NCBI RefSeq assembly: GCF_944324995.1
Contig: NZ_CALUYL010000001.1
Location: 1-64,000 of the forward strand
Direction of reading: 5' to 3'
DNA: 64,000 bases
Source of the DNA: an uncultured Mailhella sp.
Lineage (GTDB): Bacteria > Desulfobacterota > Desulfovibrionia > Desulfovibrionales > Desulfovibrionaceae
Below the pieces are notes generated by a model. The model had not been told where the DNA came from, searched no databases, and worked only from the letters and a program-made list of their open reading frames with translations. A program made the translations under genes and the position numbers. Shown here one piece after another: positions 1 through 64,000 of the stretch (within the stretch, counting starts at the first letter, position 1; every line of letters starts with the position of its first letter).

Positions 1-77
1 TGGCGTCCCCAGGCGGATTTGAACCGCCGTTGACGGCGTGAAAGGCCGCTGTCCTGGGCCGGCTAGACGATGGGGAC
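1..77 (-). tRNA. tRNA-Glu (TTC)
   Basis: The minus strand folds as a 77-nt cloverleaf with an encoded CCA (plus-strand TGG at 1-3). The acceptor arm begins GTCCCC, the anticodon loop is CTTTCAC with anticodon TTC, and the T-loop is GTTCAAATC. It closely resembles enterobacterial tRNA-Glu. It lies 18 nt downstream of hflX in the same orientation with no terminator between them, so cotranscription is possible. Confidence 0.95.
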
Positions 78-95
78 GTGCTGCGTTGGTGTTAG

Positions 96-1673
96 TTATC
101 GAAAAGGCTCGGTGTCGTCAAGCTTTTTTTCTTCCTCGACGCGCTTTTTTCTCGCCTTGCCCCGTTTTTCAAATTCCTCCCACGTCTGCGGATCGCGCCG
201 CTGCCACGCGCCTTCGTCGAACATGCGTCGTTCAATGGCCGCGGCGGCCTTTTCCAGTCCCGTGCCCTCAAGCGCCGACACGGGTATGGCGTCCGGCCTG
301 TCGAGCAAGAGCGGCACGCGTTCGCTCACCGGCACGGCGTCCCACTTGTTGAGCAGCGTGATGCGCGGAACGGTCTGCAGTTCCATTTCCGCCAGAATGC
401 GTTCCACGGATTCCATCTGCTGATCCCGCTCGGGATGGGAGGCGTCCACCACGTGAATGAGCAGATCGGCCGCCTCCAGCTCTTCCAGCGTGGCGCGGAA
501 GGCTTCGGTGAGCTCGCGGGGCAGCGAACGGATGAAGCCCACCGTGTCGGCCAGCACGAGTTCCCGTTCCCTGGGGAAGCGCAGGCGGCGGGTGGTGGGG
601 TCCAGCGTGGCGAACAGCTTGTTTTCGGCAAGCACGTCGGCCCGGGTGAGCGCGTTGAGCAGCGTGGACTTGCCGGCGTTGGTGTAGCCCACAAGCGCCG
701 CCAGCGGCAGCCCCTGACGCGCACGACGCGCCCGCGTGTGAAAGCGCTGACGACGCAGTTCCTCAAGATCCTTGCGGATGCGCGTAATGCGCTCGCGAAT
801 GCGGCGTCGTTCCAGTTCCAGCTTGGTTTCGCCGCGGCCCTTGTTGCCGAAAATGCCGCCGGCAAGTCTGTCGAGCGAACGATGCCGTCCGGCAAGACGC
901 GGCAGCGAATACTGCAGCTGCGCCATTTCCACCTGCAGCTTGCCTGCGCGGGTCACGGCGTGACGGGCAAAAATATCGAGAATGAGCTGCGTTCTGTCCA
1001 TGACCCGGCGCTCCGTCAGCTCCGAAAGGCTGTTGAGCTGCGCAGGGCTGAGTTCCCCGTCGAAAATGACGAGCGACGCCTGCCCCTGAAGAGCAAGCAC
1101 TTCCAGTTCCGCCAGCTTGGCGCGGCCGAGAATGTGACGCGGATGTATGGCCGCCACGCGCTGAATCATGGTGCCGGTCACCTTCACGCCGGCGGTGCGG
1201 GCCAGCTCGGCCAGCTCGGCCAGATGCCGTTCCTGCACGGCCCGCGGCTCCAGCGACACCGAAACCAGCACGGCCCTTTCCCCGGCCTCTTCCTCGCCGG
1301 TGCTCACGGCGTCGTCGATGACGCGGCCGAACTCCTCTTCCAGGGTTTCCGCCTGAAGCGTGAAGTCGGTGTCCACGCGATCCCAGGGCTGCATGTCGCC
1401 CACCGCGTAGCCGGAATCCTCCTGCCCGGGCGCGGGCGGCATGAGGTGCGCGCTCTGGAACATGCCGGGCTGCCCCCACTCGTCCACGGTGAGCACGCTC
1501 ACGGAGTCCAGACGCAGGAAAAGCAGATCCATGAGGTCTTCGTGCGAGAGGCCCTCGGGAACAAGATGCGTATGCAGAAGGCGCAGGCCGCGCAAACGAC
1601 CCGCGCCCGTGCGCACATGGGGAAGCTCGGGAATGAGAATGGACGAAGCGTCCCCCACAATGACCATGTTCAC
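96..1673 (-). CDS. hflX: GTPase HflX (ribosome-associated)
   Basis: HflX is a GTPase that splits stalled 70S ribosomes, especially under heat stress. From the GTG at 1673 the product is 525 aa. The G1 P-loop GYTNAGKST lies near residue 330, followed by the switch motif DTVGFIRSLP and NKWD (G4). The HflX-specific N-domain motif HPRHILGRAKLAELE is present. The basic, glutamate-rich tail ends near the stop. The homologous N-terminus of long HflX proteins (motif GLKPSELKALNRL) is encoded upstream of this GTG, in an open frame reaching 1859. That frame has no ATG, GTG or TTG, but has an ATA codon at 1859-1857 behind a GGAGG site. The true protein is therefore probably about 587 aa. It follows the IMP cyclohydrolase gene and overlaps its stop if the ATA is used. 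Confidence 0.95.
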   Translation of the reverse strand: MNMVIVGDASSILIPELPHVRTGAGRLRGLRLLHTHLVPEGLSHEDLMDLLFLRLDSVSVLTVDEWGQPGMFQSAHLMPPAPGQEDSGYAVGDMQPWDRVDTDFTLQAETLEEEFGRVIDDAVSTGEEEAGERAVLVSVSLEPRAVQERHLAELAELARTAGVKVTGTMIQRVAAIHPRHILGRAKLAELEVLALQGQASLVIFDGELSPAQLNSLSELTERRVMDRTQLILDIFARHAVTRAGKLQVEMAQLQYSLPRLAGRHRSLDRLAGGIFGNKGRGETKLELERRRIRERITRIRKDLEELRRQRFHTRARRARQGLPLAALVGYTNAGKSTLLNALTRADVLAENKLFATLDPTTRRLRFPRERELVLADTVGFIRSLPRELTEAFRATLEELEAADLLIHVVDASHPERDQQMESVERILAEMELQTVPRITLLNKWDAVPVSERVPLLLDRPDAIPVSALEGTGLEKAAAAIERRMFDEGAWQRRDPQTWEEFEKRGKARKKRVEEEKKLDDTEPFR

Positions 1674-1855
1674 CCGGCCCTGCCTGTCCAGCGCGAGGCC
1701 TATCTGACGGGAAAGCAGGCGCGAGAGCGCCGCCAGTTCTCTCGCCTGTTCGGAGCTGTAGCCCCCCTGCGGAGAATAGCGGCGCTGCCCCAGCCTGTTG
1801 AGAGCCTTCAGCTCGCTGGGCTTGAGACCGGCGGTGTTGCCTTCAACCCGGGCGG

Positions 1856-2449
1856 CTATTTTACGCCTCCGGCCATCCAGGTGGCGATCATGTCGTCGTA
1901 GTTGGAGGTGGTGCGGAAGGTGGCGGCCGCCATGCGGCGACGGAATTCGAGGCTCACGCCGCCCTTTTCGATTTCTTCCATGGCCTCGGCGTAGTAGGAA
2001 GGATCGGAAAGCACGAGAATGCTGTTGAAGTTCTTGGAGGAAGCGCGCAGCAGGCAGGGGCCGCCGATGTCGATTTCCTCCACCATGGCGGCGGGATCAA
2101 GATGCTTTTCCAGCGCGGACTTGAAGTCGTAGAGGTTCACGACCACCAGATCGAAGGGCTTGATGTCGAGCTCTTCCAGAGTCTTCATGTGTTCGGGCAC
2201 GTCCTTGTTGGCCAGAATGCCGCCGTGAATGCGCGGATTCAGGGTTTTGACGCGGCCGTTCAGGATTTCCGGGAATCCGGTGACTTCGCTCACGGCGATC
2301 ACGGGAAGGCCCTGATCCTTCAGAAATTTCATGGTGCCGCCGGTGGAAACCAGCTCAACGCCCTTCTTGTGGAGAAATGCGGCGAATTCCGCGAGACCGT
2401 CCTTGTGCGTCACGCTCAGAAGAGCGCGCCTGATGGGAAGAAAATCCAT
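1856..2449 (-). CDS. purH: stand-alone IMP cyclohydrolase (PurH N-terminal domain)
   Basis: The 197-aa product matches only the methylglyoxal-synthase-like IMP cyclohydrolase half of bifunctional PurH, which closes FAICAR to IMP in the last step of purine synthesis. The characteristic elements are RRALLSVTHKDG at the N-terminus, VSTGGTMKFL, VTGFPEILNGRVKTLNP and IDIGGPCLLRA. The AICAR transformylase half is absent here: the ORF stops at TAG just after MAGGVK and hflX follows directly. Full PurH is usually about 520 aa, so this is either a split enzyme with the transformylase elsewhere or a derived single-domain enzyme. The clean ends and intact motifs argue against a pseudogene. Confidence 0.92.
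   Translation of the reverse strand: MDFLPIRRALLSVTHKDGLAEFAAFLHKKGVELVSTGGTMKFLKDQGLPVIAVSEVTGFPEILNGRVKTLNPRIHGGILANKDVPEHMKTLEELDIKPFDLVVVNLYDFKSALEKHLDPAAMVEEIDIGGPCLLRASSKNFNSILVLSDPSYYAEAMEEIEKGGVSLEFRRRMAAATFRTTSNYDDMIATWMAGGVK
1857..1870 (-). promoter_or_regulatory. Shine-Dalgarno with ATA start candidate for hflX
   Basis: On the minus strand GGAGG (1870-1866) is followed by six bases and then ATA (1859-1857), in frame with hflX. The ATA overlaps the TAG stop of the upstream gene, like the usual ATGA overlap with a changed third base. The reading frame from this ATA encodes the conserved HflX N-terminus. That ATA is the initiator is an inference. Confidence 0.45.
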
Positions 2450-2735
2450 CGTAACCCCCTTTATGAAGTCCTGTTATAGTGCCAAAGGAGGCCGCAAATG
2501 GCAAGCTCCGGCTCTGCGGATGCCGGATGCCCGGCCGCTTTCCGCCTGCCTTTGCAGATCCTGTCCGCCCGCCGCCGATGTTGCGCAGGTCTTGCCGCAG
2601 CCCGCCCGTCTTTCCGGCGCTCAGCGCTTCCCGGTTGCGAATGCAAAGGCGTTTGCGAAGTATCCGCTTGACAACTTGCCCCGCGCCTTGGAAAACATAC
2701 TGTTCCCGCCGGGAACTTCATCAAGGAGAACAGCC

Positions 2736-3269
2736 ATGACGGATTCCTTTGCCGATCTTTTTCTTGAAGCCATGCGCTACGAGCACTGGCTCCGCTTCTA
2801 TTTTCTGGAAGACGCGGAAGACGAACCCATGCAGGCCTCCCCGGAGCGGGAAATGAGCGTGGAATCGCTGGACGCCCTGCTTGTGGTTCCCGCCGAGTTT
2901 GCCGAACGTTCCCATGCAGAGGAGCCCGCGCTTGCGGAGATACTCGACGCCATGCAGGGACAGAAGATTTCCATGGAACACTCCCGCGACATTATTTTCG
3001 ACTGGCTGGGGGAAAAGACGGGCATCCGCCCCGGCACCGACGCCTTTGAAGCCGAGCTGAACGCGCTTGCCGGCGATGCGGACTTCCGCCGCCGTCTGGA
3101 CTGCTTTCACGGCTGGGTTCAGGAACTGGCCAACAACGAACTTGATCTGAACGGCAACGCCCTGCCCCCCGGCGCGCCGAAGGACGAAGCCGTGCCTTCG
3201 TTTGCCGAATGGAACAAGGCGTTTCTGTTCTGGTTCAGCATGCAGAAGCCCCTGAACGCCCTCGGATAA
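2736..3269 (+). CDS. conserved hypothetical protein, acidic
   Basis: A 177-aa soluble protein I do not recognise. The ATG at 2736 is chosen because an AAGGAGAA site sits 5 nt upstream and codon usage downstream is normal. It is acidic (many Glu and Asp), has several Trp, and has no signal peptide or membrane segment. It is divergent from the IMP cyclohydrolase gene, with 286 bp between them. A TTGACA hexamer at 2668-2673 has no well-spaced -10 partner that I can support. Confidence 0.75.
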   Translation: MTDSFADLFLEAMRYEHWLRFYFLEDAEDEPMQASPEREMSVESLDALLVVPAEFAERSHAEEPALAEILDAMQGQKISMEHSRDIIFDWLGEKTGIRPGTDAFEAELNALAGDADFRRRLDCFHGWVQELANNELDLNGNALPPGAPKDEAVPSFAEWNKAFLFWFSMQKPLNALG

Positions 3270-3764
3270 GCAGGGCTCACGACGGCCGATGCAGACGCAG
3301 AGCGCGACGCTCTGAAAAGCGCCCCGGTCAGGCCGCGCGGACGAGAAGAAAGCGGCCTCCGCCGGGACGGGGGAACGTCTGGAACAACGTCCGCCGCAGG
3401 GCGTCTGCGCTGAAAACTCCCAACGCCCCGCGCGAGCGCAATGCCTGGCCGCCGCATCGTGGTTTCCGTGTTCACCGTGCCGGACGCTCCGCTCGAGCGC
3501 CGCGCTTGGCGGCCCCTCGGATCGGCGTGACACACTCCCGCAAATCCCCGCGTGTGCGCTGCACATCGGCAGGTCGCCGCACGCTGTCAGACATGACGCC
3601 GCAAATCCCCGCGCCCCGCAGCGCGTTGCTGCCGCCGTCGAAAAAATACGCCGCCGCGCCGCCGGAAAAGCGCGGCAGACCTCCGGCTTCCGGACATGAA
3701 AAACGCCGCCTCCCGACATCGGAAGGCGGCGCGTTCATTTATTTATGGGCCGAAGGGCGAAAAA
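3270..3764. other. intergenic region
   Basis: About 495 bp between two convergent genes. Apart from the gdhA terminator near its right end it shows no ORF with a ribosome site or protein-like composition, and no repeat. It is GC-rich, which accounts for the spurious frames across it. Confidence 0.6.
3699..3733 (-). terminator. rho-independent terminator of gdhA
   Basis: The minus strand reads CGCCGCCTTCC, loop GATGTC, then GGGAGGCGGCG, followed by TTTTTC. It lies about 30 bp past the gdhA stop. Confidence 0.85.
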
Positions 3765-5123
3765 CTACATGACGCCCTGTTCGATCATGCTGTCGGCCAC
3801 CTTGCGGAAGCCCGCAATGTTGCCGCCCATCACGTAGTTGCCGGGCTGGCCGAATTCTTCGGCGGTGTCGTGCGCGGCCTGGAAGATGCCGGCCATGATG
3901 CCCTTGAGCTTGTTGTCCACTTCCTCGAAGGTCCAGGAAGTCATGCCCGCGTTCTGTTCCATTTCCAGCTGGCTGGTGGCCACGCCGCCGGCGTTGGCGC
4001 ACTTGGCCGGGCCGTAGCAGATGCCCGCCTTCTGGAATTCGGCCGTGGCGTCCAGGGTGGAAGGCATGTTCGCGCCTTCGCTCACCAGGATGCAGCCCTT
4101 GGAAAGCAGATTCTTCGCGTCGGCAAGGGTAACTTCGTTCTGCGTGGCGCTCGGGAAGGCGAGGTCCGCGCCCACGTTCCACACGGGATGCTCGCCGGCG
4201 GCGTAGTCGGCCACGGGAATGTAGGTGGCGTCCTTGCAGAGTTCGGCGTAGCGGGTGAGGGAAGCGCGTTCGTGTTCCTTGACCTGCTGGAGCACTTCAA
4301 GGTTGATGCCGGAAGGCTGATAGATGCTGCCGCGGGAGTCGGACACGGTAACGGGCTTCGCGCCGAGCTGATACAGCTTCTTCACGGTGTAGATGGCCAC
4401 GTTGCCGGAACCGGACACGGCAGCGGTCTTGCCTTCGATTTCCTTGCCCACGGCCTTCAGCATGTTTTCGGCGAAGTACACGTTGCCGAAGCCGGTGGCT
4501 TCGGTACGGGCGAGCGAGCCGCCCCACTTGAGGCCCTTGCCGGTGAGCACGCCTTCAAAGCGGCTGGTCAGGCGCTTGTACTGACCGAAAAGATAGCCGA
4601 TTTCGCGGCCGCCCACGCCGATGTCGCCGGCGGGAACGTCGCTGAACGCGCCGATGTAGCGGACGAGTTCCGTCATGAAGGCCTGGCAGAAGCGCATGAC
4701 TTCGGCGTCGGACTTGCCCTTGGGATCAAAGTCGGAACCGCCCTTGCCGCCGCCGATGGGGAGACCGGTAAGGCTGTTCTTGAAAATCTGTTCAAAGCCG
4801 AGGAACTTCAGAATGCTCTGGTTCACGCTAGGATGGAAGCGCAGACCGCCCTTGTACGGTCCGATGGCGGAGTTGAACTGCACGCGGTAGCCGTTGTTCA
4901 CCTGAATGCGGCCCTTGTCGTCGGTCCAGGCCACGCGGAATTCCACGAGACGTTCGGGAACCACGATGCGCTCAAGAATGGCGTTTTCCTGGTACTTGGA
5001 TTCACGGTCGAAAAGAGGCTGCATGGAGAAGAGCACTTCTTCCACGGCCTGCAGGAATTCCGGCTGATGAGGATTCTTGGCGCGCACGTTTTCCACAACG
5101 CTCTGCACATAACTGTTGCCCAT
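3765..5123 (-). CDS. gdhA: NADP-type glutamate dehydrogenase
   Basis: This enzyme interconverts glutamate and 2-oxoglutarate plus ammonium, the low-affinity route for ammonium assimilation. The 452-aa length fits the hexameric bacterial GDH class. Visible motifs are YKGGLRFHPSVN, the catalytic-lysine segment PIGGGKGGSDFDPKG, GDIGVGGREIGYLFGQYKRL and the Rossmann segment SGSGNVAIYTVKKL. An AAGGAGC ribosome site lies 9 nt before the ATG. It is a single-gene unit, with a terminator directly downstream and a long AT-rich region upstream. Confidence 0.97.
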   Translation of the reverse strand: MGNSYVQSVVENVRAKNPHQPEFLQAVEEVLFSMQPLFDRESKYQENAILERIVVPERLVEFRVAWTDDKGRIQVNNGYRVQFNSAIGPYKGGLRFHPSVNQSILKFLGFEQIFKNSLTGLPIGGGKGGSDFDPKGKSDAEVMRFCQAFMTELVRYIGAFSDVPAGDIGVGGREIGYLFGQYKRLTSRFEGVLTGKGLKWGGSLARTEATGFGNVYFAENMLKAVGKEIEGKTAAVSGSGNVAIYTVKKLYQLGAKPVTVSDSRGSIYQPSGINLEVLQQVKEHERASLTRYAELCKDATYIPVADYAAGEHPVWNVGADLAFPSATQNEVTLADAKNLLSKGCILVSEGANMPSTLDATAEFQKAGICYGPAKCANAGGVATSQLEMEQNAGMTSWTFEEVDNKLKGIMAGIFQAAHDTAEEFGQPGNYVMGGNIAGFRKVADSMIEQGVM

Positions 5124-5738
5124 GACTCGCTGCTCCTTGAAAAGCTGAAAAAGGGATGGCTTCCGGGACAGGCAATGCCCTTTTGCCGAACCTGAATTAG
5201 TACATTTTTGTAAAAACCGGACATTTCCCGGCGTTGACGACTATCGAGTAGCGCTATTTTCTCCGGGAATCAACCTCTTTTTGTGACAAAAAAGAAATTT
5301 TATTTTATATATAATTATATGATATCATTGAATTTAACATTTATGTATAATTATGTTTTTATTTTTTGTAATATTTTCAATATGTTGCGTTGTAACATTT
5401 TTGTTCTTTTTGTCCAGAAAATGACGATCATCCGCCCTTCCGTTTCAAATTTGTTGCGATGCACACGGCAGAAAGCAAAAAAGGCTCCTGCTGCAGAGGC
5501 ATTGCAGTCCACATGCAGAAACTCTTTTCCTCCGCGCTCCCGATTTTCGGAAACATACGACCTTCCGCAACGCAAAACTGCTGCGGCGCAACGATTTTTG
5601 ACCATGCTTCCGATACGGAGCAGCTTCCTTCGCGTCTCCGGGAACGAGCCGTGCCCGGGCCGCGGCGCATAAAAAAACATCCCCCCGGCTCCTTTTGGAG
5701 AACAGGGGGGACGTCGATCCGCGTCTGTCGGCGGAAAA
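5124..5738. other. intergenic region with AT-rich block (5281-5425)
   Basis: About 615 bp. The stretch 5281-5425 is strikingly A/T-rich in an otherwise GC-rich window, with runs of T and TATA-like words. It sits about 160 bp upstream of the gdhA start. The 129-aa frame across it has biased, hydrophobic low-complexity composition and no convincing ribosome site, so I do not call it a gene. The right end holds the ddl terminator. Confidence 0.6.
5671..5712 (-). terminator. rho-independent terminator of ddl
   Basis: The minus strand reads CCCCCC...CTCC, loop AAAA, GGAG...GGGGGG, then AT and a run of seven T. It lies 27 bp past the ddl stop and has a small internal bulge. Confidence 0.8.
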
Positions 5739-6659
5739 TCAGTTCCTGACGGCGTAGCTCAGAAGCGTTTCCAGAAGTTCGCCGAAGTCGATGCCCGCGG
5801 CCGCCGCTTCCTTGGGAACAAGGCTGGCGCTCGTCATGCCGGGCAGGGTGTTCACTTCAAGCGCGAACAGTTCGCCCTCGTCCGTGAGGCGGAAGTCGGT
5901 GCGGCTGTAGCCGGAGAGCCCCAGGCAGCGATGCGCGGCAATCGCCGCTTCCTGCACCCGGGCCGTCAGTTCCGGCGCGAGGGGCGCGGGGCAGATTTCG
6001 GCGGCGCCGTCGGCCGCGTACTTGTCGTGAAAATCGAAAAATTCCCGCTTGGGCACGATGAGCACGGGAGCCAGCGCCTTTTCCTCGCCGGGACGCCCCA
6101 CCACGCCGCAGGTCACTTCCTGACCGGGAATGAGCGTTTCGATGAGCACTTCCTGATGTCCGGCAAAGAGCGTGTCCAGGGCGCGGTTCAGTTCCGCCTC
6201 GTCGTTCACGCGGAACAGGTCGATGCTGGAGCCGCCCGTGTTCGACTTGATGAACAGCGGGAAAGGCAGCGACGTCTTCCATCCCGCAGCGGGGCGCACG
6301 GGCAGAAATTCATAATCGGGCGTGCGTATGCCAGCGCGCACAAACAGCGCCTTGCCCGCCGCCTTGTTCAGCGCAAGGAAGGAGCCTGCCGGGCCGCTGC
6401 CCTGATAGGGGCATCCCGCGCGCTCGAGCAGCGCCTGCACGAGGCCGTCCTCGCCGGGCTGGCCGTGAAGGTTCAGGAAGGCCGCGTCGTGCGCTGCCGC
6501 AAGTTCCAGCAGCTTCTCGAAGCCGTCGGAAAGATCGAACAGCGTCACCTCGTGCCCCCGCGCCGACAGCGCCTCGGCAATGGAAGCCGCTCCCTTCAGA
6601 GAAATCTCGCGTTCCGTGGACCAGCCGCCCGCAACGAGAAGAATACGCATCTTGTCCAT
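5739..6659 (-). CDS. ddl: D-alanine--D-alanine ligase
   Basis: This ATP-grasp ligase makes the D-Ala-D-Ala dipeptide for peptidoglycan. The 306-aa length is typical. Motifs are GGWSTEREISLKG (N-terminal), NLHGQPGEDG, the ATP-grasp loop IKSNTGGSSIDLF, the substrate-loop segment SGYSRTDFRL and EVNTLPGMTSASLVPKEA. Its ATG directly abuts the stop codon of the upstream HD-domain gene, so the two are translationally linked. It is the last gene of the dut-HD-ddl cluster. Confidence 0.97.
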   Translation of the reverse strand: MDKMRILLVAGGWSTEREISLKGAASIAEALSARGHEVTLFDLSDGFEKLLELAAAHDAAFLNLHGQPGEDGLVQALLERAGCPYQGSGPAGSFLALNKAAGKALFVRAGIRTPDYEFLPVRPAAGWKTSLPFPLFIKSNTGGSSIDLFRVNDEAELNRALDTLFAGHQEVLIETLIPGQEVTCGVVGRPGEEKALAPVLIVPKREFFDFHDKYAADGAAEICPAPLAPELTARVQEAAIAAHRCLGLSGYSRTDFRLTDEGELFALEVNTLPGMTSASLVPKEAAAAGIDFGELLETLLSYAVRN

Positions 6660-7244
6660 TTAAAGGATACCCACCCTTTCAAATATGGCCCGCTCCACGG
6701 CCTGTACATGAGCATAGTTGGCGGCGATGTTGTCCACCTTGTCGGCGCTGATGCCGTAGCGGACAAGAAGATCGTCGAATCGTTCCTTGATGGTCACCAC
6801 CTCGGAGTGACGCACGCGCTTGTCGGCGTAGGCCACGATCACGGGCAGACGCATGGGGTCGCGCACATCGTCCATCGAGGTGCCGCTCCAGGGCCATTCC
6901 ACGTGAAAGAGCACGGCCTGCGCGATGAGCGGATTGCCCGTTTCCTCGCGCACCCACGCCGCGCCGAGCTGCGCGTGACTGCCCCCGTGCCGGATGGAAT
7001 AACTTTTGGCCAGATCGTGCAGCAGCGCCGCGGCCCGCGCCAGCGGAACGCTGAGAGCGCGCCCCGCAGGTATGATGCCGCGCTCCTCGGCCCGGCGGAC
7101 GATTTCCGTCGCCACGCCGGCCACCGCGCGGCAGTGATCGCGGATATGCGGCATCATGTCGTACTTGTCCCACAAGAGAGCGCATTGCTCCTCGTCGGGC
7201 ACCATCCATGAGGGATCCGCGGGAAATTCAAGAGCAGGCAGCAT
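6660..7244 (-). CDS. HD-domain phosphohydrolase
   Basis: A 194-aa HD-superfamily protein. His of DHCRAVAGVA, HD of LLHDLAK and a later Asp (YADKRVRH) give the metal-binding pattern of this family. Family members hydrolyse nucleotides, dinucleotides or cyclic nucleotides; the substrate here is unknown. The ATG at 7244 is preferred over upstream frames because GAGGTGATTTC precedes it. It lies between dut and ddl in one orientation. That placement suggests a housekeeping nucleotide or second-messenger role, but this is inference. Confidence 0.8.
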   Translation of the reverse strand: MLPALEFPADPSWMVPDEEQCALLWDKYDMMPHIRDHCRAVAGVATEIVRRAEERGIIPAGRALSVPLARAAALLHDLAKSYSIRHGGSHAQLGAAWVREETGNPLIAQAVLFHVEWPWSGTSMDDVRDPMRLPVIVAYADKRVRHSEVVTIKERFDDLLVRYGISADKVDNIAANYAHVQAVERAIFERVGIL

Positions 7245-7266
7245 GAAATCACCTCGAACGTAAAAA

Positions 7267-7725
7267 TCAGACCCGGCCGGTATGACCGAAGCCTCCGCTT
7301 CCGCGCGTCGTTTCGGAAAGCGCGTCCACCGCGCGGGGCTCAAGGCGGCACACCGGCTGAAACACGAGCTGCGCCACGCGCTCGCCCCTCTTGACCACGA
7401 CGGGCTTTCCCGACGTGTTGAGCAGCCACACCACGATTTCGCCGCGGTAGTCGGCGTCGATGACGCCGACGCCCTGCGCCACGACCAGCCCCTTCACCGC
7501 TCCGAGTCCGCTGCGGGAATACACGAATCCCGCCACGCCCGGAACGCGCGGCTCCACGCACAGCCCGGAAGGCACCGACGCCCGCTCGCCCGGATTCACG
7601 ACGATTTCCTCCTCGTCGAAGCAGGCGCGCAGATCCATGCCCGCGGCCTCGGGCGTGGCGTAGCAGAGCCCGTCGCCGTACACGCGGGCGGCGTCTCTGA
7701 GATAACAGACATGAACTTCGGCCAT
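7267..7725 (-). CDS. dut: dUTP diphosphatase
   Basis: The trimeric dUTPase hydrolyses dUTP to dUMP, keeping uracil out of DNA and feeding dTMP synthesis. The 152-aa product has the five dUTPase motifs: GMDLRAC, YSRSGLG, GVGVIDADYRGEI, KRGERVAQLV and the glycine-rich C-terminal arm RGSGGFGHTGR. The start at 7725 follows GGAGAGG at good spacing; upstream in-frame residues are not family-like. It is the first gene of the minus-strand cluster with the HD gene and ddl. Confidence 0.97.
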   Translation of the reverse strand: MAEVHVCYLRDAARVYGDGLCYATPEAAGMDLRACFDEEEIVVNPGERASVPSGLCVEPRVPGVAGFVYSRSGLGAVKGLVVAQGVGVIDADYRGEIVVWLLNTSGKPVVVKRGERVAQLVFQPVCRLEPRAVDALSETTRGSGGFGHTGRV

Positions 7726-8189
7726 AGCCGGAACCTCTCCTGTCGGCATGCGCGGCGCGTCTCTCTTCACACGACGCGAAAACGACGCCATCCGCACGGG
7801 AGCAACGAGAATAGCCCGAAGCCGCCCGGGGAGCAAGCGCCGGAACGCGACTTTTCCTCTGCGGCAAAAGCGCGTGCTCGGCGTCTATGCCGCAGGCGTT
7901 CTGCCGCGCAGGCCAGGACGGCGCAAACAACATCTCCCCGCGTTCCGCTCGCCGAAGAGGCGGCGCAAGCGCTTTGAAACGCGCCCCGCCGAGGCCCGAA
8001 AGCCCGCAGCGCGAACGCTCCGCCCACGCTTTGCAAAACATCCCAGGTTATTGTATTCTTGACATAAGCCTCCACTGCCACTATCGTCCATTTTTCGCCG
8101 TTTCCGCGACCTGCGGAATCCAGGTAAAACGTCCATGGCTCATCCTAAATCCACAATCGGGGACGCCCCGGCAAAAAAAGGTTGTTAGA
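7726..8189. other. intergenic region between divergent dut and NYN gene
   Basis: About 465 bp. It holds the candidate promoter of the NYN-domain gene (8059-8087). The rest is GC-rich, with overlapping spurious frames in several directions and no ribosome site or protein-like composition. Confidence 0.55.
8059..8087 (+). promoter_or_regulatory. sigma70-like promoter for NYN gene
   Basis: TTGACA at 8059-8064, a 17-bp spacer, then TATCGT at 8082-8087, about 100 bp before the ATG at 8190. Confidence 0.5.
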
Positions 8190-8921
8190 ATGTCTCGTGT
8201 AACATTTGTCGTTGACGGCGAATTCATGCGCAAACGCATCATTTCGCTGAAGGCTTTTTATTTCGACGGTCAGGGCATCCGCCGCCACTGCCTGTCGCAC
8301 GTCACCCCCGGCGAAACCGTAGGCCGCATTCTCTTTTACGACGCTCTTCCCTTCACCGGCAAGGGAGAACATCCGCTGAGCGGCCCCGTCGATTTTTCCC
8401 AGACTCCGCTCATCGCCCGCAAGCAGCAGTTTCTGCAGTCGCTGCGCGTCACGCCGGAAATCACGCTGCGCCTCGGCCGTTCCGCCTGGCAGGCCGGACA
8501 GTGGCAGCTCGACGCCAACCGTCTCGGCGAACTCATGGCCGGCGAAATCAGCGTGAACGACATTCAGGCCGGCGACATCTATCCCGACATCCGTCAGAAG
8601 GGCGTGGACATGCTCCTCGGCCTCGACATCGCCGCTCTTGCCTACAAGCATCAGACGGATCGCCTCGTCATCGTGGCCAACGACGCCGATTACGTGCCCG
8701 CCGTGAAGCTGGCGCGCGAAGAAGGCATCAAGGTCGTGCTCGATCCGCTGTGGACCCGCGCCGCCGAAGATCTGCGCGAACACGTGGACTACGTGTGCAA
8801 CAAACTGCCCCGTCCGCAGCACTCCAACTACCCGCACGGCATACATATTTTCGACGATCCCAAGGAATACAACCCCTGCCCCGACCAGGAACAGCACGAA
8901 AGCCCTGAAGGGGAAGAATAG
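8190..8921 (+). CDS. NYN domain-containing protein (LabA/DUF88, PIN-like)
   Basis: The 243-aa product starts with the NYN signature FVVDGEFMRKR and carries the acidic motifs of PIN-like nucleases: RQKGVDMLLGLDI and VIVANDADYVPAV, then LAREEGIKVVLDPL. Family members are Mg-dependent ribonucleases or RNA-binding proteins; the target here is unknown. The C-terminus is a short acidic tail. It lies 60 bp upstream of purF and may be cotranscribed with it. Confidence 0.88.
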   Translation: MSRVTFVVDGEFMRKRIISLKAFYFDGQGIRRHCLSHVTPGETVGRILFYDALPFTGKGEHPLSGPVDFSQTPLIARKQQFLQSLRVTPEITLRLGRSAWQAGQWQLDANRLGELMAGEISVNDIQAGDIYPDIRQKGVDMLLGLDIAALAYKHQTDRLVIVANDADYVPAVKLAREEGIKVVLDPLWTRAAEDLREHVDYVCNKLPRPQHSNYPHGIHIFDDPKEYNPCPDQEQHESPEGEE

Positions 8922-8981
8922 AAACACTGCGGCCTGCCCGGATGACGGACAGGCCGTTCTGCTTACTTCAAGGAGAAGTAT

Positions 8982-10400
<1,419 letters not shown>

Positions 10401-10408
10401 GACATCCC

Positions 10409-12499
10409 ATGATGGAGCGTCCCGCCCCTTCCGCCATTCCCGCGACTCCCGGCGTCTATATTTACAAGGACGCCGGGGGCCGCATCATTTATGTGGGCAA
10501 GGCCCGCAATCTGCGCCGGCGCGTGCTCTCCTACTTCCGCCCCGCCGATCAGCTCACGGCCAAGACCGCAGCCATGATCGGCCGCGCGGCGGGCATCGAA
10601 TTTCTCACCACCACCACGGAAAAAGAGGCCCTTCTGCTCGAAGCCAGCCTCATCAAGAAGCATCGCCCGCACTACAACATCTGCCTGCGCGACGACAAGC
10701 AGTACGTCATGTTCCGGCTCTCGGAAAAGGATCCCTTTCCGCGGCTGGAAATCGTGCGGCGCATGAAGCGGCGCGACGGCGCGCGCTATTTCGGCCCGTT
10801 CACTTCGGGACTCGCCGCCAGAGAAACCTGGAAGACCATCCATCGCATTTTTCCCCTGCGCCGCTGTTCCGACAGGGCCATGAAGAACAGGGAAACGCCC
10901 TGTCTCTACCATCACATTCATCTGTGCGCGGCCCCCTGCACCGGAGAAATTTCCGCCGAGGCCTACGCCGACATGACCCGCCGCGTGACGCTGCTGCTCT
11001 CCGGCAAGTCCACGGAACTCATCGACATGCTGCGCAGCGCCATGGAAAAGGCCTCCGACGATCTGGACTTTGAACGCGCGGCTTCCCTGCGCGATCAGAT
11101 TCGCGCCATCGAAAAGACCATCGAAAAGCAGGCCATCGTGCTCCAGAGCGGCGGCGACATGGACGTGCTCGGTCTGGTGAGCCTGCCCGACGGACTGGCG
11201 CTCGGCATCGTGTTCGTGCGGCACGGCCTCGTGCAGGACCGCAGCGCCTTCTTCTGGCCGGGCCTCGGTCTGGAAGACGCCTCGGAACTGCTGTGGAGCT
11301 TTCTTGTGCAGTTCTATCACGCCGGGCGCTCCATTCCTCCGCGCATCATTCTGCCGTATCTGCCGTGGGAGGAAGGCCCGTCGGGTTCGGCCCTCACCGT
11401 GGATTCCCAGAGCGCGCTCGTGGCTCCCCATGCTTCGGCGAACATGGGCTCTCCGTTTCTTGCAGGCGGCGGCGTCACGCCCTGCTTCTGCGGCGAAGAC
11501 ACGCTCTCCGCGCCCGCGCAGAACGAAACCGAAACGAAGCGCGCGCCCGGCCTCATTGAACAGGCCGCCGCCCTGCTTGCGGAACAGGACAGACAAAGCG
11601 CCGCGCCCGCGCCCGACGAAGACGACGAAAACGGCCGCCAGACCATGGAAGACGTGCTCGCCGAACTTCGCGGCGGCCCGGTGCGTCTTGCCGTGCCGAG
11701 GAACGAAGAGGAACGGCATCTTCTGGACATGGCCCGCAGCAACGCGCGCGAATCCGCCAAAAACCGCAAGGACGATTCCCTGGCGGACAAGCTCGCCGCG
11801 GCCTTCCGCTTCGACAGGCCCGTCGTGCGCGTGGAATGCGCCGACGTGTCCCACACCGGCGGCGAATCCACCAAGGTGGGCGCGGTCGTGTACGAAGACG
11901 GCCGTCCGCTCAAGGACGACTACCGGGTATGGAACATCGAGGGAGCCGGAGGCGACGACTACGCCGCGCTCTCCATGTGGGCGAAAAAGCGTCTGGAACA
12001 CGGCGAGCCCTGGCCCGATCTTCTGCTCATCGACGGCGGACGCGGACAGCTGGCCGCCGTGCACAAGATTCTCAGCGACGAACTTGCGGAAGAGGACGGA
12101 CGTCTTCCCTTCCTCGTGGCGGGCATTGCCAAGGCCAGGGACGAACGCGGTCACGCCGACCGCCGCGCGGGCAACGTGGCCGACCGCATCTTCGTGCCCG
12201 GCCGCAGCAATCCCCTGCCGCTCCGGGAAGGCTGCCCCGAACTGCTCTTTCTGCAGGTGGTGCGCGACGCGGCGCACGACTTTTCCATCGGACGGCATCG
12301 GCAGGCCCGAGCCCGGCAGGCCTTCAGCGGCGAGCTTCAGCAGCTGCCCGGCATCGGCAGGGAAACGGCGCGCCTGCTGTGGGAGCACTTCGACTCCGTG
12401 GCCGACATGAAGGCCGCCACCGAAGCCCGACTCATGGAACTGCCCGGCATAGGAAAAAAGAAGGCCGAAGCCATCCGAAGCGCGCTGCAAAAGCTGTAG
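10409..12499 (+). CDS. uvrC: excinuclease ABC subunit C
   Basis: UvrC makes the dual incisions of nucleotide excision repair. The GIY-YIG nuclease motif (PGVYIYKDAGGRIIYVGKA) lies at residues 14-32. A UvrB-binding UVR segment (DDLDFERAASLRDQIRAIE) follows near 215, then the RNase H-like C-nuclease (ADVSHTGGESTKVG; LLIDGGRGQL) and two helix-hairpin-helix motifs (LPGIGRETARLL, LPGIGKKKAEAI). At 696 aa it exceeds the usual length of about 610. The excess is a low-complexity, Ala/Glu/Pro-rich segment at about residues 322-412, between the linker and the C-nuclease. Start codon: ATG at 10409, with weak ribosome site. Confidence 0.97.
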   Translation: MMERPAPSAIPATPGVYIYKDAGGRIIYVGKARNLRRRVLSYFRPADQLTAKTAAMIGRAAGIEFLTTTTEKEALLLEASLIKKHRPHYNICLRDDKQYVMFRLSEKDPFPRLEIVRRMKRRDGARYFGPFTSGLAARETWKTIHRIFPLRRCSDRAMKNRETPCLYHHIHLCAAPCTGEISAEAYADMTRRVTLLLSGKSTELIDMLRSAMEKASDDLDFERAASLRDQIRAIEKTIEKQAIVLQSGGDMDVLGLVSLPDGLALGIVFVRHGLVQDRSAFFWPGLGLEDASELLWSFLVQFYHAGRSIPPRIILPYLPWEEGPSGSALTVDSQSALVAPHASANMGSPFLAGGGVTPCFCGEDTLSAPAQNETETKRAPGLIEQAAALLAEQDRQSAAPAPDEDDENGRQTMEDVLAELRGGPVRLAVPRNEEERHLLDMARSNARESAKNRKDDSLADKLAAAFRFDRPVVRVECADVSHTGGESTKVGAVVYEDGRPLKDDYRVWNIEGAGGDDYAALSMWAKKRLEHGEPWPDLLLIDGGRGQLAAVHKILSDELAEEDGRLPFLVAGIAKARDERGHADRRAGNVADRIFVPGRSNPLPLREGCPELLFLQVVRDAAHDFSIGRHRQARARQAFSGELQQLPGIGRETARLLWEHFDSVADMKAATEARLMELPGIGKKKAEAIRSALQKL

Positions 12500-12797
12500 C
12501 CCCCCGGAACTTCGCGGCCCGGGCGTTCTTTTCCCGACGCCGCTCCGGCAAACGCCGCGTCGGCCCCTGCGCCAACTCTCCAAACCTCGACTCGCCCCTG
12601 CCTCCGGCAGTGCAGGCAAGACGCTTTTGCCGCGTGCATGACGTCCGGTCGCCCCTGCGCCCTGCATCCCAAAAGAGGCCGGCCCGCCTCCGGCAAGGCG
12701 GCCGTCCGCACGGCCCACACCGGAAGCGCGGCGTGCCACGCCCTGCACGATCAACGCGCGCCCGCGCCGGGCACTTTGCTCCGACGCTATTCCGCAC

Positions 12798-12831
12798 AAA
12801 AAACGCCGCCCCTGTTGACAGAGCGGCGCTA
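12798..12831 (-). terminator. hairpin with minus-strand T run
   Basis: The minus strand reads GCGCCGCTC, loop, AGGGGCGGCG, then TTTTTT. No minus-strand gene lies immediately upstream of it. The stem overlaps the -35 of the plus-strand promoter, so it may block antisense transcription, end uvrC transcripts imperfectly, or act as an operator. Confidence 0.4.
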
Positions 12832-12843
12832 TCTTTCTAGAAC
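12815..12843 (+). promoter_or_regulatory. sigma70-like promoter for EamA transporter
   Basis: TTGACA at 12815-12820, exactly 17 bp spacer, TAGAAC at 12838-12843; about 113 bp before the ATG. Confidence 0.5.
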
Positions 12844-12955
12844 TGAGCATGAGTCGCGCATCGACACGCCGCATCCTTTCCGGCGCGCCGTCGCTTTCCG
12901 ATCCCCTTGCCGCGGAACGTCGGCCGCGGTTTTCAACGTCCGACACGGAGGCCCC

Positions 12956-13840
12956 ATGGGATTTCTGCTCGCTCTTATTTCTTCCGCCGCCTTCGGTCTC
13001 ATTCCGCTCTTCAGCCTGCCCCTTTTGCGCGACGGCATGTCGGCCGAATGCGTGCTCTTCTACCGCTTCCTCTTCGGCGCGCTGGCGCTTTTCCCCGTTC
13101 CCGTGCTCCGGCACGCCCGCCTCGCCGCCCCGCCGCGCGAACTTGCGCGCCTCGCCGTGTTCAGCATCATGTACGCCCTCGCCGCCCTGCTCATGTTCCA
13201 GGGCTTTCACTACCTGCCGAGCGGCGTAGCCTCCACGCTCCAGTTTCTCTATCCGCTCATGGTCATGATCATCATGATCCTCTTCTTTCACGAAAAGCCT
13301 TCCCTCATCACGGCGTGCTCCGTGCTGCTCGCCATTCTCGGCGTCTTTCTCCTGAGCGGTGGCGAAGGCGAAGGCTCCGTCAGTCCCAAAGGCATCGTTC
13401 TGCTCCTCGTTTCCGCGCTGTGCAACGCCGTGTACATCTGCGGCCTGCACGTTGCCCGCATCCGCAGCATCTCAGGCCTCAGCATCACCTTCTGGGTGCT
13501 CTTCTTCGGCATGCTGGCCTCCCTCACCAACGCGCTGGCTTCCGGCACCTTCCAGTGGCTGCATTCCTGGCAGGAACTCTGCCTCGCCGTGCTCCTCGCC
13601 GTGGTCACCGCGGCCATTTCCAACCTCACACTGGTGCTGGCCATCCAGCGCATCGGCTCCACCATGGCGTCCATACTCGGCGTCATGGAGCCTCTCACCG
13701 CCGTCACCGTGGGCATCTTCGTCTTCGGCGAACCCGCCACCCCGGGCGTGTTCGCCGGCGTGGCCGTCATCTGCGCGGCGGTGCTTCTCGTCATGGCCGG
13801 GCCGCAGCTTCTCGCCCGTCTGCGTCCCGGACGCGCCTGA
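12956..13840 (+). CDS. DMT-family (EamA) transporter
   Basis: A 294-aa inner-membrane protein with about ten hydrophobic segments arranged as two EamA repeats. The first repeat ends near LMVMIIMILFFHEKP; the second holds GSTMASILGVMEPLTAV and IFVFGEP, a typical second-repeat ending. Drug/metabolite transporters of this type export amino acids, purines or other small metabolites; the substrate cannot be told from sequence. The ATG at 12956 gives a proper first membrane helix; upstream in-frame sequence is not protein-like. Confidence 0.9.
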   Translation: MGFLLALISSAAFGLIPLFSLPLLRDGMSAECVLFYRFLFGALALFPVPVLRHARLAAPPRELARLAVFSIMYALAALLMFQGFHYLPSGVASTLQFLYPLMVMIIMILFFHEKPSLITACSVLLAILGVFLLSGGEGEGSVSPKGIVLLLVSALCNAVYICGLHVARIRSISGLSITFWVLFFGMLASLTNALASGTFQWLHSWQELCLAVLLAVVTAAISNLTLVLAIQRIGSTMASILGVMEPLTAVTVGIFVFGEPATPGVFAGVAVICAAVLLVMAGPQLLARLRPGRA

Positions 13841-14273
13841 CTCCCGTTTTCCCCGGCGGTTCAGCGTCACAGCAATATCCCACCCCGGCCTTTCTTTCCA
13901 AATCTTGCAAAAGGCGCGCCGCATCCGCCCCTTTCTGCAACATAACGCCTCAAAACGCGTCCGGCGGTCCCTTTTTTCGTCCGTTGCGAGCGCCATCGGC
14001 AGACAACGAACGCGCATTTCCGCTCCTGAACCGCACAACAAGCGTCCTCCGAACGGCGTCAGGCGCATGCAACGTCATGCAAAAGCCCTGCGGCGCAATG
14101 CATCACGGCCTTCTGCACCTTCATCGGCAAGAACGCCGTCATCTTTCCTGACGGCAATATTTCGCGAAACAGTTTGAAACGTGACAAAAAACAATGCGTT
14201 CCCTATACACTGAACTTGTGGACCACATGCCGACAACAACTTCTCTTCACATTCTCTTCAAAAGGAACACATC
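13841..14273. other. intergenic region with promoter of periplasmic protein
   Basis: About 430 bp. A candidate promoter lies at its right end (14181-14209). The rest shows nothing I can support. Confidence 0.5.
14181..14209 (+). promoter_or_regulatory. promoter of Spy/ZraP-like gene
   Basis: GTGACA at 14181-14186, 17-bp spacer, TATACA at 14204-14209; 65 bp before the ATG. Nothing in the sequence identifies the inducer. Confidence 0.5.
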
Positions 14274-14759
14274 ATGACCAGAAAGACCATCGCCGCTTCT
14301 CTCGCCGCCGTTATCTTTGCCGCCAGCCTTCCCGCCGCCGCCATGGCCCGTCCCGACTTCCACGGAAGATACCGCGACTGCCCGGCCCTCGCCGACTGCC
14401 CGGCCCAGACCCAGCTCACCGCCGATCAGAAGGCCCAGCTCGACAAGTTCCACGAAGAACACTACAAGGCCGTCACTCCCCTGCGCGACAGCCTCAGAGA
14501 AAAATACATGACCCTGAACGCCCTGTCCGGCAATCCCAACGCCAGTCCCGACGAAATCCGTCAGCTCACGGCCGACATCACCAAGCTCAGAACGCAGATC
14601 CGCACCGTGAACGACGACTTCTCCGCCAAGCTCGTCAAGGCCGGACTCCCCTGCCCGCGCAACGGTCGTCACGACGGCTACGGCATGGGCTACGGACACC
14701 GCGGTTACGGTCACGACGGCTACGGTCACGGCATGGGCCGCGGCGACTGCCTGCGCTAG
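14274..14759 (+). CDS. periplasmic Spy/CpxP/ZraP-like protein
   Basis: 161 aa with a Sec signal peptide (MTRKTIAASLAAVIFAASLP, cleavage near AMA/RP). A helical core follows (LTADQKAQLDKFHEEHYKAV, then REKYMTLNAL and DEIRQLTADITKLRTQI), the pattern of periplasmic metal-stress chaperones. The C-terminus is a Gly/Tyr/His-rich tail with repeated HDGYG and GYGH units, plausible for metal binding. Cysteines occur near each end (CPALADC; CLR at the terminus). Single gene with its own promoter and terminator. Family assignment is good; a zinc or copper role is inference. Confidence 0.82.
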   Translation: MTRKTIAASLAAVIFAASLPAAAMARPDFHGRYRDCPALADCPAQTQLTADQKAQLDKFHEEHYKAVTPLRDSLREKYMTLNALSGNPNASPDEIRQLTADITKLRTQIRTVNDDFSAKLVKAGLPCPRNGRHDGYGMGYGHRGYGHDGYGHGMGRGDCLR

Positions 14760-14838
14760 CCCCGTGCGGGGAATCCGCCTCCTCCTCGCGGATCGCCTTC
14801 CCCGCCGTTTCCCTGCATCGACGCCGCACTCCTGAGAA

Positions 14839-14884
14839 AAAAGGCCGACGGACATTCCCCCCTGTCCGTCGGCCTTTCTTTTAA
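14839..14884 (+). terminator. rho-independent terminator
   Basis: AAAGGCCGACGGACA, loop TTCCCCCC, TGTCCGTCGGCCTTT, then CTTTT. A perfect 15-bp stem, about 80 bp after the Spy/ZraP-like gene; the A run on its left could also serve the opposite strand. Confidence 0.85.
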
Positions 14885-15007
14885 ACATCCGCGCTGCGGA
14901 CTCTCCATCCGCAAGAACATTCTTTCGCCACGATAAAACGCCGCGCCGAACGTCGAAACATTCCCGGAGTGAATCAAAAACACGTCGCGGCCCTTTGCCG
15001 CGGCACG

Positions 15008-15688
15008 TCAGTCGTTCCGACGCTGTTCCTTGAGCGCGTTCAGTCCGCCAAGCGCGTAGCAGGTCATGCTCTCCACCACGCTCTCCGGTTTCTCCATGAA
15101 TTGCGGCAGCAAAATCGACTGTACTTTTTCGGGAAAAAGCACAAGAAACATGCACGGAAAAAGCAGCATGGCCGAAGCGTGCGCAGCCTGTTCCGAACCG
15201 GGCTCAAAGCCCGTAATCTCGCACACGAGGCTGCGCACCACGCTCAACTTGGGCAGCACGCTCTCCACCAGCGGCGCAGGCAGATGCGACGACGGCGAAG
15301 CCACCTCGCGCAAAAGCACGGGAAGCCCCCAAAGCTCCGGGGCCTTCAGCGCGGCACGCACAAAAAGTTCAAGAAAGGCGCGCAGCTTGGCTTCCGAATC
15401 GGCGCCGGAATCCATGACGGCGTTGAGCTCCTCCAGACTGACGAGCTGCCGATGTGCTTCCACCAGCACCTCTTCGTACAGCGCTTCCTTGCCGCCGAAA
15501 TAGTAATTGACCGCCGCGCCGTTCACCCCGGCCCTTTGGCAGATCTCCCGGGTGGTCGCCCTGGCGTAGCCGAGCTCGGCAAACACGCGCCCCGCAGCCT
15601 CAAGCACCCCCCCCCGGGTGGAAAGGCCGTCTCTGCGCGGCGCGCTCCGCCTGCGCGGAACGTATGCGTATGCCTGCTCATGTTCCAT
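15008..15688 (-). CDS. TetR/AcrR regulator with CecR-type C-terminus
   Basis: 226 aa from ATG 15688. The N-terminal TetR helix-turn-helix reads TTREICQRAGVNGAAVNYYF, with the GGKEALYEEVL extension typical of the YbiH/CecR (DUF1956) branch. It is divergent from a membrane-fusion protein, double ATPase and two permease genes. In E. coli CecR controls ybhGFSR, the same gene set. It most likely represses the export operon and itself from the shared 138-bp region. A TTG at 15706 would add six residues; the ATG is preferred. Confidence 0.9.
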   Translation of the reverse strand: MEHEQAYAYVPRRRSAPRRDGLSTRGGVLEAAGRVFAELGYARATTREICQRAGVNGAAVNYYFGGKEALYEEVLVEAHRQLVSLEELNAVMDSGADSEAKLRAFLELFVRAALKAPELWGLPVLLREVASPSSHLPAPLVESVLPKLSVVRSLVCEITGFEPGSEQAAHASAMLLFPCMFLVLFPEKVQSILLPQFMEKPESVVESMTCYALGGLNALKEQRRND

Positions 15689-15718
15689 GAAAAAACGGTA
15701 CGGCAAAATATTTCAAAC

Positions 15719-15755
15719 GTCAAATTCAAACATGAAATTGAACTTTATATTTGAC
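15719..15755. promoter_or_regulatory. nested dyad operator, TetR/export operon
   Basis: GTCAAAT (15719-15725) and ATTTGAC (15749-15755) form an outer inverted repeat. TTCAA (15725-15729) and TTGAA (15738-15742) form an inner one. The right outer arm overlaps the -35 hexamer of the export operon promoter. Assignment to the adjacent TetR protein is inferred from position. Confidence 0.6.
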
Positions 15756-15779
15756 TTTTTCACGCAAGGTTTCTACCCT
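15751..15779 (+). promoter_or_regulatory. promoter of export operon
   Basis: TTGACT at 15751-15756, 17-bp spacer, TACCCT at 15774-15779; about 50 bp before the ATG of the membrane-fusion gene. Confidence 0.5.
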
Positions 15780-15826
15780 GAAAAAAGAGAAAACCTTTCC
15801 TGCCCTGAGCATAAAAGAGGGCTGAA

Positions 15827-16831
15827 ATGAAAAAGATTATCCTCATTCTTGCCGCGATGGCGCTCCTTGTCGGCGGCTGGCTGTTCTGGCGTTTTTTGCC
15901 CTCCGACGAATCGCCGGACACGCTGAAGCTCTACGGCAATGTGGACATCCGGCAGGTGTCGCTGGCCTTTGAACAGGGCGGACGCGTCACGGAACTTTTT
16001 GCCGAGGAAGGCGACCGCGTGACGCGCGGTCAGCTGCTCGCCCGGGTGGACGTCACCGGGCTCAGGCTCGAAGCGGACAAGCTGCGCGCGGACATTGCGG
16101 CTCAGGAACAGAACCTGCTCAAGATGAAGAACGGCAACCGGCCGGAGGAAATCGCCCGGGCGGAAGCCGCGCTGCGCACGGCCGAGGCCTCTCTTGAACA
16201 GGCGAAGCGCAACGACGCGCGCATGGCCAGCCTGCGCCGCGGCAATTCCGTGAGCGCGCAGGAGCGGGAAAACGCCCAGACCTCGCTTCGCGTGGCGCAG
16301 GGGCAGCGCGACGAGGCGGCCCACACGCTCGCGCTTCTGCGCGAGGGCTATCGCGACGAAGACATCGCCATGGCGGCGGCGCAGCTTTCCTCCGCCAGAG
16401 CGGCGCTCGCCGTCATGCAGCACAACATTGAACTCGGCGAGCTCTTCTCGCCCACGGATGCGGTGGTCAGCTCCCGCCTGCTGGAACCCGGCGACATGGC
16501 CTCTTCGGCCACGCCCGTGTTTCTGCTTTCCCTCACCTCGCCCAAGTGGGTGCGCGCCTACGTGACGGAGCCGCAGCTCGGGCGCATTCGTCAGGGCATG
16601 AAGGCCGACATTCTCACCGATTCCTTCCCCGAAGCCGTGCCCGGCCGGGTGGGCTACATTTCGCCCACGGCGGAATTCACGCCGAAAAGCGTGCAGACCG
16701 AAGACCTGCGCACCTCGCTGCTCTACGAAGTGCGCATCGTGGCCGACGATGCCGACGACCGCCTGCGTCTCGGCATGCCCGTGAGCGTTGTCGTTCATGA
16801 AGATGCGGCGGGAGTCCGCCATGACGACTGA
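15827..16831 (+). CDS. HlyD/YbhG-like membrane fusion protein
   Basis: 334 aa. An N-terminal membrane anchor (IILILAAMALLVGGWLFWRF) precedes a biotinyl-lipoyl-like half (YGNVDIRQVSLAFEQGGRV), a long coiled coil (about residues 80-200) and the second half (GELFSPTDAVVSSRLLEPGD). It would form the periplasmic adaptor between the ABC transporter and an outer-membrane channel. It overlaps the ATPase gene by 11 nt, the first of four coupled genes matching YbhG-F-S-R order. Confidence 0.93.
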   Translation: MKKIILILAAMALLVGGWLFWRFLPSDESPDTLKLYGNVDIRQVSLAFEQGGRVTELFAEEGDRVTRGQLLARVDVTGLRLEADKLRADIAAQEQNLLKMKNGNRPEEIARAEAALRTAEASLEQAKRNDARMASLRRGNSVSAQERENAQTSLRVAQGQRDEAAHTLALLREGYRDEDIAMAAAQLSSARAALAVMQHNIELGELFSPTDAVVSSRLLEPGDMASSATPVFLLSLTSPKWVRAYVTEPQLGRIRQGMKADILTDSFPEAVPGRVGYISPTAEFTPKSVQTEDLRTSLLYEVRIVADDADDRLRLGMPVSVVVHEDAAGVRHDD

Positions 16832-18779
16832 CGACGGAACACGCCTTTATCCGCGCACGCCCGGCGGCGGCATCGTGGTCAGCGCCCGCGCGCTCGGCAA
16901 GACGTTTGCGGGAAAGAACGCGACCGTCACCGCGCTTGCCTCGCTTGATCTGGACGTGCCCGCCGGAGCCATGACGGCCTTCGTGGGGCCGGACGGCGCA
17001 GGCAAGACCACCTTTCTGCGCATGATATGCGGCCTGCTTGCGCCTTCGAGCGGCACGCTCTCCGTGCTCGGCCGCGACGCCGCAAGGCAGAGTGCGGACA
17101 TTCAGAGCCGCATCAGCTACATGCCGCAGAAGTTCGGTCTGTACGAAGACCTGAGCGTGATGGAAAACCTGAACCTCTACGCCGACCTGCACGGCGTGTC
17201 CGCCGAGGCGCGGAAAACGCGCTTTTGCCGCCTGCTGGACATGACCGATCTTGCCCGATTCACGGCGCGCCCCGCGGGCAAGCTCTCCGGCGGCATGAAA
17301 CAGAAGCTCGCCCTGGCCTGCACGCTGGTGCGCTCGCCGGAGCTGCTGCTGCTCGACGAACCTTCCGTGGGCGTGGATCCGCTTTCCCGGCGGGAGCTGT
17401 GGGCCATCATTGCCGGCATGGTGAAGGAGGAGAGGCTCTCCGTCATCGTGAGCACGGCCTACATGGACGAGGCCGAGCGCTGCGATCACGTGGTGGTGCT
17501 GCACGAAGGCCGGCTGCTGGCCCAGGGCACGCCGGAAGAACTGCGCCGACTGACCGCCGGGTTCTGCTTCTCCTCCGACGTTCCGCACGGCGTGAAGGCG
17601 CGCCGACTGCAGGCCTGGCTGCTCGATCAGCCCTCGCTCGTCATGGACGCCGTGCCCGAAGGCAGCCGCGTGCGCTTCGTGCTCGCGCCCGAATGCGGCA
17701 AAAACGGCATTCCGGAAGCGCTGCTTGCGCCTTCCGAAGGCGTGCTTCGCCTTCGCCCCGAAGACTGCCGACCCGTTGCACCCCGCCTCGAAGACAGCTT
17801 CATGTTTCTGCTCCGGCACAGGGACAATCCTGCGCCCGACTCCTCTTCCGACGCTGCCGTCGGCTTGCTCGAGACCGAAGCCGGAGCCCCCGGCACGGAT
17901 TCCGGAACACCTGAACCGGATGCCGGAGCAGGCCGACCGGAAGCCGAGGCAACGTCGCGCTCCTCCGGGGCAACGGTTTCTCCCAACAGCGACGCCTCGC
18001 CGGACAATCCGGCAAGCGACGACGAACCCGTCATTGAAGTGCGCGACCTGGTGCGCAAATTCGGCGACTTCACCGCCGTGGCCAGCACGTCCTTTTCGGT
18101 GCGACGCGGCGAGGTGTTCGGCCTGCTCGGGCCCAACGGCGCGGGCAAAACCACCACCTTCCGCATGCTCTGCGGTCTGCTGCCCGCCACCAGCGGCTAT
18201 CTGCGCGTGGCCGGAGAAAACCTGCGCAAGGCCGCCGCGCACGCCCGCACCCGCGTGGGCTACGTTTCCCAGAAATTTTCCCTGTACGGCAATCTTTCCG
18301 TGCTGGAAAACCTGCGTTTCTTCGGCGGCGTGTACGGGCTCGGCCCCTTTGCCCTGCGCAGGCGCATCCGCGAAGTGCTGGAAGAATTCGACCTTGCCGG
18401 GCACGAACACGATTTGAGCGGCGCCATGCCGGGCGGCTTCAAGCAGCGTCTTTCCATGGCCGTGGGCATGCTGCACAAGCCGGAAATCCTCTTTCTCGAC
18501 GAACCGACGAGCGGCATTGATCCGCTGGCCCGCCGCGTGTTCTGGCGGCGCATCACCACGCTGTCGGACGAAGGCACCACCATCATCATCACCACGCATT
18601 TCATGGAGGAAGCCGAATACTGCGACCGCATGCTCATTCAGGACGCCGGACGGGTGCTCGCCCTCGGCACGCCGGACGAAGTGCGCGCCCAGGGCGGCAA
18701 CGCCCCCACCATGGAAGAAGCCTTCATTCACATCGTGGAGCGCTCGCGGGCCGAACGCGCCGCAAAGGAGGGCGCATGA
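16821..18779 (+). CDS. fused double ABC ATPase (YbhF-like)
   Basis: 652 aa with two ABC nucleotide-binding domains. Domain 1 has Walker A GPDGAGKTT (56-64), signature LSGGMKQKLA and Walker B LLLLDEPSVGVDP. Domain 2 has GPNGAGKTT near 437, signature-region PGGFKQRLSMA and FLDEPTSGIDP. The linker (about 340-400) is a low-complexity Pro/Ser/Glu/Gly/Asp run that makes it longer than E. coli YbhF. ATG 16821 is chosen from a GGGAG site; the longer TTG frame starts inside the previous gene. It overlaps the next gene by 4 nt. Confidence 0.94.
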   Translation: MTTDDGTRLYPRTPGGGIVVSARALGKTFAGKNATVTALASLDLDVPAGAMTAFVGPDGAGKTTFLRMICGLLAPSSGTLSVLGRDAARQSADIQSRISYMPQKFGLYEDLSVMENLNLYADLHGVSAEARKTRFCRLLDMTDLARFTARPAGKLSGGMKQKLALACTLVRSPELLLLDEPSVGVDPLSRRELWAIIAGMVKEERLSVIVSTAYMDEAERCDHVVVLHEGRLLAQGTPEELRRLTAGFCFSSDVPHGVKARRLQAWLLDQPSLVMDAVPEGSRVRFVLAPECGKNGIPEALLAPSEGVLRLRPEDCRPVAPRLEDSFMFLLRHRDNPAPDSSSDAAVGLLETEAGAPGTDSGTPEPDAGAGRPEAEATSRSSGATVSPNSDASPDNPASDDEPVIEVRDLVRKFGDFTAVASTSFSVRRGEVFGLLGPNGAGKTTTFRMLCGLLPATSGYLRVAGENLRKAAAHARTRVGYVSQKFSLYGNLSVLENLRFFGGVYGLGPFALRRRIREVLEEFDLAGHEHDLSGAMPGGFKQRLSMAVGMLHKPEILFLDEPTSGIDPLARRVFWRRITTLSDEGTTIIITTHFMEEAEYCDRMLIQDAGRVLALGTPDEVRAQGGNAPTMEEAFIHIVERSRAERAAKEGA

Positions 18780-19903
18780 ACGGATTCCTCCGCCGCCTGA
18801 AAGCGCTCACCATCAAGGAAATCAGGCAGATATCCAGAGATCCGAGCAGCATCATGATAGGCATCGCGCTGCCCATCATCCTGATTCTGATTTTCGGCTA
18901 CGGCCTTTCCCTGGACGTGAAGAATGCGCCCGTGGCCGTGGTCATGGAAAAATCCACGCCGCTTGCGCGCGACGTGCTCGCCGGACTCAACGGATCGGCC
19001 TATTTTTCGCCCCGCTACGCCGCCTCCATGCACGAGGCCGAAGTCATGCTCAAAAAACGCGAGGTGGACGCCATCATACGCACCGGCAGCGACTTCGACA
19101 GCCGCTTCGCCCGGGGGGACGCCGAGGTGCAGCTCATTCTGCACGGCGTGGATTCCACCACGGCCACGCTCATCGGTCAGTACGTCTCCGCGCTGCTCTC
19201 CCTGCGCACGCAGATGAATCTCGACCGGCAGGGAAAAAGCGCCCCGCAGGGAGCGGGCGTCGCCTCGGTGCAGAGCCGCATGTGGTTCAACGAGGCCGCC
19301 GACAGCACCTGGTATCTGGTGCCGGGGCTCATCGTCATCATCATGACGCTGGTGGGCGCGTTTCTCACGGCGCTCATCATGGCCAGAGAGTGGGAACGCG
19401 GCACGCTGGAAGCCCTGTTCGTCTCGCCCGTGGGCCGCGCGGAAATTCTGCTCTCCAAGATCATTCCCTACTTTCTGCTCGGCATGGCCGGACTTCTGCT
19501 CTGCCTTGCGGCCGCGCGCTGGCTGTTTTCCGTGCCCATGCGCGGAAGCATGATCCTGTTTCTGCTCTGCTCCTCGCTGTATCTCATCGTGGCGCTCGGC
19601 ATGGGACTGGCCATCTCCTCCGTGACGCGCAGTCAGTTTCTTTCCTGTCAGATTGCGCTCGTGGTGAGCTTCCTGCCCGCCATCATTCTTTCGGGCTTTC
19701 TCTTCGATCTGCGCAGCGTGCCCCTCGTGGCCCGCGTGGTGGGCAACATTCTGCCCGCAACCTACTACATGGAAATTCTGAAAACCCTGTTTCTCGCCGG
19801 AAACAACGCCTCCATTCTTCTGCGCGACTGTGCGGCCCTGCTCTTCTACGCCGTGCTCTTCATGGGAGTCGCCGTGCGCTTCACCCGAAAAAATCTGGAC
19901 TAG
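18776..19903 (+). CDS. ABC-2 type permease (YbhS-like)
   Basis: 375 aa. One N-terminal membrane helix (IMIGIALPIILILIFGYGLS) is followed by a large periplasmic domain and then five C-terminal helices, the ABC2_membrane_3 layout. The signature motif AREWERGTLEALFVSPVGR precedes the third helix. It pairs with the next gene as a heterodimeric permease. It starts within the ATPase stop (ATGA overlap). Confidence 0.93.
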   Translation: MNGFLRRLKALTIKEIRQISRDPSSIMIGIALPIILILIFGYGLSLDVKNAPVAVVMEKSTPLARDVLAGLNGSAYFSPRYAASMHEAEVMLKKREVDAIIRTGSDFDSRFARGDAEVQLILHGVDSTTATLIGQYVSALLSLRTQMNLDRQGKSAPQGAGVASVQSRMWFNEAADSTWYLVPGLIVIIMTLVGAFLTALIMAREWERGTLEALFVSPVGRAEILLSKIIPYFLLGMAGLLLCLAAARWLFSVPMRGSMILFLLCSSLYLIVALGMGLAISSVTRSQFLSCQIALVVSFLPAIILSGFLFDLRSVPLVARVVGNILPATYYMEILKTLFLAGNNASILLRDCAALLFYAVLFMGVAVRFTRKNLD

Positions 19904-19905
19904 CC

Positions 19906-21015
19906 ATGCGCTTTCTTCTCCTGCTCCGAAGACTCCGCAGTCTCTGCATCAAAGAGCTGCTCATCATTCTCAAGGATCCGGCCAACCGGCTGGTGCTCAT
20001 CGTGCCCGTGGTCATCCAGTCGTTCATCTTCGGCTACGCGGCCACCTACGACCTCAACTTCGTGCCCTACGTCGTGTGCGATCAGAGCCGCTCCACCCTC
20101 TCCCGCGACCTCATCGCCCGCCTCGACGGTTCGGAAAAATTCTCCCGTCAGGCCACGCTCGACAGCACGGCCGAGGCCGAAACATGGATCTACGACGGCA
20201 AGGCGCTGCTCGCCGTGCAGATAGGCAGCGACTTTGCCGACAAGCTTCTCTCCGGCCAGAGTGCCGACATTCAGGTCATTCTCGACGGCCGCAATTCCAC
20301 CACGGCCTCCATCGCGCAGGGCTACCTTGCCCAGATTGTGGAAGGCTGGAACGCCGCGCGCGGCATCAAATCTCCCGTGTCCATCGTCATGCGAGCGTGG
20401 TTCAATCCGCAGCTCGAAACGCGCTGGAACATCATGCCCGGCATGCTGGCCTCGCTGAGCATCATTCAGATCATGCTGCTCGCCGCCCTTTCCGTGGCCA
20501 GAGAACGGGAACAGGGAACCTTCGATCAAATGCTGGTCACGCCGCTTTCGCCGTGGGAAATCCTCATCGGCAAGGCCATTCCGCCCATCGTGGTGGGACT
20601 CGCCCAGGCCGCGTTCATTCTCGTGATCTGCGTGCTCTGGTTTCACATTCCCTTTGCGGGAAGCTACGTCGATCTCTTCATCGCCCTCGGCGTGTTCACC
20701 CTGAGCTGCGCCGGACTCGGCCTGTGCGTGTCCGCCATTTCCCTGAGCATGCAGCAGGCGCTCGTGTACTGCTTCGTCACGCTCCTGCCCATGATTCTGC
20801 TCTCCGGTCTGGCCACCCCCGTGAGCGCCATGCCCGAAGCCCTGCAAGTCGCCACCTATGCCAATCCGCTGCGCTTCGCTCTCGTGTGCGTGCGCAGCAT
20901 CTATCTCGAAGGCTCCACGCTGGCCGACGTTGCGCAAAACTTCGTGCCCATGCTGGCCGTGGCCGCCGTCACGCTTCCGCTCGCGGGCTGGCTGTTCCGA
21001 AACCGGCTGAGCTGA
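19906..21015 (+). CDS. ABC-2 type permease (YbhR-like)
   Basis: 369 aa, paralogous to the preceding permease: N-terminal helix around LVLIVPVVIQSFIFGYAAT, a periplasmic domain, the motif AREREQGTFDQMLVTPLSP and C-terminal membrane helices ending LPLAGWLFRNRL. It starts 2 nt after the previous stop. Together the four genes form one exporter of small molecules or drugs; the E. coli counterpart affects sensitivity to cephalosporins and chloramphenicol, but the substrate here is not shown. Confidence 0.93.
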   Translation: MRFLLLLRRLRSLCIKELLIILKDPANRLVLIVPVVIQSFIFGYAATYDLNFVPYVVCDQSRSTLSRDLIARLDGSEKFSRQATLDSTAEAETWIYDGKALLAVQIGSDFADKLLSGQSADIQVILDGRNSTTASIAQGYLAQIVEGWNAARGIKSPVSIVMRAWFNPQLETRWNIMPGMLASLSIIQIMLLAALSVAREREQGTFDQMLVTPLSPWEILIGKAIPPIVVGLAQAAFILVICVLWFHIPFAGSYVDLFIALGVFTLSCAGLGLCVSAISLSMQQALVYCFVTLLPMILLSGLATPVSAMPEALQVATYANPLRFALVCVRSIYLEGSTLADVAQNFVPMLAVAAVTLPLAGWLFRNRLS

Positions 21016-21076
21016 GGCACTGCGTCCGCAACGCTGAGGCGGAAAAAACGACCACTCGCCAAAGCGCCCGGCGCAT

Positions 21077-21105
21077 GAAAAAGCGCGGCCGAAACGACCG
21101 CGCTC
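21077..21105 (-). terminator. rho-independent terminator (thiD side)
   Basis: The minus strand reads AGCGCGGTCG, loop TTTC, GGCCGCGCT, then TTTTC. It lies about 180 bp past the thiD stop, in the convergent gap with the permease operon. Confidence 0.65.
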
Positions 21106-21285
21106 AACAATCGTGTGCAACTCCACACGTGCATAATCCGCTCAACAAGCCCGAACGGCTCTTTCCTTCCGATATCCGGTTCGTGCGCCCCTGAAAGTGA
21201 CGGCCGAATCGTGAACGTTTTCCCGAAAAGACCGGCGCTTCCGCGCTTCCCGGCGCAACATCAGGACCGAGCCTGCGGCCGCAGA

Positions 21286-22092
21286 TCAGCGCTGCATGAG
21301 AGCGGCCATGTGATTGCAGGGGCCGTGCCCCTTGCCCGGCGCAAAGCTGTGACGAAGCGCCAGATTGAGAAACTCCTGCGCCCTGGTGACCGCCACGCGC
21401 AGCGGCATGCCGAGCGCAATCTGCGCGGCAATGCCCGCGGAAAGCGTGCAGCCCGTGCCGTGACTGTTCTGCGTGTCCACATGCGGCTGACGAAGGGCCA
21501 CAGGCTCGCATCCCTTTTCCAGCAGCCAGTCGGTCACAAAAACTGGATTGCCCTCGCAGTGACCGCCCTTCATGAGCACGGCCCGTGCGCCGCTCTTCAA
21601 AAGTCGTTCGCCCGCCTCGATGATGTCGTCCTCGGTTTTGATCGTCATGCCGGAAAAAAGTTCGGCCTCCGGACGGTTGGGCGTAAAAAGATCCGCGCGC
21701 GGCATGAGCCGCTCGCGCAGCGTGGCTATGCCCTCATCTTCCATAAGCTTGTGACCGCTCGTACTTACGCACACGGGATCCACCACCAGCGGAAAGGTCT
21801 GCGCGTCCAGAATGTCGGCCACCGCGTTGATGATGCCGGAATTGAACATCATGCCCGTCTTGGCCGCGTTTACGGGAAAGCCTTCCAGCACGGTGTTGAG
21901 CTGAAGCGCCACAAACTCGGGTTCCGGCGCATGAATGCCCGTCACCCCAAGGCCGTTCTGCGCGGTGAGCGCCGTAATCACGCTCATGCCGAACGTCCGC
22001 ATCATGGTCATGGTCTTCAGATCGGCCTGTATGCCGGCTCCGCCGCCGGAATCGGACCCGGCAATGGTCAGAACATTCGGTATCTTCTGCAT
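21286..22092 (-). CDS. thiD: hydroxymethylpyrimidine (phosphate) kinase
   Basis: ThiD phosphorylates HMP and HMP-P for thiamine synthesis. The 268-aa product has the ribokinase-fold start VLTIAGSDSGGGAGIQADLK, the region TALTAQNGLGV, VVDPVCVSTSG (the usual Met is replaced by Val-Ser) and the anion-hole motif NSHGTGCTLSAGIAA. ATG 22092 follows AAGGAGCG. A single gene on the minus strand. Confidence 0.96.
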   Translation of the reverse strand: MQKIPNVLTIAGSDSGGGAGIQADLKTMTMMRTFGMSVITALTAQNGLGVTGIHAPEPEFVALQLNTVLEGFPVNAAKTGMMFNSGIINAVADILDAQTFPLVVDPVCVSTSGHKLMEDEGIATLRERLMPRADLFTPNRPEAELFSGMTIKTEDDIIEAGERLLKSGARAVLMKGGHCEGNPVFVTDWLLEKGCEPVALRQPHVDTQNSHGTGCTLSAGIAAQIALGMPLRVAVTRAQEFLNLALRHSFAPGKGHGPCNHMAALMQR

Positions 22093-22185
22093 GAAACGCT
22101 CCTTTTTCCCTGCACTTTTCTTCCTGAGATGCACACAAAAGCCTTGCACCGTCAAGTTTCTCCCGCCGCTGAACCCCTAAAGTTC

Positions 22186-22223
22186 TTGATGGAACGCGTT
22201 TTTTTAGGTACAAGAAAACCTAA
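22186..22223 (+). promoter_or_regulatory. promoter and dyad before antiporter gene
   Basis: TTGATG at 22186-22191, 17-bp spacer and TACAAG at 22209-22214. An inverted repeat TTAGGT (22204-22209) / ACCTAA (22218-22223), 8 bp apart, brackets the -10, so a repressor there is plausible. Confidence 0.45.
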
Positions 22224-22252
22224 TTCTATTTTTTCCCGAAAGGAGTCCGTGG

Positions 22253-23668
22253 ATGCACCGTTTCAAATTCATTTCGGCCCTCCTTCTGGCGATGCTGCTT
22301 GTGCCGAGCATATGCCTCGCCGAAGGTCATTTCCAGCTGCCCAATGATCTTTCCATCATCTGGGTTGTGCCCTTTGTCTGCATGCTGCTTTCCATAGCCA
22401 TCTGCCCCCTGGTGGTTCCTCATTTCTGGGAGCATCATTTCGGCAAGGTGGCCCTCTTCTGGGGACTGGCCTTCCTCGTTCCCTGCGCGCTCGTCTTCGG
22501 CTTCGGCAACGCCTTCTTCATCGCCGCCGAAAGCATCCTGCTTGAGTACGTGCCCTTCATTCTGCTGCTGCTCGCCCTCTTCACCGTGGCCGGCGGCATC
22601 CGCCTCAAGGGCACCCTCGTGGGCACTCCCATCGTGAACACCGCCATCCTGGCCGTGGGCACCATCCTCGCCAGCTGGATGGGCACCACCGGCGCCGCCA
22701 TGCTCCTCATCCGTCCGCTGCTGCGCGCCAACGCCCACCGCAAGTACCGCGTGCATCAGGTCGTGTTCTTCATCTTCCTCGTGGCCAACATCGGCGGCTC
22801 CCTCACGCCTCTGGGCGATCCGCCGCTGTTCCTCGGCTTCCTCAAGGGCGTGAGCTTCTTCTGGACCACCGTGCATCTCTTTGTGAAGACGCTGCTGATC
22901 TCCGTCATCCTGCTCGCCCTCTACTTCGTCATCGACACCGTGCTCTTCAAGAAGGAAGGCAGCCCCGTTCCCGCCGACGCCGCCGGCTCCAAGGAAAAGC
23001 TCGGCTTTGAAGGCTGCATCAACTTCGTGTTCCTCGCCTGCATCGTGGCCAACACCCTCATCTCCGGTCAGTGGAGCGGTCCCACCTTCCACATCTTCGG
23101 CGTTCCCATGGAACTGCAGAACGTCGTGCGCGACATCATGTACATCGTGATCGCCGTGGCTTCCTGGAAGGCTACCGACATGGGCTGCCGCACCCGCAAC
23201 AACTTCACCTGGGCCCCCATTGAAGAAGTCGCCAAGCTGTTCATCGGCATCTTCCTCAGCATGATTCCCGCCATCGCCATCCTGAAGGCCGGCTCCGACG
23301 GCGCTCTCGCCGCCGTGGTGAACCTCACCACCGACGCCGAAGGCCATCACGTGACCTCCATGTTCTTCTGGATGACCGGTCTGCTGTCCTCCTTCCTGGA
23401 CAACGCTCCCACCTACCTCGTGTTCTTCAACACCGCAGGCGGCAACGCCGCGCAGCTCATGGCCGACGGCGAAGTGCTGGCCGCCATTTCCGCAGGCGCG
23501 GTGTTCATGGGCGCCAACACCTACATCGGCAACGCGCCGAACTTCATGGTGAAGGCCATCTCCGAAGAACAGGGCGTCAAGATGCCCAGCTTCTTCGGCT
23601 ACATGGCCTGGTCCGTCGGCATTCTCTGCCCGCTCTTCGCCCTCATCACCTTCCTGTTCTTCATGTAA
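22253..23668 (+). CDS. NhaD-type sodium:proton antiporter
   Basis: 471 aa with a cleavable-looking N-terminal segment (FISALLLAMLLVPSICLAEG) and about 11-12 membrane helices. Ion-transporter-superfamily motifs are visible: FVANIGGSLTPLGDPPLFLGF-like residues at about 180-200 and DNAPTYLVFFNTAGGN near 383. It is probably an inner-membrane Na+/H+ exchanger; a related dicarboxylate transporter is less likely given the GDPP and DNAPTY motifs. Own promoter and terminator. Confidence 0.9.
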   Translation: MHRFKFISALLLAMLLVPSICLAEGHFQLPNDLSIIWVVPFVCMLLSIAICPLVVPHFWEHHFGKVALFWGLAFLVPCALVFGFGNAFFIAAESILLEYVPFILLLLALFTVAGGIRLKGTLVGTPIVNTAILAVGTILASWMGTTGAAMLLIRPLLRANAHRKYRVHQVVFFIFLVANIGGSLTPLGDPPLFLGFLKGVSFFWTTVHLFVKTLLISVILLALYFVIDTVLFKKEGSPVPADAAGSKEKLGFEGCINFVFLACIVANTLISGQWSGPTFHIFGVPMELQNVVRDIMYIVIAVASWKATDMGCRTRNNFTWAPIEEVAKLFIGIFLSMIPAIAILKAGSDGALAAVVNLTTDAEGHHVTSMFFWMTGLLSSFLDNAPTYLVFFNTAGGNAAQLMADGEVLAAISAGAVFMGANTYIGNAPNFMVKAISEEQGVKMPSFFGYMAWSVGILCPLFALITFLFFM

Positions 23669-23687
23669 TCTTCATCTGAACTTCGTC

Positions 23688-23728
23688 AAAGGGGCCGCGT
23701 CCATTCCGGGCGCGGCCCCTTTTCTTTT
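23688..23728 (+). terminator. rho-independent terminator of antiporter gene
   Basis: AAAGGGGCCGCG, loop, CGCGGCCCCTTTT, then CTTTT, about 20 bp past the stop. Confidence 0.9.
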
Positions 23729-24235
23729 ACCCAGTCCACCCCTTGAAGTGACGATTTTTTGCCCACAAAATGCCGCCGCAGCGTCGAACGCACTGTTCCT
23801 CGAGTACCCGTCGCACTGCCGGCAGGACGCCCGCCCCGAGGATCCGGATGACGCCTTTCGTCACGTGCGACGGCGTTTCCGACACACCCCCCTTTCCGAG
23901 CCAACGCCCGCCCCCTGCCGACGCGAACGCTCCTCCGACCGCCAAAGCTCTCTCCGCCTCGACGCCCTCGGCCTCCGCTCTCTTTCTCCGCTCTCTTTCT
24001 CCGCTCATCATGCCCTCCCCGCATGCCTCAAGAAAGCTCTCAATCGCCGCCCCCTCATGCCTCGCACCCCCTGTCTCCGAAACGCGTTCAGCATCCGGCC
24101 CTGCCACGCCCGCCGACTCCGGCTGCCCACGCCTCTCCCCTCGGACTCCCCTCCCGCAGGCGGCGCAAAAAAAAGCCCCCTTTCCGAAAAGGAAAGAGGG
24201 CCCGGGCTCACGCCCAAAACTCGCAGATGCGCGCC
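23729..24235. other. intergenic region, pyrimidine-rich on plus strand
   Basis: About 505 bp between convergent transcription units. The plus strand is C/T-biased and includes two adjacent copies of CTCTCTTTCTCCG (around 23980-24003). No gene is supported. The YebC-gene terminator lies at the right end. Confidence 0.5.
24167..24202 (-). terminator. rho-independent terminator of YebC-family gene
   Basis: The minus strand reads GCCCTCTTTCC, loop TTTTC, GGAAAGGGGGC, then eight T. It lies about 35 bp past the stop. Confidence 0.88.
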
Positions 24236-24979
<744 letters not shown>

Positions 24980-25004
24980 GTAAGCCTCCGAAACAGAAAA
25001 ATGT

Positions 25005-25607
25005 TTATCCCTGAACAGGGCCCTTGAACCCCATGCCGACTTCAAAAATTTCCTTGCTTTCGGCGCGGGAGCTCTTGGGTTTGAATGTTTTTACCGTGGC
25101 AAAGCGCGCGCGGAGCGCCTTTGCCAGCTCCTGAAAATCCGGCCCCATGAATATCTTGGCGATGAAGCCGCCGCCCGGCTTCAGATAGCGGTCGGCCACC
25201 TCCACGGCTTCCAGACACAGCTCCAGAGAACGGGCCTGATCGGTGAACTTCGTTCCCGTCGTGCGCGGGGCCATATCGCTGATGACCATGTCGAACGGCC
25301 CCTTTTCTTCGAGAAGAGCCTCGAACTCGGGCGTGCGTTCAAAAACGTTTTCCTGCAGGAAGGTCACGTTCGGGGGAAAGGTCGTATCGGTGCTCTGCAG
25401 ATCGCAGGAAAGCACGAGACCTTTCTGACCTACGCGCTCCGCGGCGTACAGAGACCACGACCCGGGAGCCGCGCCGAGATCGAGCACCTTCATGCCGGGC
25501 CTGAAAAGGCGGAAAGCCCTGTCCATCTCCTTGAGCTTGTAAACGGAGCGGGCAGGGTAATGTTCCTCTTTGGCCTTAAGAAAATAATAATCGCGATATA
25601 CTTTCAT
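25005..25607 (-). CDS. rlmE: 23S rRNA 2'-O-methyltransferase RlmE (FtsJ)
   Basis: 200 aa. RlmE methylates the 2'-O of U2552 in 23S rRNA. Visible are [17 protein letters not shown] (the K of the catalytic tetrad lies here), the SAM-binding motif [17 protein letters not shown], the Asp of [11 protein letters not shown] and a late Lys (FIAKIFMG). Start at ATG 25607 rather than the upstream TTG, matching the family N-terminus. Confidence 0.95.
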
Positions 25608-25811
25608 GGCTGCTCGGGACTGTGTACCGTATTTCCTGGCGGTCGCCAAGTAAATTCCGGGCGGAAATTTTTTGCGGGAAATCTTGTATCACAAACCTTT
25701 TCCCTTTTCCAGTGTCTTGACGGGCCTTTTCCCGGCAAGGCAAAGACGGCTTTCCGCCCCATGGAAACGGCCGGCGCTCCGCCCCGCCCGGGCCGCGCGC
25801 AAAATTTGGAC

Positions 25812-25839
25812 TTGACTTCTTATCGAGAATAATTATTGT
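25812..25839 (+). promoter_or_regulatory. promoter and AT palindrome before rbo
   Basis: TTGACT (25812-25817), 16-bp spacer, TATTGT (25834-25839). The perfect palindrome AATAATTATT (25828-25837) overlaps the -10. Fur/PerR-type sites are AT-rich dyads of this kind, but the match is too short to name the regulator. Confidence 0.45.
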
Positions 25840-25901
25840 TTATTTGCTGCCGCGAAAAACATTTCGCGCAAGCCAACCATCTTCTACCAGGAGAATGAGT
25901 C

Positions 25902-26288
25902 ATGCCTGCAAGATATGAAGTATATCAGTGCAAACATTGTGGAAATATTGTTGAAGTGCTGCATGGCGGCGCTGCTCCCCTCATCTGCTGCGGCGAACCC
26001 ATGAAGCTTCTGCGTGAAGGTTCCACCGACGGCGCCAGCGAAAAGCACGTTCCCGTCATTGAAAAGACCGAAAACGGCTACAAGGTGAAGGTCGGTTCCG
26101 CCGCGCACCCCATGGCCGAAGACCACTACATCGAATGGATCGAACTTCTGGCCGACGGCGTTTCCCACATCGCCTTCCTGAACCCCGGCGACGCCCCTGA
26201 AGCCGAATTCTGCGTGAAGGCCGACAAGGTCACCGCCCGCGAATTCTGCAACAAGCACGGCCTGTGGAAGGCCGAATATCAGGGCTGA
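25902..26288 (+). CDS. rbo: desulfoferrodoxin (superoxide reductase)
   Basis: 128-aa two-iron superoxide reductase that reduces superoxide to peroxide using electrons from rubredoxin. Center I (desulforedoxin fold) ligands are Cys10, Cys13, Cys29 and Cys30. Center II ligands are His49, His69, His75, Cys116 and His119. The catalytic Glu47-Lys48 pair is present. All positions match the class I family. It is the first gene of the oxygen-defence block; the double rubredoxin starts 6 nt later. Confidence 0.98.
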
Positions 26289-26294
26289 TCGACC

Positions 26295-26657
26295 ATGAAG
26301 AAGTACATCTGCAACGTCTGCGGCTACGAATACGATCCCGCCAAGGGCGATCCCGATTCCGGCATCGCTCCCGGCACCGCCTTTGAAGACATCCCCGAAG
26401 ACTGGGTCTGCCCCGTCTGCGGCGCCTCCAAGGCCGATTTCGAGGCCGTGGAAGGCGAAGAGCCCAAGGCCGAAAAGGGCGAGAAGGACATGTCCATGTG
26501 GCAGTGCCAGGTAGGCAACTGCGGCTACATCTACCGCCCCGAAAAGGGCGACCGCAAGGGCAAGATTCCCGCCGGAACCCCGTTTGAAGACCTGCCCGAC
26601 GACTGGCACTGCCCCGTCTGCGGCGCAAGCAAGAAAATGTTCAAAAAGCTCGCCTAG
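26295..26657 (+). CDS. double-domain rubredoxin
   Basis: 120 aa made of two rubredoxin domains. Domain 1 (1-50) has the classic Cys6-x2-Cys9 and Cys39-x2-Cys42. Domain 2 (about 67-120) has Cys-x4-Cys ([12 protein letters not shown]) and CPVC, the wider first loop seen in Rd2-type rubredoxins. They are joined by a charged linker ([13 protein letters not shown]). It probably shuttles electrons to desulfoferrodoxin or to the flavodiiron oxidase. Domain 1 is nearly identical in DNA to the single rubredoxin at 26885. Confidence 0.93.
26301..26447 (+). repeat. rubredoxin direct repeat, copy 1
   Basis: Nearly identical to 26891-27037. Within codons 3-47 only two positions differ (GGC/GGT and GCC/GCT), with three more synonymous changes right after. 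About 98 bases in the middle are identical. Silent-site identity points to recent duplication or gene conversion. Confidence 0.9.
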
Positions 26658-26675
26658 CGGGCAAAGAGAAGCATT

Positions 26676-26861
26676 ATGGTTCACTGCAAAACTTCCGCGA
26701 GCGCCTGCGCGGAGCAGACCATGCTCGGCGCCGGCGTCAGGTTTGAACGCATACGCCGCATCACCGGCTATCTGGTCGGCACGCTCGACCGCTTCAACGA
26801 CGGCAAGCGCGCGGAAGAACACGACAGGGTCAAACACTGCAACATGGAAAACTGGCGCTGA
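26676..26861 (+). CDS. small NrdD C-terminal-like protein
   Basis: 61 aa. Residues 26-54 ([27 protein letters not shown]) resemble the extreme C-terminus of anaerobic ribonucleotide reductase NrdD, where R-I-x-GY and W/F-N-x-GK recur. The NrdD catalytic core is absent. It has Cys4, Cys11 and Cys55. AGAGAAG precedes the ATG. It is embedded between the two rubredoxin genes in one orientation, so a redox or metal role is plausible. Family similarity is my recognition only. Confidence 0.65.
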
Positions 26862-26884
26862 GCCGCTCTCAAGGAGACACACCG

Positions 26885-27043
26885 ATGGAAAAGTACATCT
26901 GCAACGTCTGCGGTTACGAATACGATCCCGCCAAGGGCGATCCCGATTCCGGCATCGCTCCCGGCACCGCCTTTGAAGACATCCCCGAAGACTGGGTCTG
27001 CCCCGTCTGCGGCGCTTCCAAGGCCGACTTTGAAGCCGCGTAA
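26885..27043 (+). CDS. rubredoxin
   Basis: 52-aa rubredoxin, iron bound by Cys6, Cys9, Cys39 and Cys42, with the family segment [13 protein letters not shown]. The likely electron donor for the downstream rubredoxin:oxygen oxidoreductase. AAGGAG lies 8 nt before the ATG. It shares near-identical DNA with domain 1 of the upstream double rubredoxin. A terminator follows 20 bp after the stop, separating it from roo. Confidence 0.96.
26891..27037 (+). repeat. rubredoxin direct repeat, copy 2
   Basis: Second copy of the repeat at 26301-26447, coding for the single-domain rubredoxin. Confidence 0.9.
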
Positions 27044-27061
27044 TTGCTGACAAGATTGTCC

Positions 27062-27100
27062 GCGGGCAGCCTTCTTCGGAAGGCTTCCCGCTTTTTTTGT
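27062..27100 (+). terminator. rho-independent terminator between rubredoxin and roo
   Basis: GCGGGCAGCCTTC, loop TTCG, GAAGGCTTCCCGC with one mismatch, then TTTTTTTG. It leaves only 21 bp before the roo ATG, so roo needs read-through or a promoter inside the upstream genes. Confidence 0.85.
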
Positions 27101-27120
27101 TTTACCCCGCCGAGGAAATC

Positions 27121-28329
27121 ATGAGACCTGTTGAACTGAAAAAGGATATTTACTGGGTCGGCGCCGTCGATTTCGACATCCGCAACTTCCATCACTACAG
27201 CCGCTCCCCCGAGGGCAGCACCTACAACGCCTATCTCGTGTGCGACGAAAAGAAGGTGCTCTTCGACACCGTGAACGCTCACGAATTTGAAACCCTGGCC
27301 AAGCACATTGCCGAAATCACGGATCCCGAGAGCATCGACTACATCGTGTGCAACCACCTCGAACAGGATCACTCCGGCGCGCTTCCCCGCATCGTGAAGC
27401 TCTGCAAGCCCGAAAAGATCTTCTGCTCGGCCATGGGCTACAAGTCCATGACCAATATTTATAATACCGAAGGGTGGCCCATCGAAGTGGTCAAGGACGG
27501 CCAGCGCCTGAACATCGGCAAGCGCAACGTCACCTTCCTCGAAACCCGCATGCTGCACTGGCCCGACAGCATGGTGTCCTACCTCGAAGAAGACAAGGTG
27601 CTCTTCAGCAACGACGCCTTCGGTCAGAACATCGCGAGCTCCTACCGCTTCGCCGACGAATGCGACCGCCACCAGCTTCATGAATCCATGAAGCGCTACT
27701 ACTACAACATCGTGCTGCCCTACTCGCCCCAGGTGCTCAAGACCCTGAAGCGCGTCACCGATCTCGGCCTGCAGTTCGACATCATCGCTCCCGATCACGG
27801 TCTCATCTACCGCACGCCCGAAGACGTGAAGTTCGTCATCGACTCCTACCTCGAATTTGCCCAGCAGAAGCCCAAGAAGCGCGCCGTCATCGCCTACGAA
27901 AGCATGTGGAACGGCACCGCCAAGATGGCCGAAGCCGTGGCCGACGGTCTGGAACAGGAAAACGTGCCCTACGTGCTCATCAACCTGCAGACCTGCCACT
28001 GCAGCGACGTGATGACCGAACTTGCCGACAGCGGCGCTCTCATTCTCGGTTCCGCCACGCGCAACAACATGCCCATGGTGAACATGATGGCCTGCCTCGC
28101 CCATGTGAAGGGCCTGCGTCCGCAGAACCTCGTGGGCGCCACCTTCGGCACCTACGGCTGGTCCGGCGAAGCCCCCAAGATGATGGCCGACGCCCTTGCC
28201 GACATGAAGGTCGAACTCGTGGGCGAACCGCTCAAGTGCTATTTCAACCCCAAGAAGGAAGATCTTGAGAAGTGCCGCGAACTCGGCGTCGCCGTGGCCC
28301 GCGCCCTCAAGGAAAAGTGCGGGGACTAA
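27121..28329 (+). CDS. roo: flavodiiron rubredoxin:oxygen oxidoreductase
   Basis: 402 aa. The N-terminal metallo-beta-lactamase domain carries the diiron ligand motif H-x-E-x-D-H (NHLEQDHSGALP), further ligands near HWPDSM and the late His of APDHGLIYR. The C-terminal flavodoxin domain starts at about residue 255 (AYESMWNGTAKMAEAVADGL; SATRNNMPM). It reduces O2 to water (some members reduce NO) with electrons from rubredoxin. ATG 27121 follows GAGGAA; the longer upstream frame runs through the terminator and is rejected. Confidence 0.97.
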   Translation: MRPVELKKDIYWVGAVDFDIRNFHHYSRSPEGSTYNAYLVCDEKKVLFDTVNAHEFETLAKHIAEITDPESIDYIVCNHLEQDHSGALPRIVKLCKPEKIFCSAMGYKSMTNIYNTEGWPIEVVKDGQRLNIGKRNVTFLETRMLHWPDSMVSYLEEDKVLFSNDAFGQNIASSYRFADECDRHQLHESMKRYYYNIVLPYSPQVLKTLKRVTDLGLQFDIIAPDHGLIYRTPEDVKFVIDSYLEFAQQKPKKRAVIAYESMWNGTAKMAEAVADGLEQENVPYVLINLQTCHCSDVMTELADSGALILGSATRNNMPMVNMMACLAHVKGLRPQNLVGATFGTYGWSGEAPKMMADALADMKVELVGEPLKCYFNPKKEDLEKCRELGVAVARALKEKCGD

Positions 28330-28346
28330 CCGCCTGAAACCTTAAT

Positions 28347-28384
28347 CGCCCGGGCGCTTCCGTTCTCGCGGAAGCGTCCGGGCG
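28347..28384 (+). terminator. strong hairpin after roo, no T run
   Basis: CGCCCGGGCGCTTCC, loop, GGAAGCGTCCGGGCG with one mismatch, followed by ACATGG rather than T. It could be a factor-assisted terminator, an mRNA-stabilising hairpin or part of the cydAB leader. Confidence 0.5.
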
Positions 28385-28448
28385 ACATGGCCGATTACGG
28401 CAGAGACTCGTCCTTCCTACGTCGCCGACGAGCACCAAGGAGCAAATC

Positions 28449-29771
28449 ATGGATCTTATCCTCCTCTCCCGCCTTCAGTTCGCCATGACCGTGTTCTTCC
28501 ACTTCATCTTCGTGCCGCTCACCCTGGGCCTTTCCGTGCTGCTCGCCATCATGGAAACCCTGTACGTGCGCACCGGAGACGAAGACTACAAGAGAATGGT
28601 CAAATTCTGGGGCAAACTCTTCCTCATCAACTTTGTTCTGGGCGTGGTCACGGGCATCACGCTTGAGTTCCAGTTCGGCACCAACTGGTCCCGCTACTCC
28701 GCCTACGTGGGCGACATCTTCGGCTCTCTGCTGGCCATTGAAGCCACGGTGGCCTTCTTCCTCGAATCCACCTTCGTGGCCGTGTGGACCTTCGGCTGGG
28801 AACGCGTGAGCAAGAAGGTTCACTGCTTCGCCATCTGGATGGTCGCCATCGCCGGCAACATTTCCGCCCTGTGGATCATTCTCGCCAACGGCTTCATGCA
28901 GCATCCCGTGGGCTACGTCATCCGCAACGGCCGCGCGGAACTCGACGACTTCCTCGCCGTGGTCACCAATCCCTACGCCTGGGGCGAGTATTTCCACACC
29001 GTTTCCTCCGCCTGGATGCTCGGCGGCTTCTTCGTGCTCGGCGTGGCCGCATGGCATCTCGCCCGCAAGAATGAAACCTCCCTGTTCACCAAGGCCGTGC
29101 GCGTGGCCGCTCCCTTCACGCTCGTCATGGCTCTGCTCGTCGGCCTCGCCGGCCATCAGCAGGGCATGAACGTGGCCGAATATCAGCCCGCCAAGATGGC
29201 CGCCATGGAATCTCACTGGACCACCCAGACCAGAGCTCCCATGTACCTCATTGCCTGGCCCGATCAGGAAAACGGCCGCAACCTTGTGGAAGCGCTGCCC
29301 ATTCCCGGCCTCATGAGCTTCATCGCCTTCAACGACGTGAACGCCGAAGTCAAGGGCCTCAGCGACTTTGCCAAGGAAGACATTCCGCCGGTGCTGCCCA
29401 CCTTCCTGTCGTTCCGCATCATGGTGGGCCTCGGCTGCCTGTTCATTCTCGTGGCCGCCTGGGCCTGGTGGCGGCGCAAGGATCTGGCCGCCGACACGCG
29501 CCTTGCCAAAATCCTGCCCTGGATGATTCCGCTGCCCTACATCACCATCATGCTCGGCTGGACCGTGGCCGAAGTGGGCCGTCAGCCCTGGATCGTGTAC
29601 AATCTCATGCGCACCTCGGACGCCGTGTCCCCCGTGCCCACGAGTTCCGTGCTCATTTCCGTCATCGCCTTCCTTGTGATCTACACGCTGCTCGGTCTCA
29701 TCGACATCTGGCTGCTGTATTCCAACTCCCGCAAGGGTCCCGAACCTGTCAAAGCCGCTGAGGAGGCGTAA
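28449..29771 (+). CDS. cydA: cytochrome bd oxidase subunit I
   Basis: 440-aa membrane protein. His18 (FFHFIFVPLT) is the heme ligand equivalent of E. coli His19. GWTVAEVGRQPW near residue 372 is the family motif. It is shorter than E. coli CydA (522 aa), consistent with the short Q-loop subtype. Cytochrome bd reduces O2 with quinol, here probably for oxygen protection in an anaerobe. cydB follows after 1 nt, and the pair sits next to the rubredoxin system. Confidence 0.97.
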   Translation: MDLILLSRLQFAMTVFFHFIFVPLTLGLSVLLAIMETLYVRTGDEDYKRMVKFWGKLFLINFVLGVVTGITLEFQFGTNWSRYSAYVGDIFGSLLAIEATVAFFLESTFVAVWTFGWERVSKKVHCFAIWMVAIAGNISALWIILANGFMQHPVGYVIRNGRAELDDFLAVVTNPYAWGEYFHTVSSAWMLGGFFVLGVAAWHLARKNETSLFTKAVRVAAPFTLVMALLVGLAGHQQGMNVAEYQPAKMAAMESHWTTQTRAPMYLIAWPDQENGRNLVEALPIPGLMSFIAFNDVNAEVKGLSDFAKEDIPPVLPTFLSFRIMVGLGCLFILVAAWAWWRRKDLAADTRLAKILPWMIPLPYITIMLGWTVAEVGRQPWIVYNLMRTSDAVSPVPTSSVLISVIAFLVIYTLLGLIDIWLLYSNSRKGPEPVKAAEEA

Positions 29772-29772
29772 C

Positions 29773-30792
29773 ATGGAAACGATCTGGTTCTTCCTCTGGA
29801 CGCTTTTGTGGGCCGTGTACTTCATTCTCGACGGCTTCGACCTCGGCATGGGCACCCTCATGCCCTTCGTGGCCGCCAACGACCATGAACGCCGCGTCAT
29901 CTACAACGCGCAGGGCCCCTACTGGGACGGCAACGAAGTGTGGCTCATCACCGCCGGCGGCGTGACCTTCGCCGCCTTCCCCAACGCCTACGCCGTCATG
30001 TTCAGCGCGCTCTACGCTCCCCTGCTCATCCTGCTGTTCTGCCTCATCTTCCGCGCCGTGGCCTTTGAATTCCGCGGCAAGGGCGATTCCTGCACCTGGA
30101 TCTTCAGCTGGGACGTGTGCATGACCCTCGGCAGCTTCCTGCCCGCGCTTCTGCTCGGCGTGGCCTTCGCCAACCTGTTCATGGGCATTCCCATCGACGA
30201 AAACGGCGTGTACCACGGCAACATCCTCAAGCTCCTCAATCCCTACGGCCTGGCCGGCGGCGTGCTCTTCGTGGTGATGTTCTGCTATCACGGCGCGCTC
30301 TGGCTGGAACTCAAGTCCGAAGGCAATCTGCAGGCGAAGGCCCTCAAGGCCGCCCGCGTGCTCTGGCCCGTGCTGCTCGCCCTGGTGCTGCTCTTCCTGG
30401 CCCTCACCGGCCACTTCACCGAAAGCTTCACCCGCCTTGCGCAGCATCCCGCCGCCTACGCGGCCCTCGCCCTGGCCGTCATCGGCCTCGTGGGCAGCCG
30501 CCTCGCCCTCAACAACTGCACCCTCGTCGCCTGGCTGTGCAGCGCCCTGTTCATTCTCGGCCTGACCTTCTTCGGCGTGTTCGGCATGTATCCCGGCATC
30601 ATTCTTTCCAGCATTGATCCGGCCTACAGCATCACCGTGTTCAACGCCGCCTCCAGCCCCCTCACCCTGAAGATCATGCTCACCGTCACGCTCTGCGCCG
30701 TGCCCGTGGTGCTCCTCTACCAGGCCTGGGTGTACTGGACCTTCGCCCACAAGGTGACCAAGGAAGTGCTCAAGGACGAACATTCCTACTAA
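29773..30792 (+). CDS. cydB: cytochrome bd oxidase subunit II
   Basis: 339 aa, about eight to nine membrane helices. The start METIWFFLWTLLWAVYFILD with GFDLGMGTLMPF is the standard CydB N-terminus; QGPYWDGNEVWLI is also conserved. It forms the heterodimer with CydA. A terminator follows 25 bp after the stop. Confidence 0.97.
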   Translation: METIWFFLWTLLWAVYFILDGFDLGMGTLMPFVAANDHERRVIYNAQGPYWDGNEVWLITAGGVTFAAFPNAYAVMFSALYAPLLILLFCLIFRAVAFEFRGKGDSCTWIFSWDVCMTLGSFLPALLLGVAFANLFMGIPIDENGVYHGNILKLLNPYGLAGGVLFVVMFCYHGALWLELKSEGNLQAKALKAARVLWPVLLALVLLFLALTGHFTESFTRLAQHPAAYAALALAVIGLVGSRLALNNCTLVAWLCSALFILGLTFFGVFGMYPGIILSSIDPAYSITVFNAASSPLTLKIMLTVTLCAVPVVLLYQAWVYWTFAHKVTKEVLKDEHSY

Positions 30793-30815
30793 CAGGACAA
30801 CGTTCTTCCACCTTT

Positions 30816-30855
30816 CCGGGGCCGACGCGCTGCTTGCGCGCCGGCCCTTTTCTTA
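30816..30855 (+). terminator. rho-independent terminator of cydAB
   Basis: GGGGCCGACGCG, loop, GCGCGCCGGCCC, then TTTTCTT, with one mismatch in the stem. Confidence 0.8.
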
Positions 30856-30998
30856 CCCGGAAACGTCCTGCTCCGAACAGACGGACTTTCCGGCGTCCTT
30901 CGGCACAGGCGCAGAACAAAAAAGATCCGCTTTCCGACTCGACCGAAGAAAACATAGCGGAAAGGTAGGAATTTTTATTCCGTCGCCCCTTTCCGGCC

Positions 30999-31026
30999 TT
31001 GCCAAGACAAGACAAAAGGTTATCGT
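30999..31026 (+). promoter_or_regulatory. promoter of the 31071-cysK-cysE unit
   Basis: TTGCCA (30999-31004), 16-bp spacer, TATCGT (31021-31026); 45 bp before the ATG at 31071. The -10 is the same hexamer as before the NYN gene. Confidence 0.4.
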
Positions 31027-31070
31027 AAGTAACAGGCCCAAGCGGCCACATCACCAAAAGCGAGGACACC

Positions 31071-31367
31071 ATGTCAGCATCCAGTGAAGACGCGCCCAAA
31101 CCCAACCTTCAGGTCGCCGCCCGCGTGGAAGAGCTTCTCCGGGAACAGCTTGAGGAAATGGGCGTGAATCCCCGCAAGCTGAAGCCCGAGGAAATCGCCG
31201 CCAACATGACCTGTCACATCGCGCCGGACAACAGCATGACGTACCTGTGGAAAAACGAGCCCATACTCCACGTCACGCCCGAAAAGCGCGAACACGACGG
31301 CGAAACCTCCGTTCTCTGGCGCATGTTCACCAAGGACGACATTCCCTCCCTCCCAGATCATTCGTGA
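31071..31367 (+). CDS. small conserved hypothetical protein
   Basis: 98 aa, soluble, charged; I do not recognise a family. The N-terminal half is a likely helix (VAARVEELLREQLEEMGVN) and the middle has EEIAANMTCHIAPDN. It starts at ATG 31071 with GCGAGGA upstream. It sits 7 nt before cysK in the same orientation, so translation is probably coupled and a link to cysteine synthesis is possible. Confidence 0.75.
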   Translation: MSASSEDAPKPNLQVAARVEELLREQLEEMGVNPRKLKPEEIAANMTCHIAPDNSMTYLWKNEPILHVTPEKREHDGETSVLWRMFTKDDIPSLPDHS

Positions 31368-31374
31368 GGCGTCT

Positions 31375-32298
31375 ATGAATATTCTCGATACCATCGGGCA
31401 CACGCCGCTCATCTATCTGAACCGCGTGTCCGCAGAACTTCCGGCTAAAATCTTCGTCAAATACGAAGCCCGCAACCCCGGCGGCTCCATCAAGGACAGA
31501 GCCGCGCTCGGCTACGTGCGCGCCGCCATCCGCGAAGGCGCGCTGGCCCCGGGCGGCACCGTGGTGGAAGCCACCAGCGGCAACCTCGGCATCGGTCTTG
31601 CCGTGGTGTGCGGCAAAATGAATCTGCGTCTCATCCTCACCATGCCTGCATCCGCGAGCAAAGAACGCATCGCCCTGCTCCGCGCCATGGGCGCGGAAGT
31701 CGTGCTCACTCCGGCCGAAGAAGGCATGCAGGGCGCGCAGAACAAGGTGGAGGAACTGCTCGCCTCCATTCCCGGAGCCTACCGTCCCAACCAGTTCAGC
31801 AATCCCGTGGGGCCGCGCGTTCACTACTCCACCACCGGCGTGGAAATTCTGGAAGACTGCCGCAAGGAAGGCTTCGTGCCGCAGGCCTTCGTGGCCGGCA
31901 TAGGTTCGGGCGCTACGCTCATGGGCGTCAGCCTCCGGCTCAAGGAAGCCAATCCCTCCATCCGCTGCTTCGCCGTGGAGCCCGCGGAATCGCCGGTGCT
32001 TTCCGAAGGCCGCAGCGGTCCGCACGGCATTCAGGGCATAGGCGCGAACTTCGTGCCCGAAGTGTTCGACCGCTCCCTCGTGGACGGCATTCTCACGGTG
32101 AGCACCGAAGACGCCATGGAAACGGCCCGCATGCTCATGGCCCGCGAATCCATGAGCTGCGGCATCACCTCGGGCGCCAACGTGCGCGCCGCCATGAATC
32201 TGGCCCAGCTTCCCGAATTTGCGGGAAAACATATTGTCACCGTCGCTCCCGACACCGGGGAACGGTATCTCTCCACTCCTCTCTTTTCCAAGGAATAA
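31375..32298 (+). CDS. cysK: cysteine synthase (O-acetylserine sulfhydrylase)
   Basis: 307-aa fold-type II PLP enzyme converting O-acetylserine and sulfide to cysteine. The PLP lysine is Lys40 in NPGGSIKDR. The asparagine loop reads EATSGNLGIGLA, with Leu where Thr is usual. The phosphate-binding loop is GIGSGATLMGV. The order synthase then serine acetyltransferase, 6 nt apart, supports the assignment. CysK and CysM cannot be separated with certainty by eye. Confidence 0.95.
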   Translation: MNILDTIGHTPLIYLNRVSAELPAKIFVKYEARNPGGSIKDRAALGYVRAAIREGALAPGGTVVEATSGNLGIGLAVVCGKMNLRLILTMPASASKERIALLRAMGAEVVLTPAEEGMQGAQNKVEELLASIPGAYRPNQFSNPVGPRVHYSTTGVEILEDCRKEGFVPQAFVAGIGSGATLMGVSLRLKEANPSIRCFAVEPAESPVLSEGRSGPHGIQGIGANFVPEVFDRSLVDGILTVSTEDAMETARMLMARESMSCGITSGANVRAAMNLAQLPEFAGKHIVTVAPDTGERYLSTPLFSKE

Positions 32299-32304
32299 GC
32301 GTTC

Positions 32305-33297
<993 letters not shown>

Positions 33298-33303
33298 CAA
33301 AAC

Positions 33304-33339
33304 GAGGGGCCCGGCAGAAGCCGGGCCCCTCGTGCGTTT
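33304..33339 (+). terminator. terminator of cysK-cysE unit
   Basis: GAGGGGCCCGGC, loop AGAA, GCCGGGCCCCTC, then GTGCGTTT; strong stem, weak T tract, 7 bp past the cysE stop. Confidence 0.75.
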
Positions 33340-33550
33340 AATGCAGGTGTGCGATGAATGCGGGAGCGCGGCAAACGCCGCCTTCAAAAACGGGCGTTCG
33401 TTCTCCGGGCCCTCCGCAAGCGTTCCCCCCGCCTTTCCGCCCCCTCTTCCTTCCTGCCGAAAAAACACGCCTTTCCGTCAGGCTCCTGAAATTCTGTCAT
33501 GTTCCCGTCACACTTTCGGGCCATACTGCCGCAAGCAAAGGAGCAGATTC

Positions 33551-34561
33551 ATGACAGCAGACATCCTTCACGTCGCCGTGGCCGGCGGCGGAAGCTGGGG
33601 CACGGCCCTCGCCCATGTGCTGGCCTCGGCCGGGCACGACGTCACCCTCGTTCTTCGCGATCCCGCCGTGGAGAGCGCCGTCAACGAACGGCACGAAAAT
33701 CCGCGCTATCTGCCCGGCAAGGCGCTGCATCCCGGCGTGAAGGCATCCCTGTCGCCGGACGCCATACGTCGCTGCAACCTGCTCGTGCTGGCCGTGCCCT
33801 GCCAGCATCAGCGGGCCTGGCTGGCCTCCATGCGGCCCGTGATTGCCGAGCGCTGTGTCATCGTCAACGCCTCCAAGGGGCTGGAAAACGGCACCTGCCT
33901 CACCATGAGCCGCGTGGTCATGGAAGAACTCTCCGCCCTCTCTCCCCGCTACGCCGTGCTTTCCGGCCCGTCCTTTGCGGCGGAAGTCATGGACGCGCAG
34001 CCCACGGCCGTGGTGCTCGGCTGCGAAAACGACGCCCTCGGGGCGCGACTCCGGGAAATCTTTTCCACGCCCTTTTTCCGCTGCTATTCCAGCTCCGACG
34101 TCACGGGCGTGGAAATGGGCGGCGCACTCAAGAACGTCATGGCCATTGCCGCGGGCATCGGCGACGGCCTCGGCTTCGGCTCCAACGCCCGCGCCGCGCT
34201 CATCACGCGGGGGCTTGCGGAACTCTCCCGCCTCGGCACGGCCATGGGAGCCCGGCCCCTCACCTTCATGGGCCTTTCCGGCCTCGGCGATCTTGTGCTG
34301 ACCTGCACGGGCGGACTTTCCCGCAACCGTCAGGTGGGCATCCGCCTCGGCAAGGGAGAAAAGCTCGACGACATCGTCGCCTCGCTCGGCATGGTGGCCG
34401 AAGGCGTGAAAACCGCCTCTGCCGCCCGCGCGCTGGCAACAAAGCTGAACGTGTCCGCGCCGGTCACCGAAGCCATGTGCCGGGTGCTCTACGAAAACGC
34501 CGATCCGGCGGCGGCCGTGCGCGAGCTGATGGAACGCCCCCTCAAGGAAGAACTGGCCTGA
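33551..34561 (+). CDS. gpsA: glycerol-3-phosphate dehydrogenase [NAD(P)+]
   Basis: 336 aa. It reduces dihydroxyacetone phosphate to glycerol-3-phosphate for phospholipid synthesis. The nucleotide-binding loop AGGGSWGTALA is at 11-20. Other motifs are NASKGLENG, LSGPSFAAEV, GGALKNVMAIAAGIGDGLGFG with the catalytic Lys, and FMGLSGLGDLVLTCTG. ATG 33551 is selected because the family N-terminus begins there; the frame upstream is not conserved. Confidence 0.97.
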   Translation: MTADILHVAVAGGGSWGTALAHVLASAGHDVTLVLRDPAVESAVNERHENPRYLPGKALHPGVKASLSPDAIRRCNLLVLAVPCQHQRAWLASMRPVIAERCVIVNASKGLENGTCLTMSRVVMEELSALSPRYAVLSGPSFAAEVMDAQPTAVVLGCENDALGARLREIFSTPFFRCYSSSDVTGVEMGGALKNVMAIAAGIGDGLGFGSNARAALITRGLAELSRLGTAMGARPLTFMGLSGLGDLVLTCTGGLSRNRQVGIRLGKGEKLDDIVASLGMVAEGVKTASAARALATKLNVSAPVTEAMCRVLYENADPAAAVRELMERPLKEELA

Positions 34562-34987
34562 CGACGCGACCCGGGCCGCTGCCCCGAAGCCTCGAAAATT
34601 CCGCCCTGAGCATCCGCAAAACGCTCCCGCCGACGCTCGGGCGCTGCGCTCCGGGCAGGCTGCACTTTGAACAGGGATTTTTCTTTCACGCGCCGGGCGG
34701 CTGCGCTCCTGCGCAGACTGCCTTCTGAACCCGGCGTCCCCCTGCGCTCTCCCAGGCGACGCGCCATTCCGCGCAGGACAAAAAATGCGCGGCGGCTCGG
34801 GAAAAGCCGCGTCCGTCAGCCCCTCCTCCGTGGCGCAGCATGCCGTTGACGGCCGCCCCGATCTGCGCAAGACGGTGATGCCCCGCGGGCGCGAAAGGCC
34901 GCCCTTCCCCGGAGAAACGCTCCGCAGGAGAAGGAAGGGCGACCCGGCAGGCCATGCTTTGCGCCGAAGACGGCAAAAGCGTCCGCG
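34562..34987. other. intergenic region gpsA / AraC regulator
   Basis: About 425 bp between convergent genes. I see no clear terminator with a T run, no repeat and no supported gene. Confidence 0.45.
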
Positions 34988-35899
34988 CTACTCCCGACCC
35001 GAACGGGCGTTCTTCAGTCTTGTGATGTTGCGGTGCGGCGGCTCGCCGAACAGCCTTTTGTATTCCCTGTTGAACTGCGTGGGGCTCTCATAGCCCACGG
35101 CCAGTCCGGCGCTGGCCGCGTCCACCCGTTCCGAAAGCATGAGGCGCTGCGCTTCAAAAAGACGCAGCCTTTTGTGAAACTGCAACGGACTCAGACTCGT
35201 CACTTCCTTGAAATGCCGATGGAAGGTGGACGTCGCCATGTTCACGCGGCGGGCGAGCTCCTCCACCTGAAGCGGCGAACGATAATTGTCCCGCAGCCAG
35301 GTGACGGCCTGCGCAATCTGCATGCTTTGCGAGCCCAGCGTGTGGAAACGGCGCAGAAACTCGCCCTGCGGGCCGATGAGCATGCGGTAGTAGATCTCCC
35401 GTATGATCATGGGCGCGAGCACGGCAATCTGTTCGGGCTTGTCCAGAAGTTCCGCCAGACGCAGAAAGGCGTCGAGCACGGAAACGTCCACGTCCGCCAC
35501 CGACACGCCCTTCATGCCGCCTTCTCCGCCCGATCCCGGAGTCGGAGGCACTTCGGCGGCCAGCCGCGCCAGCAGAAATTTGTCCACTTCCAGCGAGAGA
35601 CACAGAAACGGCGCTTCCTCCGTGCCGTCCATGACGTAGAAGGAGCTCGGCACGTCCACGCCGACCACCAGACACTGTCCCTCGCCGTACACGTATTCCT
35701 CCGTGCCGATGACCGATTTCTTCCGCCCCTGGAGCATGACCCCGATGCACGGATGATACAGACTGTTTTCCAGCACGTCGTGCGCCAGCCGCCGGGACAA
35801 CGACAAGCCGGGAATCTCCGTCTGACGGTAGCCCGGCTCCGGCATGTGACGCAGCACCAGTTCCTTGAGGCGGTCGTTGATTCGCTTCCATTCTCCCAT
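34988..35899 (-). CDS. AraC family regulator (AraC_N type)
   Basis: 303 aa. The N-terminal cupin-like half (CIGVMLQGRKKSVIGTEEYV, then YGEGQCLVVGVDVP) is the AraC_N domain also found in E. coli YqhC. The C-terminal double helix-turn-helix runs from about 200, with VEELARRVNMATSTFHRHFK and VGYESPTQFNREYKRLFG. Start at ATG 35899 from GGAGG five bases upstream; other in-frame starts at 35911 and beyond are possible. It is divergent from a TSUP permease gene, its most likely target. Confidence 0.92.
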   Translation of the reverse strand: MGEWKRINDRLKELVLRHMPEPGYRQTEIPGLSLSRRLAHDVLENSLYHPCIGVMLQGRKKSVIGTEEYVYGEGQCLVVGVDVPSSFYVMDGTEEAPFLCLSLEVDKFLLARLAAEVPPTPGSGGEGGMKGVSVADVDVSVLDAFLRLAELLDKPEQIAVLAPMIIREIYYRMLIGPQGEFLRRFHTLGSQSMQIAQAVTWLRDNYRSPLQVEELARRVNMATSTFHRHFKEVTSLSPLQFHKRLRLFEAQRLMLSERVDAASAGLAVGYESPTQFNREYKRLFGEPPHRNITRLKNARSGRE

Positions 35900-36120
35900 A
35901 CGCACCTCCATGCCGCGCGCAGCATCATTTCCAGACTCCGCGCGGCGCTCTCCGGAAAGAATATCCGCCATACTACCCCCGCGCCGCAGTCTCACCTAGA
36001 TACGATTCCCCTTTTTTCTTGCCCGATTCTCTCATTGCGGCACAGAAAAGTCCATTTTCGACAAACGCCGCGTTTTCGACTACAAGGACATGTCCCTGCA
36101 ACATCAATAAGGCCTTCATC

Positions 36121-36885
36121 ATGGAACTTTCCCTGCTCGTCATCGTAGTTTTGTGCCTGTTCTTCTTTATCGCCGGATTTGTGGATTCCGTGGCCGGAGG
36201 CGGCGGACTCATTTCCACCCCGGCCATGCTTCTGTGCGGTCTGCCGCCGCACACCGCCCTCGGCACCGGAAAGTTCGCCAGCACTCTCGGTTCCCTCACC
36301 TCGCTGTGGACCTTCGCCCGCAATCATCTCGTGGTGCTGCGCATCGCGCCCGCAGGCTTCGTTTCCGCCTTCGTCGGCGGCATGGCCGGATCCGGCCTCG
36401 CCATGCACGTGGACAGCGCCATGCTCGGCAAGCTGCTCATCTTCCTGCTGCCCGTGGGCATGGTCATTTCCCTGTTCTCGGGAAAACTCGTCAGCGAAGA
36501 AGGCGAACTGCCGGAAAAGCATCTCTGGCTGCGCGTCATTCTCATGGGATTTTTCATCGGCGCGTATGACGGATTCTTCGGGCCGGGCACGGGCAGCTTC
36601 TTCATCATCGCGCAGCATCTCGTGCTGCGCATGGGCCTCGTGCGCGCCTCGGCCACCGCAAAAGTGTTCAATCTCGCCTCCAACGCCGGAGCCTTCGCCG
36701 TGTTCGCTTCCGGCGGAGTGGCCCTGTATTCTCTGGGCATTCCCTGCGCCGTGGCCAACATTCTCGGCAATCAGCTCGGCACGCATCTGGCCATCCGCAT
36801 CGGCACCCGCATGGTGAGAAACTTCCTCTACGTCACCCTCTGCCTGCTGCTCGCTTCGCTCATCTACCGCTTCTTCATCGCGTAA
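36121..36885 (+). CDS. TSUP family permease (TauE/SafE, YfcA-like)
   Basis: 254 aa with about eight membrane helices. The family motif GFVDSVAGGGGLISTPAML lies in helix 1 and GAYDGFFGPGTGSFF in the second repeat, both typical of the YfcA subgroup. TSUP proteins move small sulfur- or carbon-containing anions (sulfite, sulfoacetate and others); the substrate is not determined. Start ATG 36121. It faces an AraC regulator across about 220 bp. Confidence 0.92.
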   Translation: MELSLLVIVVLCLFFFIAGFVDSVAGGGGLISTPAMLLCGLPPHTALGTGKFASTLGSLTSLWTFARNHLVVLRIAPAGFVSAFVGGMAGSGLAMHVDSAMLGKLLIFLLPVGMVISLFSGKLVSEEGELPEKHLWLRVILMGFFIGAYDGFFGPGTGSFFIIAQHLVLRMGLVRASATAKVFNLASNAGAFAVFASGGVALYSLGIPCAVANILGNQLGTHLAIRIGTRMVRNFLYVTLCLLLASLIYRFFIA

Positions 36886-36975
36886 CGCCCCCGACCGCAA
36901 TATCCCTCTGGACACCGCTCCTGAATGATGGCATTCTCTTAACAAGAATATTTACTATCAACCTAAAGGAGCCCC

Positions 36976-38430
36976 ATGCTCTTCATCGAGAAATGCAAGG
37001 AAGCCGTGATCTCGGTCGTGCCGATCGTGATTCTGGTTCTCCTTCTTCATCTGACAGTTGCGCCCCTCGGCGACGCCCTGCCGAGATTTCTCGCGGGCGC
37101 AGTGCTCTTCATCATCGGCCTCGGCCTGTTTCTGGTGGGCGCGGACATCGGCGTGCTTCCCGTGGGCCAGAAGGTGGGCTCCACGCTCACCGGAAAGCGC
37201 AATCTCACCCTCATGCTTGCCGTGGGCTTCGTGGTGGGCTTCATCATCACCGTGGCCGAACCCGACGTTCAGGTGCTGGCCGCGCAGGTCACGGGCGTGG
37301 CTCCGGTCATCGCGCCCATGGCGCTCGTGTGCATCATTGCCGCGGGCGTGGGATTCTTCGTGGCCGTGGCCATGGGACGCATCATCTTTCAGCTTCCTCT
37401 CAAGCTGCTGCTGTTTCTCTGCTACGCCGCGGTGTTTCTCTGCGCCGCCTTCACGCCCGATCTCTTTCTCGGCATAGGCTTCGACGCAGGCGGAGCCACC
37501 ACGGGCCCCATGACGGTGCCGTTCATCATGGCGCTCGGCGTGGGCGTGGCCGCCGTGCGCGGCGGCAGCGGAGCCGGAGACGACAGCTTCGGCTTCGTGG
37601 GACTGGCTTCGGTGGGGCCCATTCTCGCCGTGCTCATGCTCGGGCTGTTCGCCACCCCCGCCTCGCCGGAAACGGCCGCCGCCGCGGAAGAAGGTTCGCT
37701 CGGGCTCGTTGCCCATTTTCTGCACCTTCTGCCCGAAGTCACGCACGAAGTGGCCATGGCTCTCGGCCCGCTCGCCGTGCTCTTTCTGCTGTTCCGGCTC
37801 TTTCTCATCAGACTTTCCCGCCGCCAGACGCTGCGCATGGTCATGGGCCTTGTCTATACGTTCTTCGGCGTCATTCTGTTCTTCCTCGGCGTGAAGGGCG
37901 GCTTCATGCCCGCGGGCGACGCGCTCGGCGCGCTGCTCTCCGCGCCGGAACACCGCTTCTGGCTCATTCCCGTGGCGCTGGTGCTCGGGGCCGTGGTGGT
38001 GTGCGCCGAACCCGCCGTGTGGATTCTCACCGAACAGGTGGAACAGGTTTCCGGCGGCGCCATCCGCCGCATGCTCATGCTGGCGGCCCTTTCCGCCGGC
38101 GTGTCCCTGGCCGTGGGCATTGCCATGTTCCGGGTGATCTCGGGAACGAGTCTCTGGTTCTTCCTCATTCCCGGCTACGCCGCGGCCATGCTGCTCATGC
38201 GCTTCTGCCCGCGCATGTTCACGGCCATCGCCTTCGATTCCGGCGGCGTGGCATCCGGCCCCATGGCCTCCACGTTCATTCTCGCCTTCATGCTCGGCGT
38301 ATCCAAGGGCGTGGGCGGCAATCCCGCCGTGGACGCCTTCGGATGCATCGCCATGATAGCCATGACGCCGCTCATCGCCATTCAGCTTCTGGGCATCGTT
38401 TTCAGCCGCAAGACGGGAGACCGCGCATGA
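36976..38430 (+). CDS. DUF1538 membrane protein (two repeats)
   Basis: 484 aa with about 12-14 membrane helices and two DUF1538 repeats. The repeat signatures are FDAGGATTGPMTVPFIMALG (about 173-192) and FDSGGVASGPMASTFILAFM (about 422-441), and AEPDVQVLAAQV parallels AEPAVWILTEQV. Probably a transporter; the substrate is unknown. AAAGGAG lies 4 nt before the ATG. Its stop overlaps the ATG of the P-II gene (ATGA), as expected for a channel and its P-II regulator. Confidence 0.93.
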   Translation: MLFIEKCKEAVISVVPIVILVLLLHLTVAPLGDALPRFLAGAVLFIIGLGLFLVGADIGVLPVGQKVGSTLTGKRNLTLMLAVGFVVGFIITVAEPDVQVLAAQVTGVAPVIAPMALVCIIAAGVGFFVAVAMGRIIFQLPLKLLLFLCYAAVFLCAAFTPDLFLGIGFDAGGATTGPMTVPFIMALGVGVAAVRGGSGAGDDSFGFVGLASVGPILAVLMLGLFATPASPETAAAAEEGSLGLVAHFLHLLPEVTHEVAMALGPLAVLFLLFRLFLIRLSRRQTLRMVMGLVYTFFGVILFFLGVKGGFMPAGDALGALLSAPEHRFWLIPVALVLGAVVVCAEPAVWILTEQVEQVSGGAIRRMLMLAALSAGVSLAVGIAMFRVISGTSLWFFLIPGYAAAMLLMRFCPRMFTAIAFDSGGVASGPMASTFILAFMLGVSKGVGGNPAVDAFGCIAMIAMTPLIAIQLLGIVFSRKTGDRA

Positions 38431-39122
38431 CCACCCAGCTCAACGAACAGGCAGGCAAACTGCTCATTGCCGTCATAGAAAAACACAAGTGCGACGCCGC
38501 CATGACCGCGGCCAGAAAAGCCGGAGCCCCGGGCGGCACCGTGCTCATGGGACGCGGAACGGCCCAGAGCAAATGGCTGCGCATTCTCGGCCTCGACGAC
38601 GTGGAAAAGGAACTGCTCTACACCCTGCTGCCCGCCTCGCTGGTCCGCCCCGTGATGAACGCCATACGCAACGCCCCGGCGCTCTCCAGAACAAGAGGCA
38701 TACTCTTCACCATCGACGTGCTCGAAGCCTTCCGGCGTCACGATTCCACGCCCGCCGCGCCTTCCCAGACTCAGGAGGACACCATGTCTGACAACAGCCC
38801 GGAACAGTCCGGCTACGAACTTCTCTCCGTCATCGTCAACCACGGCAGCGCCGATCAGGTCATGGACGCGGCCAGAAGCGCCGGCGCCACGGGCGGCACG
38901 GTCATCCACGCGCGCGGCACGGCCCGTCCGGACGACGCCTCCTTCTTCGGCATCACCATCGTGCCGGAAAAGGAACTCGTCATGATCCTCGCGCCGAAGG
39001 ACAAAAGCGCCCGCATCATGGAAAGCGTCAAGGCGGAATTCAAAGACGCCGAACCCGGTTCCGGCATCGCCTTCCGCACCGCCGTGGAATCCTTCGACAT
39101 GCTGGGCTCGCCCCGTCGATAA
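38427..39122 (+). CDS. tandem P-II-like regulator
   Basis: 231 aa with two GlnB-like domains in one frame. Domain 1 (about 10-100) has LLIAVIEKHKCDAAMTAARKAG and GGTVLMGRGTA. Domain 2 (about 128-225) has ELLSVIVNHGSADQVMDAAR, GGTVIHARGTA and FFGITIVPEKELVMIL. The T-loops are short, as in the P-II proteins found beside DUF1538 genes. P-II domains are trimeric nucleotide sensors that control channels; this one probably gates the DUF1538 protein. An internal ATG at 38784 with AGGAGG could produce domain 2 alone (112 aa, the usual P-II length). Confidence 0.88.
   Translation: MTTQLNEQAGKLLIAVIEKHKCDAAMTAARKAGAPGGTVLMGRGTAQSKWLRILGLDDVEKELLYTLLPASLVRPVMNAIRNAPALSRTRGILFTIDVLEAFRRHDSTPAAPSQTQEDTMSDNSPEQSGYELLSVIVNHGSADQVMDAARSAGATGGTVIHARGTARPDDASFFGITIVPEKELVMILAPKDKSARIMESVKAEFKDAEPGSGIAFRTAVESFDMLGSPRR
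38773..38786 (+). promoter_or_regulatory. internal ribosome site and ATG in tandem P-II gene
   Basis: AGGAGG (38773-38778) is followed by ACACC and ATG (38784-38786), in frame, exactly at the start of the second P-II domain. It is stronger than the site of the full-length ORF, so a separate second product is likely. Inference from sequence. Confidence 0.6.
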
Positions 39123-39148
39123 TCCTGCCGACGATATTGCCGAACATG

Positions 39149-39181
39149 ATCCCCGTCGCCTTCCCGCGGCGGGGATTTTTG
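39149..39181 (+). terminator. terminator after P-II gene
   Basis: CCCCGTCGC, loop CTTCCC, GCGGCGGGG, then ATTTTTG, about 27 bp past the stop; one mismatch in the stem. Confidence 0.8.
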
Positions 39182-39215
39182 TTCGCCTCCCCCGGCCCGG
39201 CAAAAAAACGCTCCG

Positions 39216-39257
39216 TTGACAGCCCCGGACGTCCCTTTTATTTAAGCAATTACTTAA
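39216..39257 (+). promoter_or_regulatory. ArsR promoter and operator
   Basis: TTGACA (39216-39221), 17-bp spacer, TATTTA (39239-39244). The inverted repeat TTAAG (39242-39246) N6 CTTAA (39253-39257) overlaps the -10, in an AT-rich patch typical of ArsR-family operators. Autorepression is the likely role. Confidence 0.6.
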
Positions 39258-39315
39258 TTAAAACTTCGGAAGACGCCGCGCTTCTGCCGCGCTTCCGAAC
39301 AACGCGCCGATTTTC

Positions 39316-39708
39316 ATGGACAACGATCTGCTTTACCGCGCCCTTGCCGACGACACCAGACGCAGGCTCATTCGTCTGCTGCTGAGCGGCAGCTGCTGCG
39401 TTTCCGCCCTCGCCGCCCGCCTGAACATCAGCGAAAGCGCCGTATCTCAGCATGTCGGCCTTCTGCGCCGCGCAGGTCTGCTTGATGGAACAAGACGCGG
39501 ACGCTTCATGCACTACGCCGTCAACCGGCAGCGCCTGCTCGATCTGGCCCGGGAACTGGAAGCGCTTGCCGCAACGCTCCCTGCCGACAAGGAGGACGAA
39601 GCCGCGCCGCGAGCCTTTCCCTGCGACGAAGCCATGCGCCGCCGCTGTCACGGCGCAGGCAAACTCCGCACGCTGCCCATGGCTCCGTCAACCGTCGAGG
39701 AACATTGA
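39316..39708 (+). CDS. ArsR-family transcriptional regulator
   Basis: 130 aa. The winged helix runs from ALADDTRRRLIRLLLSGSCC to LLRRAGLLDGTRRGRFMHYAV, with recognition helix SESAVSQHVGLLR. CC at 27-28 (SGSCCVS) and Cys103/Cys111 in the tail could bind metal or arsenite, but the classic CVCDL motif is absent. The next gene starts after 1 nt, so this regulator controls the YraQ-like permease pair and itself. Confidence 0.92.
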   Translation: MDNDLLYRALADDTRRRLIRLLLSGSCCVSALAARLNISESAVSQHVGLLRRAGLLDGTRRGRFMHYAVNRQRLLDLARELEALAATLPADKEDEAAPRAFPCDEAMRRRCHGAGKLRTLPMAPSTVEEH

Positions 39709-39709
39709 C

Positions 39710-40186
39710 ATGTCCACCGCCGCCCTCTACCTCGTCACGTTGCTTCTGCTCGCGCTCTCCTTCCGAAAGGACAGAAAAAAAACGCGTCAGGCGCTCGTCA
39801 AGGCCTGGAAATCGTTTGAAAACATTCTGCCCCAGTTTCTGGCCATCCTGGTGCTCATAGGCCTCATGCTCGCCGTGCTCGACAAAGAGCTCATCACCCG
39901 TCTTCTGGGCGCGGAATCCGGGGCGCTCGGCATGGCCATCGCCGCAGTGATCGGTTCCGTCACGCTCATTCCGGGCTTCATCGCCTTTCCGCTGGCGGCC
40001 TCGCTTCTTTCTTCCGGCGCAGGCTACGGGCAGACGGCCATGTTCCTCACCACGCTCATGATGGTGGGCATCGTCACTCTGCCGCTGGAAGGCACCTTCT
40101 TCGGCAAACGTCTGGCCCTGATGCGCAATGCGCTGGCCTTTTTCTACGCCGTCGTTTCCTCCGTCGTTCTGGGGGCGCTGCTGTGA
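39710..40186 (+). CDS. YraQ/UPF0718-like permease, N-terminal half
   Basis: 158 aa with about five membrane helices. GSVTLIPGFIAFPLAASLL is the kind of motif found in the YraQ (DUF318) permease family. At about half the usual family length, it pairs with the next gene, which starts at an overlapping GTGA. Family members are proposed to move metal or metalloid species; the substrate is unknown. Confidence 0.8.
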   Translation: MSTAALYLVTLLLLALSFRKDRKKTRQALVKAWKSFENILPQFLAILVLIGLMLAVLDKELITRLLGAESGALGMAIAAVIGSVTLIPGFIAFPLAASLLSSGAGYGQTAMFLTTLMMVGIVTLPLEGTFFGKRLALMRNALAFFYAVVSSVVLGALL

Positions 40187-40728
40187 TCGCCGCCGTTCTC
40201 CGCCGCTACCGCATGTTTCTGGCGCTTTTCGCCTTCAATGTCGCGCTGCTCTTCCTTGAACCCGCCGTCGGGAAAAAGGCTCTGGCCCTGACCGGAGACA
40301 ACGTGCTCGAAATGCTTTCCTTTCTGCCGCCCATCTTCGTGCTGCTCGGCCTTCTGGACGTGTGGGTGGACAGAGAAACCATGATGAAATACATGGGCGA
40401 AGGCTCCGGCGCGCGGGGCATGCTGCTCGCCTTTATTCTCGGCTCCGCCGCGGCGGGCCCCCTCTACGCCGCCTTTCCCATGGCCGCGGTCATGATGAAA
40501 AAGGGCGCGGGCATGCGCAACGTGTTCATCTTCATCGGGGCCTGGTCCACCACGAAAATCCCGCTCATTCTCTTTGAAAGCGCCACGCTCGGCTTCCGCT
40601 TCATGGCCATGCGCCTTGCCTTCAACATTGTGGGCATCTTCCTCATCGCCCTCATTCTGGAACGCGAGGCCAGGCGGCATCCCGTTCCCCTCCCCGCGGA
40701 ACCATCCTCCGAGCCCGGCAGGCATTGA
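40183..40728 (+). CDS. YraQ/UPF0718-like permease, C-terminal half
   Basis: 181 aa, GTG start overlapping the previous stop by 4 nt. Membrane segments include LLAFILGSAAAGPLYAAFPM, a counterpart of the IPGFIAFPLAA motif in the partner, and FIGAWSTTKIPLILFE. The ORF boundary falls between two halves of a single-chain permease family. The overlap suggests a two-chain permease rather than a recent frameshift, since both halves have proper ends. Confidence 0.8.
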   Translation: MIAAVLRRYRMFLALFAFNVALLFLEPAVGKKALALTGDNVLEMLSFLPPIFVLLGLLDVWVDRETMMKYMGEGSGARGMLLAFILGSAAAGPLYAAFPMAAVMMKKGAGMRNVFIFIGAWSTTKIPLILFESATLGFRFMAMRLAFNIVGIFLIALILEREARRHPVPLPAEPSSEPGRH

Positions 40729-40858
40729 CGCTCCTTCGCCTCTCCTCTATGCTTCCGGCAATCTCGTGCGGGCGCACCGTCCGCCGTCCGGCCCGAAACG
40801 CGCCTCTTTTCGGCGTACTTCCCAAACGCCTCGCGGCACAAATCTCAGGCGGATCATC

Positions 40859-41458
40859 ATGCGCGGCAGACTCGTCTATGTCATGGGAGCCTCCGGCGCG
40901 GGCAAGGACAGCCTTATCCGCGAAATGCTCCGCCGTTTCCGCGGGCTTCCGCTGGCCGCGGTCAGGCGTCACATCACCCGCCCCGCCTCCTCCGAAGGCG
41001 AGCGGCACATCGCCGTGTCCCGCGAGCGCTTTGAAGAGCTCGCCTCCGCGGGACGCTTTTCCCTGCACTGGACAAGTCACGGCCACCGCTACGGCATTTC
41101 CGTCCATGCGGATCTCGCCCTCGCCCGCGGCGTTTCCCTGCTCGTCAACGGCTCCCGCGCGGCCTTTGCCGAGGCCGTGCGCCGCTATCCCGATCTCGTT
41201 CCCGTGCTCGTGACCGCAAAGCCGCATCTTCTTCGCGAACGCCTGCTGGCCCGGGGACGGGAATCCGGCGCGGCGCTGGAAGAGCGTCTCGCCGGAGCGC
41301 TGCTCGCCCTGCCCGATCTCGATTCCCTGCCCTGGATACGCATAGACAATTCCGGTCATCTTCACGAAGCGGCGGCGCTTCTGGAGCAGGAACTCCGATC
41401 GAGACTCCCGCTGTCAGGCCCAAACGGGCACCGCGGACGAATCTCTTTTCCCGACTGA
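40859..41458 (+). CDS. phnN: ribose 1,5-bisphosphate phosphokinase
   Basis: 199 aa. The P-loop GASGAGKDSL is at residues 9-18, and RRHITRPASSEGERHIAVS, FSLHWTSHGHRYGIS and GVSLLVNGSRAAF match PhnN, a guanylate-kinase-fold enzyme making PRPP from ribose 1,5-bisphosphate. ATG 40859 starts the family N-terminus. No other phn gene is in the window. A stand-alone PhnN may serve PRPP salvage rather than phosphonate use, which is inference. Confidence 0.88.
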   Translation: MRGRLVYVMGASGAGKDSLIREMLRRFRGLPLAAVRRHITRPASSEGERHIAVSRERFEELASAGRFSLHWTSHGHRYGISVHADLALARGVSLLVNGSRAAFAEAVRRYPDLVPVLVTAKPHLLRERLLARGRESGAALEERLAGALLALPDLDSLPWIRIDNSGHLHEAAALLEQELRSRLPLSGPNGHRGRISFPD

Positions 41459-41805
41459 ACGCATGCCGGCGCGGTTGGCCGTTCGGCTCTCATCATCGTG
41501 TTTTCACGACTTTTCCCGACAGGCAGCGCCGTATTTCCGCCTCCCCGCTTGACAAAAAACAACGCCTTGTCTATTTCAAAAATAAGTTTTCGAGTCGGTC
41601 CGGCTACAGCTCTGCCATGCCGTTCCGACCTGAGTTTCTGCTCACAGGGTGGTTCTGGAAACGGGGCCGCCTCCCGTATGCCCTTCGGGGTTGGAAAGAA
41701 AACGCTGCGCTTGTTCCATGCCCGGAAACGTTCCGCATCATGGTTCTGGTGTTTTCGTATGTGAGCAACACCGGAATCGCGCCTTTGCGCGGCATGGAGA
41801 ATCCC
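41459..41805. other. intergenic region with structured leader
   Basis: About 345 bp before modA. It contains several stable hairpins (41594-41629, 41631-41650 and a CCC-TTCG-GGG hairpin near 41682), described with the leader entry. Start candidates upstream of modA encode nothing family-like. Confidence 0.5.
41594..41790 (+). ncRNA. structured 5' leader of modA, possible riboswitch
   Basis: GTCGG (41594-41598) pairs with CCGAC (41625-41629) and CGGC (41601-41604) with GCCG (41619-41622), giving a hairpin with a TC/TT internal loop. A second hairpin (CCTGAG...CTCACAGG) follows directly, then a CCC-TTCG-GGG hairpin. The word GGAAACG occurs twice. Leaders ahead of molybdate genes can be molybdenum-cofactor riboswitches; I cannot match that consensus by eye. 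Confidence 0.3.
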
Positions 41806-42543
41806 ATGAAAAGATTTCCCCTCTTCCTCTGTGTTGCGGCCGTCCTCATTCTTTCTCTGCCCTGCGCGGCGCAGGCCGCCAGAGCCCTGCACGTCTATTG
41901 CGGGGCAGGCATGACCAAACCTTTCGGGGAAATAGCCGCCGCCTTCACCCAAAAAACGAAGGTGAACATGGAAGTCACCTACGCCAACGCCGGTCAGATA
42001 CAGTCGCAGATCAACACCGCCCAGGAAGGCGACCTCTTCATTGCCGGCGCTGCGGAAGAGCTGAAGCCCATAGAAAAATACGTCTCCGCAAGACGCGATC
42101 TCGTCAAGCACATTCCCGTGCTGGCCGTAGCCAGAGGCAATCCCAAGAACATCAGGGGCGTGAAGGATCTCGGCAGAAGTGATCTTCGCGTGGTGCTCGG
42201 CGACGCCAAGGCGACGCCCATAGGCAAAATTGCGGACAAGGCCCTTGCCGACGCCGGTCTCGCCGGCAAGGTGAACGTGGTCAGCCGCGGCGTGACGGCG
42301 CCTTCCATCTTCAACGCCCTGAACGTGGGAGAATGCGATGCCGTCATCGTGTGGAAGGAAAACGTTTCTCCGGCCATGGACATCGTGCCCGACCCGGTCA
42401 TGGACGCCTACGTGAAAACCATTCCCGCAGCCTCGCTTTCCGTTTCCGACGATCCCGAAGGACAAAAGCTGTTCCTCGATTTTCTGAACTCCGGGGAAGC
42501 TCACTCCATCTGGGAAAAATACGGCTACGTCGTGCTGAACTGA
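41806..42543 (+). CDS. modA: molybdate/tungstate-binding protein ModA-like
   Basis: 245 aa. Signal peptide MKRFPLFLCVAAVLILSL... with cleavage near AQA/AR. The mature protein starts LHVYCGAGMTKPFGEIAAAF, the ModA N-terminus, with GDLFIAGAAEE and VGECDAVIVWKENV further on. It delivers oxyanion to the ModBC transporter. ATG 41806 follows GGAG at six bases; the ATG 12 bases earlier lacks such a site. Molybdate and tungstate cannot be told apart here. Confidence 0.92.
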   Translation: MKRFPLFLCVAAVLILSLPCAAQAARALHVYCGAGMTKPFGEIAAAFTQKTKVNMEVTYANAGQIQSQINTAQEGDLFIAGAAEELKPIEKYVSARRDLVKHIPVLAVARGNPKNIRGVKDLGRSDLRVVLGDAKATPIGKIADKALADAGLAGKVNVVSRGVTAPSIFNALNVGECDAVIVWKENVSPAMDIVPDPVMDAYVKTIPAASLSVSDDPEGQKLFLDFLNSGEAHSIWEKYGYVVLN

Positions 42544-42549
42544 CGTTTC

Positions 42550-42582
42550 CAAAGGCCGCCTGCCCGGATCAGACGGCCTTTC
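42550..42582 (+). terminator. intercistronic hairpin modA/modB
   Basis: AAAGGCCGCCTG, loop CCCGGAT, CAGACGGCCTTT with one mismatch, then TCCCTCCCTTTT. Its place just after modA suggests partial termination or protection of the 3' end, giving more binding protein than permease. Confidence 0.6.
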
Positions 42583-42630
42583 CCTCCCTTTTCCGCGTTG
42601 CTCCGCCGACGCGCAGGCTCCGTCCGCGCC

Positions 42631-43440
42631 ATGAAACAGAAGCTTTCCCTCTTTGACGGCGCAAGCCTTCTCATCGCCTTTCTGACCGTGCTCTTCCTTA
42701 CGGCGTCCATCTGCACCATAGTCGTGGGAGGTCTGCCCTTTCTGCCCGCGGCCTTTCGCTCCGAGGAAGTGCTCTTTTCCATACGACTCAGCCTCGTCAC
42801 CTCCACGCTGTCCACGCTGCTCTGCTTTCTGGTGGGCATTCCCTGCGCCTATGCGCTGGCGCGATGCCGCATGCCGCTGCGCAACTTCTGCCGCATCGTG
42901 CTGGAACTTCCCCTCTCCCTGCCCTATCTCGTGCTCGGCCTCTGCCTGCTCACGATGTTTTCCTCCGAAGCCGGCAGACTGCTCAAGCACTTGGGCATCC
43001 GCGTCATCTTTGAACCGGCGGGCATAGTCATGGCGCAATGGCTGGTGAACATTCCCTTCGTCGTACGGCTCATGCGCACGGCGCTGGAAGAACTGGACGG
43101 CAGACTGGAATTCATTGCCGGAACGCTGGGCGCTTCCCGCTGGCAGCGATTCTGCACCATCACCCTGCCCATGAGCCGCAATGCCATACTCATGGCCGCC
43201 ATTCTCACGTGGTCCCGGGCCATTGGAGAGTTCGGCGCCACGCTCATGCTCGTGGGCGTGACACGCATGAAAACGGAAACACTCCCGGCCAGCATCTACC
43301 TCAACATCAGCACCGGCGACAACGGCATGGCCATGGCCGCAGCCATCATTCTGCTGATCATTTCCGGCGCGGCGCTCATGCTCTCCACGCTGCTGCAGCA
43401 CCGCGCGGCCAGCCGCATGGAGGGAGCTGTCAGACCATGA
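42631..43440 (+). CDS. modB: molybdate ABC transporter permease ModB-like
   Basis: 269 aa with about six membrane helices. The EAA-type cytoplasmic loop near residue 165 reads EFIAGTLGASRWQRFCTITLP, followed by RAIGEFGATLMLVG, which is characteristic of ModB. ATG 42631 is chosen over the TTG at 42598. It overlaps modC by 4 nt. Confidence 0.93.
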   Translation: MKQKLSLFDGASLLIAFLTVLFLTASICTIVVGGLPFLPAAFRSEEVLFSIRLSLVTSTLSTLLCFLVGIPCAYALARCRMPLRNFCRIVLELPLSLPYLVLGLCLLTMFSSEAGRLLKHLGIRVIFEPAGIVMAQWLVNIPFVVRLMRTALEELDGRLEFIAGTLGASRWQRFCTITLPMSRNAILMAAILTWSRAIGEFGATLMLVGVTRMKTETLPASIYLNISTGDNGMAMAAAIILLIISGAALMLSTLLQHRAASRMEGAVRP

Positions 43441-44153
43441 TTCCGCTTGCTTTCGACAGCTTCTGCCTCACCCGGGGCAGCATGCGCATTCAGGACATAT
43501 CCTTTGAACTCGGCGAACGGGAAATCTTTGCCATTCTCGGCCGCACAGGCGCGGGAAAAACCCTGCTTCTCGAATCAGCCGCCGGATTCTATGCCCCGGA
43601 GAGCGGCAACATTCTGCTCTACGGAACGCCCGTGCAGAGCATTCCCCTCACCGAACGCCGCATAGGCTTCGTGTATCAGGACTACGCGCTCTTTCCGCAC
43701 ATGACCGTGGAAGGAAACATTGCCTACGGCCTTCGGGTGCGCCACGCGCCACGCGCCGAACAGAAAGAAAAAACAACGGCCATAGCCGAACTGCTCGGCA
43801 TCGGGCATGTGCTGAAAAACTATCCGCAAACGCTGAGCGGGGGCGAACGACAACGCGTGGCCCTTGCCAGAGCCCTGGTGCTCAAACCCCGACTGCTGCT
43901 GCTCGACGAACCATTCTCCTCGCTCGATCCTTCCACAAAGCAGCGGCTTTACGGGGAAATAGCACGCATTCCACAGAAATTCGACTGCGCCGTGCTCTTT
44001 GTGACCCATGACTTCCGGGAAGCGCAAATGCTGGCTTCCCGCATAGGCATCATGGCAGAGGGCAGAATGCTCTGCATACGCCGATCAGAGGATCTCTTCG
44101 CCCGCAGCAGCAATACGGAACTCAACACCTTTCTCGGTCTGGAGGACGCATGA
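43437..44153 (+). CDS. modC: molybdate ABC transporter ATPase ModC-like
   Basis: 238 aa. Walker A GRTGAGKT, Q-loop YQDYALFPHMTV, signature LSGGERQRVALARAL, Walker B LLLLDEPFSSLD and the switch His in FVTHDF. It lacks the C-terminal MOP domain of full-length ModC (about 350 aa), as in many short ModC/WtpC proteins. It overlaps both neighbours (4 nt each), so the unit is modA-modB-modC-DUF364. Confidence 0.93.
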   Translation: MIPLAFDSFCLTRGSMRIQDISFELGEREIFAILGRTGAGKTLLLESAAGFYAPESGNILLYGTPVQSIPLTERRIGFVYQDYALFPHMTVEGNIAYGLRVRHAPRAEQKEKTTAIAELLGIGHVLKNYPQTLSGGERQRVALARALVLKPRLLLLDEPFSSLDPSTKQRLYGEIARIPQKFDCAVLFVTHDFREAQMLASRIGIMAEGRMLCIRRSEDLFARSSNTELNTFLGLEDA

Positions 44154-44893
44154 CAGCCCAGGAACTCTATCGTCGTCTCAAACAGGAACTCGAACGGATT
44201 GTCCGGCTTCATCATCTGAATGAAAGCCCCATCATGCTGAAAAGCCGCGGTCTTTCCCCGGAAGAAGCCATAGGCAACACCAGGCGCAAGGACTATCCCA
44301 TTCTTGCAGGCAAGGAAATCATGCTTCAGGCGCAGTTCGGTTCCGCCCTCGGTCAGGCGTTCACAGACGCTCCCTCGGACTTCTGCGGCACGCTGGACGA
44401 CGTGCTGGCCCTTGATCCGGAAAACGACCCGCACAGCCGAGGACTTCTCGTGGCCACGCTGAACGCCGTCATGCGCCACACCGGCGACATCGATCACACC
44501 GTTCACTGCCGCAACGACGATCTCGAACTCTGCGCCGAAGCCTGCGCCGCGCATATCCGTGAACACTTCGGCGCGCCGCGCATCACGCTGACAGGCTATC
44601 AGCCCGCCCTCACGGCCCGCCTCTCCCGGGAATTTCCCCTGCGGGTGCTGGACATGAATCCCCAGTTCGTAGGCGACGTAAAGTCCGGCGTGACCATTGA
44701 ACACGGTGAAACAGGCTACCGCAGCGCCGTGCTTGAATGGTCGGAACTTGTGCTCTGCACGGGCAGCACGCTCTGCAACGGCACCTTCGTCAACTTTGTG
44801 GACATCGGCAGACCGGTCATATTTTTCGGCATTTCCGGGGCTGCCGCGGCCCGCATTCTTCATCTTCCCCGCTTCTGCCCGAAATCCTCCTGA
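44150..44893 (+). CDS. DUF364 / putative heavy-metal chelation protein
   Basis: 247 aa with a Rossmann-like C-terminal half. TLTGYQPALTARLSREFPLRVLDMNP and ILHLPRFCP frame the domain, and CTGSTLCNGTF near residue 205 is the usual conserved segment of DUF364 proteins. Members of this family are predicted metal-chelating. It overlaps modC by 4 nt, so it probably works with molybdate or tungstate. Mechanism unknown. Confidence 0.8.
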   Translation: MTAQELYRRLKQELERIVRLHHLNESPIMLKSRGLSPEEAIGNTRRKDYPILAGKEIMLQAQFGSALGQAFTDAPSDFCGTLDDVLALDPENDPHSRGLLVATLNAVMRHTGDIDHTVHCRNDDLELCAEACAAHIREHFGAPRITLTGYQPALTARLSREFPLRVLDMNPQFVGDVKSGVTIEHGETGYRSAVLEWSELVLCTGSTLCNGTFVNFVDIGRPVIFFGISGAAAARILHLPRFCPKSS

Positions 44894-44976
44894 CGCCTTC
44901 TCCGCCTGCCGCTCCGAACGCGCCGTCGGAACAAGGGCGCGAAGCGCTTGCGCCCTCACGCCTGACGTCCTATCCT

Positions 44977-45013
44977 GAAAGAGCCGGGATCTGATGAGTC
45001 CGGCTCTTTTTTG
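44977..45013 (+). terminator. terminator of mod operon
   Basis: AAAGAGCCGG, loop, CCGGCTCTTTTTTG; about 85 bp past the stop. Confidence 0.85.
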
Positions 45014-45160
45014 CGTCTGAAAAGTCAGGTTCCGGCCTTTTCATGGACGCTCAAGCCCCGTGAAAAGAGGCCGCGCCTCCCCCCGTGCGCAGGCGGCATG
45101 CGACGCCTTTTCCCCTGAACGCCCCTTCCGCCGCGAACCTCCGCCTTCCCGGGAAGAAAA

Positions 45161-45200
45161 ATCGGAAAATTTTTCAGAATCCGCAAAAAATTTTTCCGAT
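45161..45200. repeat. long AT-rich inverted repeat
   Basis: ATCGGAAAA-TTTTT and AAAAA-TTTTTCCGAT form a 14-bp dyad with one unpaired base and a loop of about 11. It touches the direct repeat at 45200-45216, so it is likely part of the same control region. It could also be a transcript hairpin. Confidence 0.65.
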
Positions 45201-45216
45201 GTAAGGAGCGTGTAAG
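45200..45216 (+). promoter_or_regulatory. 6-5-6 direct repeat, response-regulator box
   Basis: TGTAAG, GAGCG, TGTAAG. An 11-bp period of two hexamers is the layout bound by OmpR-family regulators of the PmrA/QseB/CpxR kind. TTTACT (45227-45232) is a possible -10. The regulator encoded two genes downstream is the obvious candidate. Confidence 0.6.
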
Positions 45217-45293
45217 TTTCCGATGCTTTACTGTCCTCAAGTGGAAAAGGCAACAACGAAAAAACAAAACATATACTCTACGGAGGCTTTTTT

Positions 45294-45731
45294 ATGACCA
45301 TGCATCCCGCTCTCCTGAACGACCGTCGTTCTTCCGATTCTTCCCGCAAGTCCCGTCTTCCTCTGGCTCTCGCCGCGGCCCTTGCCCTCAGCCTCACCCT
45401 CGGCGTTTCCGGCGCTCTTGCCAAGGGTCCCGACGGAGGCTACATGCAGGGAGGAGGCTACACCGGCCCCGGCCCCGCCCTCAGCACCGTGAAGCAGGCC
45501 AAGGACATGCGCGACGACACCCCCGTCACGCTCAGAGGCCACATCATCCGTCACCTCGGCGACGAACGCTACGTGTTTGAAGACCAGACCGGCACCATCA
45601 ACGTGGAAATCGATCACAAGCGCTGGAGAGGCCAGAACGTGGGCCCCAACGACCTCGTGGAAATCTCCGGCGAAGTGGAAAAGGACTGGCGTGAGCTGGA
45701 AATCGACGTCAAGAGCATCGTGAAGAAGTAA
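45294..45731 (+). CDS. YgiW/YdeI-family periplasmic OB-fold protein
   Basis: 145 aa. Long signal peptide (basic n-region, core [21 protein letters not shown], cleavage near LA/KG) followed by a BOF domain: [43 protein letters not shown]. YgiW-type proteins are induced by stress and metals. GGAGG lies 7 nt before the ATG. It is followed by QseB- and QseC-like genes; in E. coli ygiW is also next to qseBC. Confidence 0.92.
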
Positions 45732-45784
45732 CAGTCACGCGGCGCGCTCCCCCAAAGGAGCGCGCCGGAACCCCAAGGAGCACC

Positions 45785-46447
45785 ATGCGCGTTCTTCTCA
45801 TCGAGGATGACATTCTCATAGGCAACGGACTCAAAATGGGCCTGCCCGCCATGGGCTTTGCCGTGGACTGGTTCAAGGAAGGTCCGCTCGGCATGAAGGC
45901 TCTCGCCTCGGCGGAATACGACGCCGTCATTCTCGATCTCGGGCTCCCCGGCATGGACGGACTCGACATTCTGAAAACGTGGCGCTCCTCGGGGCAGGAC
46001 GTGCCGGTGCTCGTGCTCACCGCGCGGGACGCCATCAGTCAGCGCGTGGAAGGACTCAACCTCGGCGCGGACGACTATCTCGGCAAGCCCTTTGATCTGG
46101 ATGAGGTGGCCGCCAGACTGCGCGCTCTGGTGCGTCGCAGGCACGGCGTTTCCTCGCCGCAGCTTGTCCACGGCGCGGTGAGCTTCGATCCGCTCACGCG
46201 CACGGTTTCGCTGAACGGACAGCCCGTAGCCTTGGGACAGAAGGAAGTCATGCTCGTGGAGCTGCTGCTGCTCAACAAACACAGCGTGCTTTCCCGCAGC
46301 GCCATTGAAGAAAAGCTCTATCCCTGGGGCGAAGAGGTCAGCAGCAATTCCGTGGAAGTGCTGGTACACCGCCTGCGCCGCAAGCTGGGATCGGGCTTCA
46401 TCAAAACCGTGCATTCCGTAGGCTACACATTAGGAGACGCCTCATGA
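45785..46447 (+). CDS. OmpR-family response regulator (QseB/PmrA-like)
   Basis: 220 aa. Receiver residues are intact: Asp8-Asp9, phospho-acceptor Asp51, Thr79 and Lys101. The C-terminal winged helix ends [20 protein letters not shown] and VHSVGYTL. It overlaps the kinase gene by 4 nt. It probably binds the direct repeat ahead of the ygiW-like gene. Confidence 0.95.
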
Positions 46448-47991
46448 CACCTCCTGAACATGCGGAAACGCGTTTCGGCAAGGTCGGAAGTTTCTGCCGC
46501 CGCACATTTTCGGCGACGGGACAAAAAGCTTCCGGCCTTTTTGTTCGCGGCCTCCGACTGACCGACAGACTCTGGAACCGCATTCTTTCCCTGCCCGTCA
46601 GCCGCAAGAGCCTGCGGCTGCGGCTGAGCCTGTTCTTTTCGCTGTTCATGCTCACGGCGTGGCTGGCCGCCGCTCTGTTCAGCTGGCATACGTGCCGCAG
46701 CTACATCAACGAATTTTTCGACTCCCAGCAGATGCTCGTGGCGCGAACGCTGGCCGTGGCCGATCTCACGCGCGCGCCGGACGAGCTGCCCCACATCGGC
46801 GAGATGCTGCCGGGAGTCAAGAAAAAGGGCATCGGCAAGCTTGAAGACGAAGCCATCGCCTTCGCCATTTTCTCTCCCGAAGGCGAACGCCTTCTCTCCG
46901 ACGGTCAGAAAGGCCGACGTTTCCCGTTTGAAGGCTCGCGCCGGGGCTTCGTCAACGAACCGCTGATCCATGACGACGACATCTGGCGCATTCTGTGGAT
47001 GGATTCCAGCGACGGGCGCTACGTCATCGCCGTGGGGCAGGAAGAGGAATACCGCAGCGACATGGCGCTCGAAATGCTGGAAGGTCAGATTCTGCCGTGG
47101 CTGATTCTTCTGCCCGTGCTTCTGGCCGGGCTCTTCGTTCTGCTCACGAGGGAGCTTGCGCCTCTGCGCAGCATGGCCGCGGCGCTGCGTTCCCGCGATC
47201 CGGAAGACACCTCGGCGCTTGATCTGAGCCGCATGCCCTCCGAAGCCCTGCCCATGGCGGAATCGCTGAACGGCTTTTTCGCCCGCACCAAGGACATGCT
47301 GACAAGGGAGCGCTCCTTCATTTCCGACGCCGCGCACGAACTGCGCACGCCCCTCGCCGGACTCCGCATTCAGGCGCAGGTGGCGGCCCAGCCCGGCATG
47401 GCGGCCGAAACAAGAACGGAGGCGCTCTCGTTTCTGCGTCAGGGCATAGACCGCTGTTCCCGCCTCATCGATCAGCTTCTCGCCCTCTCCCGGCTCGAAG
47501 CCTCGCACATGCCCGGCTCCAGCCCCTCGCCGAAAGACCTTGTGCTCTCCCACGTGGTCTGGAGCGAACTTCTGGCGGACTATCTGCCGTCCTACCGTTC
47601 CCGGCTCGAATCCTCAAATCTGCGGCTCGAATCGCAGCTCTCCTCGCTCAACGCCGGAGTTCAGGGCAACGCCGCCCTGCTCTCCATGCTTCTGCGCAAT
47701 CTTCTGGAAAACGCCGCCGCCTACACGCCGACCGGCGGCCTCATCCGCGTGACGCTGGAACACGACCGCCTCACCGTGCAGAACGACTGCGCCTCTCTGC
47801 CGGAAGAGTACGTGGCAAGACTCGGCGAACGCTTTTTCCGCCCGCCCGGACAGGAAAAATCCGGCAGCGGTCTCGGCATTTCCATTGTGCGGCGCATTGC
47901 GTCCATCCACGGTTTCCGCCTGAACATCAGCATGGAAAAAGACGCCGTCGGCTTTTCTCCCTGTTCCTTCAAGGCCGAACTGCGCTGGTAG
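46444..47991 (+). CDS. QseC-like sensor histidine kinase
   Basis: 515 aa. Two membrane helices (about 63-83 and 218-236) flank a periplasmic domain, with the segment [17 protein letters not shown] matching QseC as I recall it. HAMP-linked dimerisation domain: DAAHELRTP, phospho-His near residue 298. ATP domain: N-box [14 protein letters not shown], then [12 protein letters not shown] and [13 protein letters not shown]. The usual G1 DxGPG is replaced by NDCAS. The N-terminal cytoplasmic stretch of about 60 residues is longer than in E. coli. Confidence 0.93.
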
Positions 47992-48044
47992 CCCGCCCTG
48001 CGGGCGCGACTGCCGGGCAGCAAAAAACAATCGTCGGCCTGCAC

Positions 48045-48092
48045 GAAAAAACACCGGCGCGATTTCCCGAAACAGGGAACTCGCGCCGGTGG
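48045..48092 (-). terminator. terminator of orphan response regulator
   Basis: The minus strand reads CACCGGCGCGAGTTCCC, loop TGTTTC, GGGAAATCGCGCCGGTG, then TTTTTT. One mismatch in a 17-bp stem. Confidence 0.9.
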
Positions 48093-48113
48093 CGTCAACG
48101 AAGATCTGCGCCG

Positions 48114-48824
48114 TTACGGCATGGGCATCAGGCGGAATCCGACCCGCGGAACCGTTTTCAGAATCGGCTTGTTCCGAAGCTCCAGATTGCTCCGCAAAAT
48201 ATGAATGTAGGTGCGCAGCGCGTCGCTGTTGGGCGGCGTGTCGCCGTAGAGCGCGCTTTGAAGCTCGCTGCGCGTCACCACGTTGGGCGCGGCCTTCATC
48301 AGCCGGGCCAGCAGGGTGAAGGCCATGGGCGGCAGGTGCAGACTTCTGCCGTCGCAGGTGACGGTGTGCGCCTGCGGATCCAGCTCAATGCCCGCCCAGC
48401 TCAGCTTCATTGAGGAGAAGTGCGCCTTGGCCAGACGTATGGACGCCAGCACCCGCGCTTCCAGTTCCAGCAGATGCAGCGGACTGGTCACGATGTCGTC
48501 GGCCCCGCTGTTCAGATACATGGGCAGGTTTTCCAGCGTATTCTCCGGCGCGAGCAGAATGATGGGACAGCTCACGTTTTCCAGACGCAGGCAGGTGTAC
48601 AGGGGAATGCCGTTCTGATCGCTGAAGCGCGCGTCGAGAATGAGCGCGTCGTACGAGGAGGTTTTCAGGCAGTTGCGCACCTCGTCGCTGTCCGCGGCGC
48701 TGTCGAGCTGATAGCCCATAGGCTCCAGATAGGCGAAAATATTCTTCATTATCGACGCATCGGAAACGCCGACAAGCAGATGAAGGTCGGGTACGGAAAG
48801 CTGTTTTTTTAGGCTGTACAGCAT
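48114..48824 (-). CDS. orphan OmpR-family response regulator, degenerate receiver
   Basis: 236 aa. Asp64 keeps the phospho-acceptor position (ALILDARF). The first acid of the Asp pair is Ser21, the conserved Thr is Ala92 and the conserved Lys is Ser114 (TSP instead of TKP). The DNA-binding winged helix (about 140-232) ends RTYIHILRSNLELRN and TVPRVGFRL. No kinase gene is adjacent; it converges with the qseC-like gene. It may act without phosphorylation. GGGAG lies 7 nt before the ATG. Confidence 0.88.
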   Translation of the reverse strand: MLYSLKKQLSVPDLHLLVGVSDASIMKNIFAYLEPMGYQLDSAADSDEVRNCLKTSSYDALILDARFSDQNGIPLYTCLRLENVSCPIILLAPENTLENLPMYLNSGADDIVTSPLHLLELEARVLASIRLAKAHFSSMKLSWAGIELDPQAHTVTCDGRSLHLPPMAFTLLARLMKAAPNVVTRSELQSALYGDTPPNSDALRTYIHILRSNLELRNKPILKTVPRVGFRLMPMP

Positions 48825-49208
48825 GGAGCAGCTCCCTGATCGGCTATGATATGAAGAAAGGAGGAGGCTGCCGAAAAAAAACTGACCGGTCTATGCAGGA
48901 ACACGCTGCTGACAATTCGTACTCAAGGCAGGTCTGTGGCTGAAATATTAGGCTATGGTCTGATATTCGTCAAGATTTCCGAAGTCGGCACAGGCAACAA
49001 TCCTGAAAAGGCATGTTTCTTGTCCGCAATTTTGGAACAGTCATAAAAAAAACAGCGTGACTTGCAAAGAGCTTCAACAGAGGTCGCACATGGATTCTGG
49101 CGACATGACCCCGCCTGCGCGATGCAAATAGCCGCCGGCACGCTCTCCACGCTGAGAAAACAGGCTCCGCGCCCGGTGGGGCGTTCATCCGCCGCTCGCC
49201 GCCTCAAA

Positions 49209-49236
49209 GAAAAAAAGCCGCTTCGTAAGGAGCCGC
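49209..49236 (-). terminator. second terminator downstream of porin
   Basis: The minus strand reads GCCGC, an unpaired stretch, GCGGC, then TTTTTTT; weaker than the hairpin at 49258. Confidence 0.5.
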
Positions 49237-49257
49237 GGCATCGTCCGGCATCGAGTA

Positions 49258-49291
49258 GAAAAAACGGGAGGGAATGCCCATTCCCTCCCGC
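49258..49291 (-). terminator. rho-independent terminator of porin gene
   Basis: The minus strand reads CGGGAGGGAATG, loop GG, CATTCCCTCCCG, then TTTTTT; perfect 12-bp stem. Confidence 0.92.
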
Positions 49292-49328
49292 ACCATACTC
49301 CATCCGGGCGGACTATGTCCGCGTCGGA

Positions 49329-50765
49329 TTAGAACTTGTAGGCAAAGCTGAGAGCGGTGCTCCAGCCGTCCTTGCCGATGTTCTTGCCTTCGGCCCATTC
49401 GCTGTGATCAGCGCGATCGTAATCGGTGATCATGTAGGCGAGTTCGAGGCAGGCGGTCAGGTTCTTGTAGATCTTGTAGGTGTTGGCCAGGTTGAATTCA
49501 ACCACGGTGTCGGAGGTGGTCATGTATTCCCAGGGAGAGAGTTCACTGGCCCAGACGTTGTCCTTGTTGGTGCCCTTGAACATGGTCACGGTGAACTTGT
49601 GGTTCAGGTTTTCCATGAAGGAAACGTCTTCCACGCCGAGCTGCACGCCCCAGGTGCCCGCTATGTTGTGACGGGTGGTGGTGTCGTACAGCGCGAACTC
49701 GCCGGAGCTGTAGCCGATGGTGGGATGGAAGCGGCCGTTGAAGGTGGGAATCCAGCTCTGACGGGCGTACTGCGCGTCGTGATCGTCGCCGGAACCGTAC
49801 CAGGCACCCAGAATGGGCGTGCCGTAGGCGGTCTTGTAGGAAGCCTTGCCCTGAACGTACCAGCCTTCGCGGTTCTTCAGAGTTTCGGTTTCGAGGGTGT
49901 CGGCCTTGCCGGTCAGCTTGTTGGTGTAGCTGAACACGCCGTCGCCTTCGTAGTTGATGACGCCGTAAGCGCCGGAGAGCTTCAGCACGAAGGGATCAAA
50001 ATAGGTCAGCATGGCGGAAGCGCCGGCCCAGAAGGCGTTGCCGTCGGAGGAAAGCACGCCGAATTCGTCATTGTCGCCCATGGCGCCGACGTAGTTGGCG
50101 TCGGTGGAAGAGCCGATGTTCGCGCCCTTGTCGAGAGCGGCGTACATCACATAGGGCGTGAAGGAGAAGCCGTCGAACTTGAAGGCCGCAGCCAGGGAGA
50201 AGAAGTCGGACTTCTGAGATTTGTCGGTGTCGTAATCCACACCGCCGGCGCCCTTGGCGGGAGCGTAGGCGCCGCGCACCCAGAAGGCGGTCAGATCGAG
50301 CCAGTCGGCCACGGGAGAGGTCACGACGACGCCGTCGCGGCCCTGCCAGCCGGGATGCATGATGGCGTTCTTGCCGAAGGCGTCTTCAGGCAGACCGATG
50401 AGCTGACGGCCCATGCGCACCTTGACGTCGGTCTGGGGAATCATCCAGTCCACATAAGCCTGACGCATGCCGATTCTGGTGCTGTTGCCGGAAGTATCCG
50501 CGCCCCAGTCGTAGATGCCGGTGCTGTTCGGGCTGGTGCCGACCTGAACCTGGAAGTAACCGGAGAGGTCTTCGCTGGCGGTAAGGGTCATGCCGAGACG
50601 CAGACGCTGACCGGCGTTGTCGAAGTTGTCGCCGGTGGCGACGCGTTCGCCGAGAGCAAAGTTGAAGAGATATTCACCGTCCATCTTCATATCGACGGCG
50701 GAAGCCGGAGCGGTCGCGGCAAACACCATGCCGGCGGCCAGAAGAAGCGTAGTCAGCTTTTTCAT
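49329..50765 (-). CDS. outer-membrane trimeric porin, Desulfovibrio type
   Basis: 478 aa. Signal peptide MKKLTTLLLAAGMVFAATAP with cleavage near ASA/VD, followed by a beta-strand-rich protein ending in aromatic-terminated STALSFAYKF (C-terminal Phe as for OMP insertion). MRQAYVDWMIPQTDVKVRMG is typical for the abundant porins of Desulfovibrio relatives. Start at ATG 50765, nine bases after AGAGGA; an earlier ATG at 50774 is too close to that site. Confidence 0.92.
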   Translation of the reverse strand: MKKLTTLLLAAGMVFAATAPASAVDMKMDGEYLFNFALGERVATGDNFDNAGQRLRLGMTLTASEDLSGYFQVQVGTSPNSTGIYDWGADTSGNSTRIGMRQAYVDWMIPQTDVKVRMGRQLIGLPEDAFGKNAIMHPGWQGRDGVVVTSPVADWLDLTAFWVRGAYAPAKGAGGVDYDTDKSQKSDFFSLAAAFKFDGFSFTPYVMYAALDKGANIGSSTDANYVGAMGDNDEFGVLSSDGNAFWAGASAMLTYFDPFVLKLSGAYGVINYEGDGVFSYTNKLTGKADTLETETLKNREGWYVQGKASYKTAYGTPILGAWYGSGDDHDAQYARQSWIPTFNGRFHPTIGYSSGEFALYDTTTRHNIAGTWGVQLGVEDVSFMENLNHKFTVTMFKGTNKDNVWASELSPWEYMTTSDTVVEFNLANTYKIYKNLTACLELAYMITDYDRADHSEWAEGKNIGKDGWSTALSFAYKF

Positions 50766-51172
50766 GATAATCATTCCTCTGAAAAAAAAGTGGTTGACGC
50801 AAGTATGGAAAATCCCTCTTTTTCCATGGAACGACCCTGCAACAGGCGATGATAAGAATTTGTTAATAAATCATGAACAATTCAGGAATAAATCACGACA
50901 ACTCCTTGCTTTCATTGAAATAAAAAAATTTTTACAGCATAATTTCCATGACTGCGGCCAAAGCCTTCTGCGCCGTCTATTCTTCTCTCCTCCGCACTCC
51001 GACGCCCGGAAGCCGCGTTCAGGCCCCGCGACGCCCGCAAGCGTCTCTCAGGCAGCTCAGACGCCTTTCGTGAAGCGGCCGCCGCTCACGCCCGAACTCT
51101 TTTCCGGACGGCAACGCCGACGAAAAAGGCCGCCCCCGAAGGAGCGGCCCCAAAGCTTCGAAAAAGCTCGCG
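50766..51172. other. intergenic region pheT / porin
   Basis: About 405 bp. The pheT terminator lies at 51122-51151. AT-rich sequence at 50850-50945 is the likely porin promoter region, with no hexamer pair that I can place confidently. Confidence 0.5.
51122..51151 (-). terminator. rho-independent terminator of pheT
   Basis: The minus strand reads GGCCGCTCC, loop TTCG, GGGGCGGCC, then TTTTT; about 20 bp past the pheT stop. Confidence 0.9.
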
Positions 51173-53590
51173 CTAGATGCGCACGCCGAGGCTCTTCACC
51201 ACGAACGACGCAATCTTTTCGCGTTCCTTGTCCACTTCGCCGTCCTGAAGCGTGCGGTCGGCCTTGCGGAAGGTCAGGCGGCAGGTGATGTGACGATCAG
51301 CGCCTTCCTTGGGTTCGTACACGTCCAGGAGCTCCACGCTCTCCATGAGATTCGTCTTCGCGCCGCGAACGGCGGAGAGCACGGCGTCCACATGCATGGC
51401 GCGGGGCGCAATGAACGTGATGTCGCGGCGCACGGCCGGATACACCGGCAGCGGCTGGAACACGGTTTTGGCGCCCTGCGAGGCAGTGCGCAGGTAGTCC
51501 ATGTCGAGATCGGCGTACCACACGGCCTTGCGGGCCAGATAGGCGTCGGCCAGCGCGGGCTTGAGGCGGCCGATCACGCCGACCACCGTGCCGTCGGGCA
51601 TGGTCATCTGCACGGCGGGAGCAAGGTAGGGATGCGTTTCCTGCATGGCGAACGCGGGCTCGGGCAGATGCAGGAAGCCGAAGAGCTTTTCCACAATGCC
51701 CTTCAGATCCACATAGTCCAGATCCTCGTCCTTGTGGGCCCAGGCTTCGTCGTAGCGGGAGCCGTAGAGCACCATGGCAAGGTGACGCACTTCCTTCACC
51801 GTGGTGTCGCTGGAAGGATCCAGAGTGAAGGCTTCCGCCACTTCAAAGAGGCGGACGCCCGCCGCGCCCTGCGCGATGTTGTGACGCACGTTCTGGAACA
51901 GGCCGGGAGCAAGTTCGGTGCGCAGCACGTCCTGCTCGGCGGTGAGCGGATTCATGATGTTCACGCGGCCTTCGGCGGGCAGACCGAGGAAGTCGAGATC
52001 CTTGTTGCCCACGAAGCTGTAGTTCACGGCTTCGTTGAGGCCGAGGCCCGCGGCCCAGTTCTTCACGCGCATCATGAAGGCGTGGCGGCTTTCCGGCGCG
52101 CCGAAGGAGGAAAGGGTCTGCGGAATGGAGGGCAGCGTTTCGCCGAGGTTGTCCACGCCCTTGAAAATGGCCACTTCCTCAATGAGATCGGCTTCGCGGG
52201 TGAGGTCATAGCGCCAGCCGGGAGTCTTCACGCTCCACTCGTCGCCCGCGCTGCGGTCCACGGTGCAGCCGAGGCTCTCCAGCGTCTGCGCGCAGAAATC
52301 GTCGGTAAGTTCCACGCCGAGCAGATCTTCGGCGCGGCTGCGGCGGAAGCGCACCACCGGAGCCTGCCAGGGATTCGGCGTGCATTCGCACACGCCGCGG
52401 CACACTTCGGCTCCGGAAAGTTCGGCCATGAGCGCGGCCGCGCGATCCAGCGCAAACGACATGTTGGTGGGATCCACGCCGCGTTCGTAGCGATAGGAAG
52501 CCTCGCTGGTCAGGCCGAGACGGCGGGCCGTCACGCGGATGGAGCTCGGACGGAACACCGCGCATTCCAGGAACACGCTCTCGCTCTCGTCGGTGATTTC
52601 GGTTTCCAGACCGCCCATGACGCCGGCAAGCGCCACCGGCTTTTCGGCGTCGCAGATGAGGCCGTCGCCGGCCTTGAGCAGACGCTCCTGCCCGTCGAGG
52701 GTGGTGAGCTTTTCGCCGTCCACGGCCGGACGCACGATGATGCGGCCGCCCGCCAGCTTGTTGTGATCAAAGGCGTGCAGGGGCTGGCCCAGTTCCATGA
52801 GAATGTAGTTGGTCACGTCCACAAGGTTGGAGATGGCGCGCACGCCCACGCCGTGCAGGCGATAGCGCATCCAGGCCGGAGAGGGCTTGACCTTCGCGCC
52901 CTTGATGATGCGGCCCATGTAGGAGGGGCAGAGACCGCCGTCCTTCACCTCGACGGGCACGGCATGGCTCATGTCCTCGCCCTTCTCTTCCAGATGGAAG
53001 GAAGGCATGGTCACGGGCAGGTGCAGGTACGCGCCCACAAGACGGGCGAAGCCGTACACGGAAAGGCAGTCGGCGCGGTTCGGCGTAATGCTGATGTCGA
53101 GCACTTCCTTGTCCAGCTCGTAGGCGTCCACGAACTTTTCGCCGGGCATGACCTTGCGGCCGGATCTGTTTTCTTCGGGCAGCACGAGAATGCCGGAATG
53201 ATCGTCGGCAAGACCGAGCTCGCGTTCGGAGCAGATCATGCCGAACGAGGGCACGCCGCGCAGCTTGGCCTTCTTCATGACCAGGCCGCCGGGAAGCGTC
53301 GACCCTACGGGAGCCACGACCACGAGCTGACCGGCCGCCACGTTGGGCGCGCCGCACACGATGTTGAGGGGCTCTTCCGCGCCCACGTCCACGGTGCAGA
53401 CATGCAGGTGATCGGAATCGGGATGCGCCTCGCAGGTGAGCACGCGGCCGGTCACCACGCCTTCGATTTCCGCGTAGGGATGCACCACTTCTTCCAGTTC
53501 GAGGCCGAGCATGGTGAGCATTTCGCCCAGCTCTTCAGCCGTTCCGGTGTACGGAACAAATTCCTTCAGCCAATTGAAACTCAGCAGCAT
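51173..53590 (-). CDS. pheT: phenylalanine--tRNA ligase beta subunit
   Basis: 805 aa. Start MLLSFNWLKEFVPYTG is the family start at 53590. Domains in order: tRNA-binding EMAP-like domain (about 40-150), B3/4 editing, B5 (about 400-475), catalytic-like core and the C-terminal anticodon-binding FDX domain. It forms the alpha2-beta2 enzyme with PheS. The gap to pheS is about 170 bp, unusually long for a heterotetramer pair. Confidence 0.97.
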   Translation of the reverse strand: MLLSFNWLKEFVPYTGTAEELGEMLTMLGLELEEVVHPYAEIEGVVTGRVLTCEAHPDSDHLHVCTVDVGAEEPLNIVCGAPNVAAGQLVVVAPVGSTLPGGLVMKKAKLRGVPSFGMICSERELGLADDHSGILVLPEENRSGRKVMPGEKFVDAYELDKEVLDISITPNRADCLSVYGFARLVGAYLHLPVTMPSFHLEEKGEDMSHAVPVEVKDGGLCPSYMGRIIKGAKVKPSPAWMRYRLHGVGVRAISNLVDVTNYILMELGQPLHAFDHNKLAGGRIIVRPAVDGEKLTTLDGQERLLKAGDGLICDAEKPVALAGVMGGLETEITDESESVFLECAVFRPSSIRVTARRLGLTSEASYRYERGVDPTNMSFALDRAAALMAELSGAEVCRGVCECTPNPWQAPVVRFRRSRAEDLLGVELTDDFCAQTLESLGCTVDRSAGDEWSVKTPGWRYDLTREADLIEEVAIFKGVDNLGETLPSIPQTLSSFGAPESRHAFMMRVKNWAAGLGLNEAVNYSFVGNKDLDFLGLPAEGRVNIMNPLTAEQDVLRTELAPGLFQNVRHNIAQGAAGVRLFEVAEAFTLDPSSDTTVKEVRHLAMVLYGSRYDEAWAHKDEDLDYVDLKGIVEKLFGFLHLPEPAFAMQETHPYLAPAVQMTMPDGTVVGVIGRLKPALADAYLARKAVWYADLDMDYLRTASQGAKTVFQPLPVYPAVRRDITFIAPRAMHVDAVLSAVRGAKTNLMESVELLDVYEPKEGADRHITCRLTFRKADRTLQDGEVDKEREKIASFVVKSLGVRI

Positions 53591-53758
53591 ATGTTTTTTC
53601 TCCTCAGAGGATGAAACCATTCTGGTCGTTCCGGATGCGTCGCCCGCAAAGGCGGCGTTTCCGGCCCTCTTCCGCAGCCCGCGGCAGTCAGCGAGTCTGT
53701 GCGGAAGACGGGAGCAGGGAAGGCGCAAAAAGTCCTTCCCGACCGCATATTCCTTCCT

Positions 53759-54799
53759 CTACGCAGGGAACTGATGGAGGAAGCGCACGTCGTTTTCAAA
53801 GTTCATGCGCAGATCGGTAAGACCGTATTTCAGCATGGCGATGCGCTCCACGCCGAGGCCGAAGGCGAAGCCGGAAACCTCGTCGGGATTGTAGCCGACG
53901 GAGGCGAACACCGCCGGATCGACCATGCCGCTGCCGAGAATTTCAAGCCAGCCGGAGCCCTTGCACACGCGGCAGGGCTGACCGTTCACGTGGCCGTGAC
54001 CGCCGCACTGGGTGCAGGACATATCGACTTCCACGCTGGGCTCGGTGAAGGGGAAGAAGCTGGGACGGAAGCGCACGCGGGTCTTTTCGCCGAACACGGC
54101 GCGCACGAAGGCCGTGAGCGTGCCGCGCAGATCGGCCATGGTGACGTGCTTGTCCACGAGCAGGCCCTCTATCTGATGGAACATGGGGGTGTGGGTCACG
54201 TCGGAGTCGCGGCGGTACACCTTGCCTGGTCCGATGACGGCAAGCGGAGGCTTGCGGTTCATCATGGTGCGCACCTGCACGCAGGAGGTGTGGGTGCGCA
54301 GCAGCACCTTGTCGGTGATGTAGAGGGTGTCCTGCATGTCGCGGGCGGGATGTTCCGGCGGCATGTTGAGGGCTTCAAAGCAGTTGAAGTCGGTTTCCAC
54401 CTCGGGGCCGCCGGCAATTTCGTAGCCCATGTGCTGGAACACGGAGCACACTTCCTGCATGGCCAGCGTGATGGGATGCAGGGAGCCGTTCCACAGGGTG
54501 CGGCCCGGCAGGCTGGGATCGAATCCGGCGAGGAAGGCGGCCTCCCGTTCCTGTTCCTGACGGGCGAGGCGGGCTTCAAAGAGTTCCACGAGGCGCTGCT
54601 TCACCGCGTTGGCGGCCTGACCGAAGGCCGGGCGCTGTTCGGGAGAGAGCTCGCGCATGTGCGACATGAGTTCGGCAAGCTGCCCCTTGCGGCCGAGAAA
54701 GTCCACGCGGGCCGCTTCCAGTTCCGCTTCAGACGAGATGCGGTTCAAGCGTTCATCGAGCTTGCCGACCAGTCCGTTCAATTGTTCAAGGAAATCCAT
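53759..54799 (-). CDS. pheS: phenylalanine--tRNA ligase alpha subunit
   Basis: 346 aa. Motif 2 and 3 of class II synthetases are visible: [20 protein letters not shown] and [18 protein letters not shown] cysteine-rich insert [20 protein letters not shown] (about 264-283) may bind zinc. ATG 54799 begins the family N-terminus; the longer frame to 54907 runs through a terminator hairpin and is rejected. A leader ORF overlaps its start. Confidence 0.97.
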
Positions 54800-54917
54800 G
54801 GCAAGGCCTTGTGGCAGGCTGCGCCCTGGGCGCGCCTGAAGGAAAGATATGAAAAAGGGGGTGCAGAGCCAAGGCCCTGCACCCCCTTGCGGGGAAAAAC
54901 TCCCCAAAAAGCTTCAT
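54786..54917 (-). CDS. candidate Phe-codon leader peptide of pheST
   Basis: 43 codons from ATG 54917, behind GAGG at six bases. The peptide starts [12 protein letters not shown]: three Phe codons (TTT, TTT, TTC) among codons 4-8. It continues through the hairpin and ends 14 nt inside pheS in another frame. Phe codons lie over the strand that competes with the terminator, as in attenuation leaders. No homology is claimed. Confidence 0.55.
54848..54905 (-). terminator. attenuator before pheS
   Basis: On the minus strand GGGGAG...TTCCCC, then CCCC-GCAA-GGGG (GNRA tetraloop), then the terminator GGGGGTGCAG...CTGCACCCCC followed by TTTTT. The central CCCC can pair with the first G run or with the 5' arm of the terminator, so the hairpins exclude each other. 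Confidence 0.65.
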
Positions 54918-54964
54918 CTGGTGCCTCGGGCCGCAAGGGCCGCGGGCTGTTCCGAAATGGGAAC

Positions 54965-55318
54965 TTACGCCAGCTTGGACTTGGCCAGTTCGACGATGGC
55001 GGCGAAGTCGGCCTTTTCGCGCACGGCGAGGTCGGCCAGCATCTTGCGGTTGATTTCCACGCCGGCGAGCTTCAGGCCGTTGACCAGGCGGGAATAGGAC
55101 AGGCCGTTGATGCGGGCGCCGGCGTTGATGCGCTGGATCCACAGGCGGCGGAAGGCGCGCTTGCGGAGCTTGCGGCCTTCAAAGGCATAGTTCAGAGAAC
55201 GTTCGACGGCTTCGCGGGCGATGCGATACAGACGGCTGCGGCCGCCGCGGAAGCCCTTGGCCATATCCAGATATTTCTTGTGCCGACGATGGGCAGCAAG
55301 ACCTCTCTTTACACGCAT
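54965..55318 (-). CDS. rplT: 50S ribosomal protein L20
   Basis: 117 aa, very basic. Start [20 protein letters not shown], with [21 protein letters not shown] and [25 protein letters not shown] lies 7 nt before the ATG. L20 helps assemble the large subunit and in other bacteria represses its own operon. It follows rpmI in the same orientation. Confidence 0.98.
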
Positions 55319-55425
55319 GGAATATCCTCCACATTCAGTCCCGCGAGGCGGAGATCAGGCCAGCGGGAGTTGAGCCGCAAGAGGCGGCGAAATTTGAAAA
55401 TCTACGCGACCTGCACGGGCAGGAC

Positions 55426-55623
55426 TTAGGCGTAGGGCATGAGGCGCTTGACGGCCTTCAGGTTCGCGCTGTCCACGAGAGCACCCTTGCCCAGACGGGC
55501 ACGACGCTTGGCATCCTTCTTGGTGAGGATGTGGCGCAGGTTCTGACGACGACGGCGGAACTTGCCGCTGCCGGTGGTGCTGAAACGCTTGGCGGCGGAA
55601 CGGCTGGTCTTGATCTTGGGCAT
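55426..55623 (-). CDS. rpmI: 50S ribosomal protein L35
   Basis: 65 aa. MPKIKTSRSAAKRFSTTGSG and RHILTKKDAKRRARLG are typical L35. AAGGAG lies six bases before the ATG 55623. It is separated from infC by 245 bp, which holds a hairpin and may carry regulatory structure. Confidence 0.97.
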   Translation of the reverse strand: MPKIKTSRSAAKRFSTTGSGKFRRRRQNLRHILTKKDAKRRARLGKGALVDSANLKAVKRLMPYA

Positions 55624-55781
55624 AACCAACTCCTTGGTATTCGCGACGCGCCGAATACAACGCGCGCGATTTGGGCATCAGAAAGAACCGACTATGCAAC
55701 ATTTTCGCATAATCCGCAAGTAAAAAATGGGGCCCGAAGCGCGAACGACAACGCTCCGCGCGCTCTGCCGGTTCCTTCCGG

Positions 55782-55802
55782 GAACGGAAGCATCTTCCGT
55801 TC
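55782..55802 (-). repeat. perfect 9-bp hairpin between infC and rpmI
   Basis: GAACGGAAG, 3-nt loop, CTTCCGTTC. No T run follows, so it is not a standard terminator. A role as RNA processing site or repressor-protein target (L20 acts here in other bacteria) is a guess. Confidence 0.45.
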
Positions 55803-55868
55803 ATCGCGGTTTCCCGCGAAAATTCCTCCGGCGCGACGGAACAAAACGTCCGCCGCGCCGGGTATGAA

Positions 55869-56405
55869 CTACTTCTTGGGAAGAGGAATGAGCAGCATCT
55901 GAAGGGTGCGGCCTTCGGCGCTGGGAGCCTGTTCGACCTTGCCCACATCGGCGGTGTCGGCGATGATCTTGGTCAGAATGGATTCGCCGCGGTCCTTGTG
56001 CACGATTTCGCGTCCGCGGAAGAACACGGTCACCTTGCAGCGGTCCCCGTCTCCGAGGAAGCGGCGAATGTGGCGCAGCTTGGTTTCGTAGTCATGATCG
56101 TCGGTCTTGGGACGAACCTTGATTTCCTTGATCTGCACTACGGTCTGGTTGCGTTTGGCTTCCTTCTTCTTCTGCTGCTGTTCGTACTTGAACTTGCCAA
56201 AGTCCATGATGCGGCACACGGGCGGTTCCGCATTGGCGGCCACTTCCACGAGGTCGTAGCCGGCCTCATGGGCCATGGCGATAGCATCGGAACAGGGAAG
56301 AATGCCGACCTGTTCACCTTCCGGACCAATCACCCGTACTTCACGGGCACGAATCTGCTCGTTGCGGCGCACGCCGTCCTGAGGCACGTCGCGGCGAGGT
56401 CTCAT
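55869..56405 (-). CDS. infC: translation initiation factor IF-3
   Basis: 178 aa from ATG 56405. N-domain RRNEQIRAREVRVIGPEGEQ, linker with FKYEQQQKKKEAKRNQ, C-domain KEIKVRPKTDDHDYETKLRH. No ribosome site precedes the ATG at normal spacing. An in-frame ATA at 56420-56418, eight bases after GGAGG, would add five residues (183 aa). infC starts with AUU or another non-AUG codon in many bacteria, which lets IF-3 repress itself. It lies 1 nt after the thrS stop. Confidence 0.97.
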   Translation of the reverse strand: MRPRRDVPQDGVRRNEQIRAREVRVIGPEGEQVGILPCSDAIAMAHEAGYDLVEVAANAEPPVCRIMDFGKFKYEQQQKKKEAKRNQTVVQIKEIKVRPKTDDHDYETKLRHIRRFLGDGDRCKVTVFFRGREIVHKDRGESILTKIIADTADVGKVEQAPSAEGRTLQMLLIPLPKK

Positions 56406-56406
56406 G

Positions 56407-58353
56407 TTAGGCGAAGCTATAGCTCATACCTCCACGTTTGAACGGTTCCTCACTGTCCGCCTTGATCATGGCGATCACGTCCTCCACGGAGCGGAAGCCG
56501 ATGTTCTCGCCGGAACGCAGGCGGACGCTGAAGCCTCTGTCGGCCACTTCCTTGTCGCCCACCACGAGGACGTAGGGAATCTTGGCCATCTGGGCTTCGC
56601 GAATCTTGAAGCCCAGCTTTTCGTTGCGCAGGTCGGTTTCCACGCGGATACCGGCCGCAACGAGGCTGGCCTTCATTTCCTTGACATAATCCATCTGGGC
56701 GTCGGTCACGTTGACGATGCGGGCCTGCACGGGAGCAAGCCAGGCAGGGAAGGCGCCGGCGTAATGTTCGGTGAGAACGCCGATGAAGCGTTCCAGCGAA
56801 CCCAGAATGGCGCGGTGCACCATGACGGGACGATGACGTTCGCCGTCCTGTCCGACGTACACGAGATCGAAGCGCTCAGGCAGGGTGAAGTCCACCTGAA
56901 TGGTGGAAAGCTGCCATTCGCGGCCGATGGCGTCGGTGACCTTGATATCTATCTTGGGGCCGTAGAACGCGCCGTCACCTTCGTTGATCTGGTAGGGCTT
57001 GCCTTCCTTCTCCACGGCCTTGATGAGCGCGTTCGTGGCGTTTTCCCAGTCCGCGTCGGAGCCGATGCTGTCCTCGGGACGGGTGGAAATGAAGATGCGG
57101 TACTTGAAGCCGAAAAGATCCATCAGGTCGGCGGAAAGATGCATGACGTTGATGATTTCGTCTTCCAGCTGATCGGTGGTGCAGATGATGTGGGCGTCGT
57201 CCTGGGTGAACTGGCGCACGCGCAGCAGACCGTGCAGCGTGCCGGACTTTTCATGACGATGCACCACGCCGAGCTCGAACATGCGCACGGGCAGATCGCG
57301 ATAGCTGTGCAGGGTTTCGCCGTACATGAGCATGTGGCCCACGCAGTTCATGGGCTTCACGCCGTGAACGTCGCCTTCGATTTCCGTGAAGTACATGTTT
57401 TCACGGTAGTGATCGTAGTGACCGGAACGCTCCCACAGTTCGCGGCGCAGAATCTGCGGGCCGCGCACGAGCTCATAGCCGCGCTTGAGATGTTCGCGCA
57501 CGAGGAAGTCTTCGAGAATGGTGCGGAGCATCATGCCCTTGGGCAGCCAGAAGGACATGCCCGGGGCCACGTCTTCATGGAAGGAGAACAGGCCGAGTTC
57601 CTTGCCGAGGCGGCGATGATCGCGTCTCTTGGCTTCCTCAAGGGCGTTCAGATATTCCTTGAGGGCCTTTTCGTCCGCAAAGGCCGTGCCGTAAATACGG
57701 GAGAGCATGGGATTCTTTTCGTCGCCGCGCCAGTAGGCTCCGGCCACGGAAAGCAGCTTGAAGGCCTTGACCGCGCCCGTGCCGGGAATGTGCGGTCCGC
57801 GGCAGAGATCAAGGAAGTCGCCGCAGCGGTACAGAGACACGGTGTCGGCATCGATGCCCTCGATGATCTCCACCTTGTAGTTCTCGCCCTTGTCGCGGAA
57901 CAGGGCAACGGCGTCGTTCTTCTTCATCACGGAACGCTCGAAGGGAACGTTCTCGGCGATGATGGCGCGCATTTCCTTTTCAATGGCTTCAAGGTCGTCG
58001 TGGGAGAAGGGACGCGGAGTGTCGAAGTCGTAATAGAAGCCGGAGTCGATGGACGGGCCGATGGTGACCTTCACGTCGGGGAACAGTCTCTTCACGGCGG
58101 CGGCCATGACGTGGGAAGTGGAATGACGCAGCAGCTGAAGCCCTTCGGGGTCCTCAGCCGTCACGGGGGCGGCTTCCAGCGCATCGGCGGGCATTGCAGC
58201 AGAAAGATCGAGCAGCGTTTCCTTGTCTGCGGTCTTCACGCGGCAGGCAAGAGCGGCCTTGAACCGTTTGCCGGAAAGAGCCTGCTTCAGCACCTCGGCG
58301 CAGGATGCGCCGTCGGCGGCCTCAACCAACTTTCCTTCTACGGATATCTGCAT
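56407..58353 (-). CDS. thrS: threonine--tRNA ligase
   Basis: 648 aa. N-terminal TGS domain, editing domain with [18 protein letters not shown], class II core (RSVMKKNDA..., motif 2 and the zinc-binding Cys/His set including [10 protein letters not shown]), C-terminal anticodon domain. ATG 58353 follows GGAG at six bases; the TTG at 58365 is rejected. Upstream lies a terminator for tRNA-Val. It is followed directly by infC, the same order as in E. coli. Confidence 0.98.
56418..56433 (-). promoter_or_regulatory. Shine-Dalgarno with ATA start candidate for infC
   Basis: On the minus strand GGAGG (56433-56429), eight bases, ATA (56420-56418), in frame with infC and inside the end of thrS. Rare initiator codons are the known basis of IF-3 autoregulation. 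Inferred. Confidence 0.5.
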
Positions 58354-58390
58354 GGGAAACTCCAAAAATCACAGTTGATAAAACAAAAAA

Positions 58391-58416
58391 GAAAAGGGAG
58401 GCGCTGCCTCCCTTTC
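58391..58416 (-). terminator. terminator after tRNA-Val
   Basis: The minus strand reads AAAGGGAGG, loop CAGCG, CCTCCCTTT, then TCTTTTTTG. It lies between tRNA-Val and thrS; thrS may need its own start or read-through control. Confidence 0.85.
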
Positions 58417-58429
58417 CGATGATTTTTTG

Positions 58430-58505
58430 TGGTAGGCACGAGCAGACTTGAACTGCTGACCCCTTCCGTGTCAAGGAAGTGCTCTGCCACCTGAGCTACG
58501 CGCCT
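58430..58505 (-). tRNA. tRNA-Val (GAC)
   Basis: 76 nt with encoded CCA (plus-strand TGG at 58430-58432). Acceptor stem AGGCGCG pairs with CGTGCCT (one G-T), anticodon stem CTTCC/GGAAG, loop TTGACAC with anticodon GAC, T-loop TTCAAGT. Confidence 0.95.
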
Positions 58506-58815
58506 TTATTGTTCGGTGAGGACGATTCTTATAGACCTTTCCCCGGTTCGTCAAGCATTTTCTACAAGAATTTTTCACTTTCTTCCCCGCGGCGGGCCTC
58601 CGCGGGCCCTGCTTCGGGCAGGTTTGCGCCCTCCCGCGCGATGAAAAGCGCGCGCAATGCTTCCGCTTTTTCCCGGGCCGCCGCCCGCCCTCCCGACCGG
58701 CGAAAACGCGCGTCCTCCAGGCGTTTTCCGCCTTCTCTCTCGAAGCCCCGTATTGCGCGAAGGACATTCCTGTGCTAACAGCGCAAAAACGTACTTTTAA
58801 TGATGGAGGATCAAC
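58506..58815. other. intergenic region tRNA-Val / symporter
   Basis: 310 bp between divergent units. It should hold both promoters; no hexamer pair stands out. GGAGGATC just before the symporter ATG is its ribosome site. Confidence 0.45.
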
Positions 58816-60036
58816 ATGTCCGCAAAAGCCGCCGACTTCTCGCTAATTCTCAAACTTCTGGCCGGCATCGTGATAGGCTCCCTCATAGGCACCTACCTCG
58901 GCAACAACACGCAAAGCCCTCTGCACCACATCATGGACGCCGTGGTCTCCCTGCGCTACATCTTCGGCCAGATCATCTTCTTCCTCGTGCCGCTCGTCAT
59001 CGTGGGCTTCATCACCCCGGCCATCGTCCGCCTCGGCCAGAACGCCAGCAAAATTCTGTTCACCGCCGTGGCCATCGCCTATCTCTCCTCCATCGGCGCG
59101 GCCTTTTTCTCCACCGTTTCCGGCTACATCATCATCCCCCATCTTTCCATCGCCACCTCCACGGAAGCGCTGCGCAAGCTCCCCGAAATCGTGTTCCGGC
59201 TCGACATTCCCCCGCTCTTCAGCGTCATGAGCGCCCTTGTCCTTGCCCTCTTCTTCGGCGTGGCCATCACCTGGACCAAATCGGAAAACCTGGCCCGCAT
59301 CTTCGCCGAACTCGAACGCGTCATGAGCTCCCTCGTGGTGCGCATCATGATTCCCATCCTGCCCTTCTTCGTGGGCATGTCCTTCCTCGGCCTCGCCTAT
59401 GAAGGTTCGCTCAGCCTGCATCTGCCGGTGTTCATCTCCATGGTGCTCATCGTCATCGTGGGCCACTTCATCTGGCTTGCCGTGCTCTACGGCATCGGCG
59501 GCGCGCTCTCCGGCCGCAATCCCTGGGAGGTGTTCCGCTACTACACTCCCGCCTATCTCACCGCCGTGGGCACCATGTCCAGCGCCGCCACCCTGCCCGT
59601 GGCCCTCGAATGCGCCCGCAAGTCCCGCGTGCTCAGCAAAAACCTCGTGGAATTCATGATTCCGCTCGGCTCCACCGTGCATCTGTGCGGCTCCGTGCTC
59701 ACCGAAACCTTCTTCTGCATGACCCTGCATCTCATGCTCTACGGCACGCTGCCGAGCGTCGGCGTCATGATTCTCTTCTGCCTGCTGCTCGGCATCTTCG
59801 CCGTGGGCGCTCCGGGCGTGCCCGGCGGAACCGTGGTGGCCTCCCTCGGCATCGTGACCGGCGTGCTCGGCTTCGATCAGAACGGCGTGGCCCTGCTCAT
59901 CGCCATCTTCGCCCTGCAGGACAGCTTCGGCACGGCCTGCAACATCACGGGCGACGGCGCGCTCACGCTCATGCTCGAAGGCATCTTCAACCGCAACGAA
60001 CAGCTCGGCGAACTCCAGCACAAGAACGAGGCGTAA
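58816..60036 (+). CDS. dicarboxylate/amino acid:cation symporter
   Basis: 406 aa, DAACS (SLC1-like) family. About eight membrane helices and two re-entrant loops. Motifs: MSSAATLPVALECARK, IPLGSTVHLCGS (the usual PLGATINMDG position) and VGAPGVPGGTVVAS. It imports an anionic or neutral amino acid or dicarboxylate with Na+ or H+. The next gene, 2 nt on, encodes a cysteine desulfidase-like enzyme, so cysteine or serine is a reasonable substrate guess. Confidence 0.92.
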   Translation: MSAKAADFSLILKLLAGIVIGSLIGTYLGNNTQSPLHHIMDAVVSLRYIFGQIIFFLVPLVIVGFITPAIVRLGQNASKILFTAVAIAYLSSIGAAFFSTVSGYIIIPHLSIATSTEALRKLPEIVFRLDIPPLFSVMSALVLALFFGVAITWTKSENLARIFAELERVMSSLVVRIMIPILPFFVGMSFLGLAYEGSLSLHLPVFISMVLIVIVGHFIWLAVLYGIGGALSGRNPWEVFRYYTPAYLTAVGTMSSAATLPVALECARKSRVLSKNLVEFMIPLGSTVHLCGSVLTETFFCMTLHLMLYGTLPSVGVMILFCLLLGIFAVGAPGVPGGTVVASLGIVTGVLGFDQNGVALLIAIFALQDSFGTACNITGDGALTLMLEGIFNRNEQLGELQHKNEA

Positions 60037-60038
60037 CC

Positions 60039-61328
60039 ATGAGCATGAACGAACAGGAACGCTCCATCTTTCTTTCTCTGCTGCACAAGGAAGTCGTGCC
60101 CGCGCTCGGCTGCACGGAACCCATCGCCGTGGCCCTGTGCTCGGCCCGCGCGGCCGAGGAACTCGGCAAAACTCCCGAACGCATGGACGTGGCCGTGAGC
60201 GCCAATCTTCTCAAGAACGGCATGGGCGTCATGGTGCCCGGCACGGGCGAAATGGGCCTCGGCGTGGCCGCGGCCGCAGGCGCGCTCGGCGGCAAAAGCT
60301 CCCTCGGGCTGGAATGCCTGAAGGATCTCGACGAAGCCACGGCGCAGGCCGCGCGCGACATGCTTGCCAAAGACGCCGTGCGTCTGCACCTGGCCGACAA
60401 CGATCAGCTTCTCTACTGCCTGGTCACGGTGCATGCCGGAAACGAAAGCGCCGCCGCGGAACTTGCGGGCAGCCACGACAACATCACCCGTGTGTGGAAA
60501 AACGGCGAACTCGTCCTTGAAAAGAATCAGGAGAGCGCCGACGCCGAAAACGCAGACAAGCCCTGGCCGCTCACGCTGGCCAAAATCTACGAATTTGCGG
60601 TTACGGCCCCGCTTGAGGAAATCAGCTTCATTCTGGAAGCCGCGCGCATGAACCGCCGCGTGGCCGAAGAAGGACTCCGTCAGCAGTACGGCCTCGGCGT
60701 GGGCAAGATGATGGACATGCAGATCCGCAATCACATGCTCGCCGACGATCTGCCCACCTTCGCCACCAAGCTCACGGCCGCCGCGGCCGACGCGCGCATG
60801 GCCGGCGTGATGATGCCCGTCATGAGCAATTCCGGCAGCGGCAATCAGGGCATCACCTGCACCATGCCCGTGGTGGCCTGCGCCATCCGCACCCAGGCCG
60901 ACGACGAAAAGCTCGCCCGCGCCCTCATGGTGAGTCATCTCACGTCCATCCACATCAAGCATCACCTCGGCCGCCTTTCCGCCCACTGCGGCGCCATGGT
61001 GGCGGGCACGGCCTCGGCCTGCGGCATTGCCCTGCTGCTCGGCGGCGGCCTCAAGGACATGGAACGCACCGTGCGCAACATGGTGGGCAACGTTTCCGGC
61101 ATGATCTGCGACGGAGCCAAAAGCAGCTGCGCCCTCAAGGTGGCCACGGCCGTGGGCGCGGGCATTCAGGCCGTGCTGCTCGCCCTCAACGGCACCGTGG
61201 TGCCCGGCAATGAAGGCATCGTGGACGACGACATCGAGGCCTGCATCGCCAATCTCGGACGCCTCGGCTCCAAAGGCATGAAGGAGGCCGACAAGGTCAT
61301 TCTCGACATCATGCTGCACAAGTCCTGA
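60039..61328 (+). CDS. L-cysteine desulfidase-like protein (UPF0597/CyuA)
   Basis: 429 aa, serine-dehydratase-alpha-like. [11 protein letters not shown] at about residue 24 and [10 protein letters not shown] near 269 are family marks. Cysteines in [23 protein letters not shown] and the N-terminal CTEP can ligate a [4Fe-4S] cluster. E. coli CyuA (YhaM) splits cysteine to pyruvate, ammonia and H2S. Coupling with the symporter suggests an import-and-degrade unit for cysteine, which would yield sulfide. Confidence 0.88.
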
Positions 61329-61668
61329 TACCGGACAAACAGACGCAAAACAGACGGGGCCCGGCGCTCCGTCTGTTTTTTTATGCAAAAAAACGCCCCG
61401 CTCTTCTCCCGCCGCCGGAATGTTTCTTTGCCGTCACGGAGAAATTCCTGAGCGCCGCCCCCCCCTCAGACCGCCAACGCGCCGCCCGCGTCAGGGCATC
61501 CGCAAGAAACGACAGGCTTATTTCAGAGAAATCTTATGTCCTGCCCAGAGGTCTGCCTTCTTTCTTCTGGACAAGCACAAACCGCTATTTTATCGTGAAA
61601 GGACTTTTTGCTGCTGCCCCGACAAACGGGAACAATGCACATTCTCATTTCTACAAGGATATATCCCT
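61329..61668. other. intergenic region before leuC
   Basis: 340 bp. It holds the terminator above; I looked for a T-box (GGGTGG core), and for a leucine-rich leader peptide, and found neither. A promoter is expected but not assigned. Confidence 0.5.
61348..61383 (+). terminator. terminator of symporter/desulfidase unit
   Basis: ACAGACGG, loop, CCGTCTGT, then TTTTTTT; 20 bp past the stop. Confidence 0.88.
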
Positions 61669-62949
61669 ATGGGCATGACCGTAACTCAGAAAATACTGGC
61701 CGCGCACGCCGGACTCGAAAGCGTGACCGCAGGCCAGCTCATTGAAGCGAAGCTCGACGTGGTCATGGGCAACGACATCACCATAGCGCTGGCCGTTCCC
61801 GAATTCCGCAAGGCCGGAGCCGACAAGGTCTTCGACAAGGACAAGGTTGTGGTGGTGCTCGACCACTTCGCTCCCAACAAGGACATCAAGGCCGCCATGC
61901 AGTGCAAGGTCTGCCGCGAATTCGCCCGCGAAAACGAACTCACCCACTTCTTCGACGTGGGCCGCATGGGCATAGAACACGCTCTGCTCCCCGAACAGGG
62001 CATTGTGGCGCCCGGCGAAGTCATCATCGGCGGCGACTCCCACACCTGCACCTACGGCGCGCTCGGCGCGTTCTCCACGGGCGTGGGCAGCACCGATCTC
62101 GCCATGGGCATGGCCACGGGCGAAAACTGGTTCAAGGTTCCTGCGGCCATCCGCTTCAACCTCACGGGCAAGCCCGGCAAGTGGGTCTGCGGCAAGGACG
62201 TCATGCTGCACATCATCGGCCTCATCGGCGTGGACGGCGCACTCTACCGCTCCATGGAATTTTCCGGCAGCGGCGTGGCCAACCTCTCCATGGACGACCG
62301 CTTCTCCATGACCAACATGGCCATTGAAGCCGGAGCCAAAAACGCCACCTTCCCCGTGGACGACGTGTGCCGCGCCTACCTCGAAAAGCACTGCAAAAAG
62401 AACTGGACCGCCTACGAGGCCGACCCCGACGCCGAATACGAAAAGACCATCGACATCGACCTTTCCGCCATCCGTCCCACGGTGGCCTTCCCGCATCTGC
62501 CCTCCAACACCCGCACCATCGACGAAGTGGGCGACGTGGAACTCGATCAGGTGTTCATCGGCTCCTGCACCAACGGCCGCATGGAAGACATGGCCATGGC
62601 CGCAAGCATTCTCAAGGGCCGCAGGATCAGCGACAGGCTGCGCGTCATCGTCATTCCGGCTACGCCCTCCATCTACATGGAATGCATGGAAAAAGGCTAC
62701 ATACGCACCTTCATGGAAGCCGGATGCGCCGTGAGCACCCCCACCTGCGGCGCGTGCCTCGGCGGCCACATGGGCATTCTCGCCGCGGGCGAAAAATGCC
62801 TTTCCACCACCAACCGCAACTTCGTGGGCCGCATGGGCCATGTGGAGTCGGAAGTGTATCTGTGCAGCCCGGCCGTGGCGGCCGCTTCGGCCATAGCGGG
62901 CCGCATCGTCAGCCCTGAAGCAATCATGGACAAGGAAGGTAACGACTGA
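61669..62949 (+). CDS. leuC: 3-isopropylmalate dehydratase large subunit
   Basis: 426 aa, aconitase superfamily. Cluster cysteines in IGSCTNGR and CGACLGGH; substrate-region segment [20 protein letters not shown]. It is the shorter LeuC type found in archaea and many anaerobes (about 420 aa, versus about 465 in E. coli). It forms the isomerase with LeuD. ATG 61669 follows AAGGAT; its stop overlaps the leuD start by one base. Confidence 0.96.
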
Positions 62950-63461
62950 TGCAGAACGCGCACGGCAAAGCCTTTGTTTTCGGCGACGACGTCAATACCG
63001 ACGTCATTCTCCCCGGCAAGTATCTCAACGTGACGGACCCGAAGGAACTCGCGTCCCACTGCATGGAGTCGGAAGATCCCGACTTCGTGAAGAAGGCGCA
63101 TCCCGGCGACATCATGGTGGCGCACAAGAACTTCGGCTGCGGCTCCTCCCGCGAGCACGCGCCGCTCTCCATCAAGTACCTGGGCATTTCCTGCGTCATC
63201 GCCTCCACCTTCGCGCGCATTTTCTTCCGCAACGCCCTCAATATCGGCCTGCCCATTCTCGAATGCGACGAGGCGGCGAAAAACATTCACGACGGCGACA
63301 CGGTGAGCGTCGATTTTGAAACCGGCGTCATCACCAACGAAACCACGGGCCGGACCTTCCAGGCCGAGCCCTTCCCGCCCTTCATGCAGAACCTCATCGC
63401 CTGCGGCGGTCTGGTGAACTACTCGAAGGCCAAAATAGAAAAACTGCGCGCCTCGCGCTGA
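62949..63461 (+). CDS. leuD: 3-isopropylmalate dehydratase small subunit
   Basis: 170 aa, aconitase swivelling domain. [16 protein letters not shown] near the N-terminus and [11 protein letters not shown], the substrate-binding loop, are family marks; length fits the short LeuD type that pairs with the short LeuC. Confidence 0.96.
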
Positions 63462-63572
63462 CCCTGCCTGCCGCAGCGGACGGCAACCGCGCAGGCCTCA
63501 CAGGTCTTTTTTCCACGAAATGCGCCGGCGGCGCTTTCGCAACCTTTTTCTTCAGCCATAAAGGACAACGCC

Positions 63573-64000
63573 ATGGCAACGTATCACATTGCGGTCATTC
63601 CCGGCGACGGCATCGGCCCGGAAATCGTGACCGAAGCCCTCAAGGTTCTTGAAAAGGTCGGACAGAAGTTCGGCCATGAATTCGTGTTCACGCATCTGCT
63701 CATGGGCGGCGCGGCCTACGACGCCGTGGGCACCTGCTTCCCCGCGGACACCGTGGACGTGTGCAAAAAGAACGACGCCGTGCTGCTCGGCGCGGTGGGC
63801 GGCCCCAAGTGGGACAATCTGCCCGGCCCCGAGCGCCCCGAAAAGGCCCTGCTCAAAATCCGCGAAGGGCTCGGCCTGTACGCCAACCTGCGCCCCGCCA
63901 TCATGCACAAGGCCCTGAGCGGCGCCTGCCCCATCAAGCATGAGAACATCGGCGACAGCATGGATCTCGTCATCGTGCGCGAACTCACCGGCGGCATCTA
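63573..64000 (+). CDS. leuB: 3-isopropylmalate dehydrogenase (partial, window end)
   Basis: At least 142 residues, cut by the window end. VIPGDGIGPEIVTEALKVLE, LLGAVGGPKWDN and LGLYANLRPA are LeuB marks, and the last residues (RELTGGIY) reach the usual catalytic region. AAGGACA precedes the ATG. It is 111 bp past leuD; no leuA is in the window. Confidence 0.95.
   Translation, partial: MATYHIAVIPGDGIGPEIVTEALKVLEKVGQKFGHEFVFTHLLMGGAAYDAVGTCFPADTVDVCKKNDAVLLGAVGGPKWDNLPGPERPEKALLKIREGLGLYANLRPAIMHKALSGACPIKHENIGDSMDLVIVRELTGGI

Follow-up and report, generated by a model that had tools for sequence, protein, structure and literature searches.

The tandem P-II gene and its locus

The stretch of DNA analysed here (64 kb, referred to as the window) contains on its + strand, at 38427-39122, a single open frame of 231 codons that encodes two P-II domains, termed D1 and D2. 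Both halves lie above the Pfam cut-off of 25 bits for PF00543 (D1 27.0 bits, D2 28.8 bits, both together 51.6 bits), so that the two P-II domains in one ORF described in the initial annotation are recovered, and they share 40% identity over 83 aligned positions. The divergent D1 and the linker comprise 119 codons (38427-38783, +) and are followed by the conserved D2 (38784-39122, +), which begins exactly at an in-frame ATG (38784, codon 120). An AGGAGG motif (38773-38778, +) is located 5 nt 5' of this ATG, i.e. the internal Shine-Dalgarno and start that had been pointed out before are confirmed, and initiation at this site is predicted to yield a separate D2 product of 112 aa. With a pairing energy of -10.3 kcal/mol this site is the strongest among all 281 in-frame ATGs inside the long ORFs of the window, which served as background; for comparison, the tandem gene's own start at D1 reaches -7.4 kcal/mol and that of the preceding DUF1538 gene -7.9 kcal/mol. 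RNA structure shows nothing unusual in the surroundings of the internal start (z -0.05).

P-II proteins are trimers, and glnK adjoins amtB, just as the tandem gene lies beside the gene of a membrane transporter. The likeness to the P-II family (GlnB/GlnK, SbtB, CPII) is evident from the presence of PF00543 in both domains and from the AlphaFold model of the tandem (pLDDT 74.9, pTM 0.72), which matches SbtB, CPII and GlnK2 in the PDB with E values of about 4e-4 to 1e-3, one domain each time; the model is that of a monomer, based on an alignment of moderate depth. The tandem differs from the family in having two domains per chain, an internal start, a shorter T-loop and DUF1538 instead of AmtB as partner. 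In place of the canonical B-loop motif GDGK, D2 has GxGI, while D1 has lost the motif, and the T-loop region of the tandem is several residues shorter than in GlnB/GlnK. Judged from these motifs, the tandem is a divergent P-II protein and no canonical GlnB/GlnK; as the B-loop is altered and the T-loop shorter, canonical sensing of ATP and 2-oxoglutarate should not be assumed. Two more P-II genes are located at other sites of the genome.

The gene preceding the tandem (36976-38430, +; 484 aa) encodes a DUF1538 transporter with both repeats of the family in one chain (PF07556, 427.9 bits in two stretches). UmpAB from Halomonas zhaodongensis, a DUF1538 system whose subunits UmpA and UmpB correspond to these two repeats, exchanges Na+, Li+ or K+ for protons (PMC5484666). 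By its sequence, the DUF1538 protein of the window is a member of the same Pfam family, but no equivalog of UmpA or UmpB: it combines both repeats in one chain, misses the NCBIfam equivalog cut-offs (NF041627, 159 bits with a cut-off of 490; NF041628, 121 bits with a cut-off of 500) and has a P-II partner, which the UmpAB paper does not mention (PMC5484666). The AlphaFold model of the transporter is helical (pLDDT 84.8, pTM 0.86), and a fold search with this model yielded no convincing match to a solved structure (best E 0.01). Going by the model, the fold may be undescribed for transporters.

The stop codon of the DUF1538 gene and the start codon of the tandem gene overlap in an ATGA (38427-38430, +), with a Shine-Dalgarno-like GGGAG (38415-38419, +) 7 nt 5' of ATG 38427, and an intrinsic-terminator-like hairpin of 12 pairs, 8 of them GC, plus a T run follows at 39148-39177 (+). 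Thus, overlap and terminator make the two genes look like one unit. Via the ATGA, translation of the tandem gene may be coupled to that of DUF1538. The neighbours identified at the locus are DUF1538, TauE/SafE, ArsR and permease genes, with no nif gene among them. In the region 39316-40728 an ArsR-type regulator precedes a pair of short permease-like ORFs that overlap each other. The first of these matches ArsP_1 over less than half of the profile, possibly reflecting a split permease.

Conservation of the internal start

We gathered 159 tandem ORFs, 97 of which are non-redundant (<70% identity to each other), and used for the start counts the 91 non-redundant genes that have no third P-II domain adjacent to them. 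An in-frame start codon is present in the linker of all 91; within a narrower search span at D2 there are 80 ATG, 7 GTG and 4 TTG codons. In 82 of the 91 linkers the Shine-Dalgarno pairing amounts to -5.5 kcal/mol or better, a threshold set after an initial look at the data, as compared to 26% of equal windows in the same genes; a first count had given 79/91 and a background of 18.5%. The median pairing is -7.1 kcal/mol for ATGs at the D2 start and -2.5 kcal/mol for other in-frame ATGs (p about 1e-33, with relatives treated as independent). A chance occurrence of the internal Shine-Dalgarno was rejected on grounds of both the ranking in the window and the conservation across divergent fused genes.

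The six residues upstream of the internal start form a different word in every one of the 91 genes. On average, the observed pairing exceeds that of synonymous shuffles by 2 kcal/mol, and at the level of single genes 20 of the 91 beat their shuffles at p<0.1. Given this variety of preceding residues and the use of GTG or TTG for 11 of the 91 starts, it is the DNA signal that has been kept, not the protein. Comparison of these genes strongly supports internal initiation, the strength of initiation being a prediction. One gene (L200) considered as a tandem without internal start was rejected as such, as it contains GGAGG and an ATG about 24 codons 5' of D2.

The internal start is also found in the cultured organisms Peptoclostridium acidaminophilum, Paraclostridium bifermentans, Acetoanaerobium noterae and Vescimonas fastidiosa. 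Annotated records of the whole tandem gene, e.g. from the first two of these species, list the long protein only, and the short D2 product may therefore be absent from databases for many species.

A third P-II domain and the putative D1:D2:D2 trimer

In one Clostridia clade, ten tandem genes lack a start codon where D2 begins. The downstream gene could be recovered for six of them (L165, L170, L173, L179, L182, L250), and in all six it encodes a DUF1538 protein with a C-terminal P-II domain. Two genomes of this clade also carry an ordinary DUF1538-tandem locus with start codon and Shine-Dalgarno (L171 in G805, L172 in G732); the pairing in L162, L181 and L187, close relatives of these two loci, is -4.9 kcal/mol. 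The tandem gene of Mobiluncus (L048) has no internal start either, and there a stand-alone P-II gene of 112 aa follows a second DUF1538 gene. In the domain tree (see below) both the P-II domains fused to DUF1538 and the stand-alone domain of Mobiluncus are of the D2 type. Finally, three P-II domains reside in one chain at four loci from distant Desulfobacterota (L094, L095, L097, L098), the first domain having been read by eye in L097 and L098; the long linkers of these chains do contain start-like sites and are uninformative on start loss. Loss of the start together with presence of a third domain elsewhere is seen in about two clean independent lineages, i.e. the Clostridia clade and Mobiluncus, plus the three-domain chains.

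Some further details of these loci were observed. DUF1538 proteins with their own C-terminal P-II domain are encoded by frames of 612-644 codons and occur, besides in the six loci above, in L251 and L252. In Mobiluncus curtisii (L048, 4645-6600) two DUF1538 genes succeed each other, one followed by the tandem P-II gene, the other by the single P-II gene. The three-domain chains, seen in L256 as well, lie beside unusual DUF1538 genes and may be one-chain P-II trimers.

A DUF1538 gene is located directly 5' of the tandem in 87 of the 97 non-redundant cases. This near-constant adjacency and the DUF1538-P-II fusions make it most likely that the P-II protein binds to the transporter and gates it, and on this genomic evidence we consider control of DUF1538 by P-II likely. 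In the open-access literature we found no paper that joins DUF1538 with P-II and none on a tandem P-II gene. If the tandem is the regulator, it would explain the control of DUF1538 antiporters, whose regulation appears unstudied.

The initial annotation had proposed two products that could assemble into mixed trimers with the DUF1538 transporter, and the comparison, with a linker start in 91/91 genes and P-II domains fused to DUF1538, lends support to this idea. We propose that ribosomes arriving from the overlapping DUF1538 gene would produce the full tandem D1-D2 of 231 aa, and that ribosomes starting at the internal AGGAGG-ATG would produce D2 alone, 112 aa in length. As P-II works as a trimer, one tandem chain, contributing two domains, and one short D2 would complete an asymmetric D1:D2:D2 trimer at a chain ratio of 1:1. 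This trimer might dock on DUF1538 and gate the antiporter upon binding of a small effector. A gene within a gene whose products form a D1:D2:D2 trimer controlling DUF1538 is, as far as can be judged from sequence comparison, the best explanation and a reasonably probable one; formation of the mixed trimer as such we regard as likely. Alternatively, full tandem chains may oligomerise with one another, or D2 may form homotrimers by itself.

The latter possibility leads to the most serious rival, namely that the two products belong to separate complexes, with D2 homotrimers conveying an ordinary P-II signal and the tandem being a minor or other species, e.g. an antagonist or a membrane anchor. 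It would fit the fact that, of the two domains, D2 is conserved and clusters with the single P-II found at umpA/umpB-type loci, D1 being divergent, and any excess of D2 could homotrimerise like other P-II proteins. We nevertheless deem separate complexes unlikely, as lineages without the internal start carry precisely one additional D2-type domain on a different chain, or three-domain chains. This pattern suggests a complex requiring D1-D2 together with a further D2, and the simplest reading of the exceptions is a D1:D2:D2 trimer whose third domain would be supplied by internal initiation, by the transporter or by a separate gene. Whether this extends to the whole P-II family of this type, i.e. 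an obligate asymmetric D1:D2:D2 trimer from one gene, with the number of three domains kept by other means when the internal start is lost (a third domain carried by the transporter, by a separate gene or within a three-domain chain), we consider an even question. If true, P-II assembly would follow a rule of three, and DUF1538 antiporters would possess a dedicated regulator.

Shine-Dalgarno-like sequences within genes have been proposed to act as ribosome pause sites. The internal Shine-Dalgarno, sitting in the interdomain linker, might accordingly cause a pause at the domain boundary that aids folding of D1, with little or no initiation. This role is improbable, however: a start codon is always present 3' of the site, sometimes as GTG or TTG, and its position relative to D2 varies; the clade with DUF1538-P-II fusions and Mobiluncus are devoid of the start codon itself and not just of the purine run; and the same spot is the true gene start in relatives that have D1 and D2 as separate genes.

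The P-II proteins, which belong to the best-studied sensors of bacteria, are regarded as homotrimers or, occasionally, as mixed trimers of the products of separate genes. If the third protomer is supplied by the internal start, the result would be a P-II trimer of fixed asymmetry. NifI1 and NifI2 are two different P-II paralogues encoded by adjacent separate genes, and the tandem likewise pairs two paralogues; it differs from them in that no nif gene is among the neighbours identified at the tandem locus and the tandem family is tied to DUF1538. The best PDB match by sequence is 9p1x, perhaps NifI, which contains two types of P-II chains in 12 and 6 copies, suggesting that unequal mixed P-II assemblies may exist.

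Internally started C-terminal products that act together with the full-length protein occur in other systems. Full-length YscQ still needs extra copies of YscQC, its own internally started C-terminal part, and a 1:2 stoichiometry has been proposed (PMC4295842). An internal start gives rise to Cas11b, a second, C-terminal protein that interacts with full-length Cas8b (PMC11899642), and RpnS, the C-terminal protein made from an in-frame internal start, interacts with full-length RpnL (PMC10327210). In contrast to the case described here, these proteins are not P-II proteins; moreover, the full-length protein of the present locus is a tandem duplication of the separately made domain.

Distribution and origin of the tandem

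Of the 17 relatives searched in the same genus, 11 have a match, and each of these 11 carries the tandem in one ORF; a stop codon between the domains is found in none of the tandem loci of the genus. Some other genera of the Desulfovibrionaceae have the same tandem, others a single P-II gene beside split DUF1538 genes. Outside the family, fused tandems next to DUF1538 are present in Bacilli (Gracilibacillus, Lederbergia), in Mobiluncus and in many Clostridia; among 391 genomes sampled from one Clostridia class, 130 have a match to the tandem profile, many of them over the full length in one frame. In some Clostridia D1 and D2 are separate genes, mostly overlapping or abutting and in a different frame, with the Shine-Dalgarno of D2 inside D1 or near its 3' end.

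A recent local fusion or an assembly error was rejected, given that the fused form is general across the genus, the family, Bacilli and Clostridia. The same distribution argues that the start is kept by selection and is no leftover, and conservation of the internal start by selection is, from the comparison of these genes, very probable. That the site is the relic of a recent fusion, in which an indel joined two overlapping genes and left the former start without function, is highly improbable: D1 and D2 do exist as separate, overlapping genes in Clostridia, the Shine-Dalgarno of D2 lying within D1, but fused genes of Desulfobacterota, Bacilli and Clostridia retain this start at identities as low as about 30%, whereas a relic would decay.

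In the domain tree a 97% branch splits the D1-type domains, including D1 of the window, from the D2-type domains; where D1 and D2 are separate genes, each of them lies on its own side of this branch. Thus, the D1-D2 pair is an old duplication. To the initial annotation, the ORF looked like the product of two genes that merged when a stop codon was lost. Clostridia do have separate genes, whose mostly overlapping or abutting, out-of-frame arrangement makes a frame-shifting indel a possible origin of the fused form; the event is not recent here, however, and either fusion or fission may have come first.

In one further lineage (f82; L253, L254, L255) a tandem P-II gene lies beside split DUF1538 genes, and both its domains are D2-like. 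This tandem also has an internal start (AGAGG-ATG) and may represent an independent duplication. For f82 (L078-L080) a quick tree suggested a separate origin of the tandem; the AU test is compatible with a single D1 clade (p 0.87).
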